Shown piece after piece: positions 1-64,000 of a stretch of 64,000 nucleotides of DNA (position 1 is the first letter of the stretch; each line of letters opens with the position of its first letter). This DNA is from Owenweeksia sp. (GTDB lineage Bacteria > Bacteroidota > Bacteroidia > Flavobacteriales > Schleiferiaceae). Under the pieces are notes generated by a model. It had not been told where the DNA came from, ran no database searches, and worked only from the letters and a program-made list of their open reading frames with translations. Both the position numbers and the translations under genes were made by a program. The stretch lies in the NCBI GenBank assembly GCA_002695025.1, contig NZNV01000020.1:1-64000 (forward strand). The letters are read 5' to 3'.

Positions 1-340
1 ACCCGTCAATGATACGGGCGATCTCATCTCCAAACAGGCGGTCAATGTCTTCCAGTGTATACTCGCTATCCCCTACTACGTCATGAATGAGCGCAGCGGA
101 AACGGATACCGGTCCCAATCCTATTTCACGAGCCACAATGGTAGCCACCTCCAAGGGGTGTAATATATAAGGCTCCCCGGATTTCCTCCGCACTTCAGCG
201 TGCGCATCACGGGCAAGATCAAAGGCTTTACGTATCAGCTTTTTATCGTTTTCGTCTACGCGGTCTTTCATGATGCGCAGGAGAGACTGAAAACGTTTGT
301 CGATCTCTTTATTTTCTAATTCAAGCTCAGCTTCTGTCAT
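1..340 (-). CDS. RelA/SpoT family (p)ppGpp synthetase/hydrolase, N-terminal part (cut by window edge)
   Basis: The first 113 residues of a RelA/SpoT homologue are visible; the rest lies beyond the window start. Such proteins make and break the stringent-response alarmone (p)ppGpp in the cytoplasm. The visible part is the start of the HD hydrolase domain: a histidine in HPLEV, followed by HDVVGDSEYTLEDI. In active hydrolases this second motif is normally HDxxED, so the glutamate is replaced here by glycine, which could weaken hydrolysis. The start is the ATG at 338-340, giving MTEAELELEN, a normal beginning for the family. The gene after it in the window (fahA) is also on the minus strand and ends in its own terminator, so the two are probably separate units. 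Confidence 0.9.
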   Translation of the reverse strand, partial: MTEAELELENKEIDKRFQSLLRIMKDRVDENDKKLIRKAFDLARDAHAEVRRKSGEPYILHPLEVATIVAREIGLGPVSVSAALIHDVVGDSEYTLEDIDRLFGDEIARIIDG

Positions 341-423
341 GGATCAGTTAATGCACTTCGAATATAGCTAACGGGCTAACTTTTGACAAATCAAAAATGA
401 GGCTTGCCCTCAGCTTTATGAAC

Positions 424-455
424 AAAAAAAGCAGACCTCATGGTTCAGGCCTGCT
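424..455 (-). terminator. Rho-independent terminator after fahA
   Basis: On the minus strand a 9-bp stem (AGCAGGCCT with AGGTCTGCT, one G-T pair) with an 8-base loop is followed by seven T. It sits about 30 bases past the fahA stop codon and before the RelA/SpoT gene start. Confidence 0.85.
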
Positions 456-483
456 TATATTTTAGTTAAGCACCGGATTTGTT

Positions 484-1755
484 TTAGCGGGCAGGGAGTA
501 TTTTGGCCCGCACTTCACCAAAGCCGATCTTCAAACCGTCTTTTTTGCCGAAGCCCCGCATGGTAACGGTATCACCATCCTCAATAAAGGTACGTTCCTG
601 ACCATCGGCCAGTTTCACCGGTTTTGATCCCGACCATGAAAGCTCCAGCATGGATCCGTAACTTTCTTCGGTGGGGCCGCTGATAGTACCGGAAGCCATC
701 ATATCACCCGCATTGATGTTGCAGCCGTTTACAGTATGATGGGCCAGTTGCTGTGCCATACTCCAATACATATACTTGAAGTTGGAACTGCTTATTTTGG
801 AATCCTCACCACCTTCCGGAGCCAAGTAAACATCCAGGTTTATATCAAAGCCTGAAGGCGTGGAATTCTGAAGGTATTCCAATGGCTCAGGGTCCTGCTT
901 GGGGCCGCTGGTGCGAAAAGGCTCCAGGGCATCCAGGGTTACTACCCAAGGTGATATGGAGCTGGCAAAATTCTTTCCCAAGAAAGGCCCCAGAGGCTGG
1001 TATTCCCATTTCTGAATGTCGCGGGCCGACCAGTCATTGAAGAGCACCATTCCGAATATGTATTCCTCAGCCTCTTCCACCGAAATGCTTTCCCCCAGAT
1101 TTTTACCGTCTGTGGTGATGAAAGCCATTTCCAGCTCAAAATCCAGGCGTTTGGATGGGCCAAAAACCGGTTTCTCAGCGTTGGGAGGCATAGTTTGCCC
1201 TTTAGGGCGGTGTACATCTTCACCTGAAATAATGATACTGGAAGAACGTCCGTGGTAGCCGATAGGCATGTGCAACCAGTTGGGCATCAGGGCGTTTTCT
1301 TTACCCCGGAACATGATTCCTACGTTCTCTGCGTGTTCGCGACTGGAATAAAAATCCGTATAGTCCTGAATAAAAACGGGCATCAGCATTTGCACCTCGT
1401 GCGCATCAAAAAGTATATCTCCCTGGTGTTCCTGATTTTCGCGAAGCTCCTCATTGTCTGCATCAAACAACTCGGCAATGCGATTACGAACGGCACGCCA
1501 GGTTGGGCGGCCCAGGGTTATAAAATCATTGAGCGTATCCTGCAGAAAAACATCATTGGGCAGTTCCAGGCCATTGAGATATCCAAGCTGTTGAAGTGCA
1601 GAAAGATCAATGGCTGTATCACCAATACGGGTACCTATGGAAACGGTATCATCATCGGCCATAAAAACCCCAAAGGGTATGTTTTGAATAGGGAAGTCGG
1701 TATTCTCAGGTGTTTCCAACCAGCTTTTACGGTTGGGATCATTTGCTGTTAGCAT
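484..1755 (-). CDS. fahA: Fumarylacetoacetase
   Basis: This 423-residue protein is fumarylacetoacetase, which hydrolyses 4-fumarylacetoacetate to fumarate and acetoacetate, the last step of tyrosine and phenylalanine breakdown. Family landmarks are all present: [15 protein letters not shown] (metal-binding Asp and the catalytic His region), [21 protein letters not shown] (two metal-binding Glu), and [25 protein letters not shown]. The length matches the eukaryote-like full-size enzyme rather than the shorter FAH-superfamily hydrolases. No other tyrosine-degradation gene (hmgA, hppD) is in the window, so the pathway must be completed elsewhere. It is transcribed alone, divergent from glyA, and has its own terminator. 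Confidence 0.96.
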
Positions 1756-1896
1756 GGTATTAATCGTTATTTTCAGGTTTATGCACCCGGATTTATTTTA
1801 TCATCCCGTGCGCTTGTTTTATTTTCGGCCAGTAATTGCTTCCGGCCTCAGGTGGCAAATATTATAAATTTAATATACCCCCGAAAAACACATTCA

Positions 1897-3168
1897 ATGG
1901 AAAGAGACCAAGAAATTTTTGACCTGATCGCTGCCGAGAAAACACGCCAGACAGAGGGCATCGAACTCATTGCCTCAGAGAACTTTGTCAGTCAACAGGT
2001 AATGGACGCTATGGGTTCGGTATTAACCAATAAATATGCAGAAGGCTTTCCCGGAAGACGTTATTACGGGGGCTGTGAAGTGGTGGATGAAGTGGAAACC
2101 CTGGCTATTGAACGTGCTAAGGTACTTTTTGGTGCAGAGTATGTGAATGTGCAACCTCACAGTGGCAGCCAGGCCAACGCAGCGGTTTTCCTTGCTTGCC
2201 TGAAGCTTGGGGACAAGATCATGGGTTTTGACCTTTCACACGGAGGGCATCTCACCCACGGCTCACCCGTAAACTTTTCCGGTAAATTATACGAAACTTC
2301 ATTTTATGGCGTGGAGAAGGATACCGGCCGTATTGATTACGATAAACTGGAAGAAAGAGCTTTGGCGGAGAAACCGAACCTGATCATCTGTGGTGCGTCC
2401 GCCTATTCACGTGATATTGATTATGAACGGTTCAGGGCAGTGGCTGATAAAGTCGGGGCTCTCCTTATGGCCGATATATCTCACCCTTCCGGCCTTATTG
2501 CCAAAGGCCTGCTGAATGATCCGGTTCCTCATTGCCATATTGTTACCACCACCACTCATAAGACACTGCGTGGTCCCCGGGGCGGTATTATAATGATCGG
2601 TAAGGATTTTGAGAATCCCTGGGGCGCTAAAACTCCGAAGGGAGCGGTAAAAATGATGAGTGCCATGATCGATTCGGCTGTATTTCCCGGTACACAGGGA
2701 GGTCCGCTGGAACACGTTATTGCCGCTAAGGCCGTGGCTTTTGGTGAAGCCCTGAGCGATGCCTTTTTTGATTATACCCTTCAGGTACAGAAAAATGCCA
2801 GAAAATTGGCACAGGCCCTGGTGGATAAGGGATATCACATTATAAGTGGTGGTACCGATAATCATTGTATGCTCATTGATCTGCGCAACAAGAATATTAC
2901 CGGCAAGGATGCTGAAAATGCCCTGGGCGAAGCAGATATCACGGTAAACAAGAATATGGTACCCTTTGACGATAAATCACCTTTTGTGACCAGCGGTATC
3001 CGGATTGGCACCGCAGCGGTTACCACCAGAGGCCTGAAAGAAGATGATATGGTGAAGATAGCCGATCTTATCGATCGGGTTATTGCGGATCATGAGAATG
3101 AAGACAAGCTGAACGGTATAAAGAAAGAGGTGAATGCTATGATGGGGCAATACCCATTGTTTGCCTGA
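1897..3168 (+). CDS. glyA: Serine hydroxymethyltransferase
   Basis: This PLP enzyme interconverts serine and glycine while loading one-carbon units onto tetrahydrofolate. The 423-residue form begins [18 protein letters not shown], the usual family start; an in-frame GTG at 1852 would add 15 residues with no family resemblance, so I prefer the ATG at 1897. Visible motifs are ELIASENF, the tyrosine-rich [24 protein letters not shown], and the PLP lysine in [14 protein letters not shown]. The C-terminal part has [14 protein letters not shown]. The TerC-type gene follows after 12 bases and probably shares the transcript. Confidence 0.96.
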
Positions 3169-3180
3169 TGAATTAGAATT

Positions 3181-3912
3181 ATGGAAATATTCCTGACCTC
3201 CGAAGCCTGGATAGCGCTTCTTACCCTGAGTTTACTGGAAATAGTTCTGGGTATTGACAATATCATCTTTATATCCATATTGACCAATAAATTACCTGAA
3301 GCCAATCGTGCTAAAGCACGTTTTTCAGGTATTGCACTGGCTCTTGTCTTTCGGGTAGTAATGTTGCTGGGTATCACCTGGATCATCGGTTTTACCGAAC
3401 CACTTTTTGAAATATGGGAGCAAACTGTAACCGGCCGCGACCTGGTGCTTATTTTGGGTGGTTTGTTCCTGCTGGCCAAGAGTACCAGCGAGATTCATCA
3501 CAAAATTGACGGCCCGGGCAGGGAAGAGGATAAGAAGAAGCTGAGTAAAGTCAATAAGAGCTTTATCTCCATTATCCTCCAGATCGGCTTGCTGGATATT
3601 GTATTTTCCTTTGATTCCATTCTTACGGCCATTGGGATGACCGATGAGTTAATGATCATGATACTGGCCGTGGTGGTGTCTCTGGTAGTGATGTTGATCT
3701 TTGCCGGCAAGATTGCGGCTTTTATTGAAAAGTATCCTACCCTGCAGATACTCGCCCTGTCGTTCCTGATCCTGATTGGCTTTGTATTGATTGCGGACGG
3801 ATTACACCAGCATATTTCCAAAGGTTATATCTATGCTGCGGTAGCATTCTCTCTGTTGGTAGAGGTCATTAATATCAACGTGCGGAAGAAGAGTGGGGAA
3901 GCCCAGAGTTGA
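3181..3912 (+). CDS. TerC family integral membrane protein
   Basis: This 243-residue protein has about seven membrane segments and the TerC hallmarks: LLEIVLGIDNIIFISIL in the first segment and LLDIVFSFDSILTAIGM in the middle, each with acidic residues within hydrophobic stretches. TerC relatives are linked to tellurite resistance and to manganese export or metal loading of secreted proteins; the substrate here cannot be told from sequence. It starts 12 bases after glyA, so there is no room for a yybP-ykoY type manganese riboswitch directly in front of it. A bidirectional terminator follows about 50 bases downstream. Confidence 0.9.
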   Translation: MEIFLTSEAWIALLTLSLLEIVLGIDNIIFISILTNKLPEANRAKARFSGIALALVFRVVMLLGITWIIGFTEPLFEIWEQTVTGRDLVLILGGLFLLAKSTSEIHHKIDGPGREEDKKKLSKVNKSFISIILQIGLLDIVFSFDSILTAIGMTDELMIMILAVVVSLVVMLIFAGKIAAFIEKYPTLQILALSFLILIGFVLIADGLHQHISKGYIYAAVAFSLLVEVININVRKKSGEAQS

Positions 3913-3962
3913 ATTTACAAAGAGAAATACGGTAACCCTCCAAAGGTCAATTGATCAAAAAC

Positions 3963-3995
3963 AAAAAAGGCTCCCAGATGGGAGCCTTTTTATAT
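3963..3995. terminator. Bidirectional terminator between the terC-like gene and the T9SS protein gene
   Basis: A GGCTCCC/GGGAGCC stem with an AGAT loop is flanked by A6 on the left and T5 on the right, so it can stop both the plus-strand glyA-terC unit and the convergent gene at 4011-5036. Confidence 0.9.
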
Positions 3996-4010
3996 AAGGA
4001 CTGAAACGGA

Positions 4011-5036
4011 TTATTCTTTTATGAATACACCGTTCAATTGTTGTTTTTCACCAACTACCTGGTAAGTATAAGGGCCGGGAGCATAAGAGCTCAGGTCCAG
4101 TTCAAATTGACGGTCACCAGCATTAAAAGATTGCTCAGTGCGATATACTTCGCGACCGCTCATATCTTGGATAACCAGCGTAAGGTTGTTTTCGCTAGGA
4201 AGATCAAATTCAACGGTAGCACGGTCACGTGCGGGGTTAGGGTAGAAGTTCAGACCATTTCTGGAGATGAAGTTCTTATCAAGGCCAACATTTGAATTGT
4301 CAACAGCAGCCCAGATATGAGCTCCAATCTGTAGAGGTGCACCACCGATGGTGAATACGTTACCATATCCAGCCCATGCGGTATCGCTGAGGTGCATAAT
4401 CGCTCCGGCACCACAACCGTTAGGAGTTGACAGAATAGAAAGAGTATCGGAACCATTGTCTACCTGTACAGTACCCCAGAAAGGAGCATTGATACTATAA
4501 GGAGTAGCAAAGGCGAACTCGGTAATAAGATCACTAATTCCGGCAATGCCGTTAGTGTCATTTACATTGTCAAAAGCAACGGGCAGGGTGGTAGCAAGAG
4601 GAGCTGAACCAATACCGCCAGTAGTGTCATAAATGGCTGCGGTAAAAGAACCTTTTGAAGGGCCTTCATCTTTATAAGCTGTAAATACCAGCAGGCTATA
4701 CACATCAACCTGATCTCCGTTAGTGTTTAATATCTGACCCACATCAGTGATAAGGTCACCCCAGCTTAGTTCAAAAGTACCCGTAATAATGTTGCCACCA
4801 CTGCTGATAAAGGTGAAAGGGTTAGGGCAGCTACCAATTATAGGCAGAAGAGTATCAGTAACAGGCATTTTAAATTTAGAGGCACTAGCTACATTATCAA
4901 AAGTGTAGGAAACACCAGATTCCTCAACTTCCATTGTCTGAAGATTGGAATTAGTGTTCAATTGAGGGATTTCCTGGGCTGATACAGCAAAAGAAGCTAT
5001 AAGCCCCAGAGTAGGGAATAATAGTTTTTTCATCAT
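4011..5036 (-). CDS. Secreted protein with T9SS type A sorting domain
   Basis: This 341-residue protein has a signal peptide (MMKKLLFPTLGLIASFAVSA, cut before QEIPQ) and a C-terminal type IX secretion sorting domain starting at about residue 262 with NGLNFYPNPARDRATVEF and ending GVFIKE. The middle, about residues 25-255, is beta-rich and matches no enzyme family I recognise. It contains short Gly/Asp-rich stretches and one pair of cysteines (GSCPNP and NGCGAG). By its signals it crosses the inner membrane by Sec and the outer membrane by T9SS and ends on the surface or outside. It is flanked by terminators on both sides and so is a single-gene unit. Either ATG at 5036 or 5033 could be the start. 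Confidence 0.85.
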   Translation of the reverse strand: MMKKLLFPTLGLIASFAVSAQEIPQLNTNSNLQTMEVEESGVSYTFDNVASASKFKMPVTDTLLPIIGSCPNPFTFISSGGNIITGTFELSWGDLITDVGQILNTNGDQVDVYSLLVFTAYKDEGPSKGSFTAAIYDTTGGIGSAPLATTLPVAFDNVNDTNGIAGISDLITEFAFATPYSINAPFWGTVQVDNGSDTLSILSTPNGCGAGAIMHLSDTAWAGYGNVFTIGGAPLQIGAHIWAAVDNSNVGLDKNFISRNGLNFYPNPARDRATVEFDLPSENNLTLVIQDMSGREVYRTEQSFNAGDRQFELDLSSYAPGPYTYQVVGEKQQLNGVFIKE

Positions 5037-5067
5037 TAATAATGGTTTTCGTTACGAATAATTCTCA

Positions 5068-5075
5068 CAAAACTA
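5068..5075 (-). promoter_or_regulatory. Probable -7 box for the T9SS protein gene at 4011-5036
   Basis: On the minus strand TAGTTTTG matches the Bacteroidota -7 consensus TAnnTTTG exactly, 32 bases before the start codon. It directly abuts the T-tract of the upstream gene's terminator. I see no clear -33 TTTG. Confidence 0.45.
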
Positions 5076-5105
5076 AAAAAGCGAGTTTAAAAAACCCGCT
5101 TTTTC
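5074..5105 (-). terminator. Terminator after the lipoprotein gene at 5169-6023
   Basis: On the minus strand an 8-bp stem GCGGGTTT/AAACTCGC (one G-T pair) is followed by six T. It lies between the lipoprotein gene and the next minus-strand gene. Confidence 0.85.
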
Positions 5106-5168
5106 TATGGCTTTAACTATTAAAACTTAGAACCGAATTAGTAAACGGTTGAAAGAGAGCACTCAAAC

Positions 5169-6023
5169 TTATTCGGTAAGTGTGAAAGTGCGGCTTACGC
5201 TGGTCATGTCACCGGCCACCAGGCTGCCCTTGGCATCTACCAGTTCCAACTTAATAGTATTTTCACCCATGGGCATGCCTTCAACGATATAAGGTTGCCA
5301 GGTGTCAAATTCAAAGGCTTTACCGTTGATGGTAGCTTTCACTGAGTAACCGTTGGGCTTCAACTCTGCATTTACCAGGAAGAAGTCCAGTAATACCTTT
5401 TGGGCATCCTGCCCTTTGTACTCGCCTTTGGGGCGGCTGTAAAACAGCATAGGCTGATTAAGATCGCTCTTTTTCATATCGCCCTTGCCATTGTCACCGG
5501 TGGTGAACTGGAATACTTTATAAGAGTTGGGATTCTTAACACTTTCGTGGTACGAACGGGAAAGGAAAGCAATAGCCACGTGATGACCAGCTTCAACATC
5601 CATGCTAAAGTCCGGCTCGTAATGCGCAGAATAAGGACCATTATCTATAATAAGGTGGATGTGCTGACCCTTATCCGAATTGGCCAGCCTTTTGTCAGTG
5701 GCATCAGCAGTCTGGATCCCCAATTCGTAATCCTTTACGTCAAAATCAAAAGAAACCTTGGTTCCCTGAATGCTTGCATCGCTTGTGGGTGATTTCATTT
5801 CCAGAGATGAGTTCTCATAAGCTATGGACTGCGGGGCCGGGTAAATCTTGAGTCCGTCCCGCTCATAACTTTCAGGAGCATCGTTTTCCGGTTCCATGGT
5901 GGCCGCTGAAGCGGAGTCTTTTTTGTCCAGGTCAACAGCGTCTGTGTTTCGTTCAGAAGTATTGTTACAGGCAGTCATAATGCCCAGGCTTACAATACTG
6001 CTGATAATTAGGTGCTTTTTCAT
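5169..6023 (-). CDS. Hypothetical lipoprotein, phosphopeptide-binding/DUF4399-like
   Basis: This 284-residue protein starts with a lipoprotein signal (MKKHLIISSIVSLGIMTAC, lipobox MTAC), followed by a low-complexity linker rich in Asp, Ser and Ala to about residue 50. The folded part contains GQHIHLIIDNGPYSAHY and AGHHVAIAFLSRSYHESVKN. These paired histidine motifs resemble the DUF4399-type fold often annotated as phosphopeptide-binding in Bacteroidota, but I give that as a resemblance only. It is presumably anchored in the outer or inner membrane facing the periplasm. It is a single-gene unit bounded by terminators. Confidence 0.75.
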   Translation of the reverse strand: MKKHLIISSIVSLGIMTACNNTSERNTDAVDLDKKDSASAATMEPENDAPESYERDGLKIYPAPQSIAYENSSLEMKSPTSDASIQGTKVSFDFDVKDYELGIQTADATDKRLANSDKGQHIHLIIDNGPYSAHYEPDFSMDVEAGHHVAIAFLSRSYHESVKNPNSYKVFQFTTGDNGKGDMKKSDLNQPMLFYSRPKGEYKGQDAQKVLLDFFLVNAELKPNGYSVKATINGKAFEFDTWQPYIVEGMPMGENTIKLELVDAKGSLVAGDMTSVSRTFTLTE

Positions 6024-6080
6024 AATGATCGATTTTTTAACAAAAGGGTTAATCAGTTCAAAGGTTCATAAAAAGTCAAT

Positions 6081-6108
6081 AAAAAAAGCCCCGCAACGGG
6101 GCTTTTTT
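6081..6108. terminator. Terminator after ssb
   Basis: A GCCCCG/CGGGGC stem with a CAA-type loop is flanked by A7 and T6, so it works in both directions. It lies 20 bases past the ssb stop and before the lipoprotein gene start. Confidence 0.9.
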
Positions 6109-6128
6109 ACTTCAGGTCTAAAATTATC

Positions 6129-6467
6129 TTAAGCTTTGGCGCCAAGAAGAAGGATTTCATTGACCACCACTTCGGTAACGTAGCGTTTTTCACCGTTGGC
6201 AGCTTCGTAATTGCGGGTAACCAATTTACCTTCAATCCCGATCTCTTTTCCTTTACGCACATATTTTTCCATAAGGTCAGCGGTTTTACCCCATGCCACC
6301 AGACTATGCCATTGTGTATCGGTTATTTTTTCACCCTTGGCATTCTTATAACTTTCATTGGTGGCCAGGGCAACCTTGGCCAGTTTGTTACCATTTTCAA
6401 GAACCTTTACTTCAGGGTCCATACCAGGGTTGCCGATCAACTGCACACGATTTCTTAAATGATTCAT
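6129..6467 (-). CDS. ssb: Short single-stranded DNA-binding protein
   Basis: This 112-residue protein is one OB-fold SSB domain: RNRVQLIGNPGMDPEVKVLENGNKLAKVALAT, then TQWHSLVAWGKTADLMEKYVRKG and IGIEGKLVTRNYE. SSB coats single-stranded DNA and recruits partners through an acidic C-terminal tip (DDDIPF-like). That tail is absent here; the protein ends LLLGAKA straight after the fold. It is therefore likely a second, specialised SSB (as seen in natural transformation or mobile elements) with the housekeeping copy elsewhere. This role is inference. It is divergent from a zinc-ribbon gene across a 178-base region with a palindrome. Confidence 0.92.
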   Translation of the reverse strand: MNHLRNRVQLIGNPGMDPEVKVLENGNKLAKVALATNESYKNAKGEKITDTQWHSLVAWGKTADLMEKYVRKGKEIGIEGKLVTRNYEAANGEKRYVTEVVVNEILLLGAKA

Positions 6468-6582
6468 AGTAGTAAGATTTAAAGTTTAATGGTCAGCGGT
6501 TTTTCCGATTGACAAGGCAAAGATGAGGAGTGGGGTATAGGGTACTCGGTTTTGAAACACTTACTGTTCGTTTAACTTTCGT

Positions 6583-6608
6583 TTGTAAACGTTTGTAAGT
6601 GTTTACAA
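6583..6608. promoter_or_regulatory. Palindromic candidate operator between ssb and the zinc-ribbon gene
   Basis: An inverted repeat TTGTAAAC-N10-GTTTACAA, with a further direct GTTTGTAA copy inside the spacer, sits about 14 bases upstream of a TATATTTG -7 box at 6622-6629. Its right half overlaps where the -33 element should be. The binding protein is unknown. Confidence 0.45.
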
Positions 6609-6621
6609 TCAGATAAATTTA

Positions 6622-6629
6622 TATATTTG
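6622..6629 (+). promoter_or_regulatory. Probable -7 box for the zinc-ribbon gene
   Basis: TATATTTG matches TAnnTTTG exactly, 16 bases before the ATG at 6646, which implies a very short leader. Confidence 0.5.
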
Positions 6630-6645
6630 ATTAAATATCAATACG

Positions 6646-7011
6646 ATGGAAAAATTTTGCCTCGAATGTGGTGAGCCGATAAAAGGGCGCCAGGATAAGA
6701 AATTTTGTGGGGACAGCTGCCGGAACTCCTACAATAACCGTCAGAATAAGACAGTAAATAACCTGGTTCGCAACATCAACCGTGTGTTAAATAAGAATCG
6801 CAGGATACTGTCAGAACTGAACCCCTACGGAAAATCCAAAACCACCCGGGACGTACTAATAGGTAAAGGCTTTGACTTTAATCATTTTACCGGCATCTAT
6901 GAAACCCGCAAAGGTGGACGTTATTACTTTGTTTATGATCAAGGCTATATTCTCCTGGATGATAACCAGCTGGCCCTGGTGGTAAAGCAGGATTATGTGG
7001 ACCAGAAGTAG
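6646..7011 (+). CDS. Small zinc-ribbon protein (DUF2116-like)
   Basis: This 121-residue protein begins with a four-cysteine zinc ribbon: CLECG at residues 5-9 and FCGDSCRNSY at about 20-29. A basic, asparagine-rich helix (NLVRNINRVLNKNRRILSEL) follows, then a beta-rich tail (GRYYFVYDQGYILLDD). Such proteins are widespread in Bacteroidota with no assigned job; nucleic-acid binding is plausible from the zinc site and the basic helix. It is divergent from ssb, and the glycosyltransferase gene begins about 40 bases after it. Confidence 0.8.
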   Translation: MEKFCLECGEPIKGRQDKKFCGDSCRNSYNNRQNKTVNNLVRNINRVLNKNRRILSELNPYGKSKTTRDVLIGKGFDFNHFTGIYETRKGGRYYFVYDQGYILLDDNQLALVVKQDYVDQK

Positions 7012-7052
7012 CTGCTGCCTGAAAAGTAGTATCCTTGTGCCACAATCCATCT

Positions 7053-9065
7053 ATGAAAACTAAAGCGTTCCACTGGTTCATTTTTGTGGCTTCCGTATTG
7101 GCGCTGGCCTGGTATTATGATTATCCGCACTGGATAATGCAGCCTCCCCAGTCCATTCATAACTGGCGTCAGGCCGATTGCGCATCGCTTACCCTCAATT
7201 ACTACCAACAGGACCTTCCTTTTAATCAGCCTCAAACCCATGGTATGGTGAGTGACGGTGGCACCAGTTCCAAAAATGCGCCTAGTGAGATACCGCTTTA
7301 TTATTGGGGAGTGGGGCAGTTATACCGCATTTTTGGTCCTCATGAAGCCTTATTGAGAGGTTTAAATACGCTGCTCTTTCTCTCGGGTATTTGCGGGTTG
7401 ATGTGGGGCATCTTTCGTTTGTCGGGAAGCTTATTGTGGAGTGTTGCTTTTGGTCTTCTTCCTTTTCTCTCCCCGGTGCTGGTTTATTACGGTTCCAACT
7501 ACCTTACGAACGCTCCTTCTCTGGGGATGGCCTTGTGGGCCATGAGTTTCCTGGTGCTTTTTATAAAAACCGGTAGCCGCAAATACTGGTGGCGAGCCGT
7601 ATTATTTTACTTGCTGGCCGGAAGTTTTAAGCTGCCGGGCCTTTTTCTCTTCTTCAGTGTGGGAGGGACCCTTGTCCTTTCGTGGCTCGTTCCCCGTTTT
7701 AGGATCCCATACCTCAGGTGGAAGGATTATTTTTTGGCTGCCGCCCTTGTACTACTGCCCCTGGTGATGTGGGTAGGATATGCCAACCACTATAATGCAG
7801 AACACCAAACCGTCTATTTCTCTACCACTACCTTTCCTATATGGAAGTACACCTGGCCAGAAATAGGTAGCATGGTACGGCAAATGGCTGCTAACTGGGC
7901 GCAACAGTATTTTCATCCGCTTACCTATCTCTTACTTATTTTTTTTCTGCTGTACACCTTCGTCAGGAGAAAACACGTAAGACAAAGTTATCTTGCCCTG
8001 TTACTGGTGCTCCTGCCTGGTTTGCTTCTTTATTTCCTGCTTCAGTTCTTCACTTTTGTGGATCACGACTACTATGTAATCAACATGTTTATTCTTCCGT
8101 GCTTACTGGTGGTGATCATAACGGATTATCTGGCTGCCTGGAAGCCGCAACTGATGCGATCAGGCTTGATGAAAGTGGCCTTGGTGCTGTTTGTGACGGG
8201 TAATGCCATATACGCGCGGGAGCAACTGGAGTTCCGCTACGAGGAATACCCCAATAGTTTTCGTCAGGATCGGCCACTGCTCTACGAACCGGGTACAATA
8301 AACTGGCTGGACAGCCTGGGTGTAGGTCTGGACGATACCATCATTTTCGTCCCGGATTTCAGCAATACCAGTCTTTACCTGCTCAACCGCTATGGCTGGA
8401 CCAACGGAAAGATGGTCTTTAAGGATTCCACACGGAACCTGTACTTTAACCAGGACAAGGAAGGAGTAAGACGGTCTATTGCCCTGGGAGCTGAATATCT
8501 CTTAGTATATGGCACTGCTAAGCTCCATGAACTGGAATACCTGCATCCCTTTGAGAAGCATCTTAGCGGGCAAAAGGACGAACTGTATGTGTTTGACCTG
8601 CGGGACACCACCCGTAATTTTGACCTCTCCAAAGGAGAACCGTTAATTTCCCAAAGCTTTGATTTTGAAGACAAGCTTCCCCCGGGTTTGTCTCGAGACC
8701 AGCTGACTTCGGGTTTTGCACTTTCCGGGGAGCAATCGGTAAACGCCCTGGGCATGCCTTATTGCGGGGGGCTATCCTTCCACGATATTACAAAAGGCAT
8801 GTTGGTGGAAGTAAAGGTTTGGATCCGCAAGGAGACCACCGATAGGGTGGTGCCCGTCATTCAGAGTGAAAAAGCCGGGTTGGTATTTCAACAGGAAGAA
8901 AGGACCGTAGAGAAGAAGGGGGAATGGGTCTGTTATTTCCAGAGCTATATTGTTGAGGAAGACGTGGTGCCCGATGGAATTAAGATTTTCATTTGGAACC
9001 CGGCCGAAAAACAGGCCTATTATGATGATTACCAAATCCGGGTTTACCGCCCCGCCTACCAGTAA
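7053..9065 (+). CDS. GT39-like membrane glycosyltransferase
   Basis: This is a protein of about 670 residues with 9-11 predicted membrane segments across its first 390 residues and a soluble C-terminal part. The first outside loop carries a conserved acidic/Arg motif region (QPPQSIHNWRQADCASL), where ArnT/PMT-type (GT39/GT83) enzymes hold the catalytic Asp. These use polyprenyl-phosphate sugars on the periplasmic side; the acceptor is unknown. The C-terminal region, about 410-670, holds a Rossmann-like segment and a terminal beta-sandwich-like domain (FDFEDKLPPG to the end). The ATG at 7053 is preferred; a TTG at 7035 would add six residues. A related protein (34005-35414) shares the HSWRQ version of the loop. 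Confidence 0.75.
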   Translation: MKTKAFHWFIFVASVLALAWYYDYPHWIMQPPQSIHNWRQADCASLTLNYYQQDLPFNQPQTHGMVSDGGTSSKNAPSEIPLYYWGVGQLYRIFGPHEALLRGLNTLLFLSGICGLMWGIFRLSGSLLWSVAFGLLPFLSPVLVYYGSNYLTNAPSLGMALWAMSFLVLFIKTGSRKYWWRAVLFYLLAGSFKLPGLFLFFSVGGTLVLSWLVPRFRIPYLRWKDYFLAAALVLLPLVMWVGYANHYNAEHQTVYFSTTTFPIWKYTWPEIGSMVRQMAANWAQQYFHPLTYLLLIFFLLYTFVRRKHVRQSYLALLLVLLPGLLLYFLLQFFTFVDHDYYVINMFILPCLLVVIITDYLAAWKPQLMRSGLMKVALVLFVTGNAIYAREQLEFRYEEYPNSFRQDRPLLYEPGTINWLDSLGVGLDDTIIFVPDFSNTSLYLLNRYGWTNGKMVFKDSTRNLYFNQDKEGVRRSIALGAEYLLVYGTAKLHELEYLHPFEKHLSGQKDELYVFDLRDTTRNFDLSKGEPLISQSFDFEDKLPPGLSRDQLTSGFALSGEQSVNALGMPYCGGLSFHDITKGMLVEVKVWIRKETTDRVVPVIQSEKAGLVFQQEERTVEKKGEWVCYFQSYIVEEDVVPDGIKIFIWNPAEKQAYYDDYQIRVYRPAYQ

Positions 9066-9173
9066 AATTCCTGCTTACCGTCCCACCTTCTTTTCAATTG
9101 TCGGGTGTAGATGCTCGTTCAACTAAAAAATTTTACGGATTCAGCAGGTATCAATTTATTTGGCATCTTTACT

Positions 9174-9183
9174 TGATCGATCA
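9174..9183. promoter_or_regulatory. Ten-base palindrome upstream of the hypothetical gene at 9291
   Basis: TGATCGATCA is a perfect 10-bp palindrome in the 225-base gap before the gene. It could be an operator half or chance; no regulator is nearby. Confidence 0.2.
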
Positions 9184-9245
9184 GTTATTCTGTTCGCCTT
9201 CTCTACAAAAAGTGCAAACAGTTTATCGTATAGATTTAATTAGAT

Positions 9246-9273
9246 CTTAGTGGTTTTCTGGTCAGCCACTAAG
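9246..9273 (+). promoter_or_regulatory. Hairpin in the leader of the hypothetical gene at 9291
   Basis: CTTAGTGG and CCACTAAG form a perfect 8-bp stem with a 12-base loop, followed by CTCGTTTTT and then the ATG 17 bases after the stem. It resembles a weak terminator or attenuator lying inside a 5' leader. It could also be a remnant terminator for the upstream glycosyltransferase gene. Confidence 0.4.
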
Positions 9274-9290
9274 CTCGTTTTTGATCGAAT

Positions 9291-9665
9291 ATGGAAGAAC
9301 AGGAAGTACAGTCATTGCTGACTTGTATTAATAGTAACCTGGAATACTTTCCCCTTACATGGGATTATAGGCTGCAGTTTACCATTGGCTTTTTCGGTGG
9401 TCCACAACTTCGTTTCGAGTTGGATTCTGAAAAGATGTACAATCTTATCCTGGCTAATGCCCAGGATGAAATGATCATACCTATCCATACCAAAACCAAT
9501 AACTTCCTGTACATTCATCACCTGTATTCCGAAATACAGAAGATCACCAATAAAAGTATCTATCAGCAACTGCTCAATTCTACCGAGTGTGTTACTATAA
9601 TGACGCAAAACCTGGGAGAGATCATAGACCCTTTTCTGGAAAAATACGCGGTTAATAAAAGTTAA
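9291..9665 (+). CDS. Hypothetical protein
   Basis: I do not recognise this 124-residue protein. It is acidic to neutral, has no signal peptide or membrane segment, and reads as alternating strands and helices (LQFTIGFFGGPQLRFELD, then DEMIIPIHTKTNNFLYIHHLYSEIQKI). Residue use, with regular hydrophobic spacing and no odd composition, supports a real protein. It stands between two membrane-protein genes on the same strand with gaps of 225 and 70 bases, and a hairpin lies just before its start. Confidence 0.65.
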   Translation: MEEQEVQSLLTCINSNLEYFPLTWDYRLQFTIGFFGGPQLRFELDSEKMYNLILANAQDEMIIPIHTKTNNFLYIHHLYSEIQKITNKSIYQQLLNSTECVTIMTQNLGEIIDPFLEKYAVNKS

Positions 9666-9735
9666 AATCCTGCTAAATCTCTTTCTCAGTATAGGTAATG
9701 GCTTTGTCTGGCGTTAAGGATAAAACCTTTTGGCT

Positions 9736-10389
9736 ATGCTAAGACCTGTTCACTCTCATCGTGCACTTATTGTTTCGCTGTTGCTGAGTTTATTGTTCGT
9801 CACCTTTCGGGTGTTTTATTTCAGGGAAGGACTTTTTCTCTTCCTGGTATGGAACCTTTTTCTGGCAGCTATTCCCTATGCAATGGCTTTGTGGGTAGAG
9901 AGCAGGCGTTTACGCGGACGGGTAGCCGGTCTTTTGCTTTGTGTACTTTTTCTTCCCAACGCCCCCTATATGATAACCGACTTGTTTCACCTGCGTTGGC
10001 ATGGGGCAGAATCCATCTGGTTTGATACGCTTTTGATAGCATCCTTTGCCTGGAATGGGTTACTCCTGTTCTTTTATACGCTTCGTAAGCTAGAGCATGT
10101 ATTCATGCAGAGCTGGCATGCTCTCCTTCGGTTCGGTAGTGTTTTTATACTCAGCGCTTTGAGTAGTTATGGGATCTACATAGGCCGTTACCTGCGCTTT
10201 AACAGCTGGGATGTGCTCACCAAACCTTCTTTACTGATCCGGGAGATAGGAGGGCATATACTCCATCCTTTTGATCACCCCCGTACCTGGAGCATGACGG
10301 TAGCCTACGCCCTTTTTCTGCTCATAGCCTATTACAACTTTAACCCTTCCCAAAGGGAGTCCGTAACTACTGCATCAACAGGTCAATGA
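9736..10389 (+). CDS. DUF1361 membrane protein
   Basis: This 217-residue protein has about six membrane segments and the DUF1361 signatures LPNAPYMITDLFHL and GRYLRFNSWDVL. The family is widespread in Firmicutes and Bacteroidota and has no established function. The ATG at 9736 is preferred over an in-frame TTG at 9730. Its 3' end overlaps the convergent ftcD gene by 23 bases, so no terminator fits between them. Confidence 0.85.
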   Translation: MLRPVHSHRALIVSLLLSLLFVTFRVFYFREGLFLFLVWNLFLAAIPYAMALWVESRRLRGRVAGLLLCVLFLPNAPYMITDLFHLRWHGAESIWFDTLLIASFAWNGLLLFFYTLRKLEHVFMQSWHALLRFGSVFILSALSSYGIYIGRYLRFNSWDVLTKPSLLIREIGGHILHPFDHPRTWSMTVAYALFLLIAYYNFNPSQRESVTTASTGQ

Positions 10390-11350
10390 TCTTTTTTTCA
10401 GGGTCAAAGGGACTTAATTCATGGAGTCCAAGAAATTGTATAGCGTCCATAAGCGAATCAGCCTGATGAATGGACTGTAGGTAATGCTGCACTTTTTCAA
10501 ACTCAGAAAGAGGCGCAAGGCCAATCAGCTCGCTACCACTTACCGTGCAGCCTGCTTTTTCTGCTTCCTGCCGGGTGCGCAGAAAAACCTCCAGCATACC
10601 GTTTACAGAAAGGTCTGTGAGGTTATAGCTCACCTGAACTTTTTTAAAGTCTTCTATATACCAGCCGATGCCTTTAACGGCTTTCAGCGCACCGTGTTCA
10701 CGAATCTTTTTCCCATCCGCACCGGTCTTTAGCTGCCCGGATTCCCTGACTCTGGCGGCAATAGCTTTAGCTGTAGAAACGTCCTGAGTGTCCAGGTTTA
10801 CATTGTAGGCAATCAGGAGCTTTCGCGCCCCTAGTACTGTTACACCGTTCCTTTTCCATTGGTTGGGATCTCCGAAATCAGGTGGTAAGAGATGGAATTT
10901 GTCGGGTAAGGCTTCGTATTCACCCTTCCTTAGTACGGCCAGGTTGGAACGTTCGGGAGCGGTAGCGTTGGCTTCATAAAAGTAACCAGGTGTACCCAAT
11001 TCCTTTTCGATCCGTGCGGCTAGTAGTGATGCCCACTCTTTGGCTTCTGAAAGATCCATATCCTGCAGAGGGACCAGTGGACATACATCCACCGCGCCCT
11101 GGCGAGGGTGTGTGCCCTGGTGAAGGGGCATGTAGATTTCGTTCCATGCCAGGCTGTACAGCCTATAAGCGGCTTCAATAACTGACTCAGGATCTCCCGC
11201 AAAAGTGTATACCGTACGATTGGCAGCATAACCGCTGTCCTGGTGAAGCAGGCGAACGCCTTTTACCGAGCGTATCGCATCGGCAAACAGCTGCATTTTA
11301 CGTTCATCACGACCTTCACTAAGATTGGGAACACATTCCAGTAATTTCAT
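10367..11350 (-). CDS. ftcD: Glutamate formimidoyltransferase
   Basis: This 327-residue enzyme moves the formimino group from N-formimidoyl-glutamate to tetrahydrofolate, feeding one-carbon metabolism. It begins MKLLECVPNLSEGRD, the family start, and holds the catalytic-histidine motif QGTHPRQGAVDVCP and the second-domain motif VNLDTQDVSTAKAIAA. Only the transferase half of the animal two-domain protein is present; no cyclodeaminase half follows. It is the last gene of a hutI-hutG-ftcD unit and lies 50 bases after hutG. The pairing with hutG is notable, because both enzymes act on formimidoylglutamate. Confidence 0.94.
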   Translation of the reverse strand: MKLLECVPNLSEGRDERKMQLFADAIRSVKGVRLLHQDSGYAANRTVYTFAGDPESVIEAAYRLYSLAWNEIYMPLHQGTHPRQGAVDVCPLVPLQDMDLSEAKEWASLLAARIEKELGTPGYFYEANATAPERSNLAVLRKGEYEALPDKFHLLPPDFGDPNQWKRNGVTVLGARKLLIAYNVNLDTQDVSTAKAIAARVRESGQLKTGADGKKIREHGALKAVKGIGWYIEDFKKVQVSYNLTDLSVNGMLEVFLRTRQEAEKAGCTVSGSELIGLAPLSEFEKVQHYLQSIHQADSLMDAIQFLGLHELSPFDPEKKIIDLLMQ

Positions 11351-11400
11351 GGTTGGGTAAGACTGTGTTTTGTAAAATAAGCCTCTCAGGGGATATTCAA

Positions 11401-12417
11401 CTAAGCCTGTCCATAGCTTTTAATGAAGTCCGTGATGAGGTAGGCTATACTTTTTCCCAGTAATTGCCTTTCGTTTTCAGAGTGGGCCCGCCCAGGAGAA
11501 CCTTCGCAAATATGAAAGTAAGCCGGTTGCTTTAAAGCCGAAGCAGTCCTGATGTAGTGACGGACTTCCGTTAAGGTGAAGCCCGAAGGGTTGAGGGCGC
11601 TTACGGGAAAGTAGGAGAGGGCATCAAGGTCCAGTTCCAGTCCTGCGGACCCCGTGCCCAGCCATTGCAAAACATTCTTGAAATGACGGTCTTTTTCCTC
11701 AAAGGTTTGGGTAAGTAGGCTTTCATAAGTGAGGTAATTGAGTTCCGGGTTATGATCAAAATCCTTCAGCACATTCTCGCTGTTGTATCCTTCATGCAGG
11801 CCAAAAACCGCGTATCGCTCCATGAATTTTCCGGACCGGGCATAACGGAACCCATTACCACTATGGCGTCCCTCCTCCGCCCGGTAATCCGTATGCGGAT
11901 CTATATTGAGGATGTTCAAAGGCCTGGATAGCGCTTGTGAAGTACCCTTGATATTGCCAAAGGCATTATTATGACCGCCACCAATAAGAATAGGAGTTTT
12001 ACCACTTGAAACCACCTTTTCCACCACGGCAGAGACTATTTCATCCATTTCTGCGGTAAGTTCCCGGAGCCTTTCAAGCTCTTTATCGTTAGTTGGTTTA
12101 AGGTTTTCAGCTTCTTGCATCAGGTCCGAAAAGTCCAGCGATCCGGCAATACAAAGGTTGCTCCCGGAAAAGAAGCGGTTTTCCTGGACGTTGAGCAAGG
12201 AAGGCAGGGCATAGTCCCAGGCGTTAGCAGCTCCCGCTTGCCCGAGGTTGGCGCGTATACCAATATCTTCCTTCAGGCCAATGAGTACAAAAGGCGAAGA
12301 AATATCACCCAGCTCTTCAAGAGAGCTGAGTAAAGTGATCTTTTCACCGGCCTTGGTTTCACCTTTACGGGTAGCAGTAAGTGCATCTCTTTGGTTGGCT
12401 GAAAACAGATGGAGCAT
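11401..12417 (-). CDS. hutG: Formimidoylglutamase (arginase/ureohydrolase family)
   Basis: This 338-residue member of the arginase fold hydrolyses N-formimidoyl-glutamate to glutamate and formamide. The two-manganese site is readable: GGGHNNAFG, then the NIDPHTDYR cluster (Asp-x-His-x-Asp), then LELDLDAL. Around residue 180 an RHSGNGFRYA segment is typical of HutG-like proteins in Bacteroidota. It starts three bases after hutI. Assignment to hutG rather than arginase or agmatinase rests mainly on the operon context. Confidence 0.88.
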   Translation of the reverse strand: MLHLFSANQRDALTATRKGETKAGEKITLLSSLEELGDISSPFVLIGLKEDIGIRANLGQAGAANAWDYALPSLLNVQENRFFSGSNLCIAGSLDFSDLMQEAENLKPTNDKELERLRELTAEMDEIVSAVVEKVVSSGKTPILIGGGHNNAFGNIKGTSQALSRPLNILNIDPHTDYRAEEGRHSGNGFRYARSGKFMERYAVFGLHEGYNSENVLKDFDHNPELNYLTYESLLTQTFEEKDRHFKNVLQWLGTGSAGLELDLDALSYFPVSALNPSGFTLTEVRHYIRTASALKQPAYFHICEGSPGRAHSENERQLLGKSIAYLITDFIKSYGQA

Positions 12418-12420
12418 ATT

Positions 12421-13656
12421 TTAAATGGCTTTACCGTTAATAAATACCTTTTGTACGTGATTATGGCCAAAATTATAGGGAATAAAGGAAGGGGAGGACA
12501 GGGGAGGGGTGAGGATAAAATTAGCCTTCTTTCCCTTTTCAATGCTCCCTATCCGGTCACTTAATTCCAGGGCGGCCGCACCGTTGAGGGTGGCAGCCGA
12601 GATTGCCTCCTCCGGGGTCATTTTCATTTTGATGCAGGCCAGGGAAACCATCAGGTTCATATTGCCGCTGGGAGCGCTCCCCGGATTGTAATCTGTAGCC
12701 AGGGCAACGATGGCATTCTGTTGAATCAGATCACGGGCCGGGGCAAAGGGAATTTCCAGGAAAAGACTGCAACCCGGAAGTAAGGTCGCCACGGTATCAG
12801 ATTTGCCTAAAAGTTGCTTGTCCTTCTCACTCATAACCTCCAAATGATCTACTGACAACGCGTCATGTTGCGTGGCTTTTTCAATGGAATCCAGTGAATT
12901 GAACTGGTTAAGGTGAAGTTTTGATTTAATATTTAATTTTTGAGCAACTTCCAGAATCTGTAGCATCTCGTCCACCGAAAAATAGCCTTCCTCACAAAAT
13001 ACATCCACATAATCCGCCAGGTTTTGAGCGGCTATTTCAGGCAGCATTTCCTCGCTTATCAGTCGCACATATCCCTGGTGATCATCCTTGAATTTTTCGG
13101 GAAAAGCATGGGCTCCCAGGAAGGTGGTTTTGACCGGAAGCGGGTAATTTTCTCCCAGCCTGCGGGCCACTTTCAACATCTTTATTTCGCTCTCGGTATT
13201 GAGGCCGTATCCGCTTTTTATTTCAATGGCCCCGGTACCCAATTGCATCACCTCTTCCAGTCTTGCCGCGGCCACATCATAGAGTTCATCTTCTGAAGCT
13301 TGCCGTAGCTTTTTAACAGAGTTGAGGATACCTCCGCCCCGGGCGGCAATTTCCGCATAACTTAAACCGTGTAAGCGTTGGGAAAATTCATCTTCACGGG
13401 TACCCGCGTATACCAGGTGAGTGTGGCTATCCACCCAGGTGGGCAGTATCATGCCACCCCCTGCATCCATCTTCTCATCAAAGTTTTCAGGCAAGCCTTC
13501 CTCCATATTCCCGAAATCCTTAATGATGTCATCTTCTAAGAGGAGCCAGGCGTTGCGGCTTATCGGAAATTCGCCCAGTTCGCGTCCGCGTTTCCATTTC
13601 CGCCCTTGCAGATCAATGTGTAGCAGGGCCGAAATGTTGGTGATCAAAGTGCTCAT
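12421..13656 (-). CDS. hutI: Imidazolonepropionase
   Basis: This 411-residue amidohydrolase opens the imidazolone ring of 4-imidazolone-5-propionate to give formimidoylglutamate, the third step of histidine breakdown. Metal and substrate landmarks are DSHTHLVYAGTR (HxH), the EIKSGYGLN block, LGAHAFPEKF, the HLNQFN histidine, VDHLE, and the catalytic ATDYNPGSAP. It is the first gene of the hutI-hutG-ftcD unit. hutH and hutU, for the first two steps, are not in the window. Confidence 0.95.
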   Translation of the reverse strand: MSTLITNISALLHIDLQGRKWKRGRELGEFPISRNAWLLLEDDIIKDFGNMEEGLPENFDEKMDAGGGMILPTWVDSHTHLVYAGTREDEFSQRLHGLSYAEIAARGGGILNSVKKLRQASEDELYDVAAARLEEVMQLGTGAIEIKSGYGLNTESEIKMLKVARRLGENYPLPVKTTFLGAHAFPEKFKDDHQGYVRLISEEMLPEIAAQNLADYVDVFCEEGYFSVDEMLQILEVAQKLNIKSKLHLNQFNSLDSIEKATQHDALSVDHLEVMSEKDKQLLGKSDTVATLLPGCSLFLEIPFAPARDLIQQNAIVALATDYNPGSAPSGNMNLMVSLACIKMKMTPEEAISAATLNGAAALELSDRIGSIEKGKKANFILTPPLSSPSFIPYNFGHNHVQKVFINGKAI

Positions 13657-13769
13657 GCGGGCGAAGTTATTAAAACCTCCTGATCACTGGGGCGCTATCC
13701 ATTTTGTATAGTGGTAATTATTTGCAGCGGGCCTGTAAAAACACAGGATTTATCATTTTCTTTGTCTTC

Positions 13770-14840
13770 ATGGCCGGTAATACTTTTGGTAAAAATTTTA
13801 AGCTTACCACCTTTGGAGAGTCGCATGGAACTGCTATCGGTGGTATCATAGATGGTTGTCCCGCTGGCCTGGAGCTGGATATGCAAGCCGTTCAATATCA
13901 GTTGGATCGTAGGAAACCAGGACAGTCCAGGATTACCACCCAGCGCAAGGAAGCGGACCAGGTGGAATTCCTGTCCGGTATTTTTGAAAGCAAGACACTA
14001 GGCACTCCCATCGGCTTTATCATCCCCAACCAGGACGCCAAAAGCAAGGATTACAGCCATATTAAGGATGTATACCGTCCTTCTCACGCTGACTTTACCT
14101 ACCAGGAAAAATATGGTCACCGCGATTACCGTGGTGGAGGAAGATCTTCTGCCCGCGAAACGGCATGCCGCGTGGTAGCTGGCTCTGTGGCCCGTCAACT
14201 GCTTAATAATGTTTCCATTAGTGCCTATGTGTCACAGGTGGGTACTATCGAGTTGGATAAAACGTATCACCAGTTGGATCTTTCCAAAACTGATGGCTCC
14301 ATAGTACGCTGTCCTGACCCGGAAACTGCGGAGCGCTTTATTGAAGCTATCGAAAAAGTGCGAAAAGAAGGCGATACCCTGGGAGGTGTTATCAGTTGCG
14401 TAATTAAAGGGGTTCCTCCCGGTTGGGGTGAGCCGGTCTTTGACAAGCTCCATGCTGACCTGGCTAAAGCCATGCTGAGTATCAACGCGGTAAAAGGCTT
14501 TGAGTACGGCAGTGGTTTTGCCGGAGCGCGTATGAAGGGTAGCGAGCACAATGATCCTTTCCGGGTAGGAGGTGGTACTTCCTCCAACCACTCGGGAGGT
14601 ATACAGGGTGGCATTAGCAACGGTGAGGATATTTACTTCCGGGTGGCCTTTAAACCAGTGGCAACCCTAATGCAGGACCAGGAAACGGTGAACGCGCAGG
14701 GTAAAATGGCCATCGCTAAAGGAAAGGGGCGTCATGATCCGTGTGTACTGCCAAGAGCGATACCTATTGTGGAAGCTATGGCTGCACTGGTACTGGCAGA
14801 TCACTGGCTTACCAGTAGCATAAACAAATTGAATTCCTAA
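13770..14840 (+). CDS. aroC: Chorismate synthase
   Basis: This 356-residue enzyme makes chorismate from 5-enolpyruvylshikimate-3-phosphate using reduced FMN, the last shared step of aromatic amino-acid synthesis. The start [20 protein letters not shown] is the family beginning, so the ATG at 13770 is chosen over an upstream GTG/ATG frame extension from 13704. Other signatures are [34 protein letters not shown] and [19 protein letters not shown], and the C-terminal [17 protein letters not shown]. It is divergent from hutI and is followed within 16 bases by the symporter gene. Confidence 0.96.
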
Positions 14841-14855
14841 AAGCGAGATAGATAA

Positions 14856-16316
14856 ATGAAACTAGCACTACACTGGAAGATCATTATAGGATTGCTATTG
14901 GGCGTTATCTGGGCGATCATTTCCAGCCAGCTGGGCTGGAGCCAGTTTACAATTGACTGGATTGCGCCTTTTGGCACCATATTCATCAACTTGCTTAAAC
15001 TTATTGCGGTTCCTCTAGTGCTGTTTTCCATTATCAGCGGAGTAGCCGGCTTAGGTGATCCCTCCAGTTTGGGGAGAATGGGAGCTAAAACCCTGCTGTT
15101 CTACTTTGCTACTACCGTGTTGGCAGTAAGCCTGGGGCTCTTCCTGGTGAATATGATCAAACCCGGAAAGCTGGTGGACGATGAAACGCGTATTGACAAC
15201 CGCATCAGCTACGAAGTATGGGCCGATTCCGAAGGTCTGGAGATCAAGGACGGGATCAATTACCTGCAGGATCCGCAATTCATGGAACGGGCACAGAAGA
15301 TCACCGAACTCTCCAAAGCGGAACTTCGGGATGCCGCCTCCAATGATGCGGTAAAATCGAAAATGGAAACGGCTAATCAAACCAAAGACAGTGGTCCTCT
15401 ACAGCCTTTGGTGGACCTGGTGCCCCAAAATATATTTGAGTCTTTATCGGATAATGGCTCTATGCTCAAGGTCATCTTTTTCGCCCTGTTCTTCGGGATC
15501 AGCTTATTGCTTATTCCTGATTCCAAATCCGACCCGGTTAAGAATTTTGTGGATGGCACCATGGAGATCTTCCTGAAGATGGTGGACATCGTCATGCAGG
15601 CCGCGCCATTCTTTGTATTTGCCTTATTGGCCGGAGTGGTGAGCCAGATGGCAGGTGATGATGTAGGTAAGGTGCTTGAAATATTCAAAGGGCTTAGCTG
15701 GTATTCCCTCACCGTATTCCTGGGCCTGGCGTTGATGATCTTTGCTATTTACCCGCTCATCCTTAAAATGTTTGTGCGGGTGATATCCTATACCGGCTTC
15801 TTTAAGGGAATGAGTCCGGCCCAGACCCTGGCTTTTTCCACCAGTTCAAGCGCTGCTACATTGCCGGTAACCATGGAATGTGTGGAGGACAACCTTGGGG
15901 TGGATAAGAAGATCACCAGTTTTGTGCTTCCCATAGGGGCTACCGTTAATATGGATGGTACCAGTTTGTACCAGGCCGTGGCGGTGGTTTTCCTGGCGCA
16001 ATTGCACATGATCGATCTTACGCTGGGGCAGCAGCTTACTATTGTACTCACGGCTACCCTGGCTTCCATCGGCTCAGCGGCCGTTCCCAGTGCGGGTTTG
16101 GTGATGCTGATCATTGTTTTGCAATCGGTGGGGCTCAACCCCGCCTGGATCGGTATTATCCTGCCGGTAGACCGTATACTGGATATGTGTCGTACCACTG
16201 TGAACGTTACCGGTGATGCCACTGTTTCTACCATAATCGCCAAAGGTGAAGGCCTGTTGAACTACACGTCCGGCAGAGATACCGAAGATACCTTTGACCC
16301 TAACTATAACGCATAA
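14856..16316 (+). CDS. Dicarboxylate/amino acid:cation symporter (DAACS family)
   Basis: This 486-residue inner-membrane transporter belongs to the GltPh/DctA family of sodium- or proton-coupled glutamate, aspartate or C4-dicarboxylate carriers. The re-entrant loop HP1 motif FSTSSSAATLP, the TM7 motif NMDGTSLYQ, the HP2 region SIGSAAVPSAG and the TM8 motif DRILDMCRTTVNVTGD are all present. TM8 RTTVNVTGD has Arg in the place linked to acidic amino-acid selection in related carriers. An unusual hydrophilic stretch of about 80 residues (about 105-190) lies between TM3 and TM4. The AsmA gene begins five bases after its stop. Confidence 0.94.
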   Translation: MKLALHWKIIIGLLLGVIWAIISSQLGWSQFTIDWIAPFGTIFINLLKLIAVPLVLFSIISGVAGLGDPSSLGRMGAKTLLFYFATTVLAVSLGLFLVNMIKPGKLVDDETRIDNRISYEVWADSEGLEIKDGINYLQDPQFMERAQKITELSKAELRDAASNDAVKSKMETANQTKDSGPLQPLVDLVPQNIFESLSDNGSMLKVIFFALFFGISLLLIPDSKSDPVKNFVDGTMEIFLKMVDIVMQAAPFFVFALLAGVVSQMAGDDVGKVLEIFKGLSWYSLTVFLGLALMIFAIYPLILKMFVRVISYTGFFKGMSPAQTLAFSTSSSAATLPVTMECVEDNLGVDKKITSFVLPIGATVNMDGTSLYQAVAVVFLAQLHMIDLTLGQQLTIVLTATLASIGSAAVPSAGLVMLIIVLQSVGLNPAWIGIILPVDRILDMCRTTVNVTGDATVSTIIAKGEGLLNYTSGRDTEDTFDPNYNA

Positions 16317-16321
16317 ATTGT

Positions 16322-19138
16322 ATGAAACGCCTTCTTCAGATCCTGGGATTATTAATATTGCTCTTGTTGGTAGCAGCCTTTGTTCTGCCCATTGTTTTTA
16401 AGGATGAGATCATTGCCCGCGCCAAAAAGGAGATCAATAAAAACTTGGTGGCCACGGTTGACTTTAAGGATATTGATATCACCTTATTTCACAGTTTCCC
16501 TGATTTCACCCTTGAGATCGAGGATTTTACGGTGGATGGTCAGGATAATTTTGAAGGTATACGCCTGGCGGATGTAAAATCTTTCCGCCTGGACCTGGAC
16601 CTTTTTAGTGTGATATCCGGCAACCAGTTTGAGGTGGAAGGCATATCCATCAAGGATGCTACGGTATACGTACTGGTAGATGCCGATGGCAATGCCAATT
16701 ACGATATTGTTAAACCTTCCGCGGATACTACTTCCGTAGAGTCGGATACCGCCAGCTCAGATTTTAAACTCACTCTTAAATCGTATGAGGTAGAAAATCT
16801 TAACCTTACCTATGAAGATATACCGGGTGAGATCAAGGTAGTAATCAATGACCTGGATCATGAAGGAGTAGGGGACTTTACCCAGGAGGTTGTTGACCTG
16901 AAAACAAAGACGTCCATTGGAGCATTTACCGCTCAATCCGGTGGGGTTGCCTACCTGAACAAGGTGCATACCGAGGCGGATATGGATTTCCAGTTTAACC
17001 AGGTGGAAACCAAACTTACTTTTGGGCAAAACAGCTTAAGCCTTAACGATCTGGCCCTTAATTTCTCAGGTTTTGTAGCCGTACCGGGTGATGATATCAA
17101 TATGGACCTGAAGTTCAATGCTCCACAGAATAAATTTAAAAATGTATTATCCCTCATCCCGGTAATATATACCCAGGATTTTGAGAAGGTGAAAACCTCC
17201 GGGGATTTTGCTTTGGAAGGTGCCGTAAGCGGAACCTACAATGGTGACCGGGAAGTATACCCCGCTTTTGACGTTAAGTTGAACGTTAATAATGCCACTT
17301 TCCGCTATCCAGACCTTCCTGCGGCAGTGGAGGGAATAAAAGTTAACGCTCATATTTACAATAAAACGGCAAACCTGGACGGTACAGTGGTTGACATTCC
17401 GGAAGCCCGGGCCAATGTGGCAGGAAGCCCTGTTGATGCCCGTTTGAACTTGAAAACCCCGATTTCAGATCCGGAATTTGCGGCTTACCTGAAAACAGAT
17501 TTCGACCTGGCCAATGTGGGGAAAGTAGTACCCGCTCAGGGCTTTGATTATAAAGGTCGCGTTAAGGCTGACCTGGATCTGGCCGGGCGTATGTCAGACA
17601 TTGATAATGAGCGCTACGAAAACGTAAAGGCCCAGGGTGTACTGATGGTACAGGATGTTGAACTGAAGAGTGACAGTTTACCTTTTCCGGTGCAGATCGC
17701 GCAACTGGATATGCAATTCTCACCACAAAAGGTAGACCTGAGTTCTTTCCGCGCGCAGTTGGGCAAGTCAGACATTTCCGCCAATGGGCAGATCGATAAC
17801 CTCATTGGTTATGTGCTGGAAGATCAGATGTTGAAAGCCAATTTTACACTTAATTCCAGCCTTTTGGACCTGAATGAACTTTCCGGAGCTTCCGGGGATG
17901 AACCTGCCGGTGAAAAAAATACTGCCGATACCTCCTCACTTGAAGTGATACGCGTACCTGAAAACGTGGATTTTGGTCTGACGGCCAATATAGCCAAACT
18001 CATCTATGATAATCTCGAGATCACCAGTGTAAAGGGTAACCTGGCGGTAAAAGAAGGTACAGTGCGTATGGATGATGTGGTGATGGATCTGTTAGGAGGC
18101 TCTGTAGCCCTTAACGGTAATTATGATAGCAAGCCTGCCGCGCCTCTGGTGAATATGAATTTGAAGATCAATAACTTCAGTTTCAAAGAGAGCTTTGAGA
18201 AGTTTGTAACCGTACAAAGGCTGGCGCCTATTATGCAGAACACTACTGGCACCTATAGTTCAGGTTTCTCCTTCAACGCCAACCTGAACCCGGATATGAG
18301 TCCCGATTTGGCCTCGGTTGAAGCGGCTGGTAGCTTGGTTACCGAAGGCATGAAGACTACCACCAAATCCATGCAAAAACTGGCTGATATGGTGAAAAAT
18401 CAAAGCCTGGCTACTTTGTATGTGGGTAAGGTAAACCTGAGTTTTAAAATACAGGACGGACGTATACAGGTGGAACCCTTCTCATTGAAAGCAGGCAATG
18501 TAACTGCCACGGTACAGGGTAGCAACGGCTTGGATCAAAGTCTGGATTATACTATGGATATGAAAATACCGGTATCGGGTATCGGCTCTTCCAACTTACT
18601 CAGTAAAGTAGGCGCTACACAAGGCGGCAAACTGGATCTCGGGGTTAAGATTGGCGGTACCGTACAGGATCCCAAGGTTACCACCTCCCTGGGTGACCTG
18701 GTGGATAATGTGATCGATAACGTTAAAAAGCAGGTAGAACAAAAAGTAGAAGAGGTTAAAGAAGATGCGATCAATAAGGTGAATGAAGAAGCCAAAAAGC
18801 TTATTGATGCCGCTGAGGCACAAGGTGATAAACTGATTGCTGCGGCCCAGGAGCAAGCTGCAAAAATCCGTAGTTCGGCTAAGGAACAGGCGGACAAACT
18901 GATTGCTGCGGCTGATGAACAAGCCACCAAGATAGAAAATGAAGCGAAGGGTAATATCCTGAAGGAAAAGGGCGCAAAATTAACGGCAGATAAGATCCGC
19001 AAGGAAGCCAGGGAGAAAGCAGACAAACTGGTAGATGAGGCCAATAAAAAGGCTGATCAATTAGTTAATAATGCGCGGGATGAGAAGCAAAAACTGATTG
19101 AGCAAGCCCGTGAGAAAGGAAAGTTGGAGAATAAATGA
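16322..19138 (+). CDS. AsmA family protein with a long coiled-coil tail
   Basis: This 938-residue protein has one N-terminal membrane anchor (residues 4-23) and then a long periplasmic AsmA-type region. The start, FKDEIIARAKKEINKNLVATVDFKDIDI, is typical of the Bacteroidota members. AsmA/TamB/YhdP proteins are bridge-like proteins tied to lipid transport between membranes and to outer-membrane assembly. From about residue 794 to the end the chain switches to a charged Ala/Lys/Glu helix with 11-residue periodicity (ADKLIAAA-type units), apolipoprotein-like. Two units share an identical 17-base DNA stretch 66 bases apart. This tail is not part of the ordinary AsmA fold. The stop overlaps the next gene's start by four bases. 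Confidence 0.88.
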   Translation: MKRLLQILGLLILLLLVAAFVLPIVFKDEIIARAKKEINKNLVATVDFKDIDITLFHSFPDFTLEIEDFTVDGQDNFEGIRLADVKSFRLDLDLFSVISGNQFEVEGISIKDATVYVLVDADGNANYDIVKPSADTTSVESDTASSDFKLTLKSYEVENLNLTYEDIPGEIKVVINDLDHEGVGDFTQEVVDLKTKTSIGAFTAQSGGVAYLNKVHTEADMDFQFNQVETKLTFGQNSLSLNDLALNFSGFVAVPGDDINMDLKFNAPQNKFKNVLSLIPVIYTQDFEKVKTSGDFALEGAVSGTYNGDREVYPAFDVKLNVNNATFRYPDLPAAVEGIKVNAHIYNKTANLDGTVVDIPEARANVAGSPVDARLNLKTPISDPEFAAYLKTDFDLANVGKVVPAQGFDYKGRVKADLDLAGRMSDIDNERYENVKAQGVLMVQDVELKSDSLPFPVQIAQLDMQFSPQKVDLSSFRAQLGKSDISANGQIDNLIGYVLEDQMLKANFTLNSSLLDLNELSGASGDEPAGEKNTADTSSLEVIRVPENVDFGLTANIAKLIYDNLEITSVKGNLAVKEGTVRMDDVVMDLLGGSVALNGNYDSKPAAPLVNMNLKINNFSFKESFEKFVTVQRLAPIMQNTTGTYSSGFSFNANLNPDMSPDLASVEAAGSLVTEGMKTTTKSMQKLADMVKNQSLATLYVGKVNLSFKIQDGRIQVEPFSLKAGNVTATVQGSNGLDQSLDYTMDMKIPVSGIGSSNLLSKVGATQGGKLDLGVKIGGTVQDPKVTTSLGDLVDNVIDNVKKQVEQKVEEVKEDAINKVNEEAKKLIDAAEAQGDKLIAAAQEQAAKIRSSAKEQADKLIAAADEQATKIENEAKGNILKEKGAKLTADKIRKEAREKADKLVDEANKKADQLVNNARDEKQKLIEQAREKGKLENK
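18830..18912 (+). repeat. Internal 66-base (22-codon) repeat in the AsmA-protein tail
   Basis: The stretch AAACTGATTGCTGCGGC occurs at 18830-18846 and again at 18896-18912, exactly 66 bases apart, which equals two 11-residue helical repeats. It suggests the tail grew by recent in-frame duplication. Confidence 0.7.
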
Positions 19139-21090
19139 GAAAACTGATTTTAGCCGGGTTCCTGTGCTTTAGCCTGGGTGTGGCCGCACAACCAGAACTC
19201 GGTAATTGCGACCAGGAAGTGGAGGAGTTGGCCGAAACCCAGATACCGAGGGCTTTAAAGAATTGGAAAACCGGTAATTATCGCGAAGCTGAACGTTATC
19301 TTAGTAAAGCCATCAGCCTGGATCCGGATCATGCGGATGCCCTGTATCTTCTTGGAGACCTGAAAGTGAAAACCCTTAAACTGGGGGAGGCCGAGGCCCT
19401 TTGGAGCAAGCTCCTGCAAGTGTGTCCGGACTATAAATCGGTGGTGTACTATCACTTGGGGAGCATTTACCTGGAAAACGGTAAATACAAGGAGTCCATT
19501 GATCTTCTGACTCATTTTTTAAACGACCCGCAACGCGACCGTGGCTACGATCGTGAAGTGCAGGCTGCACTGGATGAAGCCCGGATAAAGGAAAAGTTAC
19601 TGGGTAACCCCATCGTATTTGAGCCTAAGCCGGTTAAACGTATCTCTAGCCAGGAGGATGAATACCTGGCCACTATTTCCCCGGACCAGGAAACCATGTA
19701 CTTTACCCGTAGAAGTAAAAAAGTGAACAGGCGGGACGGGCCAGCGGCACGGGTGCGCCTGGTGGAAGAGTTTTCCGCTGCCCAAAGGCAAGCCGATGGA
19801 ACCTTTGAGATTGGAGCCCCATTGCCCGATCCCTTCAATACCAGCTATAATGAGGGAGGACCAAGCATAACTGCCGATAATACTGAATTGTACTTTACGG
19901 TATGTGAAGACCTGGACGGCTATAAGAACTGTGATATCTATTATTCTGAACTTGATGAATTCGGTAGCTGGAGTACACCTAAAAGTGTAGGTGATCATAT
20001 CAATCGCAGGGATTCTTGGGAAAGCCAGGCCTCCGTTTCTGCCAATGGTGATGCTTTGTATTTTGCCAGCAACCGCAAGGGAGGTGTCGGAGCTTTGGAT
20101 ATTTACCGTTGCCTGCGAAAGGAAGACGGTAGCTGGAGCGATCCTCTTAACCTGGGTAAAACCATTAATACGCCTCAAAACGAAAAAACCCCCTTTATAC
20201 ATAGTGACAGTCACACCCTGTACTTTACCAGTGACGGCCACCAGGGGGTAGGCGGTTTTGATATTTTCTATGCCCGTGCAACCGGTGACTCTACCTGGGA
20301 AAAGCCTCAGAATATAGGATACCCCATCAATTCCGAAAAGGACGACCTCGGGCTTTTTGTAAGCCTGGATGGAAGTACGGCCTACTTTGCTTCCAATGAA
20401 TTGAGAAAGGGCAGCGGTTGGGATATTTATCAGTTCAACCTTCCGGAGGCGGCACGTCCTGAACGGGTGGCGCTCATCCAGGGTTCATTGAAAGATGAGA
20501 ATGAAGAACCGGTTAAAGAAGCGTCCCTGGAGATCAAAAACCTGAAAACCCGGGAAGTAACGAAAGTGAAAGTGGACCAGGAAACCGGTAATTATGCCCG
20601 TGTGGTGGCTGTAAAACCGGAGCAGAACTTTATTGTAACGGTAAAGAAAAAAGGCACGGCCTTCAGTTCCAAGTACGTAAGCGCCAGGGAAGAGCTTACA
20701 AAAGGGGTAGTAAAGGCTCCTTTGGAAGTGGCTAAGCTTGAGGTAGGGAAGGAGTATACTCTGAATGATATCAACTTTCCTACAAATTCGTATGAACTTA
20801 CCACGGCCTCCCGCAGCGTTATTGATGAATTTATCTTATTTCTGAAGGATAACCCCGCTTTACGGGCCGATATACAAGGACATACGGATGATGTAGGGAA
20901 TGATCAGGATAATATGGTGCTCTCAAAGAACCGTGCCCGTACCGTATATGAATACGTGATAAATAATGGTATTGATGCCGGACGAGTGTCACACCACGGT
21001 TACGGAGAAACCAAACCTGTTTCTGACAATAGTACCGAAGAGGGGCGTGCCCGAAACCGTAGAACGGTATTTGTGATCACCTCACAATAA
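19135..21090 (+). CDS. TPR/beta-propeller/CRD/OmpA-domain outer-membrane protein (PorE-like architecture)
   Basis: This is a 651-residue protein with a Sec signal (MRKLILAGFLCFSLGVAA, cut near QPEL). Domains in order are TPR repeats (about 30-165), a PD40/WD40-like propeller (about 165-440, repeats with LYFTSDGH or LYFASNRKGG), a carboxypeptidase-regulatory-like beta domain (about 445-525), and an OmpA C-terminal peptidoglycan-binding domain (about 535-651). The OmpA domain has DIQGHTDDVGN and LSKNRARTV, holding the Asp and Arg that grip diaminopimelate. This order matches the T9SS component PorE of Porphyromonas, but also a large family of Bacteroidota OmpA proteins. No lipobox is visible, unlike PorE itself. 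It overlaps the AsmA gene by four bases (ATGA). Confidence 0.88.
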   Translation: MRKLILAGFLCFSLGVAAQPELGNCDQEVEELAETQIPRALKNWKTGNYREAERYLSKAISLDPDHADALYLLGDLKVKTLKLGEAEALWSKLLQVCPDYKSVVYYHLGSIYLENGKYKESIDLLTHFLNDPQRDRGYDREVQAALDEARIKEKLLGNPIVFEPKPVKRISSQEDEYLATISPDQETMYFTRRSKKVNRRDGPAARVRLVEEFSAAQRQADGTFEIGAPLPDPFNTSYNEGGPSITADNTELYFTVCEDLDGYKNCDIYYSELDEFGSWSTPKSVGDHINRRDSWESQASVSANGDALYFASNRKGGVGALDIYRCLRKEDGSWSDPLNLGKTINTPQNEKTPFIHSDSHTLYFTSDGHQGVGGFDIFYARATGDSTWEKPQNIGYPINSEKDDLGLFVSLDGSTAYFASNELRKGSGWDIYQFNLPEAARPERVALIQGSLKDENEEPVKEASLEIKNLKTREVTKVKVDQETGNYARVVAVKPEQNFIVTVKKKGTAFSSKYVSAREELTKGVVKAPLEVAKLEVGKEYTLNDINFPTNSYELTTASRSVIDEFILFLKDNPALRADIQGHTDDVGNDQDNMVLSKNRARTVYEYVINNGIDAGRVSHHGYGETKPVSDNSTEEGRARNRRTVFVITSQ

Positions 21091-21315
21091 TAACCAGGGA
21101 GAGGCCCGGGTATACAGAAGTTTTTCATAACACATTTCGGCATCACGCAGGTGGCTGAATTCATAACTACGGGTTCTCCATAGTAAGCCAATAACGTAAT
21201 GGTTCTGCATCACGATGAAGCGGCTCCCGTTCATGGCCATCAATTTAAGGGAGGTACGCTTGTTCTTAACCCCTTTGATTATTCTGAATCCCCTAAGCTC
21301 TTTACGTGTTACCAT
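21082..21315 (-). CDS. Small hypothetical protein
   Basis: This is a possible 77-residue protein beginning MVTRKELRGF just after the rplS terminator. It is basic and hydrophobic in alternation (SRFIVMQNHYVIGLLWRTRSYEF), with a DAEMCYEKLL helix near the end. I know no family. The reading frame is open across the whole gap and overlaps the OmpA-gene 3' end by nine bases. Against it are its small size and the lack of any promoter I can see. A longer form starting at 21336 would begin inside the terminator and is unlikely. Confidence 0.45.
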   Translation of the reverse strand: MVTRKELRGFRIIKGVKNKRTSLKLMAMNGSRFIVMQNHYVIGLLWRTRSYEFSHLRDAEMCYEKLLYTRASPWLLL

Positions 21316-21320
21316 AAAAC

Positions 21321-21351
21321 AAAAAAGTCGCTGCAAATGAGCGACTTTTTT
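21321..21351 (-). terminator. Terminator after rplS
   Basis: AGTCGCT/AGCGACT stem with a GCAAATG-type loop, flanked by A6 and T6, 19 bases past the rplS stop. It can work on both strands. Confidence 0.9.
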
Positions 21352-21369
21352 GTTATATCAAGGTAAAAT

Positions 21370-21717
21370 CTACATTCTCCTTTCTTTAATTCTCGCAGCC
21401 TTACCGGTACGTTCTCTCTGGTAGAAGATACGTGCTCTGCGAACCTTACCTTTCTTGTTCACTTCGATCTTGTCGATAGAAGGCAGGTTAACGGGGAAAA
21501 TACGTTCTACACCAATGTTTCCGGACATTTTGCGGATGGTGAAGGTTTCAGTGGCACCGGAACCTCTGCGTTGTAGTACAATACCACGGAAGAACTGGAT
21601 ACGTTCTTTGTTTCCTTCTTTAATTTTGTAATAAACGGTAATGGTATCCCCTGCATTGAAATCGGGCATATCCTTTTTCTCGATGTACTGGTCTTGTACG
21701 AGTTTTACTAAATCCAT
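21370..21717 (-). CDS. rplS: 50S ribosomal protein L19
   Basis: This 115-residue protein is L19 of the large ribosomal subunit. It begins MDLVKLVQDQYIEKKDMPDFNAGDTI and contains the family motif FRGIVLQRRGSGATETFTIRKMS and VERIFPVNLPSIDKIEV, then a basic C-terminus. It lies next to trmD, the usual arrangement across bacteria, but with a 136-base gap, so it probably has its own promoter. Confidence 0.97.
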   Translation of the reverse strand: MDLVKLVQDQYIEKKDMPDFNAGDTITVYYKIKEGNKERIQFFRGIVLQRRGSGATETFTIRKMSGNIGVERIFPVNLPSIDKIEVNKKGKVRRARIFYQRERTGKAARIKERRM

Positions 21718-21853
21718 TTTACAGAATCTTTAAAATTGCTGAAGGTCAACATTCACAATTTTTGCCAGAGGTTGAAATTCAGTTGCTTACCTTTTCATTT
21801 TTTGACTTGGTAAACGGAGCGCAATATTACGACAAATCGAAATAATATAAAAC

Positions 21854-22531
21854 CTAATCTTCCAATAAATCAGGGCGTCTTTCACGGGTCCGCTTTATAG
21901 CCATCTCATGGCGCCATTCCTCAATTTTAGGAAAATTACCTCCGGTGAGTATTTCCGGTACTTTCCATCCTTTAAAGTCGGCAGGACGTGTATAGACGGG
22001 AGGCGCCAACAGATCGTCCTGGAAGGAATCAGTGAGCGCTGATGACTCATCATTCAGTACACCCGGCAACAGGCGGATAATAGCGTCACTGACCACTGCT
22101 GCCGCCAGTTCACCACCGCTTAGTACATAATCACCAATGGATATTTCCATGGTGATCAGGTGGTCACGAATGCGTTGGTCTATACCTTTATAATGACCGC
22201 ATAGTAGCATCAGGTTTTCTTTCAGGGATAGCCGGTTGGCCGTTCGTTGTTCAAATCGATCACCGTCCGGGGTCATATAGATGATCTCATCGTATTCGCG
22301 CTCCTGGCGGAGTTGCTCAATACAATTAAAAATAGGCTCCACCATCATAACCATTCCGGCCCCTCCGCCAAACTGGTAATCATCGATCTGGCGATGTTTA
22401 CCCAGGCCATATTCCCGGAGGTCGTGAATGTGTACTTCCACCAGCCCGTTCTGTATGGCTCTTTTCAGTATGCTATCGTTGAAGGGGCTGTGTAATAATG
22501 CCGGCAATGCGGTGATGATATCTATTCTCAT
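21854..22531 (-). CDS. trmD: tRNA (guanine-N1)-methyltransferase
   Basis: TrmD methylates G37 next to the anticodon, which prevents frameshifting. This 225-residue form begins [13 protein letters not shown], the family start; an upstream in-frame ATG at 22579 would add 16 residues across the terminator and is rejected. The knotted SPOUT fold motifs are visible: [24 protein letters not shown], and [15 protein letters not shown]. The C-terminal part has the usual [15 protein letters not shown] and RRPDLL. Confidence 0.96.
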
Positions 22532-22535
22532 GCTG

Positions 22536-22571
22536 CAAAAATAAGACGCCCGGACTTTACATCCGGGCGTC
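22536..22571 (-). terminator. Terminator after msrB
   Basis: A perfect 10-bp stem GACGCCCGGA/TCCGGGCGTC with a 7-base loop is followed on the minus strand by TTATTTTTG. It ends about five bases before the trmD start, so it insulates trmD from msrB. Confidence 0.8.
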
Positions 22572-22638
22572 CCTAACAAAGGTTCAATATTAAAAACCCA
22601 CGTTAGTTACCTAAACTTTGGGTTAGTTGAATGTAGGA

Positions 22639-23043
22639 TTAAGCGTTTTTCTTTTTCTCAAAGCCCAGTGATACACTGTTAATACAGTAACGCATTCCGG
22701 TTTCGGTAGGTCCGTCATTAAAAACATGACCAAGGTGGCTGCCACAGTTGGCACACAGGATTTCCGTCCTTATCATGCCATGGCTCGTATCCAGCTTTTC
22801 CACTACGGTGTTTTTTTCCAGGGCCCGGTCAAAACTTGGCCAGCCACAGTGCGAATCAAACTTCGCTTCACTATCAAAGAGGGAAGCATCACACGCGGCA
22901 CATTTATACACTCCGTTCTCAAAATGCATGGTGTATTCACCGGTGAAGGGTCTTTCCGTTCCCTTTTGGCGTAATACGTAATATTGTTCAGGAGTAAGCT
23001 CCTCCTTCCACTGGTCTTCACTTTTCTCTACCTTGAAGCTCAT
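22639..23043 (-). CDS. msrB: Peptide-methionine (R)-S-oxide reductase
   Basis: This 134-residue enzyme reduces the R form of methionine sulfoxide in proteins, repairing oxidative damage in the cytoplasm (no signal peptide). It has the two zinc-binding CxxC pairs (CAACD and CANCG), the SHCGWPSF active-site motif, GHVFNDGP, and the catalytic cysteine in RYCINSVSL near residue 120. A fused MsrA half is absent. It is transcribed alone. Confidence 0.95.
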
Positions 23044-23104
23044 AGCTTAATTGCTGATTTTTAAAGAAATACGCATAGAATAGTGCAAAAACCTTACCAA
23101 ACAG

Positions 23105-23737
23105 TTATTGCAGGAAGCCAACTATGGTATCAATGACCTTGATATCCATCAGGATCTTCCGGTGTCCTTTACCTTCGGTAACCACCAGGTTGGCATTAGG
23201 CCATCTCTCCTGCAGGTCATAGGCGTTATTTATATCGATGTCCAGGTCATCCACATCATGAATAATAAGGCCGGGTGGATTGTATTTATTGGCCAGGAAG
23301 TCAGTTGATGCTTCTTCAGAGCTCATGTGGTAATTCTTTTCAATTCTCTCAATAATCCTGTGACCGATTTTATGGGAAACCTGGAGGCGGTCACAGAAGT
23401 CCAAAACTACATTTTGAATGTTGGCAGGACTACCAATAATTACGATTTTTTCAGCGCTTAGGTTTCGTTCCAAAGCGTTGAAAATGGCCATTCCTCCGAG
23501 AGAGTGGCCGATAGCGAGAGAAAATTGTCCAAATTGTGATACCATAATTTCAATAGCATCAACAAACTCGAAGAGATGGGTCTTTTTTTGTTTAGAGTCT
23601 CCGTGAGCGGGTGCATTTATCGCAAAAACATGGAATTTTTTTTCAAGGAGTTCTTCAATCAGTTTGAAAAACTGGGTTCCTCTTCCGCTCCAGCCGTGTA
23701 CCAGTAAAACTCTGGGACCTTCATTTCCCCATTCCAT
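23105..23737 (-). CDS. Alpha/beta hydrolase
   Basis: The 210 residues after the only ATG form the core of an alpha/beta hydrolase. The oxyanion loop is VHGWSGRG, the nucleophile elbow GHSLGGMA (Ser near residue 78), the acid in HDVDDLDID, and the catalytic His in GKGHRKIL. Substrate unknown. In the same frame the coding sequence continues upstream for about 84 codons, encoding the expected N-terminal helix and first strands (ARFLELISPRLATGFALKL and similar), but no ATG, GTG or TTG exists there before the stop at 23990. The real protein is therefore probably about 290 residues, with a non-standard start or a sequence error. Confidence 0.8.
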   Translation of the reverse strand: MEWGNEGPRVLLVHGWSGRGTQFFKLIEELLEKKFHVFAINAPAHGDSKQKKTHLFEFVDAIEIMVSQFGQFSLAIGHSLGGMAIFNALERNLSAEKIVIIGSPANIQNVVLDFCDRLQVSHKIGHRIIERIEKNYHMSSEEASTDFLANKYNPPGLIIHDVDDLDIDINNAYDLQERWPNANLVVTEGKGHRKILMDIKVIDTIVGFLQ

Positions 23738-23989
23738 AGCCAGGAAATCGCTTTGTGCAGTTTTTAAACGATGGTGCCGGGCCCGGTTGTAAATTTCCTT
23801 TTCCCGGGAAGGCAGGGGAAAGGGGAGGGGAGTGAAAAACAGCTTAAGTGCAAAACCGGTAGCCAGCCTGGGGGATATGAGTTCCAGGAAGCGGGCTGCA
23901 TATCGGATAAAAGCAGGAACGGTATAACTGAGTCTCTTACGGTTACGTGGTTTTGAGAAATCGGTATCTGCTTTAATAGTGCTACGTTT
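23738..23989 (-). other. In-frame N-terminal coding extension of the alpha/beta hydrolase without a canonical start codon
   Basis: Reading the hydrolase frame upstream from 23737, no stop appears until 23990-23992. The translation looks like real protein, including FIRYAARFLELISPRLATGF and a PLPSREKEIYNRARHH linker. No ATG, GTG or TTG occurs; an ATT at 23975-23977 is the first plausible odd start. Just upstream on the minus strand a short TATCCG/CGGATA hairpin and TATCTTTT (close to a -7 box) are seen. Confidence 0.6.
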
Positions 23990-24056
23990 TTAGGTATCCG
24001 AAGGTACGGATAATTTAAAAAGATATGCATGCATAATAAATAAATCCTGCTTACTT

Positions 24057-24094
24057 AAAAAGAACAACCCCACCTTTTTGGGGTGGGGTTGTTC
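24057..24094 (-). terminator. Terminator after the giant T9SS surface-protein gene
   Basis: A perfect 13-bp stem GAACAACCCCACC/GGTGGGGTTGTTC with a 7-base loop is followed by TTTTT on the minus strand, about 20 bases past the stop codon. Confidence 0.9.
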
Positions 24095-24115
24095 AACTTA
24101 TGAACACTTAGAGGA

Positions 24116-27100
24116 TTACTCCTTTATTAAGCGTTCACGCATTACACTATTTTCAGTGGTCACTTCAAGAATGTACACACCTTTGGCCAACTTGCCAAGG
24201 TCCAGTGTCCATTGTGAGTCACCGTTCAACTCCTTTTCAGACTTACGATATACCTCTTTACCGTCCATAGCGAGTATACGTATGTCTATACTGGAACCCG
24301 TACGGTTATGCAATTCCAACTGCATTTTGGATTGTACAGGGTTAGGATAGATGGTCATGCCACGTGCAATCGCATTTTCGTCCAGGCCGATACCGGCAAC
24401 AATAATGGTCTTGCTCAGGGTTTGTGTACCACAGGGTCCGGTAGCGGTAAGTACTACGGTGTAGGTGCCGTTGGCGTTGTAGGTATGTTGTGCCAAAGCT
24501 CCTGTTCCGGTACTGCCATCACCAAAATCCCAGCTGTAAGTATTGGCACCCACGGATGTGGAAGCGTCAAAACTAACGGTGAGGTTGGTAGGTGTGGGGG
24601 AAGCCGTACTACTATTTTCAGTGAACAGCGCATTGAGTGTACCATTGTTGAGGATGGTTACACTTCCTTCGGGACGGGGACAACCGCCAGCTGAGATCTT
24701 CCAGTCATAGAAGTAGTAGTAATAGTTCGGTCCGGTAGCTGCAAAGCTATGGCCGGTAATATCCACTACACCAGTAACGGAGTAGGGGTAGGTGGCACCC
24801 GCATTGTTTCTCCATAAACCACCGGTGGTGCTGCCTCCTCCATGAAGTTTATAAGTTCCGGGAGGAATGCTCATATTAACCGCAATGCGCACCTTGGAAC
24901 CGGCAGGTGAAACACCGGTAACTGGTACAGTAACCGTTTGCAGTACAGTATTGGTGGCAAAATCCACCAGTACCACGTTTACATTACCGTTTCCATTAGG
25001 GAAAACGCTGAGGCTGTCCAGTGTGAATTGCTGGTGAGCAGTAAAGTACAATTGCTGTACAGAAGCATCGGTAAAGTTAGCGGCTGTCCCAATGGAAGTT
25101 CCAACGGGGCCTACAGAGAATGCTTGTGATACGGAAGCCAGGTAGAAGGTGGTGTCAGCAGAACCCATAGGGCCAACCATAAGGCTGTCTGAAGTGCCTA
25201 TTACCGTTCCGTTGCCATCATGCCACTCCAGGTTACCGGAAGCATTGGCCGGGAAATACAGGGTAGCAAAGCCTCCTGTACATACACCTGCCGCGGAAGC
25301 AGAAGGTATAACCGGAAGAACATCGCGGATCACTACAGTGATAGCAGTGCTGTCATTCAGGTGGTTTTGGTCGGTACCCAGCTGGTGGTGTACAGAAATG
25401 GTATGGGTGCCACCTGCCACACTGTTAAAGGTGCCCAGTGAAACGGTATCCACGCCATTGGAAGCCAGGCTGCCGTTGTAGGTGGTACTCAGAACAGATA
25501 AGCTCCCGTTCACACTAATGTTTGCTTCCAGGCCAAAAGCAGCCGGAACGCTAAGACCAATATTCTTGATCACCACTTTAACCTCGGTAAGGCTGTCGCC
25601 ACACATGTTGTTGGTGGGAGCGATAATCTCAGACAGTTCCACATCATAGAGAAGAGGAGTAAATTCATCAGCTCCTATATCCACTATGGTTGAACCAACT
25701 GCGGGACGAGCGTCACCGTCAATATCCACCAGGATACCGAGGCTATTCTTACCGGCATCATTGGCCAGGGCACCAACTACGTGAAGGTCATCAGCACCTG
25801 CGTATACGGGGTCACCAGCTTTTGAATTAAGGTTTAGCAGAGGTTCAGCTACCTGCCACAGAGCCAGCGAGGCATAGGTGGGGGTGCCGCTCTTAATGGC
25901 ATTTGCTCCACGGTAGTCATACACGTTGTAATTCACTTCATAGGCAGGGTCAAGAGCCACGCTCAATTCAAAAGCATAGTTGGTCAAACCCGTGAAGATG
26001 TTATTTACATAGTTATTCAGCGAGGAGGTAAGCGCGCGTGCACCATAGGCACCTTTGGCGGTGTTGTGGTATACGTTGATATACTTGGTAGTGGTAAGGT
26101 ATAAACCGGCTCCTGTTCCACCGGTAGCGGCAAACATATTGTTCACAATACTGGCGTTGGTCAGAGGTGCGGCTGTAAGACCACTGTTACATGAAGTACA
26201 GTACATACCGGCTGAAGCGGCCTGAGACCTGTTGAGGTTAACGGTAAAGTTATCCGCACTGCTCAGGTAGATACCGTAGCTGGTAGTATTCCTCATTTTA
26301 GTAACCTGGTTTTGCAGAATCTGGCTGCCATCAGTATTTATCTGGTAAATACCATAATAGTATACATTACTTATGGTGTTATTGGCAATGTATATACCAT
26401 CAGATTTATCCGCAGAACTTCCGTAAATACTGATACCCCTGTAACCACCACGAATGTAGTTATTGGTAATCACGAGGTTGTCTACCAGAGCCCCTGCAGT
26501 AGTAGCTGAAGTAAGGCTGTTGCTCACAATAATACCTCCACAAGTAGTGGAAGTGCTGATGGTATCCATGAGAATGTTGCAACCCGTAATTGTATTACTG
26601 TCCGCATTAGTGCTCAAAAGAATACCAAAGGCATTATTGGCCGTATTGGTGATGGTAAGATCACGCAGGGTAACATATTTGGCACCGTTCATATATAAGG
26701 TGGTGTTACGCTCTAGGTTGGTGCCGCTAAGAATTACTGTGCCGGCATTAACACCCTGTATGGTTACGGTATTTAGAGGACTGGCACCGGCAATCTTTTT
26801 CAACTCAAATGAGCCTTGGTGTACTCCAGCGGCCACGTTTAGTGTAACGGGGCCACTAATACCACATTCACTAAGGTCTTTCAGGGCCTGCTCCAGCGAG
26901 TTGTAATGTTGGGGACCAGGAGTACCGGTAACGGTATATACTCCGCTCAGGCTGCCAAGACAGTCAGTTTTGAAAGAGTAGGGCCCTACAAAGTTACTGG
27001 TGGGAGTACCACAATTAGCCCTGATATAAAGGTCATAATGGGTATTGGGGGTAAGATTGCTCAGGGCAAATGGCAGGCTGTTTACCGTAATAAAGGTAGA

Positions 27101-30100
27101 TGTGGCACTTCCCTGGGTAAATCCGGCCGGGCCGTATTCAACGGTCCATGTTTGGGCCATTGGTGACAGCCAGTTGAGGCTTGCGCTGGTAGCTGAAATT
27201 GCACTTACGGATACCGAGCCCGGGTTGGGGCAAAGGCTTGGGTCTGCACGCAGTTGAAGATCATCAAAAGTGAGGTACCAGGGGGTTGCGTTAGCACGCA
27301 CTTTTATACCCACATGATAGTCACCGTTGGCAGGAGCTATAAAGGTTCCCACAAACTCTGTGAAAGCAGTATCCTTGATGTTCCTGAGTTTAGGGCCAAA
27401 GCGTGCTACCAGTGAATCGGCATGCTGATCCGTAAAGAAAGCCGTTACAAGGCTATCCCATCCATTGTTGTTGTCACTCTGATACCAGAAAGAGAACTCA
27501 TACGACTGACCACCTTGCAGATGGAATTTGGGTGTATAAATCCATTCATTAACGCTATAGCGTGCAGTCATGTAGTTTGTTCCGGTACGAGGCTTACGGT
27601 TATACGTAGTGGTTGCAGCATTGTTGGTAGTCCAGTAAGTGTTGGAATAACGGTACCAGCAGTTGGGAAGATCACCCACGTTTACACTTTCAAAACCTTC
27701 GGTCCAGGGTAATGCCACGGTATCACAAAGGGTTTGGAATGCGATGGGTGAAGTCCAGGTGCTGTTTGAACTCAAACAAAGGCTGCTCAGGTAAATATGG
27801 TAGTTGGAGCTGGGAGAAAGACCATGCAGTACGGTGCTGCCGGTATTGGCAACCGTATCCAGTGTTCCTGTACCAGGTACAAAACCTTGAGGGCCGTACT
27901 CCATAACCACGAATAATACCGTACTGTCAGCTGTCCAGTTTACCTGGGCGCTATCGGTACCAATCAGGGTAACCGAGGTAGCCAATGGTGTTTGGCAGAG
28001 TGGAGGCACCCGGATCTGCACATTATCCACAAAGAAATCGTTGTCCACATTGCTGGTGGTAGATTCACCGTAGAAGCCTATTTTGATAGTACCGCTGTAC
28101 GGGGCCAGACTTACTACATAATGCGATCCGTTTCCATTGGGAATGGGAGTACTTTGGTCAAAAGACAGTAAGGTGTTGGCCTGAGACCATGTTTGACCAT
28201 TATCAGTGGAGATAATTACAAAAATGGAATCATCGGCAGCCAGGGCAGCGGAGTTGGCGTTGTTGTATTGGGTAAGACTGGCGTCAAACTCCAATTGGTA
28301 AATTGTGCCGGTTCCAAGGTCAATGGAAGGGGTAAACATCCATTCCTGGGCCGTAGTTCCAAAAACGTTAAGACGGGCAGCACCGGTAGTTCCTACGTTG
28401 GAGAAGCCATCCACAATCCAGTTGGAGGTAGTGGTATTGGTAAATACAGTAGGTGATTTTGCGATACCCTTGGCTTCGGTAAACTCAGATACTCCGGGAT
28501 AGCCTCCGGCAAAGTCCTGCAGGTAAGGCGGAACGTAAGCGGTAGTAACTACGTGAGGACCGCTCCAGGGACCAAAACCATTGGATGAACCATTACAGTC
28601 CTGACGGAGATACACCCAGTAAGAGGTATGTGCGTTAAGCCCGTTGATAGTGGCAGTAGTGGCTGCGTTTACGTTAAAGGTAGTACCGGTGCCCTGGGCA
28701 AAGCCAATGGGACCCCATTCAATATTGAAAGTACCGCTGGCAAGGCCCAGCCAGTTAAACTGTACCGAATTACCACTAAGGTTGGAAACGGCAAAGTTGC
28801 TTACTGAACCACAATCACTCGCAATAAGGGAGATATCGTCAAATGTATATCCGTCAGAGGCGGTAAGTGATGTAGAGGGGTTGTCATCTTCCTGGCTGAA
28901 TTTGATCTGGGTGGTGCTGGAAACGGTTTGTCCGGCAGCGCCCAATAAATTTACCAGGTTCAGGTTTTGTACGTAATTGTACACACCGGCCGTACCCTGG
29001 TTTGCATACAGGTTATAGATCTCCACCCAGGGCATACTGCTGTTACCGCGCGCAAAAACCCGGTCATTGGCCTGTGACTCCTCACCATGATGCATGTAGT
29101 AAAAACTCAGGGCGATAAGAGGCTTGGTGGTGTAGTTGGAAAGGTCCAGGGTAAGCACCATATCATTGATCTGAACGGAACCGGCAGGAGTTTTGTCCAA
29201 TGTAGCTGCACTGGAACCAGCATGGGCATAACCGGTGCCGGCATTAAACCTTAACCGACCGGTTGGATCGGTGTTGGAATAGGACCAGTTGCGGTCTGCC
29301 TGGCAAAACTGTGTGGCGGACATATAAATACCGGAATAACTCTCAAAGCCCTCATTGAAGGGAAGTACTACCGGAACAATAGGATTGCAAAGGGTATTAA
29401 CGGTAACAGGTCCAATCCATGAAGATTTAGTGGTAGGGCCGCAATTGGAGCGTACGTAAATATCATAGGTAGTGGATGCACTTAAACTATTAATAGTGTA
29501 GGTGTTGCCGGATGGCACGTTTACAATAGTACCTGAGCCGGCAGTGTGACCGGGAGCACCGTAATCGATATCTGAAGCGGCACCACTGCCTGGCACCCAT
29601 GAAATAGATGCGCTGCTGGATGTAACTGCAGTAGAAGCCAATGACATGGGAGGAGTGCAGGCTCCGGCAGCAAAGAAATCAAATTGAAAGTACTCATTAT
29701 CTGCAACGCTGGTGCCTCCGCTACCCATGGCAATATCCGGAGAACCAAGGGTTCCGTTTAGCGGTGTGGTAACCTGGAAGTAAGTAAGAGGACTCACCTG
29801 GATACCCACCGTACCGGTATAGGTAGCCGGAGTAGAGGCATAGTTCATGTCCACCACATAAATGCGGTTGGATGTTTCCTCAAATACTACGGCCCAATAG
29901 GCATAACCGGATTGTGACCCTACTTTATAGGAAAAGTTTAAAACCCAGCACTGGCGATTTGGCGCGGTACCAAAGGTAAAGAGGTACACATCATCATTAG
30001 TACCCAGGGTAGGACCGAAATCTTCCCAGAAATACGCAATGGTATTGGGCGGTAGCAGGGCGCTGGGTAAAGCACTGTTGGTATTAAGTGCCGTGTTTAC

Positions 30101-30418
30101 AGCCAAGCCGGCCTGTGCCGTGTCAAAAGACAGAAGACCGTTTTTGGAAACAATGAATTTGGTAACGGGGCTACCATAAAAATCAAAGGCAAAAGGCAGG
30201 GCAACTGTTGAAGACCAGGAGTTGGTACTGGCACTACCTCCATCGTTGTACAGAAGAATTTTGGTTCCTCCGGTAGATATGGCGTCCGTTGTGGTTTTTA
30301 ACCCTCCCGGGTTGCCCGCGTTAAGGGCAGAGTTACTGATGACATAGTTTTGGGCGCCCAGTGTAAGGCATAGCAAAACCATGCAGCAGCTAAATACATA
30401 GCGTAATGCATTTTTCAT
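24116..30418 (-). CDS. Giant multidomain secreted surface protein (Fn3, jelly-roll, beta-helix, PKD, T9SS sorting domain)
   Basis: This is a 2100-residue secreted protein. A signal peptide (residues 1-22, ending LTLGA) leads into an N-terminal beta domain (to about 250). Four fibronectin type III domains (about 253-345, 534-628, 808-898, 1061-1155) alternate with three MAM/jelly-roll-like domains that begin with an FNEGFESY-type motif. Then follow a right-handed beta-helix (about 1158-1575, repeats such as NNYIRGGYRGISIYG), a CARDB-like domain (about 1585-1700), an Ig-like and a further beta domain (about 1700-1920), a PKD domain (YSWDFGDGS, about 1930-2010), and a type A T9SS sorting domain (IYPNPVQSKMQLEL to RLIKE). 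It is likely cell-surface adhesion or polysaccharide contact, by architecture only. It is a single-gene unit. Confidence 0.9.
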   Translation of the reverse strand: MKNALRYVFSCCMVLLCLTLGAQNYVISNSALNAGNPGGLKTTTDAISTGGTKILLYNDGGSASTNSWSSTVALPFAFDFYGSPVTKFIVSKNGLLSFDTAQAGLAVNTALNTNSALPSALLPPNTIAYFWEDFGPTLGTNDDVYLFTFGTAPNRQCWVLNFSYKVGSQSGYAYWAVVFEETSNRIYVVDMNYASTPATYTGTVGIQVSPLTYFQVTTPLNGTLGSPDIAMGSGGTSVADNEYFQFDFFAAGACTPPMSLASTAVTSSSASISWVPGSGAASDIDYGAPGHTAGSGTIVNVPSGNTYTINSLSASTTYDIYVRSNCGPTTKSSWIGPVTVNTLCNPIVPVVLPFNEGFESYSGIYMSATQFCQADRNWSYSNTDPTGRLRFNAGTGYAHAGSSAATLDKTPAGSVQINDMVLTLDLSNYTTKPLIALSFYYMHHGEESQANDRVFARGNSSMPWVEIYNLYANQGTAGVYNYVQNLNLVNLLGAAGQTVSSTTQIKFSQEDDNPSTSLTASDGYTFDDISLIASDCGSVSNFAVSNLSGNSVQFNWLGLASGTFNIEWGPIGFAQGTGTTFNVNAATTATINGLNAHTSYWVYLRQDCNGSSNGFGPWSGPHVVTTAYVPPYLQDFAGGYPGVSEFTEAKGIAKSPTVFTNTTTSNWIVDGFSNVGTTGAARLNVFGTTAQEWMFTPSIDLGTGTIYQLEFDASLTQYNNANSAALAADDSIFVIISTDNGQTWSQANTLLSFDQSTPIPNGNGSHYVVSLAPYSGTIKIGFYGESTTSNVDNDFFVDNVQIRVPPLCQTPLATSVTLIGTDSAQVNWTADSTVLFVVMEYGPQGFVPGTGTLDTVANTGSTVLHGLSPSSNYHIYLSSLCLSSNSTWTSPIAFQTLCDTVALPWTEGFESVNVGDLPNCWYRYSNTYWTTNNAATTTYNRKPRTGTNYMTARYSVNEWIYTPKFHLQGGQSYEFSFWYQSDNNNGWDSLVTAFFTDQHADSLVARFGPKLRNIKDTAFTEFVGTFIAPANGDYHVGIKVRANATPWYLTFDDLQLRADPSLCPNPGSVSVSAISATSASLNWLSPMAQTWTVEYGPAGFTQGSATSTFITVNSLPFALSNLTPNTHYDLYIRANCGTPTSNFVGPYSFKTDCLGSLSGVYTVTGTPGPQHYNSLEQALKDLSECGISGPVTLNVAAGVHQGSFELKKIAGASPLNTVTIQGVNAGTVILSGTNLERNTTLYMNGAKYVTLRDLTITNTANNAFGILLSTNADSNTITGCNILMDTISTSTTCGGIIVSNSLTSATTAGALVDNLVITNNYIRGGYRGISIYGSSADKSDGIYIANNTISNVYYYGIYQINTDGSQILQNQVTKMRNTTSYGIYLSSADNFTVNLNRSQAASAGMYCTSCNSGLTAAPLTNASIVNNMFAATGGTGAGLYLTTTKYINVYHNTAKGAYGARALTSSLNNYVNNIFTGLTNYAFELSVALDPAYEVNYNVYDYRGANAIKSGTPTYASLALWQVAEPLLNLNSKAGDPVYAGADDLHVVGALANDAGKNSLGILVDIDGDARPAVGSTIVDIGADEFTPLLYDVELSEIIAPTNNMCGDSLTEVKVVIKNIGLSVPAAFGLEANISVNGSLSVLSTTYNGSLASNGVDTVSLGTFNSVAGGTHTISVHHQLGTDQNHLNDSTAITVVIRDVLPVIPSASAAGVCTGGFATLYFPANASGNLEWHDGNGTVIGTSDSLMVGPMGSADTTFYLASVSQAFSVGPVGTSIGTAANFTDASVQQLYFTAHQQFTLDSLSVFPNGNGNVNVVLVDFATNTVLQTVTVPVTGVSPAGSKVRIAVNMSIPPGTYKLHGGGSTTGGLWRNNAGATYPYSVTGVVDITGHSFAATGPNYYYYFYDWKISAGGCPRPEGSVTILNNGTLNALFTENSSTASPTPTNLTVSFDASTSVGANTYSWDFGDGSTGTGALAQHTYNANGTYTVVLTATGPCGTQTLSKTIIVAGIGLDENAIARGMTIYPNPVQSKMQLELHNRTGSSIDIRILAMDGKEVYRKSEKELNGDSQWTLDLGKLAKGVYILEVTTENSVMRERLIKE

Positions 30419-30719
30419 GTGTTGAAGAATTAAGTAAAACAGTATTAAAAAACACTGCCTTCCTGCTCAATCCTTCACTTACTTCTTCTTAGGGAATTGG
30501 GTGACGGGAAATGTCTCGAAAAGCAAAACAAATGTACGTCATTTCAAGACTCCTTAACACGCTGGTAACATGAAAATTATTGGAAACGCCTAATGGTTTT
30601 AAGCCACCATGCACAAAGGCCTTATGAGCTATGGCTTTTTTGAAAAGTCAACATCGTGTTTAGTCGATAAACGGTAAATCCTCGAGCATAACCGGATGGT
30701 TAAAAGCTTGAATTGTGGA
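30419..30719. other. 301-base intergenic region upstream of the giant surface protein gene
   Basis: It holds a -7-like box (see 30529-30536) that would give a leader of about 100 bases for the giant gene. A weak AAGCCA/TGGCTT hairpin with a long loop lies near 30600-30640, followed by T6 on the plus strand, where no gene needs terminating. I find no open frame or repeat with support. Confidence 0.5.
30529..30536 (-). promoter_or_regulatory. Probable -7 box for the giant T9SS surface-protein gene
   Basis: On the minus strand TACATTTG matches TAnnTTTG, 110 bases upstream of the start. No convincing -33 TTTG is seen at the right distance. Confidence 0.4.
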
Positions 30720-32393
30720 CTAACGATTATATACTTTTTCTGTTACCCAATTGTCAAACCAGGTAGTATTTAAGGTGCCGCCTGATTCAGCCCAGCCCTG
30801 GAATTGTGGATAGGCCTGTAACATATCCGTTTTTTCGCGTGGTGGCTTATAAGTTGTTTTACTGGCCGTAATTATTTCCACAACCCATGGTAAACCTGAT
30901 TGAGTTTTAAAGGGCCCGTTATTCCCTGCATCGTCACCCGTATTGTACAGTAGATTTACATTGGAAACACTGCTGCCATAATAACCATATTGGTGGGTTT
31001 CATGCGCACGGTCCTGGACACGATAGATATACATATCCGGTACTACCGGAATAAAACTGTAGTTGTTGGAGAAGTTATCCGTAAAGGTTATGGTAAAGGT
31101 ATAAACCGATGGATAACCATGCGTGTTCAGAACATCATCTACGTTAATATCTGGGCTTATAATTACACCATTGGGATTAGCAGGGTCCTGGATTGCATCG
31201 CCACTTACAGATTTGATAACATCAACCGGGAGTGAGCCTGCATCACTATATAACATCATAGCCAGGCCATGATGAAGGCCTGCTCCATTCCACACATGTG
31301 TAACGGTAAAGGTCATATCCACCTTTTTGTGATTGGCATCTTCAGCAACTGAGGCTTGCGTGGTAATGACCACATCATTAAAATCGTAGTCACCTTTATA
31401 AGGCCATAGATCTTCAAACGCCAGGGTTTGATAACCTGAAGTGGGAAAGTTTTCCCGGTAAGCCCTTTGTCCGTCATTGGGATAGTCATCGGAAGAGTCG
31501 GAAACACCATCCCCATCACTATCGGTAGACAGTTCCACTAACTCCACAAAGGTGGCGTAAGAGCTTCCACTTAACCAGGGGCTCAGTTGAATATAAGCAG
31601 CCGTGGCAGGAGTGGTAAATGTTTTTTGTGTGGGACCCCCCTGCCCCTGGGGGGCAAAGTAATCATACAGGTCATGGCCGCCACCAACCGCCTGACCTGA
31701 GCTGTTTAAAATAGTGTGACTCAGCGGAACCCCATTCAAACCATTGGAATATACCCGCATTCTGTAGGCAGTATTGGGTTTGGCGGCAACTGTCTGACTC
31801 AGAATAGCACTTCCTGGAGCATCGATCCTGAAATAACCTGGATTATGATAGATGTCAGGGTAATCGCTGGCATCCGTCCACCATCCCCCTGTGTAGGAGA
31901 GTGCTGCTGCTCCGCCAAGGTGATTGAGCGGTGATGTACTGAAGAGGGTGGGAGAAGAGAAAGAACCGTTAACCAGTAAATTGGCTTGGGTTTTCTTTTT
32001 TCCGCTCGTGATATCAGTTCGTGCAGGCGCAAGTTTTACAGTACCCACACCGGAAATTCTCTTACGAAGTCCAGTTAGGGGATGGTATATGTAGAAATTT
32101 TCGGTTTGTGGGAGGAGAACATTAAAAATTACATGGTTATGAGAAATTTCCCTTTTCTGTAGAACCGTACCCTTTTCATTGGTGATCCATAGTTCTTCGC
32201 CATTATGAGAAAAACCGTTATCAATACGTACGTTGAGTTGCCCTTTAATACTGCTGCTCCAGTCAAAACCCGGAGATATCTCAAGTTGGTTGAAATCGGT
32301 TTTAGCCGCGCCAGGTATAGTTTGCTGTGGGTTAGGTTTGGAACAGGAAACAAGTATGAGCGTACCGGCCAAAAGGAAGAACAGGGGTTTCAT
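30720..32393 (-). CDS. LruC-domain lipoprotein with a calcium-binding repeat
   Basis: This is a 557-residue lipoprotein (signal MKPLFFLLAGTLILVSC, lipobox LVSC). An N-terminal beta region with a carbohydrate-binding-like jelly roll (about 140-285) leads to a thrombospondin type 3-like calcium motif (DSDGDGVSDSSDDYPND, about 295-310). The C-terminal LruC domain (about 325-545) begins with LAFEDLWPYKGDYDFNDVVI, the family hallmark. LruC domains were first noted in a Leptospira lipoprotein and are common in Bacteroidota surface proteins; no function is established. It is transcribed alone, upstream of the giant surface gene, and may be exported to the cell surface. Confidence 0.88.
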   Translation of the reverse strand: MKPLFFLLAGTLILVSCSKPNPQQTIPGAAKTDFNQLEISPGFDWSSSIKGQLNVRIDNGFSHNGEELWITNEKGTVLQKREISHNHVIFNVLLPQTENFYIYHPLTGLRKRISGVGTVKLAPARTDITSGKKKTQANLLVNGSFSSPTLFSTSPLNHLGGAAALSYTGGWWTDASDYPDIYHNPGYFRIDAPGSAILSQTVAAKPNTAYRMRVYSNGLNGVPLSHTILNSSGQAVGGGHDLYDYFAPQGQGGPTQKTFTTPATAAYIQLSPWLSGSSYATFVELVELSTDSDGDGVSDSSDDYPNDGQRAYRENFPTSGYQTLAFEDLWPYKGDYDFNDVVITTQASVAEDANHKKVDMTFTVTHVWNGAGLHHGLAMMLYSDAGSLPVDVIKSVSGDAIQDPANPNGVIISPDINVDDVLNTHGYPSVYTFTITFTDNFSNNYSFIPVVPDMYIYRVQDRAHETHQYGYYGSSVSNVNLLYNTGDDAGNNGPFKTQSGLPWVVEIITASKTTYKPPREKTDMLQAYPQFQGWAESGGTLNTTWFDNWVTEKVYNR

Positions 32394-32422
32394 AGGTGTG
32401 ATTTTCAGAAAAATAGGTGTGC

Positions 32423-32430
32423 CAAATGTA
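32423..32430 (-). promoter_or_regulatory. Probable -7 box for the LruC lipoprotein gene
   Basis: On the minus strand TACATTTG lies 29 bases before the ATG, a typical leader length. The -33 element is not clear. Confidence 0.45.
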
Positions 32431-32511
32431 TGGTTACCAATAAGCTGAGCCTAATTATATAGATAAACCGCTATAAATTCCCGATGAGCCGGGAAAGGAG
32501 TGTAGCACCCG

Positions 32512-32835
32512 TTAATTTCTTTCCGGCCTTTCAACTTTGCTGAGTACGGTCCGGTCCATGTAAAAAGTTCCGAAAGGAATGAAGGAAGATATTAATACCA
32601 TCCAGGTTGTGCGGTTGGAAAATCCCCAATCGTATTCGATGGCTACACTGATGGTATTGATAATGAACAGGAGAAATAAGGCTCCGTGAATAGGCCCTAG
32701 CACTTCAGAACCAATTGGGTTACCCAGCATATACTTTAAGGGTACCGCCACAAATACCAGAAGAATAAGCGATAAACCTTCCAGGAAGGCGATAATGCGG
32801 AGGCGGCCAATATTGGTTTTGAGAAGTTGCAACAT
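32512..32835 (-). CDS. DUF3817 small membrane protein
   Basis: This 107-residue protein has three membrane segments and the DUF3817 pattern: RLRIIAFLEGLSLILLVFVAVPLKYMLGNP, then GPIHGALFLLFI and SFIPFGTFYMDR. The family is conserved in bacteria with no known function. It starts three bases after the upstream membrane-protein gene and is the third gene of a tetR-led unit. Confidence 0.88.
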   Translation of the reverse strand: MLQLLKTNIGRLRIIAFLEGLSLILLVFVAVPLKYMLGNPIGSEVLGPIHGALFLLFIINTISVAIEYDWGFSNRTTWMVLISSFIPFGTFYMDRTVLSKVERPERN

Positions 32836-32838
32836 AAT

Positions 32839-33297
32839 TTAAAAAGATCTTAAAAAGGGTCGTTGTGCCAAAGGGGAAAAGGGCCAGGGTACGGCTGCAA
32901 AAATAAGTACCAAGGCAATGACAAACCAAAGGAATAGGGTCTTGAATTTAGCATACGCACCTTTTTTTCGTTTGGCCTTAGCCGAACCAATGGTGATGAT
33001 CACCAGGGCAGTGCTCATGAGTACCAGGTGTAGTATACTGAAGAAAAATGCTTCTGGATTATCGGGTTCATCGGTGCCGAAATAATAGGAAACGAGAGGG
33101 CTTTGGGTGTACAGTAAAATGCCGATCATCAGTTGGATATGAGCAATGGTGGCTGTCCAATGACGGATAGCATTGTCCAATCGGCCAAAAGGGCGCGGTG
33201 AGGTAAACCCTGTGAAGGATCTTATGATGGCTGTAAACAGGCTTAGAACAACCAGCCACCTGAATACGGAGTGAAGTGAAAGAAGAAAGCTATACAT
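32839..33297 (-). CDS. Four-segment membrane protein
   Basis: This 152-residue protein has four predicted membrane segments. Histidines near several segments (LHSVFRWLVV, IRHWTATIAHIQLMIG, ILHLVLMS) recall heme-binding cytochrome b-like bundles, but I see no firm family match. Similar proteins in Bacteroidota sit next to DUF3817 genes. It follows the tetR gene by 63 bases, and a palindrome lies in that gap, so it is probably the main target of that repressor. Confidence 0.75.
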   Translation of the reverse strand: MYSFLLSLHSVFRWLVVLSLFTAIIRSFTGFTSPRPFGRLDNAIRHWTATIAHIQLMIGILLYTQSPLVSYYFGTDEPDNPEAFFFSILHLVLMSTALVIITIGSAKAKRKKGAYAKFKTLFLWFVIALVLIFAAVPWPFSPLAQRPFLRSF

Positions 33298-33326
33298 ACC
33301 GATGTTTCGCGCAAAAATATAAAAAC

Positions 33327-33340
33327 ATACCGTTTAGTAT
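33327..33340. promoter_or_regulatory. Candidate TetR operator before the membrane-protein gene
   Basis: ATACCGTTTAGTAT, an ATAC/GTAT inverted repeat around CGTTTA, sits 30 bases before the start codon at 33297 and just after the tetR stop. TAAACGG-type cores are common in TetR-family operators. Confidence 0.5.
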
Positions 33341-33360
33341 TTTTTTAAAGCAAAAAAATA

Positions 33361-33942
33361 TCAGGGTTTCAAATAGTTCTGTAACTCACTAAGGAACAGT
33401 TGATAAGCTTCCGATCCTTGGAGTTTGCCTAAATTTCGGGCACCACTATAGCCAATAATAATAAATTGAGCGCCCAAGCCCGGCTGTACGCGTGGGTTAA
33501 GTTTTCCTTGTTCTCTGGAAGTGCCGAGTACCGTACTAAGAGCTCCTTTCCATTCCTGAAATAGTTTGTTCAGAGCATTTTTGAATTCGGGTTTGCTTGC
33601 AGCCAGTTCATCAATGAGGTTCACGGCCGGACAGCCATACTTTACCTCAAGGTCCGGAACCTCGTACAATAGCCGGGTCATCATTAGCACAATGTCATGT
33701 ACACCGTCTGTAGCATGAAGGAGAGGTTCTATCATTACCCGTTGCATGCCCGGATACAAAACCTCATTGATCATGGCCAGGCCCATTTCGTCCTTACTTT
33801 TGAAGTGATAATAGAAGGCGCCCTTGGTTACAGCGGTGGTAGCCAGGATATCATCCAGGCTTGTGGCCTGGTAGCCTTTCCGGTAAATCAGCGCGAAGGC
33901 CTTTTCGAGGATCATATGGCGCGTAGCAGCGGCTTTTGACAT
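33361..33942 (-). CDS. TetR/AcrR family transcriptional regulator
   Basis: This 193-residue regulator has an N-terminal helix-turn-helix: TRHMILEKAFALIYRKGYQATSLDDILATTAVTKGAFYYHFKSKDEMG. The C-terminal ligand-binding half is of the TetR_C type (GCPAVNLIDELAASKPEF). The ATG at 33942 (MSKAAATRH) is preferred over one at 33972, because a palindrome lies between the two. It likely represses the two small membrane-protein genes after it and perhaps itself. The ligand is unknown. Confidence 0.92.
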   Translation of the reverse strand: MSKAAATRHMILEKAFALIYRKGYQATSLDDILATTAVTKGAFYYHFKSKDEMGLAMINEVLYPGMQRVMIEPLLHATDGVHDIVLMMTRLLYEVPDLEVKYGCPAVNLIDELAASKPEFKNALNKLFQEWKGALSTVLGTSREQGKLNPRVQPGLGAQFIIIGYSGARNLGKLQGSEAYQLFLSELQNYLKP

Positions 33943-33952
33943 AATTCGCAAC

Positions 33953-33966
33953 AAAGTAAATACTTT
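33953..33966. promoter_or_regulatory. Palindrome upstream of tetR
   Basis: AAAGTA-AA-TACTTT lies 11 bases before the preferred tetR start and in the divergent space before the glycosyltransferase gene at 34005. It shares the GTA/TAC core with the 33327 site, so autoregulation is possible. Confidence 0.35.
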
Positions 33967-34004
33967 CTCCACACTGCTGGGGGAATGATTATTATTGTAT
34001 CCCT

Positions 34005-35414
34005 ATGCCGGGCAAATCATCCATATCCTTCCATCGTGCTTTCCAGGTAATCCTGCTAAGCTTTTTCCTGGTCCGGATGATCGGTATACTCAATCCCCCC
34101 CTGGAAGCCGGGCATAGCTGGCGGCAAAGTTTCACCTTGATGGTAAGCCGTAATTTCTCCGAAGAGTCGGCTAATATTCTTTATCCCAGAATAGATACCT
34201 ATGGCAGTAAACCTTCGGATATCATAGCTTCTGAGTTTCCGCTTTTCAATTACATTATTTACGGTTGTAACGAACTCTGTGGTTATGCTCACTGGTATGG
34301 GCGGTTGATCAACCTTATTGTTTCCAGTCTGGGTATTTATAGTTTCTTCCTGCTAGTCCGGAGGTTTGAAAATCAGGAAACAGCCCTGGCGGCAGCGGTG
34401 ATCCTACTGTCCTCTATCTGGTTTGCTTTTTCACGTAAGGTAATGCCGGATACTTTCAGTGTAGCCCTTGCTATGATAGCGGTTTATATGATGACCCTGT
34501 ACTATGACCGTGAAAAATTCAGATTCCTTTTAGGCTTTACAGGGCTTGCCATGGCAGCTACCCTGAGTAAAATACCGGCTTTCATCCTAATTGCACCCCT
34601 TGGTCTTATCTGGTTGAGCCGGAGAAAAACACTTGCCTTTAAGGTAAAGATGACCCTAGCGCTTTTACTATCCGTAGCTCCGGCCCTTTGGTGGTACTTT
34701 TCCTGGAACCCATACCTGGAGAAAACCTTTGAAAATACCTTGTACACTTCTTATAGCCTGGCCGAAGGCTGGCATTTTCAAAAGGAGCTGTGGCCACTTA
34801 CCTTGGAGAAGTTCTATTTTGCCGCGCTACATTCCTTTATTGCTTTTGCCGCATTCCTGCTGGGATTGGTTTTTCTGTTCATACGACCCATGAAGTTCCT
34901 GAGTGGGGTGCTGGCCTCTTCTTTTTTAGTGCTGGCTTTTTTTATTTTAAAAACCGGGAACATATTTCCCACCCATAACTATTACATCATTCCCTTTGTG
35001 CCCGTGATGGCCTGGGTAGCCGGTTATGGGGTAGCCAGGGTTAAGGTGCGTTGGGTTTTTAAGCTGGCATTGCTGATCATAGCTGCAGAAGGTATAGCCA
35101 ACCAGCAACATGATCTTTTTAACAAACCGAAGGACAGGTTTTACCTGGAACTGGAAGAAGTGAGCAGCCATTTTTCGCAAGCTGATGAAAAGATAGCTAT
35201 TTGGGGTGGGGGTAACCCGCAGGCTATGTACTTTGCTCACCGTGAGGGTTGGGTCTTGGATCCCCAGGATTACCATAATGCGGCTTTTCTGGAGAAAATC
35301 CGGAAGGAAGGCTGTAAACTGCTTTTTGCCCCACTGGAGGAGGCAAACATACCCTTAACACTGCCCATATTGTATGAGAATGAGCACTATAAAGTATTCC
35401 TTCTGGCACCTTAA
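34005..35414 (+). CDS. GT39-like membrane glycosyltransferase
   Basis: This 469-residue membrane protein has about ten segments. The first outside loop has PPLEAGHSWRQSFTL, with a Glu where ArnT/PMT-type transferases keep an acidic catalytic residue, and a later loop has SEFPLFNYI. It resembles the larger protein at 7053-9065 in the WRQ loop and is likely of the same broad family, which takes sugars from polyprenyl phosphate carriers in the periplasm. A short soluble tail (about 380-469) has a Rossmann-like IAIWGGGNPQAMYFA segment. It is convergent with the 13-gene operon, with three bases between the stops. Confidence 0.75.
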   Translation: MPGKSSISFHRAFQVILLSFFLVRMIGILNPPLEAGHSWRQSFTLMVSRNFSEESANILYPRIDTYGSKPSDIIASEFPLFNYIIYGCNELCGYAHWYGRLINLIVSSLGIYSFFLLVRRFENQETALAAAVILLSSIWFAFSRKVMPDTFSVALAMIAVYMMTLYYDREKFRFLLGFTGLAMAATLSKIPAFILIAPLGLIWLSRRKTLAFKVKMTLALLLSVAPALWWYFSWNPYLEKTFENTLYTSYSLAEGWHFQKELWPLTLEKFYFAALHSFIAFAAFLLGLVFLFIRPMKFLSGVLASSFLVLAFFILKTGNIFPTHNYYIIPFVPVMAWVAGYGVARVKVRWVFKLALLIIAAEGIANQQHDLFNKPKDRFYLELEEVSSHFSQADEKIAIWGGGNPQAMYFAHREGWVLDPQDYHNAAFLEKIRKEGCKLLFAPLEEANIPLTLPILYENEHYKVFLLAP

Positions 35415-35417
35415 AAC

Positions 35418-35630
35418 TTAAAGGGGCTCGGCCTGGAAGCCTGCTTCCAGCATTATCCTGAGTACGGGTGCGGTGGTAACTTCACCCTGTGGGTTTACTA
35501 CCTTCAGTATGCGATCACAATCCTCCAGGTCAAATACGGCCCGGTAGGAGGGAAAAACCTGAAGAATACGCCCGAGCAGCTCTTCAGCTGCTTCGGAACG
35601 ATTTACATTGGTCTTAAAAACTTCCACCAT
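35418..35630 (-). CDS. Small HMA-like protein
   Basis: This 70-residue protein reads as a ferredoxin-like beta-alpha-beta unit (VEVFKTNVNRSEAAEELLGRILQVFP, then AVFDLEDCDRILKVV). It is like heavy-metal-associated domains but without their CxxC. Small proteins of this pattern recur in Bacteroidota with no known role. It is the last gene of the 13-gene minus-strand run, 14 bases after a DoxX-like gene. Confidence 0.7.
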   Translation of the reverse strand: MVEVFKTNVNRSEAAEELLGRILQVFPSYRAVFDLEDCDRILKVVNPQGEVTTAPVLRIMLEAGFQAEPL

Positions 35631-35644
35631 TTTACAATAGGTAG

Positions 35645-36022
35645 TTAACCGGCAGGCTGGGTTTTACGCAGCTTATGCCAGCTAAAATAGGAGGTGAGGT
35701 GAATAGCCAGAAACAGGACTGGGAAAAGCAGCATGGCGCCAAATCCATCTACGGCCCAATGACTGATTATGGCCCAGATAAAATTGAAGGTAAAGCCCGC
35801 GTAGGCCCACTCTTTAAGCCGAGGCGGTACAGCGGGTATAATTAAAGCAAGTGCCCCAGGGATCTTAAAGAATAGTATGGCCAGGCCAAAGTACTCAGGG
35901 TAGCCCAGGTGTGCTATACCTTCTTTAGCCATTTCAGATTGGCCGGTGAGGGCGGGCATTACTCCTTCCCATAGGAAAACCAGCGAGGTGGTTATCCAGT
36001 AAATGATCCTGGTAGATTTCAT
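35645..36022 (-). CDS. DoxX-like membrane protein
   Basis: This 125-residue protein has four membrane segments and the DoxX-like pattern (RIIYWITTSLVFLWEG, LGYPEYFGLAILFFKIPGALALI, LKEWAYAGFTFNFIWAIISHWAVD). DoxX-family proteins are poorly defined; in some bacteria they sit in complexes linked to oxidative stress or thiosulfate oxidation. It lies 11 bases after a VOC gene in the operon. Confidence 0.82.
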   Translation of the reverse strand: MKSTRIIYWITTSLVFLWEGVMPALTGQSEMAKEGIAHLGYPEYFGLAILFFKIPGALALIIPAVPPRLKEWAYAGFTFNFIWAIISHWAVDGFGAMLLFPVLFLAIHLTSYFSWHKLRKTQPAG

Positions 36023-36033
36023 GATGGTAATTA

Positions 36034-36453
36034 TTAATGTTGGGTTTTACTGTAATTCAACATCCACTGCACTCCGTATTTATCGGTTAAGGAGCCGTAG
36101 TAATCTCCCCAAAACATATCCTGAAGGTCTGTTTCTACGGTGCCACCAGCTGCAAGGGCTTCAAAAACGCGTTTGGTCTCCTCGCGACTATCCGGGCTGA
36201 TCATGATATAAGTGTTGTTTCCCATTTGTACGGTAAAGCCCATTTCTTCCGGGGCATCGCTGCCCATCAGGTAACTATTATCAATAGGTAGGGTAATGTG
36301 CATGATCTTATCCTTGAGGGGATCAGGAATCGTAGAGTCCGGGTTTTCACCGAAGCGGTTTACGTTCAGGAATTCTCCGCCAAAAACGGAGCGGTAAAAA
36401 TTAAAGGCAGCTTCGGTATGGCCTCCAAAGTTGAGATAGGGATTGATTTTCAT
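36034..36453 (-). CDS. VOC family protein, PhnB-like
   Basis: This 139-residue protein has the PhnB/3-demethylubiquinone-like glyoxalase fold: MKINPYLNFGGHTEAAFNFYRSVFGGEF, MHITLPIDNSYLMGSD, and the typical end FWGDYYGSLTDKYGVQWMLNY. These proteins form dimers with a shared pocket for a metal or small ligand. Despite the PhnB name, phosphonate metabolism is not implied. It lies 33 bases after an SRPBCC gene. Confidence 0.9.
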   Translation of the reverse strand: MKINPYLNFGGHTEAAFNFYRSVFGGEFLNVNRFGENPDSTIPDPLKDKIMHITLPIDNSYLMGSDAPEEMGFTVQMGNNTYIMISPDSREETKRVFEALAAGGTVETDLQDMFWGDYYGSLTDKYGVQWMLNYSKTQH

Positions 36454-36486
36454 GACAACAGGTATTAGAAATTTAGATAGGTGATT

Positions 36487-36969
36487 TTAAAATGTGGACG
36501 GTTTGTTTTCTGCCAGTTCCTTTATTTTGAGCAAGGCCTGGTCCCACATGCCCATAAAAAGTCCCAGGTACTCCTCTGAGGTTTCCTGTTCAATGGAAAG
36601 GGTGGTTATGCCGCCTTCTTCATAAAGCTTATAGGCTTCGGTAAACCCCTTTACATTATGGGCATCTTCACTTTCCAGGTCTTCCTGCCCGTTTTCCAGG
36701 AAACCGAGGTATTCGATCTTCAGGGCGTAATTCGGGTTATTCTCCACCACCCGTGCCACCAGTCCAAAGCCGTGGCCATCGTCAATACGTACCTTGCTGC
36801 CCAGCTGCCAGTCCGTTTCTGCAAATGATCCAGGGTTGAAGCGGGAATACCAGGCCCTTACACAAGGCTCTTCCGTGAGTACTTCCCATACCCGCTTCCT
36901 GGGGGCGTTGAGGTCAATACACTTGTGGATCAACTCCTTTGTAATATGGGAAACCCGGGTCTGGATCAT
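36487..36969 (-). CDS. SRPBCC family protein (AHSA1-like)
   Basis: This 160-residue protein has the START/Bet v1-like fold of the AHSA1 branch: CIDLNAPRKRVWEVLTEEPCVRAWYS, LGSKVRIDDG, and a C-terminal long helix (EYLGLFMGMWDQALLKIKELAE). The fold encloses a hydrophobic cavity for lipids or other small molecules. Its start overlaps the stop of the VOC gene before it by four bases, which implies coupled translation. Confidence 0.88.
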   Translation of the reverse strand: MIQTRVSHITKELIHKCIDLNAPRKRVWEVLTEEPCVRAWYSRFNPGSFAETDWQLGSKVRIDDGHGFGLVARVVENNPNYALKIEYLGFLENGQEDLESEDAHNVKGFTEAYKLYEEGGITTLSIEQETSEEYLGLFMGMWDQALLKIKELAENKPSTF

Positions 36970-37358
36970 CTGTAATTATCTTCGAGAACTGAGAGTATAT
37001 TTCCGGCTGGGTCGGTAAACCAGGCAATACTGGGCCCTTGTTCAGCGCTTTCACTGCGGACAATGCCTTTTTCATCCTGTTTAAAGCCCTCATAACGTTC
37101 CATAGTGACGCCCTTGGCGATCAGGCCATCCACCGCTTGGTCAATGTCCTTAACCGGAAAGCTCAGCACGGTGAATACAGCCGGCCGGTGATCGGGCTTG
37201 GGATAAATGATGATATGGCTGTCTCCGGGAAAATGTACTTCCAGGATGTCCATGGGATTATCCTTTACGTTTAGTCCCAGGGTATTGCCATAAAACTCCC
37301 TCGCGTCCTCTATATTGTTGGTGGAGAAACTTCCAAAGGCTTTGCTGTTTTGTAACAT
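36966..37358 (-). CDS. VOC family protein
   Basis: This 130-residue glyoxalase-fold protein has one beta-alpha-beta-beta-beta module at the start (FGSFSTNNIEDAREFYGNTLGLNV), then FTVLSFPVKDIDQAVDGLIAKGV, ending IAWFTDPAGNILSVLED. The last motif keeps the Asp/Pro/Gly turn of the family. An upstream extension of the frame (to 37544) reads as nonsense and is antisense to the hydrolase, so the ATG at 37358 is the start. Confidence 0.88.
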   Translation of the reverse strand: MLQNSKAFGSFSTNNIEDAREFYGNTLGLNVKDNPMDILEVHFPGDSHIIIYPKPDHRPAVFTVLSFPVKDIDQAVDGLIAKGVTMERYEGFKQDEKGIVRSESAEQGPSIAWFTDPAGNILSVLEDNYR

Positions 37359-37377
37359 GATTTTGAGGGTATGGGGG

Positions 37378-38259
37378 TTATTCTTTACGCAGGAATTCTT
37401 CCAGGATATCAACGGTATAAGTTTGGGCCCATATACCATTGTTGAGGGTTTCCACCGTGCCCAGGTAAGCACCGTGCATGCCTGGCAGTATGACCAATTC
37501 ACAATGGGGGATGAGGCGGTACATGGCCGTGGCATGTTCCACACTGGCCACGTCCTGGGTTGTATTGATCACCAGGGTGGGGCTTTCAATGGATTGTATT
37601 TGTTGGTCAGTCCAGCCGGTAAAGCCCTTCATCAGTTCTACATCACGCTTAAACATATTCTCAAGACCTTCAGGGCTGTTATTGGCCTTCAGGTAAGCAT
37701 CTTTCAAAGGCTGGGGCATCCTATCCAGCGTAGCAGAATTAAAACCCGCCCAGAACTGCTCAGGTGCTCCCTCTCTTGTGTAGATGGTGGAGGCCAGGAT
37801 AAGTTTGTTGATGAGGTCAGGATGATTCAACGCTAACTCTATCAGCACATTGGCACCGTTGCTGAACCCAAGGAAATCAGCTTTATTCACATGAAGGTTG
37901 TCCATAAGTGCCGCAATATCATCTGCACTTTGCCTGAAACTTAATGCGGTATCACGGTCCGCAGTGTGGCCATGCGCCTGTATTTCCATGGCAATTACCT
38001 GATGGTTTTTGGCCAGGTAGGGGATGATATTCCCGAAGGTGCTTTCTATGGTAGAACCTCCTCCATGTACCAATAGCAGGGGTTTCCCTTCCCCGTATAT
38101 TTCGTAATACATTTTAAGGCCATTTACTTCCGAATAACCACTCTGCACATTAAGCGCAGTGGTATCTGCTGAAGGAGATTCATCAATTTTTACTTTGGTT
38201 TTCATCTGGCATGAAATGAGGATAGATACTAGTAAAGTGTACGTAAATAAGGTTCTCAT
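37378..38259 (-). CDS. Lipoprotein alpha/beta hydrolase
   Basis: This 293-residue protein has a lipoprotein signal (MRTLFTYTLLVSILISC) and an alpha/beta hydrolase domain. The oxyanion motif is LVHGGGSTIES, the nucleophile elbow GFSNGAN, the acid region VINTTQDVASVEH, and the His in LPGMHGAYLG. The early MYYEIYGEGKPLLLVHGG strand is usual for the family. The lipid anchor places it outside the cytoplasm, unlike its operon partners, so it may act on a compound at the envelope. The substrate is unknown. Confidence 0.88.
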   Translation of the reverse strand: MRTLFTYTLLVSILISCQMKTKVKIDESPSADTTALNVQSGYSEVNGLKMYYEIYGEGKPLLLVHGGGSTIESTFGNIIPYLAKNHQVIAMEIQAHGHTADRDTALSFRQSADDIAALMDNLHVNKADFLGFSNGANVLIELALNHPDLINKLILASTIYTREGAPEQFWAGFNSATLDRMPQPLKDAYLKANNSPEGLENMFKRDVELMKGFTGWTDQQIQSIESPTLVINTTQDVASVEHATAMYRLIPHCELVILPGMHGAYLGTVETLNNGIWAQTYTVDILEEFLRKE

Positions 38260-38270
38260 AAAAGATGGTT

Positions 38271-38660
38271 TTACATATACAGTACGTTCCAGCGGTGCCC
38301 GTCCAGGTCGGCAAAGGCGCAGCCGTAATATATACCCTGTATTTCAGCAGGAGGAGCAAAGAGATTTCCACCCGCAGCTTTTACCAGTTCTGCTATCCTA
38401 TCCACTTCTTCCCGTGTTTCTGCATCAAAGGAGATGATCATTTGCGAGGTTTTGGAAGTATCGGGCAACTCGCTTTGCATGATGGCCTTAAGTTGATTTT
38501 CTTCAAACAACATTACAGGTACGGGTTTTTTCCCCACCATCATAGCCACCATATTCGGGTTCTCCCGGTCTTCACGAAAAGCAAAGCCGATCTTGCTGAA
38601 AAACTCTTTTGATTTCCGGGGATCTTTTACCGGGAGGTTTAACCATAGTTCTTTGGTCAT
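38271..38660 (-). CDS. VOC family protein
   Basis: This 129-residue protein begins MTKELWLNLPVKDPRKSKEFFSKIGF, a VOC start, and has the second half MIISFDAETREEVDRIAELVKAAGG ending GCAFADLDGHRWNVLYM. It resembles the YycE/ylmE-like branch often annotated as extradiol dioxygenase, but metal ligands are incomplete. Its start overlaps the SRPBCC gene stop by four bases. Confidence 0.88.
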   Translation of the reverse strand: MTKELWLNLPVKDPRKSKEFFSKIGFAFREDRENPNMVAMMVGKKPVPVMLFEENQLKAIMQSELPDTSKTSQMIISFDAETREEVDRIAELVKAAGGNLFAPPAEIQGIYYGCAFADLDGHRWNVLYM

Positions 38661-39148
38661 AATCTACTCTTTAAGAAGTTAGTGAGCTGGGTAAAGGTGC
38701 CTTCAAAACCCATTTTCACATTTTGGGTATTGGCATTAAAGGTGTTCCTTTCTTCGGTTGTGGCCTGGTAGGGTTCAATGGTCAATTCCAAAGTGGTAAT
38801 ACCATCCTTTTCATCCAATCGCAGGGTATTTATCATTTTCAGGGGCCAATGTTTGCCGAAAGGTACTTCGGGAGCCTTTACCACTTCTGCGGCCGGGTTG
38901 GAAAAGGAGTTGATAAAGATCAAGTGATTTGGTTCCCTGATCTCCTGATAGGAAAACAGTCCCCACATGTCCATTCCCTTTCCGTCCTTGATCACATAGT
39001 GAAAAGTGCCACCGGGTTTAAAGTCAAAAGTCTTTACTTCTGTGGTAAACCCTTCCGGACCCCACCAGGCTACAATACTTTCAGCTTTACTCCAGGCATT
39101 GAAAACCTGTTTTGGGGTAGCATTGAATTCTTTGGAAATAATAAGCAT
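38657..39148 (-). CDS. SRPBCC family protein (AHSA1-like)
   Basis: This 163-residue SRPBCC protein has the AHSA1 signature: ISKEFNATPKQVFNAWSKAESIVAWWGPEGFTTEV, then GGTFHYVIKDGKG and the C-terminal EGTFTQLTNFLKSRL helix. This is the sub-branch often found with ArsR regulators. It lies between a DoxX gene and a VOC gene, repeating the order of families seen elsewhere in the operon. Confidence 0.9.
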   Translation of the reverse strand: MLIISKEFNATPKQVFNAWSKAESIVAWWGPEGFTTEVKTFDFKPGGTFHYVIKDGKGMDMWGLFSYQEIREPNHLIFINSFSNPAAEVVKAPEVPFGKHWPLKMINTLRLDEKDGITTLELTIEPYQATTEERNTFNANTQNVKMGFEGTFTQLTNFLKSRL

Positions 39149-39159
39149 ATCAATTGTTG

Positions 39160-39540
39160 TTAAGACCGGATCAACGGGGCATATTTTTTTCGGTTATCTA
39201 TCAGTATCCAAAGGAGGATAGCCCATATTACCAGGGCTATTAGTAAGCTGTTGGGCTCAACAAATATGTGGGTCAACAGTATTCCCACCGCAACCGGAAA
39301 CAGGATAAGAGCACCTAAAGCCCTGGTTTTTGGAAATAGTATGAGCAGACCACCCGCCACTTCCGCCAAACCGATCAGGGGCATTAACCACGCTATTTCC
39401 ATTATAGCCTGAAAGTCCTTAAGCATAGGCTCCGGGATATCCTCAGGAACGGGCATATAATTAAAGAATTTATTCAGGCCTCCATTGATGAACAAGAGGC
39501 CCATGATGACCGAAAGGCCGTTTAGAATTTTACGTTTCAC
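39160..39540 (-). CDS. DoxX family membrane protein
   Basis: This 126-residue protein has four membrane segments, with GLSVIMGLLFINGGLNKFFNYMPVP at the start, ILMPLIGLAEVAGGLLIL-like segments, and a charged end. The NKF motif after the first segment is common in DoxX proteins of Bacteroidota. It is the second DoxX-type gene of the operon, and it differs from the one at 35645. Confidence 0.85.
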   Translation of the reverse strand: MKRKILNGLSVIMGLLFINGGLNKFFNYMPVPEDIPEPMLKDFQAIMEIAWLMPLIGLAEVAGGLLILFPKTRALGALILFPVAVGILLTHIFVEPNSLLIALVIWAILLWILIDNRKKYAPLIRS

Positions 39541-39551
39541 GATGGCGATTG

Positions 39552-39953
39552 TTAGTCAGTTAAGGGGAGCATACATTTTACATCTTCTCCATAATACCAT
39601 TCTATACCTGGCATGGCAGTGGGGTATTCAGAATCTCCCAGCTTTTTGAAAGTAGCTTCAAAGAGGTGTTCCTTTCCCTGCCAGTTTTCAATAAGCTCGG
39701 TGAGATAATCCCCTTTTGGAATGGTCCATTCCCCGGTACCAAGCTTTTCTGCTTCACCAGGCTCCTTTGCAGAACAAGCGGCTATATACACTAGTTTCCC
39801 GTTTTCCAGGTAACTGATACCAAACATAGTACGCCCTTCAAAACCACCTGTTTTGGCTATAAGACGCTCAAAGGCAGCTTTTACATCATGGGGGAATTCC
39901 TTTGCCTTTTCGCACAGGGTTGTAATATCCTTTTCAAGTGTATAAATTTTCAT
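39552..39953 (-). CDS. Probable GyrI-like/effector-binding domain protein
   Basis: This 133-residue protein has the pattern of stand-alone effector-binding (GyrI-like) domains: FGISYLENGKLVYIAACSA, EWTIPKGDYLTELIENWQG, a helix with LFEATFKKLGD, and MPGIEWYYGEDVKCMLPL at the end. The resemblance is moderate. Such domains bind small, often cationic molecules without a DNA-binding part. It lies between the SnoaL-like and DoxX genes with gaps of five and eleven bases. Confidence 0.65.
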   Translation of the reverse strand: MKIYTLEKDITTLCEKAKEFPHDVKAAFERLIAKTGGFEGRTMFGISYLENGKLVYIAACSAKEPGEAEKLGTGEWTIPKGDYLTELIENWQGKEHLFEATFKKLGDSEYPTAMPGIEWYYGEDVKCMLPLTD

Positions 39954-39958
39954 AACCT

Positions 39959-40324
39959 TTAACTTTTAAGGATTACTATATAAGAGGTTAATTTTTTGAT
40001 CTTGGGGTCTTTAAAACCGGAAAACTCATACACGTCACAAAAACCGTAATGCTCTTCTGCACCCTTGTTTTCCATGGTCATACGGCCGTTCACCGAAGCC
40101 TTGCGGCCATGGGTGATGATCGCATCAATAGTAGTAGAAAGCAGTTTACTGCTATCGTCCATATTGTCAAAGAACTTTTGCAGCTCTTCCTTGCCGTGAA
40201 AGGTTTGGTCTCCAACCATTTCCCATTCTACATCATCGGTAACACTATCCAGTATAAAGGGGATATCCGGTTTTAAAAAGGCATCGTTGAATTTGCGCAG
40301 GAACTCTTCTTTCTTATTGGTCAT
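39959..40324 (-). CDS. SnoaL/NTF2-like fold protein
   Basis: This 121-residue protein has the cone-shaped NTF2-like fold: KFNDAFLKPDIPFILDSVTDDVEWEMVG, then FHGKEELQKFFDNM and the closing YEFSGFKDPKIKKLTSYIV. These folds hold a hydrophobic pocket; known members are polyketide cyclases, isomerases and binding proteins. It follows a VOC gene by three bases. The role is unknown. Confidence 0.8.
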   Translation of the reverse strand: MTNKKEEFLRKFNDAFLKPDIPFILDSVTDDVEWEMVGDQTFHGKEELQKFFDNMDDSSKLLSTTIDAIITHGRKASVNGRMTMENKGAEEHYGFCDVYEFSGFKDPKIKKLTSYIVILKS

Positions 40325-40327
40325 AAT

Positions 40328-40741
40328 TCAAGGCTTAGGTCTGCAGTTGAACATCCAGTTCTTCCCGAATTTATCGGTAAGGGCACCAAACACATCGCCC
40401 CAGGGAGCTTTAGCCAGTTTTTCCTGGATCGTACCTCCAATAGCCAGTTTATCAAAATATTGATGGCATTTCTCCTCATCATCTCCAAAGAGGCAAAGTG
40501 AAAAGTCATTTCCCTCTTTATGACCGCCCGGTAGGCCGGCATCGGTGCCCATAATTACGATATGGTCAGAGGTTAACATAGCGTGCAGGATACCATCGCG
40601 CTGGTCCACGGGGAATTGTTCCGCCATGGGTGATTCACGGATGGGATTCAACTCCAGGGTACCACCCAGGCACTCTTTGTAAAAACTCATGGCTTCGGTA
40701 CACTTACCGTTGAAATTCAGATAGGGAGACAGGTGTATCAT
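40328..40741 (-). CDS. VOC family protein, PhnB-like
   Basis: This 137-residue PhnB-type VOC protein begins LSPYLNFNGKCTEAMSFYKECLGGTLEL and ends APWGDVFGALTDKFGKNWMFNC. It is similar in layout to the VOC protein at 36034, but only in family motifs. It lies two bases after an SRPBCC gene and three bases before the SnoaL-like gene. Confidence 0.9.
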   Translation of the reverse strand: MIHLSPYLNFNGKCTEAMSFYKECLGGTLELNPIRESPMAEQFPVDQRDGILHAMLTSDHIVIMGTDAGLPGGHKEGNDFSLCLFGDDEEKCHQYFDKLAIGGTIQEKLAKAPWGDVFGALTDKFGKNWMFNCRPKP

Positions 40742-40743
40742 GA

Positions 40744-41169
40744 TCAGTTGGTTTCTGTATGTTGTTTGAAATTATCCAGGATGGCCTGCCATCCGACCCT
40801 CTGCAGTTCTACCGGGTTCTGGTTTTCGGCATCAAATGTTTCCGTGATATGGGTTTGGTCACCACGGCTTTCAAAATGTATTTCTACTTTCCGATCATCA
40901 TCCAGGGTATAGGCAATGTGCTCATGTTTCCGGATGTCCGTATAGGTTCCTCCAAAGTCAAAGCCTGCACTGCCATCTTTGGCTTCCATCCGGTAAACCA
41001 GCCGGCCTCCCTCTTTAAAGTCGTTACTGGCCGTAGGTGTGTGCCAGTCCGGGTGGGCGCTGTTCCATTTAATGATATGATCCGGGTCGTTCCAGTAATC
41101 CCACACTTTTTCCATGGGTGCATTTACCGTGGCCTGGATGGTGACTTTTATTGTTTTGGAGGTTTCCAT
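40744..41169 (-). CDS. SRPBCC family protein (AHSA1-like)
   Basis: This 141-residue SRPBCC protein starts TIKVTIQATVNAPMEKVWDYWNDPDHIIKWNSAHPDWHTP, with ITETFDAENQNPVELQRVGWQAILDNFKQHTE at the end. It is the first gene of the 13-gene run and follows a 332-base gap, so the operon promoter should lie upstream of it. An AATCTTTG box near 41197-41204 on the minus strand is close to the -7 consensus. Confidence 0.9.
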   Translation of the reverse strand: METSKTIKVTIQATVNAPMEKVWDYWNDPDHIIKWNSAHPDWHTPTASNDFKEGGRLVYRMEAKDGSAGFDFGGTYTDIRKHEHIAYTLDDDRKVEIHFESRGDQTHITETFDAENQNPVELQRVGWQAILDNFKQHTETN

Positions 41170-41501
41170 GATAGAGTGCTTTTAAAATTTGATATACAAA
41201 GATTGGTATAGCTGTTCAGTTTTACGGTGGTTAAATACGGCATATAAACAGGGTAATTGCGACACTTCCTTTAAACCTGGTCAGAGTAATGAAACTTTTC
41301 CGAAAATATGCCTTACAGGAGGCACTTTAGCGCCTCTTTTATTGGATCGAAAACGCTGAAAACCCGTCAGGATTTCCAAATCCATAGCTCTTTTTTGACT
41401 CTTTAAATAAGCTTACCCGGTAAGAGGTTGGCCCAATTAAAAGATGATGCTTTGAGAGACTTCATCAATGAGATTACTTTGAGGTAACCGCCAATGATCG
41501 G
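41170..41501. other. 332-base intergenic region upstream of the 13-gene operon
   Basis: It should hold the operon promoter and the end of the arsR-SRPBCC transcript. I see a near -7 box (AATCTTTG on the minus strand, 41197-41204), a GAGGC/GCCTC hairpin followed by TTTT on the plus strand (about 41319-41340), and a TAACCG/CGGTTA inverted repeat at 41485-41504 overlapping the SRPBCC stop codon. None is conclusive and no open frame is convincing. Confidence 0.45.
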
Positions 41502-41969
41502 TTATTTACGTTTAGCCTTCAGGTCTTTCAGGTAAACTTCCAGTTTTTCGGCATTTTGTTCCAGTCCTTTATCCGCCTTGAAGGTTTTGACAGTCTGTAT
41601 AAACTCTTCGCGGTCCCTGAATAGCATGGTCCAGATGATCTTTGTTTGTTCACCCAGATCTTCAAACTCTATATGGGCTATAAAATGTGGTCCGTGCTCA
41701 TGTTTATAGGCAATCAGTTTGCGCTCGATTACCTCGGTATAGGTGTATCGGTTGGGGTAAACGGTTCCGTCCGAACCTGTCATGGTAAGCTCGTAGCGGC
41801 CACCGGTATAAGGTTCCAAAAGGCTTACTTCATTGGTAAAACCATGGGGCCCCCACCAGTTTTGAATATGTTCGGGTTTTGTCCACACCTCCCAGACCAG
41901 ATCAATAGGAGCGTTTAATATGCGGACCATTTGCAGCCCTCTGTCGTCAATGTCACTTTGTTTTATCAT
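41502..41969 (-). CDS. SRPBCC family protein (AHSA1-like), coupled to arsR
   Basis: This 155-residue AHSA1-type protein starts GLQMVRILNAPIDLVWEVWTKPEHIQNWWGPHGFTNEV and ends with a helix EFIQTVKTFKADKGLEQNAEKLEVYLKDL. Its start overlaps the arsR stop by 17 bases, so the two are translated as one unit. ArsR-SRPBCC pairs are common across bacteria; the SRPBCC protein is presumed to carry the function that ArsR switches on. Confidence 0.92.
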   Translation of the reverse strand: MIKQSDIDDRGLQMVRILNAPIDLVWEVWTKPEHIQNWWGPHGFTNEVSLLEPYTGGRYELTMTGSDGTVYPNRYTYTEVIERKLIAYKHEHGPHFIAHIEFEDLGEQTKIIWTMLFRDREEFIQTVKTFKADKGLEQNAEKLEVYLKDLKAKRK

Positions 41970-42285
41970 GCTGTTTATTTTTTAAAGTTTCCAGGTATTT
42001 TTCCAGGGAATCCAGTTTAGCCTCCCAGAACTGACGGTATTGGTCTATCCATTCGTGTACTTCGCTGAGAGGTTCAAGCTGAGGGTAGCAATAGCGCTCA
42101 CGGCCCTGTTTTTTTATGACCACAATGCCACATTCTTCCAGCATTTTGATGTGCTTGGAAATAGCGGGGCGGCTGATATCAAATTTTTCGGCCACTGCAT
42201 TAAGGTTCAGGGGTTCTTGGGTGATCAGTCCGATGATTTCCCTGCGGGTAGGGTCGGCTATGGCCTGAAATACGTCTCTTCTCAT
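41953..42285 (-). CDS. ArsR family transcriptional repressor
   Basis: This 110-residue winged-helix repressor begins MRRDVFQAIADPTRREIIGLI and has LNLNAVAEKFDISRPAISKHIKMLEECGIVV as the recognition region. The metal-site CxC of true arsenic or zinc sensors is missing, so it belongs to the non-metal branch linked to SRPBCC genes. The ATG at 42285 is chosen; the longer open frame would start within the operator region. Two matched palindromes lie just upstream. Confidence 0.93.
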   Translation of the reverse strand: MRRDVFQAIADPTRREIIGLITQEPLNLNAVAEKFDISRPAISKHIKMLEECGIVVIKKQGRERYCYPQLEPLSEVHEWIDQYRQFWEAKLDSLEKYLETLKNKQHDKTK

Positions 42286-42301
42286 AACATCATCTATATT
42301 A

Positions 42302-42345
42302 TGTAACAAATTGGTTACAAATATATATGTAACTGATTTGTTACG
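42302..42345. promoter_or_regulatory. Double ArsR operator between arsR and the reductase gene
   Basis: Two copies of TGTAAC-N6-GTTAC[A/G] occur at 42302-42319 and 42328-42345, with centres 26 bases apart. They fill the space between the divergent arsR and reductase genes. Paired sites of this form fit one dimer each, controlling both directions. Confidence 0.7.
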
Positions 42346-42400
42346 CAAATTTGATAAAACAATTTTTGGTGGTGACCCTGTTATGTATCCAAACAAGAAT

Positions 42401-43054
42401 ATGGATTATAAACAAAAAGTAAAAAGTCTGGACTGGCTGGCTCATAATGCCGTACAGTTGCGGGTTGAAAAGCCGGCCGGTTTTGAATACCAGGCAGGAG
42501 ATGCGGTAGAGATCAAAGTAGGGGACCAGGATTCCGGACCTTTTACCATGACTAATCTGCCCGATGAAAGCTATCTGGAATTTGTGATCAGGATCTACCC
42601 GGATCATAACGGTAAGACCAAGGCTATTAGCAAGTTATCAGCCGGAGATGAAATAGAATTTACAGAGCCTTTCGGTACTTTCCAGGAAAAGGAAGGAGCC
42701 ATTTTCCTGGCGGGAGGCACCGGCATTACGCCATTTCTGGCTATTATGCGCAAGATGTATGAAGTGGGTAAACTGGAGAACAGCCTTCTGTTCTTTTCCA
42801 ATAAGACCCGTAAAGATCTTTTCCTGGAAAAAGAGTTGCGCGCTATGCTAGGCGACCGTTACCAAAATGTGATCACTGAAGACAAGGAGGACCCGGAATA
42901 TTATGGTGAAATTGATGGGGACTATTTAAAGAACCGTATCGGTGACCTTTCCAAACCGCTTTTTATATGTGGCCCACCGCCCTTTGATAAGGCCATGCAG
43001 GAGATAGCGGAAAGCATTGGAATTGAAACAAACAATATGAACCTGAGCAGTTAG
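42401..43054 (+). CDS. Ferredoxin/flavodoxin reductase-like FAD-NAD(P) protein
   Basis: This 217-residue protein has the ferredoxin-NADP reductase fold: an FAD-binding beta barrel (about 1-95, VEKPAGFEYQAGDAVEI and GPFTMTNLPDESYLEFVIRIY) and a nucleotide-binding half starting IFLAGGTGITPFLAIMRKM, with LFICGPPPFDKAMQEI at the end. The FAD motif normally reads RPFTFT or RxYS; the Arg is replaced by Gly here, which may weaken flavin binding. No iron-sulfur domain is present. It is divergent from arsR and likely shares its operators. A second ATG at 42383 would add six residues. Confidence 0.85.
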   Translation: MDYKQKVKSLDWLAHNAVQLRVEKPAGFEYQAGDAVEIKVGDQDSGPFTMTNLPDESYLEFVIRIYPDHNGKTKAISKLSAGDEIEFTEPFGTFQEKEGAIFLAGGTGITPFLAIMRKMYEVGKLENSLLFFSNKTRKDLFLEKELRAMLGDRYQNVITEDKEDPEYYGEIDGDYLKNRIGDLSKPLFICGPPPFDKAMQEIAESIGIETNNMNLSS

Positions 43055-43803
43055 AGATTATAATCTCCCTTGCGGGTGGCATGCTTGATTATCCATTTTG
43101 TTGAGGGATGGTCGCTTTTCGCCCAGGATGATAAAAGTTGTAAAGTGGGTTTGGGATTTACCTTGAGGTAATCCGTAAGGTGATTGGCCACGGACCTCTG
43201 AACAAACTTGATCGTATCTTCTTTAAGTAGCTCCAATATTTCAAAAACCGGGGCAGGATCTTCAATAAACAGTTCCAGTTTAGGAGCCCAGGGTAGTTTA
43301 GGCCGTAAGCCTTCCGATGCCAGCCTGCGCAAATGGAAATTGCCCGACTGCGCCCAAGCTTTCATTTGAGCCAGGGTCTGTTTAGGATACTTCCGGATAA
43401 AGGGGCGGATGCAGTATTCTCCTGTGTTGCGTTTGGTGATCTCTGCAATAGCGCCTATGGAGGTGTCATAGTTATCCAAACCGTATAACTCCACGTACTT
43501 TCCTATGGGAAGCAACCAGTAATAATGGGTAAACATGCCGGTTTCCTTAGGATTTTCATCTCCCAGTATGGGCATTAGTATAGCTATGGAACGCTCGTAA
43601 TCAGGCGGAAGTACTTTTTGTAACTCACGAGCGTGCAGCAGCACTCTTTGCGTATATGACAACCCCTCACACTGGTTGGCTATTGCTGCTATGTATTGCG
43701 GACTATTAAATTCCGGGAATACACCTTTGATTTTCTCGGAAAGTAGTTCCGCCAGCTTGGCCCCGAACTTAGGTGTGATGCTGTAGTCTTTCTTTTCGGT
43801 CAT
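43051..43803 (-). CDS. DNA alkylation repair protein (AlkC/AlkD-like HEAT-repeat glycosylase)
   Basis: This 250-residue HEAT-repeat protein has the AlkC-like motifs FHLRRLASEGLRPKLPWAPKLELF and DTIKFVQRSVANHLTDYLKVNP. Members remove positively charged alkylated bases such as 3-methyladenine. Its stop overlaps the convergent reductase gene by four bases, and it starts directly at the end of the DUF1801 gene. Confidence 0.87.
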   Translation of the reverse strand: MTEKKDYSITPKFGAKLAELLSEKIKGVFPEFNSPQYIAAIANQCEGLSYTQRVLLHARELQKVLPPDYERSIAILMPILGDENPKETGMFTHYYWLLPIGKYVELYGLDNYDTSIGAIAEITKRNTGEYCIRPFIRKYPKQTLAQMKAWAQSGNFHLRRLASEGLRPKLPWAPKLELFIEDPAPVFEILELLKEDTIKFVQRSVANHLTDYLKVNPKPTLQLLSSWAKSDHPSTKWIIKHATRKGDYNL

Positions 43804-44189
43804 TATTTCTTCTTTCCGGCCTTGCGTGCCATCATCTTTTCTTCATTAACCCGCATGCGGTAGTGCACAATTTTTTCAATGAGTTCAGCCGGTAAGGGTT
43901 GTTCCGGCTGGAATTGCAGGGTGGACTTACCGCTCATATAGGGCTTGATCTCACTTTTCAGATCGTCAGGAAAGGTGTTGGTGCAAGGGAAGAAGCTACA
44001 GTGGTTTTTAAAAGAAGCGTAGCTCACCAGCATACCGTGCCACTTGAACATGGGCATGCCATAACTGATCTTTTCTTCCGCATCGGGAATTATTCGCTTC
44101 ACCTGCTCCCGTAGGCGCTGAAGAGCTTGTTGATGTTCCGGGGAACACTGCTCTAAATATTGGTCTACGGCAAATTGATCGTTACGCAT
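43803..44189 (-). CDS. DUF1801/YdhG-like protein
   Basis: This 128-residue protein has the DUF1801 pattern: VDQYLEQCSPEHQQALQRLREQVKRIIPDAEEKISYGMPMFKWHGMLVSYASFKNHCSFFP. Relatives were called iron chaperones (frataxin-like) in Bacillus. The basic end (MMARKAGKKK) is notable. It overlaps the glycosylase-like gene by one base, so the two are one unit. Confidence 0.9.
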   Translation of the reverse strand: MRNDQFAVDQYLEQCSPEHQQALQRLREQVKRIIPDAEEKISYGMPMFKWHGMLVSYASFKNHCSFFPCTNTFPDDLKSEIKPYMSGKSTLQFQPEQPLPAELIEKIVHYRMRVNEEKMMARKAGKKK

Positions 44190-44327
44190 AAGCCTTGGGA
44201 TTTGAATAAGGTAAATCTATGAAAGTCCGGCTCGATGTAGGTTATTTCATTGCGACTTTGATCAGGGTCAAAAGCGACATGCTGATCCCGCAAAGCTTTT
44301 AGCTTTGTACCTGCTTATGCACAAACT

Positions 44328-44807
44328 ATGGATCCCAGAATAGAAAAAACCGAAGCGATGACCCTGGCAGGTAAAAAGCTACACATGTCCTTTATACAAG
44401 ATAAAACCGGAGAGCTGTGGCGCAGCTTTATGCCCCTTAAATCCCGAATTCCCAACGCTTCCCATGAGCTCTATTCGGCAGAGGTTTTTCCGGGTATGGA
44501 TTTTTTCAGGGCCCCTGATCCCGCCCGTGATTTTGAAAAATGGGCTGCGGTACGCGTAGATGACCCTTATGACGTTCCGGATGAATTTGAAACGCTGGAT
44601 ATCCCGGCCGGGCTTTATGCCGTTTTCCCGTATAAGGGAAAGCCCAGTGAGGCGGCACCGGTATTCCGCTATATTCATACCCAATGGCTGCCAGCCTCAG
44701 CATATACCCTGGATGATCGTCCGCATTTTGCCGTGATGGACAAACGGTATAAAGGAGAAGACCCGGATTCAGAAGAGGAATTCTGGGTACCGATTAAGAA
44801 GAAATGA
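44328..44807 (+). CDS. GyrI-like small-molecule-binding protein
   Basis: This 159-residue protein has the GyrI-like/effector-binding fold: MDPRIEKTEAMTLAGKKLHMSF, ETLDIPAGLYAVFPYKG, FRYIHTQWLPASAYTLDDRPHFAVMD and EEEFWVPIK at the end. There is no DNA-binding domain. Stand-alone members bind small toxic cations and can hydrolyse some cyclopropanoids. It is divergent from the DUF1801 gene and convergent with a VOC gene, with no bases between the stops. Confidence 0.87.
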   Translation: MDPRIEKTEAMTLAGKKLHMSFIQDKTGELWRSFMPLKSRIPNASHELYSAEVFPGMDFFRAPDPARDFEKWAAVRVDDPYDVPDEFETLDIPAGLYAVFPYKGKPSEAAPVFRYIHTQWLPASAYTLDDRPHFAVMDKRYKGEDPDSEEEFWVPIKKK

Positions 44808-45179
44808 TTATTGCGTAATAAGCAGGTAATAGCCATCAGGATCGCGCACCGCAAATTCCTTACGATGAGAGTTGGTGCTTATAGCCGGTTCCTTTTCTAT
44901 GGATGCTTTCAACCTCCGGGCTTTTTTCCAGATGGCATCCAGGTTTTCAACCGTCAGATAAATGATCAGCCCATTGTCAGCTGGCAAGGTGCGGTTCTTC
45001 ATAGTGGGGTGATCATGTTCTTCCCAGGCGTGCAGGCACAGGAAAAGCTCTCCTTTTTCATCCATAAGCATTTCAAAAGTAGTTCCACCGTGAATGCCTT
45101 TGCAATCCAATAACTCCTGATACCATTTTGAACTTTGGGCTACGTCTGCCACCGCTATTATGGGTTGACATTTGGTCAT
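44808..45179 (-). CDS. VOC family protein
   Basis: This 123-residue glyoxalase/bleomycin-resistance-type protein starts MTKCQPIIAVADVAQSSKWYQELLDCKG and ends EFAVRDPDGYYLLITQ, with a GGTTFEMLMDEKGELFLCLHAW middle. Its start overlaps the stop of the DUF3224 gene by four bases, so they form a two-gene unit. Confidence 0.9.
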   Translation of the reverse strand: MTKCQPIIAVADVAQSSKWYQELLDCKGIHGGTTFEMLMDEKGELFLCLHAWEEHDHPTMKNRTLPADNGLIIYLTVENLDAIWKKARRLKASIEKEPAISTNSHRKEFAVRDPDGYYLLITQ

Positions 45180-45568
45180 GTCAATTCATATTCAAATTCG
45201 TAATAATGTTGCCCCTCCTTGATGACGATCTCCATGGTGCCGCTAAGGCCGGTGAGTTCACCGGTACCGGAATCAGGCACCACTTCCAGGATAAGTCGGG
45301 GTTCACCGCGTTTCATTATGCCGAAGTGCTGCAGTATAAAACTACCTTTCTTACCCATGAGGGTTCCAACGGTTTGTTCAATAACCACATAACCAGCTGA
45401 TCCCTTTACAGGAGTGACAGCGCTGAGCATTTCGCCCTTACTGGTGGCGGAGAGATCGCCATGAAAGGTTTTATCCAATAACATCCTGGCTATTTGTATG
45501 CCTTCCTGTGGTTGGCCGGAATAGGTGAGAGGTTCCATTTTTACATCAAAGGTTCCGCTGATCTTCAT
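45176..45568 (-). CDS. DUF3224 protein
   Basis: This 130-residue protein is an allene-oxide-cyclase-like barrel of the DUF3224 family: DKTFHGDLSATSKGEMLSA, GSAGYVVIEQTVGTLMGKKGSFILQHFGIM and a GTGELTGLSGTMEI end. The family has no settled function. It is the first gene of the pair with the VOC gene. Confidence 0.9.
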   Translation of the reverse strand: MKISGTFDVKMEPLTYSGQPQEGIQIARMLLDKTFHGDLSATSKGEMLSAVTPVKGSAGYVVIEQTVGTLMGKKGSFILQHFGIMKRGEPRLILEVVPDSGTGELTGLSGTMEIVIKEGQHYYEFEYELT

Positions 45569-45809
45569 GAGAGTGTTTCTGGGGTTTTAAGGTTGTAAAG
45601 TTAAAGGTTTCGGGTCTGTACTGGCAGAACCAGGGCATCTTGCATACAGGTTTAACCTTACCACTGGGAAAGTGAAGACCCGGGTAGGGAATGATGTGAT
45701 GGATACGCAGGCTCACAAATGTTTAAGATGAATTTTTTCAGTCGCAAAAAATCCTAATTTGCATCATCTTAACCGTTGACCTTTTAAAGATTAACCCGGC
45801 AATGTGCCC

Positions 45810-46319
45810 ATGAAAATATCCTTCGTACTAATCGTGATTGTAGCTGCGGTTTTAACCAGCTGCCATACCCCAAATTCCAAAACAACAGAAATGAAAAAGC
45901 CTGAAAATGAAACTGCGGACACCACTTCAATCAAAGACACTACCCCTAAGGTAACCGGCATAGGCGGTATTTTCTTTTATACGGATAACCCTCAGCAAAC
46001 CAAGGAGTGGTATACCCGGAATTTGGGAATTGAGATCAATGACTGGGGAAGTTCCAGTTTTGACACACGTGACCTTGACAAACCGGAAGAGGTAATTTCT
46101 CTGCAATGGATGCCCTTCAAAAAAGAAAGCCAACATTTTGCACCCTCTGAAAGGGAGTTCATGATCAATTACCGGGTTCAGAATATTGAATCGCTGGTAG
46201 ATAAGCTCAAAGCCAACGGAGTAAATGTTCTGGATAGCATTGCTACCTATGACTACGGGAAGTTTGTGCATATTATGGATGCCGAGGGAAATAAGATTGA
46301 GTTGTGGGAACCAAGTTAG
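45810..46319 (+). CDS. Lipoprotein with a VOC (glyoxalase-fold) domain
   Basis: This 169-residue protein has a lipoprotein signal (MKISFVLIVIVAAVLTSC), a spacer of about 30 residues rich in Thr and Glu, and a VOC domain (GIGGIFFYTDNPQQTKEWYTRNLGIEI to GKFVHIMDAEGNKIELWEP). The VOC end keeps the Glu of the family's metal site (ELWEP). VOC proteins are almost always cytoplasmic, so the lipid anchor is unusual. The ATG at 45810 gives the signal; a GTG at 45804 adds two residues. Confidence 0.88.
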   Translation: MKISFVLIVIVAAVLTSCHTPNSKTTEMKKPENETADTTSIKDTTPKVTGIGGIFFYTDNPQQTKEWYTRNLGIEINDWGSSSFDTRDLDKPEEVISLQWMPFKKESQHFAPSEREFMINYRVQNIESLVDKLKANGVNVLDSIATYDYGKFVHIMDAEGNKIELWEPS

Positions 46320-46475
46320 GCAAGAGTAAATAACATTGGCTGAAGTTATATCCGGCTTTCTATATCCCTTATAAATAGCTGCATCGTTTAGAATGCTTCC
46401 CGGAAAACATATTTTTAAGATCCTGCAGGGAAAAATCTTAGTGATTAGTACCTTCGGCAGGAATCAGTCTATGCT

Positions 46476-47042
46476 ATGAAAAACGAGCCAAAGGAACTTT
46501 CACCGGAGAACAAACAGGAATTACTGGATATCCTTGAATCCCGCTTCAGGGAAAACCTCAATCGCCATAAGGATATGGATTGGGCCGGATTAAAAGCAAA
46601 GCTGGAAAAAAGTCCCCGCCAATTGCTTTCATTGTACAGGATGGAAAGCACCGGGGGAGAGCCGGATGTAGTGGGTTATGATCAAAAGAAGAATGAGTAC
46701 ATCTTTTTTGACTGTTCCAAAGAGAGCCCGGACGGGCGAAGGAGCCTGTGCTACGACCGTGCTGCCCTGGATGCCCGCAAAAAAAACAAGCCGGAGAACA
46801 GCGCGCTGGATATCGCTAATGAAATAGGGATCAATATTCTTACCGAGGATCAATACCACAGGCTCCAGGAACTTGGTGACTTTGACACCAAAACATCAAG
46901 CTGGATACAGACACCTTCATCTATCCGGGAACGGGGAGGTGCTATATTTGGTGATTTCCGTTTCGGGCGAACCTTTATTTACCATAATGGTGCCGATTCC
47001 TATTATGCTGCACGTGGTTTCCGGGGCGAATTAAGAGTTTAA
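46476..47042 (+). CDS. DUF4256 protein
   Basis: This 188-residue protein shows the DUF4256 pattern: LLDILESRFRENLNRHKDMDWAGLKAKLE, then MESTGGEPDVVGYDQKKNEYIFFDCSKESPDGRRSLCYDRAAL and SSWIQTPSSIRERGGAIFGDFRFGRTFIYHNGADSYYAARGFRG. The family is conserved with no known function. It is followed within 23 bases by the SnoaL-like gene. Confidence 0.92.
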   Translation: MKNEPKELSPENKQELLDILESRFRENLNRHKDMDWAGLKAKLEKSPRQLLSLYRMESTGGEPDVVGYDQKKNEYIFFDCSKESPDGRRSLCYDRAALDARKKNKPENSALDIANEIGINILTEDQYHRLQELGDFDTKTSSWIQTPSSIRERGGAIFGDFRFGRTFIYHNGADSYYAARGFRGELRV

Positions 47043-47065
47043 TCAATCTGTTTAAAACAAGCTTT

Positions 47066-47428
47066 ATGAGCCATACACACATCGCTACATCCTTCCTCAA
47101 GCTGGCCAGCAGTGGTTTGGCCGAAGATGCTTTTGATAAATATGTCCATCCGGATTTCTTTCATCATAACCAATACTTTAAAGGAGACCGGCAAAGCCTG
47201 AAGGAAGCTATGAAAGAAGCTCACCAGAGCAGTCCAAACCGGGCCTTTGACATTAAGCATACCTACGGGGATGGCGATACCGTTATAACCCACTCCCACG
47301 TAAGTAAAGAAGATGCAGAGATTGCCGTGGTGCATATTTTCCGTTTCCGTGGAGATAAGATTATGGAAATGTGGGATTTGGGACAGGTGATCCGCGAGGA
47401 TTCTCCCAATATCAATGGTCCATTCTAA
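47066..47428 (+). CDS. SnoaL-like polyketide-cyclase-fold protein
   Basis: This 120-residue protein has the SnoaL-like NTF2 fold: AEDAFDKYVHPDFFHHNQYFKGDRQSLKEAM, and the conserved end AVVHIFRFRGDKIMEMWDLGQVI. It is typical of the family of predicted SnoaL-like hydrolases or cyclases. It belongs with the DUF4256 gene and the lipoprotein gene in a plus-strand run. Confidence 0.9.
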   Translation: MSHTHIATSFLKLASSGLAEDAFDKYVHPDFFHHNQYFKGDRQSLKEAMKEAHQSSPNRAFDIKHTYGDGDTVITHSHVSKEDAEIAVVHIFRFRGDKIMEMWDLGQVIREDSPNINGPF

Positions 47429-47491
47429 AGCCTCTCTGGTAAGGCTACGCAACCACCATAGGGAATGTGGCATCTGTTCATTAAAGCAATT

Positions 47492-47911
47492 ATGAAAAAG
47501 TTAACCTTTTTACTTGTATTGGCCGGAATGGTGGGCGCCTGCTCTAAAAATGACAATGAAACTGATAAACCAGGACCTGGCAATACTTCTTTGGAGGGGC
47601 AGTATCAATTAGTGGAAATACTGGCTGACCCGGGCGATGGAAGCGGAACCTTTGAGCCGGTAAACAGTACAAAGATGGTAATGCTGTATGCAGACGGAAC
47701 GGTAAAATCCAACGGAGATATTTGCACGATGGTTGGAGCTACCGACTCGGCTACGCAGGGCACTTATTCTCTTACCGATTCCAGCATTACTGTCACCAAT
47801 TGCTCAAAGTTATTTTTTGAGCAAAACAGTAGCCAGCTCATTATCAATTATCCCTGCATAGAAGCCTGCCGGGCCAAGTATAAAAAGATACCTTTGGCTA
47901 CGGTTAACTAG
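47492..47911 (+). CDS. Small lipocalin-like lipoprotein
   Basis: This 139-residue lipoprotein (MKKLTFLLVLAGMVGAC, lipobox VGAC) has a short charged spacer and then a lipocalin-like start, GQYQLVEILADPGDG, followed by strands KMVMLYADGTVKSNGDIC and a STLTD-type calyx repeat ending in two cysteines. The ATG at 47492 gives the signal; 47465 would be too long. It ends in a strong terminator. Confidence 0.8.
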   Translation: MKKLTFLLVLAGMVGACSKNDNETDKPGPGNTSLEGQYQLVEILADPGDGSGTFEPVNSTKMVMLYADGTVKSNGDICTMVGATDSATQGTYSLTDSSITVTNCSKLFFEQNSSQLIINYPCIEACRAKYKKIPLATVN

Positions 47912-47932
47912 TAATAATCTTACGATTTTTAG

Positions 47933-47983
47933 AATCCTGTAAGAACATTCATCTAAATGTTCTTACAGGATTCTTTATTTACA
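47933..47983 (+). terminator. Very long perfect hairpin terminator
   Basis: A perfect 19-bp inverted repeat (47933-47951 with 47958-47976, 6-base loop) is followed by TTTATTT. It lies 22 bases past the lipoprotein stop and ends the plus-strand run before the histidine kinase promoter. The stem is unusually long for a simple terminator. Confidence 0.8.
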
Positions 47984-48034
47984 GTGCATTTATCTACTTG
48001 ATAGTTAATGACTATTAAGTGTTTGGGTGTAAAA

Positions 48035-48065
48035 TTTGCTAGACAAAAGTCTGGAAGTATATTTG
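48035..48065 (+). promoter_or_regulatory. Consensus Bacteroidota promoter for the histidine kinase/response regulator pair
   Basis: TTTG at 48035-48038 is followed after 19 bases by TATATTTG at 48058-48065, a full match to TTTG-N19-TAnnTTTG. It lies 17 bases before the ATG at 48083 and rules out the longer start at 48008. Confidence 0.85.
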
Positions 48066-48082
48066 CGACATATTTTTCTTAC

Positions 48083-49222
48083 ATGACGTTTAATCCCATT
48101 CTTTTAAATAAGGAGCGTTCACGGGCCGAGGCAGAGATCGTTCACCGGATGATCACTGAGATCAAGGATTACGCAATTATCATGCTGAGCCCAGAGGGTA
48201 GGGTAAGCAGCTGGAACATTGGGGCCGAAGCCATTAAAGGATACTCTGCCCAGGAGATTATAGGTCAGAGTTTTAAACGTTTTTACACATCGAAAGATCT
48301 TGAAGAAGGAAAACCCGAGAAATTGCTTGCTGAGGCCCGTATCCATAACCGGGCTTATGATGAAGGATGGCGAAAAAGAAAAGATGGCTCAAAATTCTGG
48401 GCTAGTGTAACCATTACTTCCATACATGATGAGGATGGTAATATTGCTGGTTACAGTAAAGTAACCCGTGACCTTACGGAACTTAAAAGGGCCACAGAGA
48501 AACTACAGCAACATTCCAAAGAACTGGAGGCCAAAAATCATGAACTCAACCAGTTTGCCTACATAGCCAGCCACGATCTTCAGGAACCCCTGAATACCGT
48601 GAAAAGCGTTATCTCCATCATGACCGATAATTACCAGGGAAAGCTGGATGAAACAGCTGACCAACTGATGAGCTATATTGAAGAAGCCACAGAGCGCATG
48701 GGGCAGCTTATTAAAGGACTTCTCGATTTTGGAAGACTGGGGCAGCAAGGTTCACGGGAAAGAACCAGCCTGCAGAAATTATTGGAAGATGTTAAGGCCG
48801 ACTTGAAAAGCCGCCTTGAAAAAACGGGCGCCAGGATAAGAGTTGGAGAACTTCCTGAACTGTATGTGTATAAGACTGAAATACGTCTTCTCTTCCAGAA
48901 CCTGATCAGCAATGGCATCAAATTTCACAAAAAAGGAAGTAAGCCTGTAATTACCGTATCCGCAGAGGAAAACGGAGACAACTGGTTGTTCTGTGTAAAG
49001 GACAATGGCATTGGAATTCCTCAAAAATTCATCGATAAACTGTTTATGATCTTTAAGAGGCTGCCTACTGCAGAGGAATACGAAGGAACCGGCATTGGTC
49101 TGGCACATTGCAAGAAAATTGTGGATCTCCACAAGGGCCGTATCTGGGTTGAATCCATAGAAGGAAAGGGCAGTTCGTTCTATTTTACAATACCAAAATC
49201 ACAAAGAAATAATGAATCATAA
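48083..49222 (+). CDS. PAS-domain sensor histidine kinase
   Basis: This 379-residue cytoplasmic kinase has no membrane segment. A PAS domain (about 20-140, with RVSSWNIGAEAIKGYSAQEIIGQS and a GWRKRKDGSKFWASVTITSI PAC part) is followed by a coiled linker, a HisKA-type helix with the phospho-histidine in FAYIASHDLQEPLNTV (about 164), and an HATPase domain with FQNLISNGIKFH, DNGIGIPQ and GTGIGLAHCKKIV. The HDLQEPL box is the phytochrome-like HisKA type. It overlaps the response regulator by 11 bases. The signal is unknown; a bound cofactor such as FAD or heme in PAS is possible but not evident. Confidence 0.95.
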   Translation: MTFNPILLNKERSRAEAEIVHRMITEIKDYAIIMLSPEGRVSSWNIGAEAIKGYSAQEIIGQSFKRFYTSKDLEEGKPEKLLAEARIHNRAYDEGWRKRKDGSKFWASVTITSIHDEDGNIAGYSKVTRDLTELKRATEKLQQHSKELEAKNHELNQFAYIASHDLQEPLNTVKSVISIMTDNYQGKLDETADQLMSYIEEATERMGQLIKGLLDFGRLGQQGSRERTSLQKLLEDVKADLKSRLEKTGARIRVGELPELYVYKTEIRLLFQNLISNGIKFHKKGSKPVITVSAEENGDNWLFCVKDNGIGIPQKFIDKLFMIFKRLPTAEEYEGTGIGLAHCKKIVDLHKGRIWVESIEGKGSSFYFTIPKSQRNNES

Positions 49223-49640
49223 GCTTAACTGTATTCTTTTAATTGATGATGATAAGACCACCAATACCCTCAATGAGATGGTGATCAGGCAAACTGGCTG
49301 TGCCGATAAAGTGGTTACGGCCCGTAATGGAATAGAAGCCTTGCAGTATCTTAAATCCGAGGATAAGGGTAAGTACCCCAGGCCGGACCTTATCTTTCTG
49401 GATGTAAATATGCCAGGTATGGATGGTTGGGAGTTTATTCAAGAGTATAATAAGCTGGATAAAAAGTATCACGGTAACGTTATAGTGGTGATGTTAACCA
49501 CCTCCATTAATCCCGATGATCGCTACCGGTCATTGGAAATGGCCGGGCTGAATGATTTTATGAATAAACCTTTGACCAGGGTACAGTTTACGGAAATCAT
49601 CCGGAAAAACTTTCCACAGCTGGCGGCTGAAATGGGCTGA
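49212..49640 (+). CDS. Single-domain response regulator (CheY/Rcp-like)
   Basis: This 142-residue receiver-only protein begins CILLIDDDKTTNTLNEMVI (the acidic DDD triad), has the phospho-acceptor in LIFLDVNMPGMDGWEF (about Asp63), the TTS switch and the conserved Lys in NKPLT (about 119). No output domain exists, so it acts by protein contact or in a phosphorelay. The overlap with the kinase makes it the kinase's partner. It is convergent with the DUF6157 gene. Confidence 0.95.
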   Translation: MNHKLNCILLIDDDKTTNTLNEMVIRQTGCADKVVTARNGIEALQYLKSEDKGKYPRPDLIFLDVNMPGMDGWEFIQEYNKLDKKYHGNVIVVMLTTSINPDDRYRSLEMAGLNDFMNKPLTRVQFTEIIRKNFPQLAAEMG

Positions 49641-49644
49641 AAAT

Positions 49645-50055
49645 TTACTTGCGCTTGCTGCGCATGGCTTTTACCTTTTGTACGGAGCTGTCCTGCAGGA
49701 GCCTTTGATATTCTTCTGATTCCATTGCGTAGAGAGCCACTTTACTCTCCGCATTATGATGAATACCCCAGCCGTAGGTCTTGGCCAGGGGAGATGTGCG
49801 CAGGCAAGCCTGCCCTTTGGAAAAGAACTCATGATGGGCCTTTTCCCTCTGGCTGTTGGAAATACCGTTTCTCTCGGCAAAGATTCCGAATATGAGCTCG
49901 TCTGAGGTATAGCGATATGGGAACTCCGCCATCATCTCAAATTGCATATTGGTCACCGTCTTTTTATCGCCTTTCTGAGGAGGGGTTTGTGCTTGCAAAG
50001 CCTTGGTGTCTTCAGCTATTTCAATGAGAGTGTCGTGGTAATTGGTAGAGTGCAT
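49645..50055 (-). CDS. DUF6157 protein
   Basis: This 136-residue protein shows the DUF6157 pattern: MHSTNYHDTLIEIAEDTKALQAQTPPQKGDKKTVTNMQFEMM, YRYTSDELIFGIFA and FSKGQACLRTSPLAKTYGWGIHHNAESKVALY. The family is found near SRPBCC and VOC genes in many bacteria. The function is unknown. Confidence 0.88.
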   Translation of the reverse strand: MHSTNYHDTLIEIAEDTKALQAQTPPQKGDKKTVTNMQFEMMAEFPYRYTSDELIFGIFAERNGISNSQREKAHHEFFSKGQACLRTSPLAKTYGWGIHHNAESKVALYAMESEEYQRLLQDSSVQKVKAMRSKRK

Positions 50056-50099
50056 GGCGGAGTGCAGTTTGCATCAAATGTAGCAGAACATTTTCAAAT

Positions 50100-51161
50100 T
50101 CAAACGGAGGTTACATCGGGTTTCTTTCCCAGGAAACGGGCAAATTTGCGTGCCTGGGTAAGGACGTTCTTTTCAGCGGATGCGGAAGGAGGGTTGAAAA
50201 ATTGAGTTTCTAAAAGCACCTTATCGCCTTTGAACTCTCGCTTCCAGGTACCTGCAACCTGTCCGCCCTGCACTATGAGGGGCCAGAAAATACCGTTATT
50301 GGAGGCGGCTTTGGCGTGTTTTGTCATATCTATAACCGTACTGCGCTCCGTATAGGCAATAAAATACTCGTCAAAAGCAGGAAGTAGGAAAAGAGATGAT
50401 GATTTACCCGGAGGTGTATGCCCGTCCTTAAAATAATAGGTATTGTTATTTACAGTGGCTGCGCTGAGCCATTCTCCTGCTGAGGCAATTCCCTTTCGCG
50501 CTTCAGTGAGATTGATCCCGGCCCACCAGGCAAAATCGCTTTCCAGGGCCGGGCCATGACTTTGAAAGTATTGCTGTGTTAGTCTGTTCAGGGCTTCTTC
50601 ACGAGTCAGGTTAGCCTGGGGCGGTACCCTTTCATCCAACAGGGCATAATTGTTTGCACGGCCACTGCAGATCAGCCCGGATAGTTCGGCTTCCATCAGT
50701 AAATGAGACATCCGGTTCCCGGAAGTGTGTATGCCCTTGTCTTCAACTGCCTTTTTCAACTCATTACGACTTGCCTCTCCATCTTTTAAAACGTTTTCCA
50801 ATATCCTCTTTGCTTTGGCCAAAAGGTGGGTGTCCAGTTCCAGTTCTTTGTGGCGGCCGGCCAGGCCTGCTTTAATCCGGGGAGCGCTGAAGTCCAGCAT
50901 CCAGCGTATATCCTGCCTGGCCACCAGGTGCCAGGTGGGTCGCAGGATATGGGTGCGTAATATTTGTCCCTGGTCCAATGCATCCTCCACTGCGGTTTGT
51001 GTGGCCTTAGGTAAACGCAGGCCTGTGGCCCATTTTGCCATATTAAAATCCTGTGCCTGTACCGCCCCCATCCAGTGCAACAGTTTTTCGGGGCTATCCC
51101 ATTGTTGGTCGCTTATTTGCTGAGCCTGTAATCGTAAAGATGTTAATTCACTGCGTGTCAT
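50100..51161 (-). CDS. Winged-helix DNA-binding protein (AlkZ/YcaQ-related, HTH_42)
   Basis: This 353-residue protein belongs to the winged-helix (HTH_42) family that includes AlkZ, a DNA glycosylase acting on interstrand crosslinks and bulky adducts. Motifs are MGAVQAQDFNMAKWATGLRLP, ILRTHILRPTWHLVARQDIRWML, and LESDFAWWAGINLTEARKGI. The AlkZ catalytic QxQ motif appears as AVQAQD near residue 34. Members from antibiotic clusters protect the producer. It is a single gene, divergent from the protease gene. Confidence 0.88.
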   Translation of the reverse strand: MTRSELTSLRLQAQQISDQQWDSPEKLLHWMGAVQAQDFNMAKWATGLRLPKATQTAVEDALDQGQILRTHILRPTWHLVARQDIRWMLDFSAPRIKAGLAGRHKELELDTHLLAKAKRILENVLKDGEASRNELKKAVEDKGIHTSGNRMSHLLMEAELSGLICSGRANNYALLDERVPPQANLTREEALNRLTQQYFQSHGPALESDFAWWAGINLTEARKGIASAGEWLSAATVNNNTYYFKDGHTPPGKSSSLFLLPAFDEYFIAYTERSTVIDMTKHAKAASNNGIFWPLIVQGGQVAGTWKREFKGDKVLLETQFFNPPSASAEKNVLTQARKFARFLGKKPDVTSV

Positions 51162-51249
51162 TAAGCGGATTTAGAACTATTAGGTGGTAAAATACATAAC
51201 GGTTTTGAACCTAAAACAAGTTAATTTCGTTCTCTCAAAAATGTAATTT

Positions 51250-52056
51250 ATGAAGATCAGTCTATTTCGAGTATGGATCAGCCTTTCACTGGTAATATCG
51301 CTTTTTGCCTGTGATAAAAACAACAATGTTTCCGTTTTCTTTTCACCGGAAGACGATGTGGAACTGGGTGCCCAGGTAGCTGCGGAGATTGAATCAGATC
51401 CCCAGTATCAAATACTTTCCCGTACGCAATACCCTGAAGCGTATCAATACCTGGACAGTATGGTAAACGCAATCCTCAACACCAATGAGGTGGCTTATCG
51501 GAATGAGTTTGTATGGGATGTACATATAGTAAGGGATGATAATGTACTTAATGCCTTTGCTACTCCCGGAGGTTACATTTACGTGTATACCGGGCTGATA
51601 AAATACCTGGATAATCCGGATGCTTTAGCCGGTGTGCTGGGTCATGAAATAGCGCACGCAGATCTTCGCCACACCAGTCGTAACCTGCAAAAGCAGTATG
51701 GGGTGCAGTTCCTGTTGAACCTTTTACTGGGTGAGGATCCCAGCCAATTGGAGCAAATTGCCGGACAAGTAGCCGGAACCGTGGCCGGGCTGCAATTCAG
51801 CCGTGAGTATGAGACTGAAGCCGATGAAAAATCGGTGGAGTACCTCGCGCCTACCGGTTTTGCCTGTGACGGAGCTAAGATATTCTTTCAGCGCATAGAA
51901 GAAGAGCAGGGAAGTAGCGGCCCTGAGTTCCTGAGCACTCACCCAAGCCCCTCCAACAGGGTTGAAAATATTGAAGAAAAGGTAGCCGAAGAAAACTGTA
52001 GTACACAACGCACCAACCCTTCAGGATACGTTCAGTTTGTGAACAGTTTGCCCTAA
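51250..52056 (+). CDS. M48 family metalloprotease lipoprotein (BepA/YcaL-like)
   Basis: This 268-residue protein has a lipoprotein signal (ending LVISLFAC) and an M48 peptidase domain with the zinc motif HEIAH (133-137), the third ligand Glu in YETEADEKSVEYL (about 188), and the strand NAFATPGGYIYVYTGLI. The related BepA and LoiP act in outer-membrane protein quality control. The C-terminal THPSPSNRVENI motif is typical. Confidence 0.94.
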   Translation: MKISLFRVWISLSLVISLFACDKNNNVSVFFSPEDDVELGAQVAAEIESDPQYQILSRTQYPEAYQYLDSMVNAILNTNEVAYRNEFVWDVHIVRDDNVLNAFATPGGYIYVYTGLIKYLDNPDALAGVLGHEIAHADLRHTSRNLQKQYGVQFLLNLLLGEDPSQLEQIAGQVAGTVAGLQFSREYETEADEKSVEYLAPTGFACDGAKIFFQRIEEEQGSSGPEFLSTHPSPSNRVENIEEKVAEENCSTQRTNPSGYVQFVNSLP

Positions 52057-52248
52057 GTTTATTCCATTATGTATACAATAAGTGCAGAGCTAACCTTATA
52101 ACGAAGGCCCTGTATCTAAGCATCTTTTGCTGCTTTGGCGCTTGTTTTGATGTGTGCAAATCATAGGTCACTTTCTGGCTTTTGCATTTACTTCACCTTA
52201 GCATCAGTCATGCAGTTAGTCAATCGCCAGGTGCCTTGGAAATAAGAG

Positions 52249-52277
52249 TTGATTTAGTCTCCAGTTCCTTACATTTG
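52249..52277 (+). promoter_or_regulatory. Consensus promoter for the SGNH hydrolase gene
   Basis: TTG at 52249-52251, 18-base spacer, TACATTTG at 52270-52277, 14 bases before the ATG at 52292. Matches the Bacteroidota promoter pattern. Confidence 0.75.
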
Positions 52278-52291
52278 ATGAAAAGAACCCT

Positions 52292-52939
52292 ATGAGATTA
52301 CAAAATATACTCACCTTCGGTATTGCTCTGCTAAGCCTTACAAGCCGGGCCCAGGACCCGGAAAGGCTAACCAATGACATCCGGGAGGTGCAGGAAATGG
52401 AATATACCATTGACCCATCCAAATCAGTAGTGGTATTTGCCGGCAGTTCCAGCATTAAGATGTGGAAGGATGTACAAGAGTATTATCCGGATTACAACGT
52501 GCTTAATCACGGTTTTGGCGGGTCGGAGTTCAGTGACCTGATCTACTATTACGACTTGCTCATCAGGGAATCCGCTCCGGATATTCTGTTCATCTATGAA
52601 GGAGATAATGACATTGCCGCAGGCGAAGACCCGGAAGCTATTACGGAGGAGGCCCGTCAGCTGGTCGGCATGGTAAAAAGAGATCTTCCGGATACCAGGA
52701 TTATCCTCATCAGTGCCAAGCCCAGTGTGGCACGATGGGAATTCAAGGAACAATACGAGGATCTGAATGCCAGGCTGAAGTCAATGTCGGACCAGGATGG
52801 TGTGGAATATGCCGATGTGTGGAGTAATATGCTGGATGCTGAAGGAAATGTATATACCGACATCTTTCTGGAGGACAATCTTCACATGAATAAAAAAGGA
52901 TACGATCTTTGGAATGAAGTTATTGCCGGTTACCTGTAG
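52292..52939 (+). CDS. Secreted SGNH/GDSL hydrolase
   Basis: This 215-residue protein has a Sec signal (MRLQNILTFGIALLSLTSRA) and an SGNH hydrolase fold. Block I is VVVFAGSSSIKMW (nucleophile Ser about 52), block II HGFGGSEFSDL, block III EGDNDIAAGEDP, and block V DNLHMNKKGYDLW with the catalytic Asp and His. Substrate unknown; such enzymes deacylate glycans or lipids. The gene has its own promoter. Confidence 0.9.
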   Translation: MRLQNILTFGIALLSLTSRAQDPERLTNDIREVQEMEYTIDPSKSVVVFAGSSSIKMWKDVQEYYPDYNVLNHGFGGSEFSDLIYYYDLLIRESAPDILFIYEGDNDIAAGEDPEAITEEARQLVGMVKRDLPDTRIILISAKPSVARWEFKEQYEDLNARLKSMSDQDGVEYADVWSNMLDAEGNVYTDIFLEDNLHMNKKGYDLWNEVIAGYL

Positions 52940-52980
52940 AAGAGGATAAAGCAACCTGCCCAAAGCAAAAAGTAAAACCG

Positions 52981-53967
52981 ATGAAGCACATTAGCATCCT
53001 AATACCCAGGGGAAATTTCAGTCTTGTAAATGTGGACGGTACCCATCAGATACTGTCACAGGTCAACAAGTTCAGCTGTGAAAAGGGCTTGCCACCTTTC
53101 TTTAATATCCAACTGGTGGGCTTGGAGGGAAGTGGCCCACCCAGCGGACCCATATCCGTTAGCCCTGAAATAACAATAGATAAGGTGCAAAAGACCGATC
53201 TCATATTTGTGCCGGCTATTTTTGGAGATCCCCTGGAAATAGCTGCATTGAACCGTGATTTTATCCCCTGGATCTTACAGCAGTATAAGTCCGGAGCCGA
53301 AGTGGCTACTTACTGCGTAGGGGCTTTTTTTATGGCGCAAACGGGCCTTTTGAACGGCAAGCAATGTGCCACCCATTGGGCAGAGGCGGCTAACTTCCGG
53401 GCTATGTTCCCGCAGATAGACCTGGTTGATGATATGATCATGACGGCTGAGGATGGTGTATATACCAGCGGTGGCGCCTATTCTTACCTCAATCTCTTGT
53501 TGTATCTCATTGAGAAGTACACTGGTCGCGAAATGGCTATTCTCATTTCCAAGACCTTTATGATCGATATCGATAAGCACAGCCAATCGCCATTTATCAT
53601 TTTTGAAGGCCAGAAAACCCATGAGGATGAACCGGTGAAAAAGGCTCAGGAATATATTGAGGAAAACTACATGGAAAAGATCACGGTAGATGAAATAGCT
53701 GAAAAGTTTGCTCTGGGGCGCAGAAGCCTGGAGCGAAGGTTTAAAAAAGCCACTTCCAATACCGTATCGGAATACATTCAGCGGGTAAAGATAGAAGCCG
53801 CTAAAAAGGGTCTTGAAACGGGCATGCTCAACGTAAACCAGGTGATGTATGATGTGGGCTATTCGGATACCAAGGCCTTTCGTCACACTTTCAAGAAGAT
53901 TACCGGCCTCACCCCGGTGGAATACCGTAACCGTTACAATCGCGAGATGCAGGCCAGCGTGGCCTAA
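52981..53967 (+). CDS. GlxA-type transcriptional regulator (DJ-1/PfpI domain plus AraC HTH)
   Basis: This 328-residue regulator has an N-terminal DJ-1/PfpI-like sensor (about 1-195, cysteine region TYCVGAFFMAQTGLLNGKQCATHW) and two C-terminal AraC helix-turn-helix units (about 225-320: KITVDEIAEKFALGRRSLERRFKKATS, VNQVMYDVGYSDTKAFRHTFKKITGLTPVEYR). Relatives activate genes for amine or choline breakdown. The target is unknown. It starts 41 bases after the hydrolase gene and may share its promoter. Confidence 0.92.
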   Translation: MKHISILIPRGNFSLVNVDGTHQILSQVNKFSCEKGLPPFFNIQLVGLEGSGPPSGPISVSPEITIDKVQKTDLIFVPAIFGDPLEIAALNRDFIPWILQQYKSGAEVATYCVGAFFMAQTGLLNGKQCATHWAEAANFRAMFPQIDLVDDMIMTAEDGVYTSGGAYSYLNLLLYLIEKYTGREMAILISKTFMIDIDKHSQSPFIIFEGQKTHEDEPVKKAQEYIEENYMEKITVDEIAEKFALGRRSLERRFKKATSNTVSEYIQRVKIEAAKKGLETGMLNVNQVMYDVGYSDTKAFRHTFKKITGLTPVEYRNRYNREMQASVA

Positions 53968-53973
53968 AAGCGG

Positions 53974-54357
53974 CTAAAGCCCCGGGTGCGCAATCCCGGC
54001 TTTTTTAAAGATATCCTTTAAGTCTTTTTCAATGGGCAGCGGTTTCAAAGGAGGAATATTGCTGCCACCGGTATTCCCTACGGGAATGGTGCCCACAAAT
54101 GATTTTACACCCCCCACCAGCAAGCGGGGGATCTGTCCCATGATCTCCTTCATGCTTTTGATATGGAAACCGAACTGCAGCATCTTCCAGTGTACGTAGC
54201 TGTGCTCATAAGGGTAAGCCTGGCCTATTACATGCGCTCGCTCCAGGTGTTTCCAGGCCTGATGAAGATTATTGGCATTATACTGCTCCCTGTAAAGTGC
54301 CAGTTCTTTCCTAAAGTAGGGGAGTAAAGTGCGGGGGATTGCTATATTGAATTTCAT
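53974..54357 (-). CDS. DUF3703 protein
   Basis: This 127-residue protein has the DUF3703 pattern: ELALYREQYNANNLHQAWKHLERAHVIGQAYPYEHSYVHWKMLQFGFHIK, then EIMGQIPRLLVGGVKSFVGTIPVGNTGG. The function is not known. It is convergent with the GlxA-type gene, with six bases between the stops. Confidence 0.88.
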   Translation of the reverse strand: MKFNIAIPRTLLPYFRKELALYREQYNANNLHQAWKHLERAHVIGQAYPYEHSYVHWKMLQFGFHIKSMKEIMGQIPRLLVGGVKSFVGTIPVGNTGGSNIPPLKPLPIEKDLKDIFKKAGIAHPGL

Positions 54358-54452
54358 TTTGCAGTCAGGATCTATGAAAATAAACCCTGTGAATTTAAGA
54401 TTTTTAGCGGACTAACCATTTTGTATAGCTTCCGGATGTTTAATAACAGGAG

Positions 54453-55571
54453 TCAACGGTTTACCGGATTGGCAGCCCTTCTTTTTAACCGTATCCTGGA
54501 AAGAGGCCTTTCAACGGTAAGGTAGGTAAAGCTGGCTATGGCCAGGCTGATGATCCATATCGTGTAAACCTTTACGGGATTTGGGATAGCCGATCTCTGT
54601 ATGATGCTGATCACCGGCATGTGGAACAGGTAAAGACTGAAGCTGATGACCCCTAAAAACCGCATGATCCGAAGTTGCAGGAGAAATCGCAGCAATCCTT
54701 TACCGTGCTTGGCGGCCAGTAGCACCAGGGCCCACAGTATGGCGTAAAACAAATAGAATCCGGGCGCATCCGGTGGTGGAAAAGGCAGGCTGAAAGCCTC
54801 CGAAACGGTTGGGAAAGAGAGAACGATCATCAGCGCAAAGAGAACGCCCAGAGCTTCCAGAAGGGCTGAAGAACGATTGTTCCGCAGTTTATCCTGTTGT
54901 ACTAATTCATAAATGGAAAGCAGGGTTCCACAGAGAAATACGGATAGGTATTTCAGGGTGGAGATCTCGCTTAACCCCAGAAGCACGTCCAGCGCAACCG
55001 ATACTGCAACCAGCAGGCTGATTACCATTATGATCTTTTGAAGTTTCCACCTTAAAAACCGGTGGAAAAACCACATGAGTATAGGCGATAGAAAATAGTA
55101 TTTGAACTCCACTGGTACCGACCAGAAAACATTTTCCCCACGCAGGAGGAGCAGGTGGTCCGCTATTTCCTGTAAACTGCTGATCACTTTAAAATAACCG
55201 GTTTCGTTGAGCATCCACCAGCTTATTAGTGCCAGTAGGAAGAGGGGGTAGATCCGTAAAAACCGCCTGAGGAAGTAGTTTTTCCAATAGTGAGATCCGG
55301 CTTTTTCGGCCCGGAAGCGCTGGGCTATCTGGCGATCCAGTAGATAAGCGGATAACATAAAGAAGAGAAATACCCCGATTTTTCCCGTACCGTGAAAATC
55401 AAGCAGAGGATGAAAGAATAAACCGGCATTGCTGGTGTGTGAAAGAACTACCAGCAGTATGGCCAATCCCCTTAGCCCGTCCAGGGCACGGAAATGTTCT
55501 TTTTCATGATCACGGGGAAAGAACCATTGGGTAAACCGTGTTTTCATCATTCGGGATATCTCCGCTAACAT
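54453..55571 (-). CDS. Acyltransferase 3 family membrane protein (OafA/YrhL-like)
   Basis: This 372-residue protein has about ten membrane segments and the acyltransferase 3 hallmarks: FRALDGLRGLAILLVVLSHT (catalytic His in segment 1), FFMLSAYLLDRQI, NYFLRRFLRIYPLFLL, and the end FSLYLFHMPVI. Such enzymes acetylate or acylate cell-surface sugars. No extra SGNH domain is fused. It is transcribed alone, divergent from the TPR-LuxR gene. Confidence 0.93.
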   Translation of the reverse strand: MLAEISRMMKTRFTQWFFPRDHEKEHFRALDGLRGLAILLVVLSHTSNAGLFFHPLLDFHGTGKIGVFLFFMLSAYLLDRQIAQRFRAEKAGSHYWKNYFLRRFLRIYPLFLLALISWWMLNETGYFKVISSLQEIADHLLLLRGENVFWSVPVEFKYYFLSPILMWFFHRFLRWKLQKIIMVISLLVAVSVALDVLLGLSEISTLKYLSVFLCGTLLSIYELVQQDKLRNNRSSALLEALGVLFALMIVLSFPTVSEAFSLPFPPPDAPGFYLFYAILWALVLLAAKHGKGLLRFLLQLRIMRFLGVISFSLYLFHMPVISIIQRSAIPNPVKVYTIWIISLAIASFTYLTVERPLSRIRLKRRAANPVNR

Positions 55572-55653
55572 ACGGTTAAAATATGTAACTCTACTTCCAT
55601 TTAACCCCTTAGCCCGTTTAGTTTACGAACGTCTAGTAGTAACCTGGTAATGA

Positions 55654-55661
55654 TATTTTTG
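55654..55661 (+). promoter_or_regulatory. Probable -7 box for the TPR-LuxR gene
   Basis: TATTTTTG matches TAnnTTTG, 28 bases before the ATG at 55689. The -33 element is unclear. Confidence 0.45.
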
Positions 55662-55688
55662 CGATGGAATCACCCTAAAACCTACTCT

Positions 55689-57536
55689 ATGAAGTTTCAC
55701 TACAGGCTATGCCTTATTCTGTCATGTATTTTACTATCCATTTTTGCATACGCTATCCCGCCCTCTGATTCAGTCAAAGCCCGGAATTACCTTACCCTAT
55801 TGAATCAAGTGGCCCATCACGATCCGGACTCTGCCTTTGAGCTTGGCCGTAAAGCCAAGCTTATTGCTGATTACAACCTTCAGAATCCATTATCCCGTAA
55901 GGAGCGAAGCGTATTTCTGAATATAAAAGGCAATGCGCTTTTTAACCTTGCGTGTATTGATCATATGCAAGGTAAATATGCCAGGGCCGAAGAGCAGTAT
56001 CTGCAGGCCATAAAGGTTCAAAAGGAAAATGGAGATCAGCGAGAGCTGGGTAAATCCTACAATTACCTGAGCCGTATTTATGAAGGGAGGGGAGAAAGAG
56101 AAAAGTTTTTCAGTTTTATGAAAAAGGCTCTTAAAATTCATAAACACATACAGGATACCACCGGAGTGGCAACGGATCAGATTGGTATAGCCGATTATTA
56201 TTTCCGGGAAGGAAAAACAGATTCCTGCCTCATCAGATATGAGCAGGCCATTCAAAATTTAAGGCTAATCCACAGGCCTGAAAAACTGGCTTTTGGCCTG
56301 TATCAATATGCTACCATATTGAAGAGGCTAAATCAGAAAGAGAAAGCGATAGACCTGTATTATGAAGCACTCACTCTTCAAGAATCCATTGGGCACACCC
56401 AAGGTATGGCCCAAAGTTATCTGGACTTGGGGTTGTTGTTTGCGGATCAGGGTGATTTTGATAATTCCCTGAGCTATTTTGAGCGGGCAAAAGATCTGGG
56501 GGTACAAATAAAGAGTAAACCCCTGGAAAGTAAAGCTCTCAATGGTATGGGAAAGGTGTACGCCCTGCAACAAAAACACGGAGAGAGTTTAAAGTATTAT
56601 GAACAAGTACTTCAGATATGCGAAGAAATGGGTGAAGGTCCGGCTATCCTGGCTATTTGCCTCAATAACATAGCTACTCAATACAAGCATCTGGACAGGC
56701 GGAAGGAAGCCATTACTGCACTGGAGAAAGCGGTGGAAATAGGAGAGGGACATTCACTGCCGGATATGCTGAGTAGAGAGATGATAAACCTGGCCGCTTT
56801 GTATTATGAAGACCAGCACCAGGATTTTGCAAAAAAATATGCTCAGCGGGCATTTGAGCTGGCTAAAAAAGCCCGTATTCCCGAAGCCATAGCTAAAAGT
56901 GCAGGATTACTGGCAGATATTTATGAAGCCATGGATCAGCCTCGTAAGGCTTTATCTTTTTTTAAAATAGCGGCCGGTATTAATGATAGTATTGAAGATG
57001 CAGAGAATACCCGTTTGTTGCTGGAAAAAGAGGCTCAGCACCAGGTAATTCAAAAGGACTATGAACTGCAACTAAGTAACAACCAGTTAAAGTTATTGGG
57101 GGAACAGAAAAAACTGGAGAGGCGTACCTGGACGGCTCTGGTAAGTGGACTCTTACTCCTTATTGTTTGTGGAACGTTAGCGGTAGCCTACCGAAATCAG
57201 AAAAGAAAGGCAAGGGAGCAACAAATACATGCAGAGCTTTTATCCCGCATACAGGAGATAGAATTTTTGCGCGATCAGGTTAATACCCAACTTGTGGAAA
57301 GCACATCCCTTAAACATGAGGAACTGAGCCAGTATTTGGATATTGATCTTTCCAGGCGTGAAATAGAAGTGTTACAGGAACTTTGCAAGGGAAAGTCCAA
57401 CCAGCAGATATCGGAAGCTCTTTTTATTTCGGTTAATACCGTGCGAAGTCATTTGCTGAGTATTTACCATAAGCTGGATGTAAAAAACCGAACCCAGGCG
57501 GTAAAAAAAGCGGTTAATCTAAAACTTACTGATTAG
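55689..57536 (+). CDS. TPR-repeat transcriptional regulator with C-terminal LuxR HTH
   Basis: This 615-residue protein has a signal peptide (MKFHYRLCLILSCILLSIFAYA), about eight to nine TPR units (about 30-420, such as SYLDLGLLFADQGDFDNSLSYFERA), a charged coiled linker, one membrane segment (about 479-500), a second coil, and a C-terminal LuxR HTH (about 550-612, REIEVLQELCKGKSNQQISEALFISVNTVRSHLLSIYHKL). The layout places the TPR part in the periplasm and the DNA-binding part in the cytoplasm, so it senses an envelope signal. The next gene encodes a T9SS secreted protein, a likely target. The ATG at 55689 gives the signal. Confidence 0.93.
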   Translation: MKFHYRLCLILSCILLSIFAYAIPPSDSVKARNYLTLLNQVAHHDPDSAFELGRKAKLIADYNLQNPLSRKERSVFLNIKGNALFNLACIDHMQGKYARAEEQYLQAIKVQKENGDQRELGKSYNYLSRIYEGRGEREKFFSFMKKALKIHKHIQDTTGVATDQIGIADYYFREGKTDSCLIRYEQAIQNLRLIHRPEKLAFGLYQYATILKRLNQKEKAIDLYYEALTLQESIGHTQGMAQSYLDLGLLFADQGDFDNSLSYFERAKDLGVQIKSKPLESKALNGMGKVYALQQKHGESLKYYEQVLQICEEMGEGPAILAICLNNIATQYKHLDRRKEAITALEKAVEIGEGHSLPDMLSREMINLAALYYEDQHQDFAKKYAQRAFELAKKARIPEAIAKSAGLLADIYEAMDQPRKALSFFKIAAGINDSIEDAENTRLLLEKEAQHQVIQKDYELQLSNNQLKLLGEQKKLERRTWTALVSGLLLLIVCGTLAVAYRNQKRKAREQQIHAELLSRIQEIEFLRDQVNTQLVESTSLKHEELSQYLDIDLSRREIEVLQELCKGKSNQQISEALFISVNTVRSHLLSIYHKLDVKNRTQAVKKAVNLKLTD

Positions 57537-57549
57537 CAGAGGTTTTCAA

Positions 57550-57569
57550 AATCATCCAAACGGATGATT
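57550..57569 (+). repeat. Inverted repeat downstream of the TPR-LuxR gene
   Basis: AATCATCC-AAAC-GGATGATT forms an 8-bp stem, then CATTCATTTTT, so it may be a weak terminator. A third GGATGAATCA copy lies at 57601-57610, about 70 bases before the next start, so a regulator site is also possible. Confidence 0.45.
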
Positions 57570-57670
57570 CATTCATTTTTAAGCGGGTTTTCATCTTTTT
57601 GGATGAATCATAGAGCGGCAAAAGCACCTAACATTGGTGAAATTTCATGTAACATTAAACTCTATGAATT

Positions 57671-59479
57671 ATGAATTACTTCAATCCAAAAACTTCAATT
57701 ATTACAATCGTGCTTATGTTGGTCATAGGCCTCTCCCTGGGCGCCCAGCCTTTTCCCATTCGGGTTCTTGGTAATGGCGACAATGTATATGTGAATTCTA
57801 CGGATGTAGATAATGAAGGCAATATTTACATTACCGGAAGTGTCGCTCCATATGTTCAGGTCAGGTTTGACCCTTGTGGGCTTCCCATAACGTATGGGGA
57901 CGGAGCGTCCGGTACCCGTATTTTTACGGCAAAGCTAAACCCATCCGGTTCAAACGTATTGTGGATGGTAACCAGCTCAACCCAGCCTTATGGAAACATT
58001 TTTGCCGGTAATGATATTGAGGTAGACTCGTCTGGTAATGCCTATGTAGTGGGTACCATATCTGGTACAGCCGTTAACTTTACCAATGTTGGAACCGGGG
58101 ATTTTATTTCCGCCTGCGGATCAGGTCAAAGGCATTTTGTAAGTAAAATAAGTTCATCCGGAACACCGTTGTGGATTTCTGAAACTAAATCAGAGCTACC
58201 CTCTTATGGAGAAGGTTTAACCCTTGATGAAGATTATGGAAGACTGCATACTGGAGGTTATGTGGGCCAGGCCGGTTCGGGTTCTCTGGTTCAGTTTCCC
58301 AATGCGGATTGTACGGGAGGCTGCGGCTTTAATGTAAGTACCCCGGTGGGTTATCCCTCGTCCAATGTGGGTTTTATAACCAGTTATAATTTATCGGATG
58401 GTAGTAATACCGGAGGATACCAGATAGGGGAGCGGGTGATGGCGCTTGCCATGGATCGTAATGAAGATAATAATATATGGATTACCGGTTCCCGCCATGA
58501 AGTAGATATGCCGGACAGGGATGTCTTATTTGCCAAATTACAATTGAACATGACGATGTGTGGACCCTTGGTGATCGATTATAGTTTGCTTATTTCGGAT
58601 GGCGGTATGCCCGGTGGCGATATAGGTTTGGATATTACCTGTTCATGGGATAACAATGTGATTTTTGTGGGTAATTTTAGTCGTGTGTGTAATTTTCCTT
58701 CTGGGCCAACCCTCACTACGGGCTTGTTAGCTACGGATCACTTTGTGGCAAGCTGGGACCCTGGACTACTAAGTTTTACCAGTGTACGGACCACTTCATC
58801 CTATGGTCCTGTAACGGCTAATAATAATGATTATATGACACGGACCATATGTGTGGCTTCTCCCCAGGAGTCTTCTGCTAAAGTGGCCATTGCCTATGAT
58901 AAAGATGTATTTACTGATGGTGCATCACCGATTAATGGCAGGATCATTTCCCGTTTGCTGTACCTGGATCTTATGGACATAAATATGACTCAATTTCCGG
59001 TAACACTTCCTCCCGGAACATATTCTTACCTGGGGCCCTATGCTCGTGCTATGGAAATAGTGTTCAATACTACCACAGATGATAAATTCCTGGTAGGTGA
59101 TCATTATGCAAATGTAACTATTGGAGGATGTTACCTTAGCGGAGGTATTTCACAAAGGTATGGTTACGTAAGTCGCATAAATGATGCAAATACTTTTTTC
59201 TACAAAAAGGATCCTTTATCTGAAACCTCCGAGTTAAAAGTCACGGCCCCTTCAAATATCGAGATTTACCCCAACCCTTCCGGAGGTTTGGTACAGCTTT
59301 CAGGTTTGGTAAAAGGCGCTGAAATACAACTTATTGATCTCACCGGAAAAGAGGTTTTAAACGAGAAAGCCGGATCAGAAGTACACACACTCGATCTGTC
59401 AGATCTGCAAAGCGGAATATACCTAATTCAGGTATATCAGGATGGGGAAATCAATACGTTCAAGCTTACTCTTGAGTAA
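57671..59479 (+). CDS. Secreted SBBP-like repeat protein with T9SS sorting domain
   Basis: This 602-residue protein has a signal peptide (to about 25, ending GLSLGA), beta-propeller-like repeats of the SBBP type (VNSTDVDNEGNIYITG, IEVDSSGNAYVVG), and a type A sorting domain from about residue 525 (IEIYPNPSGGLVQL) to TFKLTLE. SBBP repeats form beta-propellers in surface proteins of Bacteroidota. It follows the TPR-LuxR gene by 134 bases. Its target is unknown. Confidence 0.9.
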   Translation: MNYFNPKTSIITIVLMLVIGLSLGAQPFPIRVLGNGDNVYVNSTDVDNEGNIYITGSVAPYVQVRFDPCGLPITYGDGASGTRIFTAKLNPSGSNVLWMVTSSTQPYGNIFAGNDIEVDSSGNAYVVGTISGTAVNFTNVGTGDFISACGSGQRHFVSKISSSGTPLWISETKSELPSYGEGLTLDEDYGRLHTGGYVGQAGSGSLVQFPNADCTGGCGFNVSTPVGYPSSNVGFITSYNLSDGSNTGGYQIGERVMALAMDRNEDNNIWITGSRHEVDMPDRDVLFAKLQLNMTMCGPLVIDYSLLISDGGMPGGDIGLDITCSWDNNVIFVGNFSRVCNFPSGPTLTTGLLATDHFVASWDPGLLSFTSVRTTSSYGPVTANNNDYMTRTICVASPQESSAKVAIAYDKDVFTDGASPINGRIISRLLYLDLMDINMTQFPVTLPPGTYSYLGPYARAMEIVFNTTTDDKFLVGDHYANVTIGGCYLSGGISQRYGYVSRINDANTFFYKKDPLSETSELKVTAPSNIEIYPNPSGGLVQLSGLVKGAEIQLIDLTGKEVLNEKAGSEVHTLDLSDLQSGIYLIQVYQDGEINTFKLTLE

Positions 59480-59504
59480 GGATCATTAACGGATTACTGT
59501 AAGC

Positions 59505-59540
59505 CAAAACGCACCGCTTAGCGGTGCGTTTTGTGTTTTT
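59505..59540. terminator. Bidirectional terminator between the SBBP gene and fabH
   Basis: CAAAACGCACCGC/GCGGTGCGTTTTG is a perfect 13-bp stem with a TTA loop, followed by TGTTTTT on the plus strand. It lies between the convergent stops of the SBBP gene and fabH. Confidence 0.9.
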
Positions 59541-59551
59541 AAAAGCAAAAT

Positions 59552-60559
59552 TTACCACCTGATAAGTGTACTTCCCCAGGTAAATCCGCTGCCAAAGGCC
59601 GCCAGGCAAAGCAGGTCGCCATTCTTAAGCCTTCCTTCCTGTACTGCTTCACTGAGCGCAATGGGTATAGAGGCTGCGGTGGTATTGCCGTATTTCTGAA
59701 TGTTGTTGAATACTTGTTCATCAGCCAGGCCCATTTTGGCTTGTATATATTGGCTGATGCGCAGGTTAGCCTGGTGGGGAATCAGCAGGTTGATATCCGA
59801 AGGCTGGTGGCCGGTGGCTTCCAATGCCTCGTGAATCACTTCCTGGAAACGTGTAACCGCATGCTTGAACACGAAATTCCCATTCATATAAGGATAATAG
59901 CTGGTATCCTCAGGGTCCTGCTCAGCGATCATCTTGTCTACCCAATGTCCGGTGTTGGGGCCCTCCAGGGCCAGTTCCTTAGCGTACTTTCCTTCGGAGT
60001 GCAGGTGAGTGGTTAACACTCCTTTGTCTTTTTCTTCAGTAGGCTGCAGTATTACCGCTCCGGCACCATCCCCGAAGATCACGGAAACTCCGCGGCCACG
60101 GGTAGTCTTGTCCAGTCCGCCACTGTGGTTTTCAGATCCTATGAGCAAAATGTTCTTATAGGTTCCGGTCTGAATGAATTTATCGGCAACGGAAAGTCCG
60201 TAAAGGAAACCAGAGCATTGATTGCGTACATCCAGGGCGCCAATCTCCTTGATACCCAGCTGATCCTGTACCTGCACGCCTGGTCCGGGGAAATACATAT
60301 CCGGGGATAGGGTGGCAAAAATGATAAAGTCCACATCATCCGCTGTGATACCGGCATTTTCAATGGCCATACGGGCCGCCTTGGTGCCCATTACCGAGGG
60401 AGAGTCTCCCGTTTTAGGGTCTATCCACCTGCGCTCGCGGATACCGGTCCTTTCCTGTATCCAGGCATCATTGGTGTCCATCATTTTAGACAGGTCGTCA
60501 TTGGTTACCACATTATCGGGAACATAATGGCCGGTGCCGGCTATCCTGGAGTGCAACAT
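59552..60559 (-). CDS. fabH: Beta-ketoacyl-ACP synthase III
   Basis: This 335-residue enzyme starts fatty-acid synthesis by joining an acyl-CoA with malonyl-ACP. The active cysteine is in NQCSGFLYG (about 115), the His in LIPHQANLRI (about 260) and the Asn in KYGNTTAASIPIAL (about 290). It begins MLHSRIAGTGHYVPDNVVTNDDL. The gene stands outside any fab cluster (no plsX or rpmF beside it), so it may be an extra copy with another primer preference. Confidence 0.95.
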   Translation of the reverse strand: MLHSRIAGTGHYVPDNVVTNDDLSKMMDTNDAWIQERTGIRERRWIDPKTGDSPSVMGTKAARMAIENAGITADDVDFIIFATLSPDMYFPGPGVQVQDQLGIKEIGALDVRNQCSGFLYGLSVADKFIQTGTYKNILLIGSENHSGGLDKTTRGRGVSVIFGDGAGAVILQPTEEKDKGVLTTHLHSEGKYAKELALEGPNTGHWVDKMIAEQDPEDTSYYPYMNGNFVFKHAVTRFQEVIHEALEATGHQPSDINLLIPHQANLRISQYIQAKMGLADEQVFNNIQKYGNTTAASIPIALSEAVQEGRLKNGDLLCLAAFGSGFTWGSTLIRW

Positions 60560-60682
60560 ATCGTCAGTTTTGATCCTTGCAAATTAAGCTTAAAATGGGA
60601 TATATCATTTTATACCTTGATCTAATTGAAAATGAACAAATTTCAACGTATCAGGCTTGTATTTGGGAACTAAAAACAGCTG

Positions 60683-61483
60683 ATGAACGCAACTGCGAGT
60701 GAAACCGTCTCCTACCTGAAAAAGGCCGGCCTGTATACTAAAGGTCTGGTATACATACTGATGGGCGGGCTTACTGCCCTGGCTGCTTTGGGCATGGGAG
60801 GAAAGACCTCTGGTAAATCGGAGGTCAGTGACTTTTTAAAAGAGCAGCCTTTTGGAATACTGTTGCTGGGAGCCGTAGCATTAGGTTTACTGGCGTATAG
60901 CTTGTGGCGGGTGTACCAGGCCTGGGCTGATCCGGGGGAGGAAAAAAGCAAGGAACGTATTCCTACCCGGCTGCGCTACCTTTACAGTGCCATATTCTAT
61001 GGAGCTATTGCGTATAGTTTTGCCGGGTCATTGCTTTCCGGATCATCAGGCGGAGGCGATACAAAACAACAGATGCTGGCCCAATGGCTGGAAAAGGATT
61101 GGGGCATCTACCTTATACTAGGTGTGGCTGCCCTTGTACTGGGGCAGGCTGTTTTTCAGTTTTACATCGGCATTGGCGGTAGTTTTATGAAAAAGCTGGA
61201 TGACCATCCCGATGCCCGTGCTGAATACCGTCTCATCAAACGCCTGGGCCTGATCGGCTACTGCGCGCGTGGCCTCGTATTCCTGGTCATATCCTATCTG
61301 CTGGTACGGGTAGTTATAGATCATCGTGCCGATCATTACCAGGGCACCAAAGGCGTTTTTGAATACATCTCCAGTTTGCCCATGGGTGAAATAGTATTGA
61401 TCATTACAGCTGTTGGCCTGGCTTTATACGGTTTCTTTAACATCATGGTGGGGCGGCATGCCGATCTGACCCGTGTAAGTTGA
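60683..61483 (+). CDS. DUF1206 membrane protein
   Basis: This 266-residue protein has six membrane segments in three pairs, the DUF1206 pattern: KKAGLYTKGLVYILMGGLTALAALG, then LLLGAVALGLLAYSLWRVYQAW, and the repeat LGLIGYCARGLVFLVISYLLVR. The internal repeat is clear. No function is known. It is followed by a DUF4235-like gene after 44 bases. Confidence 0.9.
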   Translation: MNATASETVSYLKKAGLYTKGLVYILMGGLTALAALGMGGKTSGKSEVSDFLKEQPFGILLLGAVALGLLAYSLWRVYQAWADPGEEKSKERIPTRLRYLYSAIFYGAIAYSFAGSLLSGSSGGGDTKQQMLAQWLEKDWGIYLILGVAALVLGQAVFQFYIGIGGSFMKKLDDHPDARAEYRLIKRLGLIGYCARGLVFLVISYLLVRVVIDHRADHYQGTKGVFEYISSLPMGEIVLIITAVGLALYGFFNIMVGRHADLTRVS

Positions 61484-61527
61484 AAACCTTTATACGGTTG
61501 TAGGGGTTTTATATCAAAACAGAAGCA

Positions 61528-61800
61528 ATGGAACTGAACATCCTTCCCGATAATGACGATAGCAAACGCAAAATGCAGGAATTGCTGATCTCAGCCGGAG
61601 CCATGGGAGCCGGTTTTTTACTGAATAAGCTCATGGAAAGTGGTTACAAAGGCCTTTACCATGAAGATGCTCCCAGTAAAATAGACGCCCGTAAGGTAAA
61701 CTGGATGAAGCTGGCCGGCTGGACCGTGGTAAGTGGTATTGCCGTAACCGGCCTTAAGGTGCTTATCCGTAGGTATGCCGGTAAAGCGATAGATGATTAG
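61528..61800 (+). CDS. Small DUF4235-like membrane-associated protein
   Basis: This 90-residue protein has two weak membrane segments (about 18-35 and 60-80) with a short linker. The pattern KLAGWTVVSGIAVTGLKVLIRRYAGK matches DUF4235. Such proteins often sit near DUF1206 or other small membrane proteins in stress loci. It is likely cotranscribed with DUF1206. Confidence 0.75.
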   Translation: MELNILPDNDDSKRKMQELLISAGAMGAGFLLNKLMESGYKGLYHEDAPSKIDARKVNWMKLAGWTVVSGIAVTGLKVLIRRYAGKAIDD

Positions 61801-61854
61801 TTAAATCTTTTACGATAGGTCTGCATATCTTAAATTCGCGCCAAAATCTATTTT

Positions 61855-62565
61855 ATGGGAAGAGCGTTTGAATACCGCAGAGCCGCAAAAGAAAAGAGAT
61901 GGGACAAGATGTCCCGTATGTTTCCCCGTTTGGCCAAAGCCATTACCATGGCAGCCAAGGAAGGTGGCCCTGACCCTGATATGAACGCCTCTCTGCGTGC
62001 GGCTATTCAGAACGCCAAGGCGCAGAACATGCCCAAAGACAATATTGAGAACGCCATCAAAAGGGCTTCCGGCAGTGATGCCGATAATTATGCGGAAGTG
62101 TCTTATGAAGGTAAAGGCCCGCACGGGGTGCTGGTTTTTGTGGAGTGTGCTACTGACAATACCACCCGCACTGTGGCTAACGTAAAATCCTATTTCAATA
62201 AAGCGGGCGGAGGCGTGGTGCCCAACGGGTCCCTGGAATTTATGTTTGACCGTAAAGCCGTATTTGAATTTGAGAAAACGGACGGTATGGACATCGAGGA
62301 AATGGAGCTGGAACTGATTGATGCCGGGCTGGAAGAAATAGAAGAAGAGGATGGCATGGTGTACGTGTATGGCGATTATACCAACTTCGGAAGCCTTTCC
62401 AGCGCCCTGGAAGACATGAAGATCGAAGTAAAGAAATCCAACCTGCAACGTTTCCCCACCTCTCCAGTAGAATTTACGGAAGAGCAGTTGGCGGATATCG
62501 ACAAGATGATGGACAAGATAGAAGATGATGACGATGTACAGGCTGTATACACCAACATCGCCTGA
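61855..62565 (+). CDS. YebC/PmpR family protein
   Basis: This 236-residue protein has the YebC landmarks: a basic start, [71 protein letters not shown], and [19 protein letters not shown]. YebC proteins act as transcription regulators and in some species relieve ribosome stalling at proline runs. It is convergent with the glycosylase-family gene, with two bases between the stops. Confidence 0.95.
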
Positions 62566-62567
62566 TC

Positions 62568-63365
62568 TTAGGGCTTTAGTTTCTGTTTTTCCGGGACAAT
62601 AAAGGTTCCGCGGCCACCCACTCTCAGACTCTCCACTTTGGAGTGGGGGTGATCGGGATGTACAGCTCCTTCTTTGCGGTAGTTTACAAAGAAATCATCC
62701 GGGAAATCACCGTAATGCGTGTCTTTACGGATAGCCGTCCTGCAGATCTCAACCGCACTTTTCAGCAGGGTCTTCAGTTCCTTTTCGGTGAGTTTGTTAC
62801 AAGGCTCTTCCGGGTGTATACCTACCTCAAAAAGCATTTCATCGGCTATCCAGTTACCGATACCGGCAAAGTGTTTCTGCTCCAGTAAAGCGGCTTTGAT
62901 GGGTATTTTGCGGTCCTTCAAGGCCATTACAAAATCATCGGGTTTTATACTAAGCAGGTCTTCCCCCAAAGTATGCGTGCCTTTATATTTTTCCAGGGAA
63001 TCCAGTATCTCGATCTTCCCGAACTTGCGGGAATCCACAAAGGCCAGCCGCGATCCATCTTCAAAATGGATGGCCATCCGTGTGAAGCGAGGCAGGCTGT
63101 ACTGATCCGTAAACACCTCCAGGGAACCGGTCATACCGAAATGGAGGTGTAACCATTTTCCGTTGCTCAGCTGGGCAAACAGGTATTTTCCTATTCTTTC
63201 GGTCTTAATAAAGCTTTGATCCACTAAATTGTTGTAAATTTCCTCCTTAGAACTTTTGTAAACTTTGTCCAGAGGGTCAAGAAACTCAACGTCAGTTACT
63301 TGGAGATCTTTTACTACCTCTTCAAAGTATCCTCTCATCACTTCAACTTCGGGTAACTCGGGCAT
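62568..63365 (-). CDS. Fpg/Nei-family DNA glycosylase lacking the zinc finger cysteines
   Basis: This 265-residue protein begins MPELPEVEVMRGYFEEV, with the catalytic Pro1 and Glu2 of Fpg/Nei, and has the H2TH region (KAALLEQKHFAGIGNWIADEMLFEVGIHP). Such enzymes remove oxidised purines and nick the strand. The C-terminal zinc finger normally holds four cysteines; here the same region reads HPDHPHSKVESLRVGGRGTFIVPEKQ with none. The RGTF part of the finger remains. This resembles the zincless finger known in some relatives such as NEIL1. Confidence 0.9.
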   Translation of the reverse strand: MPELPEVEVMRGYFEEVVKDLQVTDVEFLDPLDKVYKSSKEEIYNNLVDQSFIKTERIGKYLFAQLSNGKWLHLHFGMTGSLEVFTDQYSLPRFTRMAIHFEDGSRLAFVDSRKFGKIEILDSLEKYKGTHTLGEDLLSIKPDDFVMALKDRKIPIKAALLEQKHFAGIGNWIADEMLFEVGIHPEEPCNKLTEKELKTLLKSAVEICRTAIRKDTHYGDFPDDFFVNYRKEGAVHPDHPHSKVESLRVGGRGTFIVPEKQKLKP

Positions 63366-63453
63366 TTTCAGATTTTTAAATTTGGAATTCTCGTAAATTT
63401 TGTTATTATACTAGGTAGGTAAGCAATATAATTCTAATCAGTAAAAACACATA

Positions 63454-63837
63454 ATGTTACAAACAAACGTGGAAACAGGGAAGTATCAAAGCGACATGGA
63501 GAAGGCGGTAAATTTCGTGCTGAACCGTGGCTTTGAGGACATCAAGGCAAGACATGGGGATTATGAAGAGCCAGCTACTCTCAGAATGATGGACCAGGAA
63601 GGCGGTTTTGTTCCGGACATTACGGCTACCAAAAACGGTGGAAAGTATTATTTTGAAATTGCCAATCGCAATGAGGATGCCAGGCAAGTAGTGGGCAAAT
63701 GGAAGCTCATGTCTACACTGGCACGTATGAAAGACGGTGATTTCAGGATATTTGTGCCTTATGGCAGTATGAAGTACACCAATGAAATATTGGAAAAGAA
63801 AAGTATTGAGGCCGAAGTGATCAAGCTGCCCAAGTAA
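63454..63837 (+). CDS. Small conserved protein, possibly nuclease-like fold
   Basis: This 127-residue protein has an N-terminal helix (SDMEKAVNFVLNRGFEDIKAR) and a beta core with FVPDITATKNGGKYYFEIANR, which recalls the PD-(D/E)xK pattern (PD, then FEIA) but lacks the final Lys. A later AEVIKLPK tail follows. I know no named family. It is divergent from the glycosylase gene, and a strong terminator follows. Confidence 0.75.
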   Translation: MLQTNVETGKYQSDMEKAVNFVLNRGFEDIKARHGDYEEPATLRMMDQEGGFVPDITATKNGGKYYFEIANRNEDARQVVGKWKLMSTLARMKDGDFRIFVPYGSMKYTNEILEKKSIEAEVIKLPK

Positions 63838-63866
63838 GATCAGGTCATACATAATTTGTAATTTTA

Positions 63867-63890
63867 GGGGGTTGAAAAACCCCCTTTTTT
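63867..63890 (+). terminator. Terminator before the exonuclease gene
   Basis: GGGGGTT/AACCCCC stem with a GAAA loop and six T, 29 bases past the small conserved gene. The exonuclease GTG start follows immediately at 63891. Confidence 0.9.
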
Positions 63891-64000
63891 GTGTTTGCAG
63901 TAGTTGATGTGGAAACCACCGGAGGACACGCTTCGGGTCATAGAATGACAGAGATTGCCATTGTAATTACCGATGGTGAAAAGGTGGTGGACCGCTATGA
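63891..64000 (+). CDS. DnaQ-type 3'-5' exonuclease domain protein, N-terminal part (cut by window edge)
   Basis: The visible 36 residues (VFAVVDVETTGGHASGHRMTEIAIVITDGEKVVDRY) are the Exo I motif of a DEDDh exonuclease with the two acidic metal ligands in VDVETTG. In Bacteroidota this domain is often fused to a UvrC-like GIY-YIG part, but that cannot be seen here. The GTG at 63891 is the likely start, directly after the terminator, so the leader would be very short or the promoter overlaps the terminator. Confidence 0.85.
   Translation, partial: MFAVVDVETTGGHASGHRMTEIAIVITDGEKVVDRY

Follow-up and report, generated by a model that had tools for sequence, protein, structure and literature searches.

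Probable tandem palindromic operators of an arsR-SRPBCC operon in Owenweeksia sp. and a putative helix-to-operator code of SRPBCC-linked ArsR repressors

ArsR regulators are abundant and, to our knowledge, most of them have no known target. In Owenweeksia sp., two palindromes of the form TGTAAC-N6-GTTAC lie side by side between an arsR gene and a divergent reductase gene, and the locus raises the question of which genes the palindromes control and how their letters are read. The window analysed was the whole 64,000-nucleotide stretch of contig NZNV01000020.1. The first-pass annotation had described the pair, with centres 26 bp apart, as operators of this ArsR; the description of the pair was found to be correct, and its assignment to ArsR is supported by the conservation of the double site in orthologs and by its prediction from the helix. 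The palindromes are very probably the tandem operators of an arsR-SRPBCC autorepression switch, the half-sites of which would be read by the N-terminal part of the recognition helix. As a system, the locus would be an ordinary local ArsR-SRPBCC autorepression operon with a two-operator promoter; the putative ArsR recognition code exposed by it was apparently undescribed before.

The operon, its promoter and its repressor

The arsR gene (41953-42285, minus strand) was found to encode a repressor of 110 aa with an ATG start, followed by the presence of the AHSA1/SRPBCC gene (41502-41969, minus strand; Pfam AHSA1, E 1.6e-21) as the second gene of the operon. The two genes overlap by 17 bp, as had been annotated, and the SRPBCC gene was found directly after arsR here and downstream of it in 115 of 124 ortholog loci, the arrangement of an ArsR-SRPBCC operon. 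The 147-aa arsR frame in the ORF list was found to be a TTG-started extension running through the operators. The repressor scored above the cut-offs of Pfam HTH_20 and HTH_5 and of NCBIfam HTH_metalloreg, and its place in the ArsR/SmtB family was indicated by HTH_5 (40.6 bits, cut-off 22), by NF033788 (66.9, cut-off 55) and by the fold of its AlphaFold2 model, a winged helix with a mean pLDDT of 89 and a recognition helix at residues 39-51. It was not found to belong to the SdpR autorepressor family (NF033789), with 58.4 bits against a curated cut-off of 100.

The arsR strand was found to contain, in order, TTTG (42349-42346), a 20-base stretch occupied by operator 1, TATATTTG (42325-42318), operator 2 and the start codon. 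The TTTG element (42346-42349, minus strand) was assigned as the -33 element from its sequence and the ortholog layout, and TATATTTG (42318-42325, minus strand) as the -7 box from the Bacteroidota consensus TAnnTTTG, which has been published as the flavobacterial sigma-A -7 box (PMC9723704); the TTTG-N20-TATATTTG upstream of arsR thus has the form of a Bacteroidota sigma-A promoter. Operator 1 (TGTAACTGATTTGTTACG, 42328-42345) fills the spacer between the -33 and -7 elements, and operator 2 (TGTAACAAATTGGTTACA, 42302-42319) starts where the -7 box ends and extends across the expected arsR transcription start. This two-site layout was found to be kept at 184 of 222 Bacteroidota ortholog loci, and no clear operator pair was found at about 38 of the 222 under the criteria used. 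The pattern TTG-N18-22-TAnnTTNG was found to bracket the first operator in the promoters of 154 of these 184 loci, compared with 0.7% in shuffled sequences. Palindromic operators in the operon's own promoter, as in operons of the Rv2034 type, were found here as two conserved, helix-predicted sites.

The proposed mechanism follows this layout. One ArsR dimer would bind each 16-bp core (half-site GTAAC, 6-bp centre), one of them between the -33 and -7 elements and the other from the -7 box across the start site. The geometry leads us to infer that a repressor on either site would block RNA polymerase, and the bound repressor would thereby keep arsR and the AHSA1/SRPBCC gene low. A signal would then free the repressor from the operators and the operon would be turned on.

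Regarding this signal, the repressor had been annotated as lacking metal cysteines and as likely to have an organic or redox trigger. The CxC (alpha-3) site of ArsR/SmtB metal sensors was indeed absent (0/222 orthologs), but the protein was found to contain C52 and C66 and is thus not cysteine-free. Of the 222 Bacteroidota orthologs, 207 retain C52, which lies just after the recognition helix; in a 20-sequence alignment of close orthologs, neither C52 nor C66 varied. The two residues were seen to flank the wing, with C66 within it. The view that this ArsR is not a canonical metal sensor is supported by the ortholog sequences; a thiol signal through the conserved C52 and C66 is conceivable, and the two residues may serve as a thiol switch or have a structural role.

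Reach of the operators within the genome

The exact pattern TGTAACN6GTTAC was found in 3 places of the 4,460,847-base genome, two of which are operators 1 and 2, and the shorter GTAACN6GTTAC in 6 places, the 4 non-operator copies all lying within long coding frames. The copies with one mismatch numbered 119 genome-wide against 162 for a reversed control pattern, and hence no excess was found. Since the exact copies elsewhere are coding and the one-mismatch copies are not in excess, the sites are specific and nothing points to a regulon. The search for a TGTAACN6GTTAC regulon, proposed by the first-pass annotation, gave no further intergenic exact copy.

The same annotation had extended the regulon to the promoter of a large 13-gene operon, so that the sites would be a general motif serving also the adjoining large SRPBCC/VOC island. 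The island does lie directly downstream of arsR-SRPBCC and on the same strand, but no copy with two or fewer mismatches was found between 30834 and 42301, a span that takes in the promoter region of the island, and the genome was found to contain no other intergenic exact copy; this reading is considered extremely unlikely. At 36034-41169 of the window, small genes (SRPBCC, VOC, SnoaL, DoxX and the like) were seen to follow arsR-SRPBCC in a run on one strand. The gap between the gene pair and this run is about 330 bp and was found to contain no operator copy.

The divergent gene on the other side encodes a flavoprotein reductase (42401-43054, plus strand; start possibly 42383), which was found to contain FAD_binding_6 and NAD_binding_1 domains; a 2Fe-2S domain was not found in it by family searches. 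It had been proposed that this gene is switched together with the SRPBCC gene, in which case ArsR on operator 1 would also block the -33 element of the reductase and the two proteins would rise as redox partners. For the reductase, a weak element resembling a promoter (TTTG-N20-AATTTTTG, 42337-42368, plus strand), with one mismatch to the -7 consensus, was found to have its -33 part within operator 1, and a genome of the same genus was found to contain a 32%-identical reductase adjoining a different SRPBCC-arsR pair; however, the genes there are convergent and the ArsR belongs to another class (L287 5979-7418). The orthologs did not bear the proposal out, as a reductase homolog was absent at 96 of 96 ortholog loci (flanks up to 4 kb) and the upstream neighbour was found in either orientation at random (48 vs 44). 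Six reductase homologs with 8-kb context were moreover found to have neither ArsR nor SRPBCC alongside. Joint switching of the reductase and the SRPBCC gene is therefore considered doubtful. To judge by these sequences, a collateral control of the reductase by ArsR is possible in this genome, and such control is not a conserved design. For the locus itself, the speculative story of a redox island is replaced by a testable switch of local autorepression.

Recognition-helix residues and operator letters

The letters of the operator arms were found to vary with the recognition helix across the Bacteroidota orthologs. In the present repressor the residues 38-45 are SRPAISKH (codons at 42151-42174, minus strand), and helices of this class were found with GTAAC half-sites, followed by SRPAISQH with GTAAG, xRQAVSKH with GCAAC, xRQAVSLH with GCAAG, ARPTVSKH with GTAGY, SRQTISKH with GCAGY, and xRAAxYKH with GAAAC (or GCAAC). 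From the relatives and 80 named Bacteroidota loci, which showed the double site, a first rule was drawn by which helix residues 40, 41 and 44 set the half-site letters 2, 4 and 5, and it was recorded in advance of reading another 130 loci sampled across the class. With near-identical proteins removed and letters called by locus majority, the rule was correct in the held-out loci for letter 2 in 83 of 99, for letter 4 in 97 of 97 and for letter 5 in 92 of 96. The letter 2 was often A in one or both of the outer half-sites, and 16 of the 99 loci missed by majority for this reason. When the loci were scanned without a prior search for palindromes, 102 of the 120 held-out ones contained the predicted site with at most one mismatch in eight letters, whereas predictions made for other classes reached 5.7%. 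In the TRQAVSKH/SRQAVSKH class (L125-L177), the outer half-sites were often GAAAC and the inner ones GCAAC; the four half-sites of this class are non-equivalent, perhaps with graded affinity.

The code was followed beyond the Bacteroidota in plasmid-borne ArsR-SRPBCC loci of other phyla, which added the first letter of the half-site, R39 being found with G and L39 with T. The L39 proteins were found with a TTAAC half-site in the bacteria Nostoc and S. meliloti and in the archaeon Natrinema. The second version of the rule, with residue 39 for letter 1, was recorded before eight new loci were read, of which six were testable. Five of these six were within one mismatch (four with all eight letters and one with one mismatch), and the remaining locus contained two mismatches; the four full matches were those of Mesorhizobium, Methylobacterium, Tsukamurella and S. 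meliloti, the last with Q39 and A. Altogether 22 of 25 plasmid-borne loci (23 from outside Bacteroidota and 2 from Bacteroidota) were within one mismatch of eight, against 26 of 534 swapped predictions (4.9%), the 19 earlier loci having helped to shape the second rule so that the fresh six are the clean test. With residue 39 included, the predicted code extends to other phyla and to haloarchaea.

The fit was uneven for Q39 proteins, that of S. meliloti pSymB fitting fully, that of Rhizobium partly, and those of Sphingobium and Rhodococcus DK180 poorly. The SRPAVSQH proteins of Rhodococcus and Tsukamurella were found to belong to the GTAAG class. A Staphylococcus plasmid (L302 359-1106) was seen to contain the SRPBCC gene followed by arsR, and the imperfect palindrome AACACCaaaaGGTGTC there precedes the SRPBCC gene; this order suggests that the operator goes with whichever gene comes first in the operon.

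The helix and the operator letters might also co-occur through shared ancestry alone, with no direct reading of letters by residues. In a tree computed with the helix omitted, residue 44 was found to change 13 times and letter 5 also 13 times, with agreement in 179 of 179 rows. Most branches of this short-protein tree were weakly supported, so that well-supported independent switches are few, as shared ancestry would have it, and a strict independent-pairs test left 2 pairs on well-supported branches, too few for significance. However, the same pairings were found in distant groups: in Bacteroidota, Actinomycetota and Pseudomonadota alike Q44 went with G, while both Bacteroidota and Haematobacter had T41 with G, and both Bacteroidota and Phaeobacter had A40 with A. 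The E44 proteins were likewise found with GTCGG half-sites, in which letter 3 also becomes C, in Chitinophagaceae (Bacteroidota), Tsukamurella and Streptomyces (L096, L311, L312). Ancestry alone is very unlikely as the explanation, and direct reading through base contacts is preferred. In the proposed code, residue 39 would set letter 1 (R:G, L:T, Q:A), residue 40 would set letter 2 (P/S:T, Q/N:C, A:A), residue 41 would set letter 4 (A:A, T:G) and residue 44 would set letter 5 (K/R:C, Q/L:G). We incline, with some reserve, to the view that this modular code is valid throughout the non-metal SRPBCC-linked branch of ArsR, in bacteria and archaea, and that the operators could be predicted from the helix alone.

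Meaning and comparison with known systems

If true, a short helix rule would make the regulons of many uncharacterised ArsR regulators searchable. The code would also offer engineers orthogonal pairs of repressor and operator, and it would supply a clean family for studying the joint change of repressor and site. A comparable residue-letter rule for the ArsR family was not found in the open-access literature searched; for a comparison with Brucella ArsR6 and MSMEG_6762, no site letters were found in the papers on them. The codes of the LacI, MerR, GntR and IclR families (PMC2978694, PMC5045206, PMC4494728, PMC8222616) came from the same approach of residue-to-letter covariation, in which regulators are set against their sites, applied to other families.

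The closest solved relative of this ArsR in sequence and fold was found to be 3F6O (RHA00566, an ArsR-family regulator of Rhodococcus), whose recognition helix contains ALPSFMKH, unlike the SRPAISKH found here. The repressor NolR of Sinorhizobium fredii (PDB 4OMY, 4OMZ, 4ON0) resembles this ArsR in having the ArsR fold without a metal site and in a residue opening the recognition helix, Gln56, that matches residue 39 here, whereas it differs in being a global symbiosis regulator with the site (A/T)TTAG-N9-A(T/A) and about 20% identity to this ArsR. Its Gln56 reads A or T by a base-specific contact, and the equivalent Lys50 of RexT is proposed to read G (PMC8960804). The NolR Gln56 was found to align without net gap to residue 39, and by analogy these contacts appear in line with the Q39:A and R39:G pairings.

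The nearest likeness in operon layout is Rv2034-Rv2035 of Mycobacterium tuberculosis, where an SRPBCC-type gene likewise comes after arsR and overlaps it. Rv2034 acts there as the autorepressor of the ArsR-SRPBCC operon, was footprinted on CCGTAAGT-N4-ACTTACGG and did not respond to seven metals (PMC3338718). That system lacks the Bacteroidota -7 box and has further reported targets, dosR and phoP. Its operator is one footprinted palindrome with GTAAG arms, whereas two palindromes with GTAAC arms are present here; the palindrome is nevertheless in the same frame (GTAAG-N6-CTTAC core), and the Rv2034 footprint, compared by its letters alone, agrees with the code as a member of the GTAAG class.
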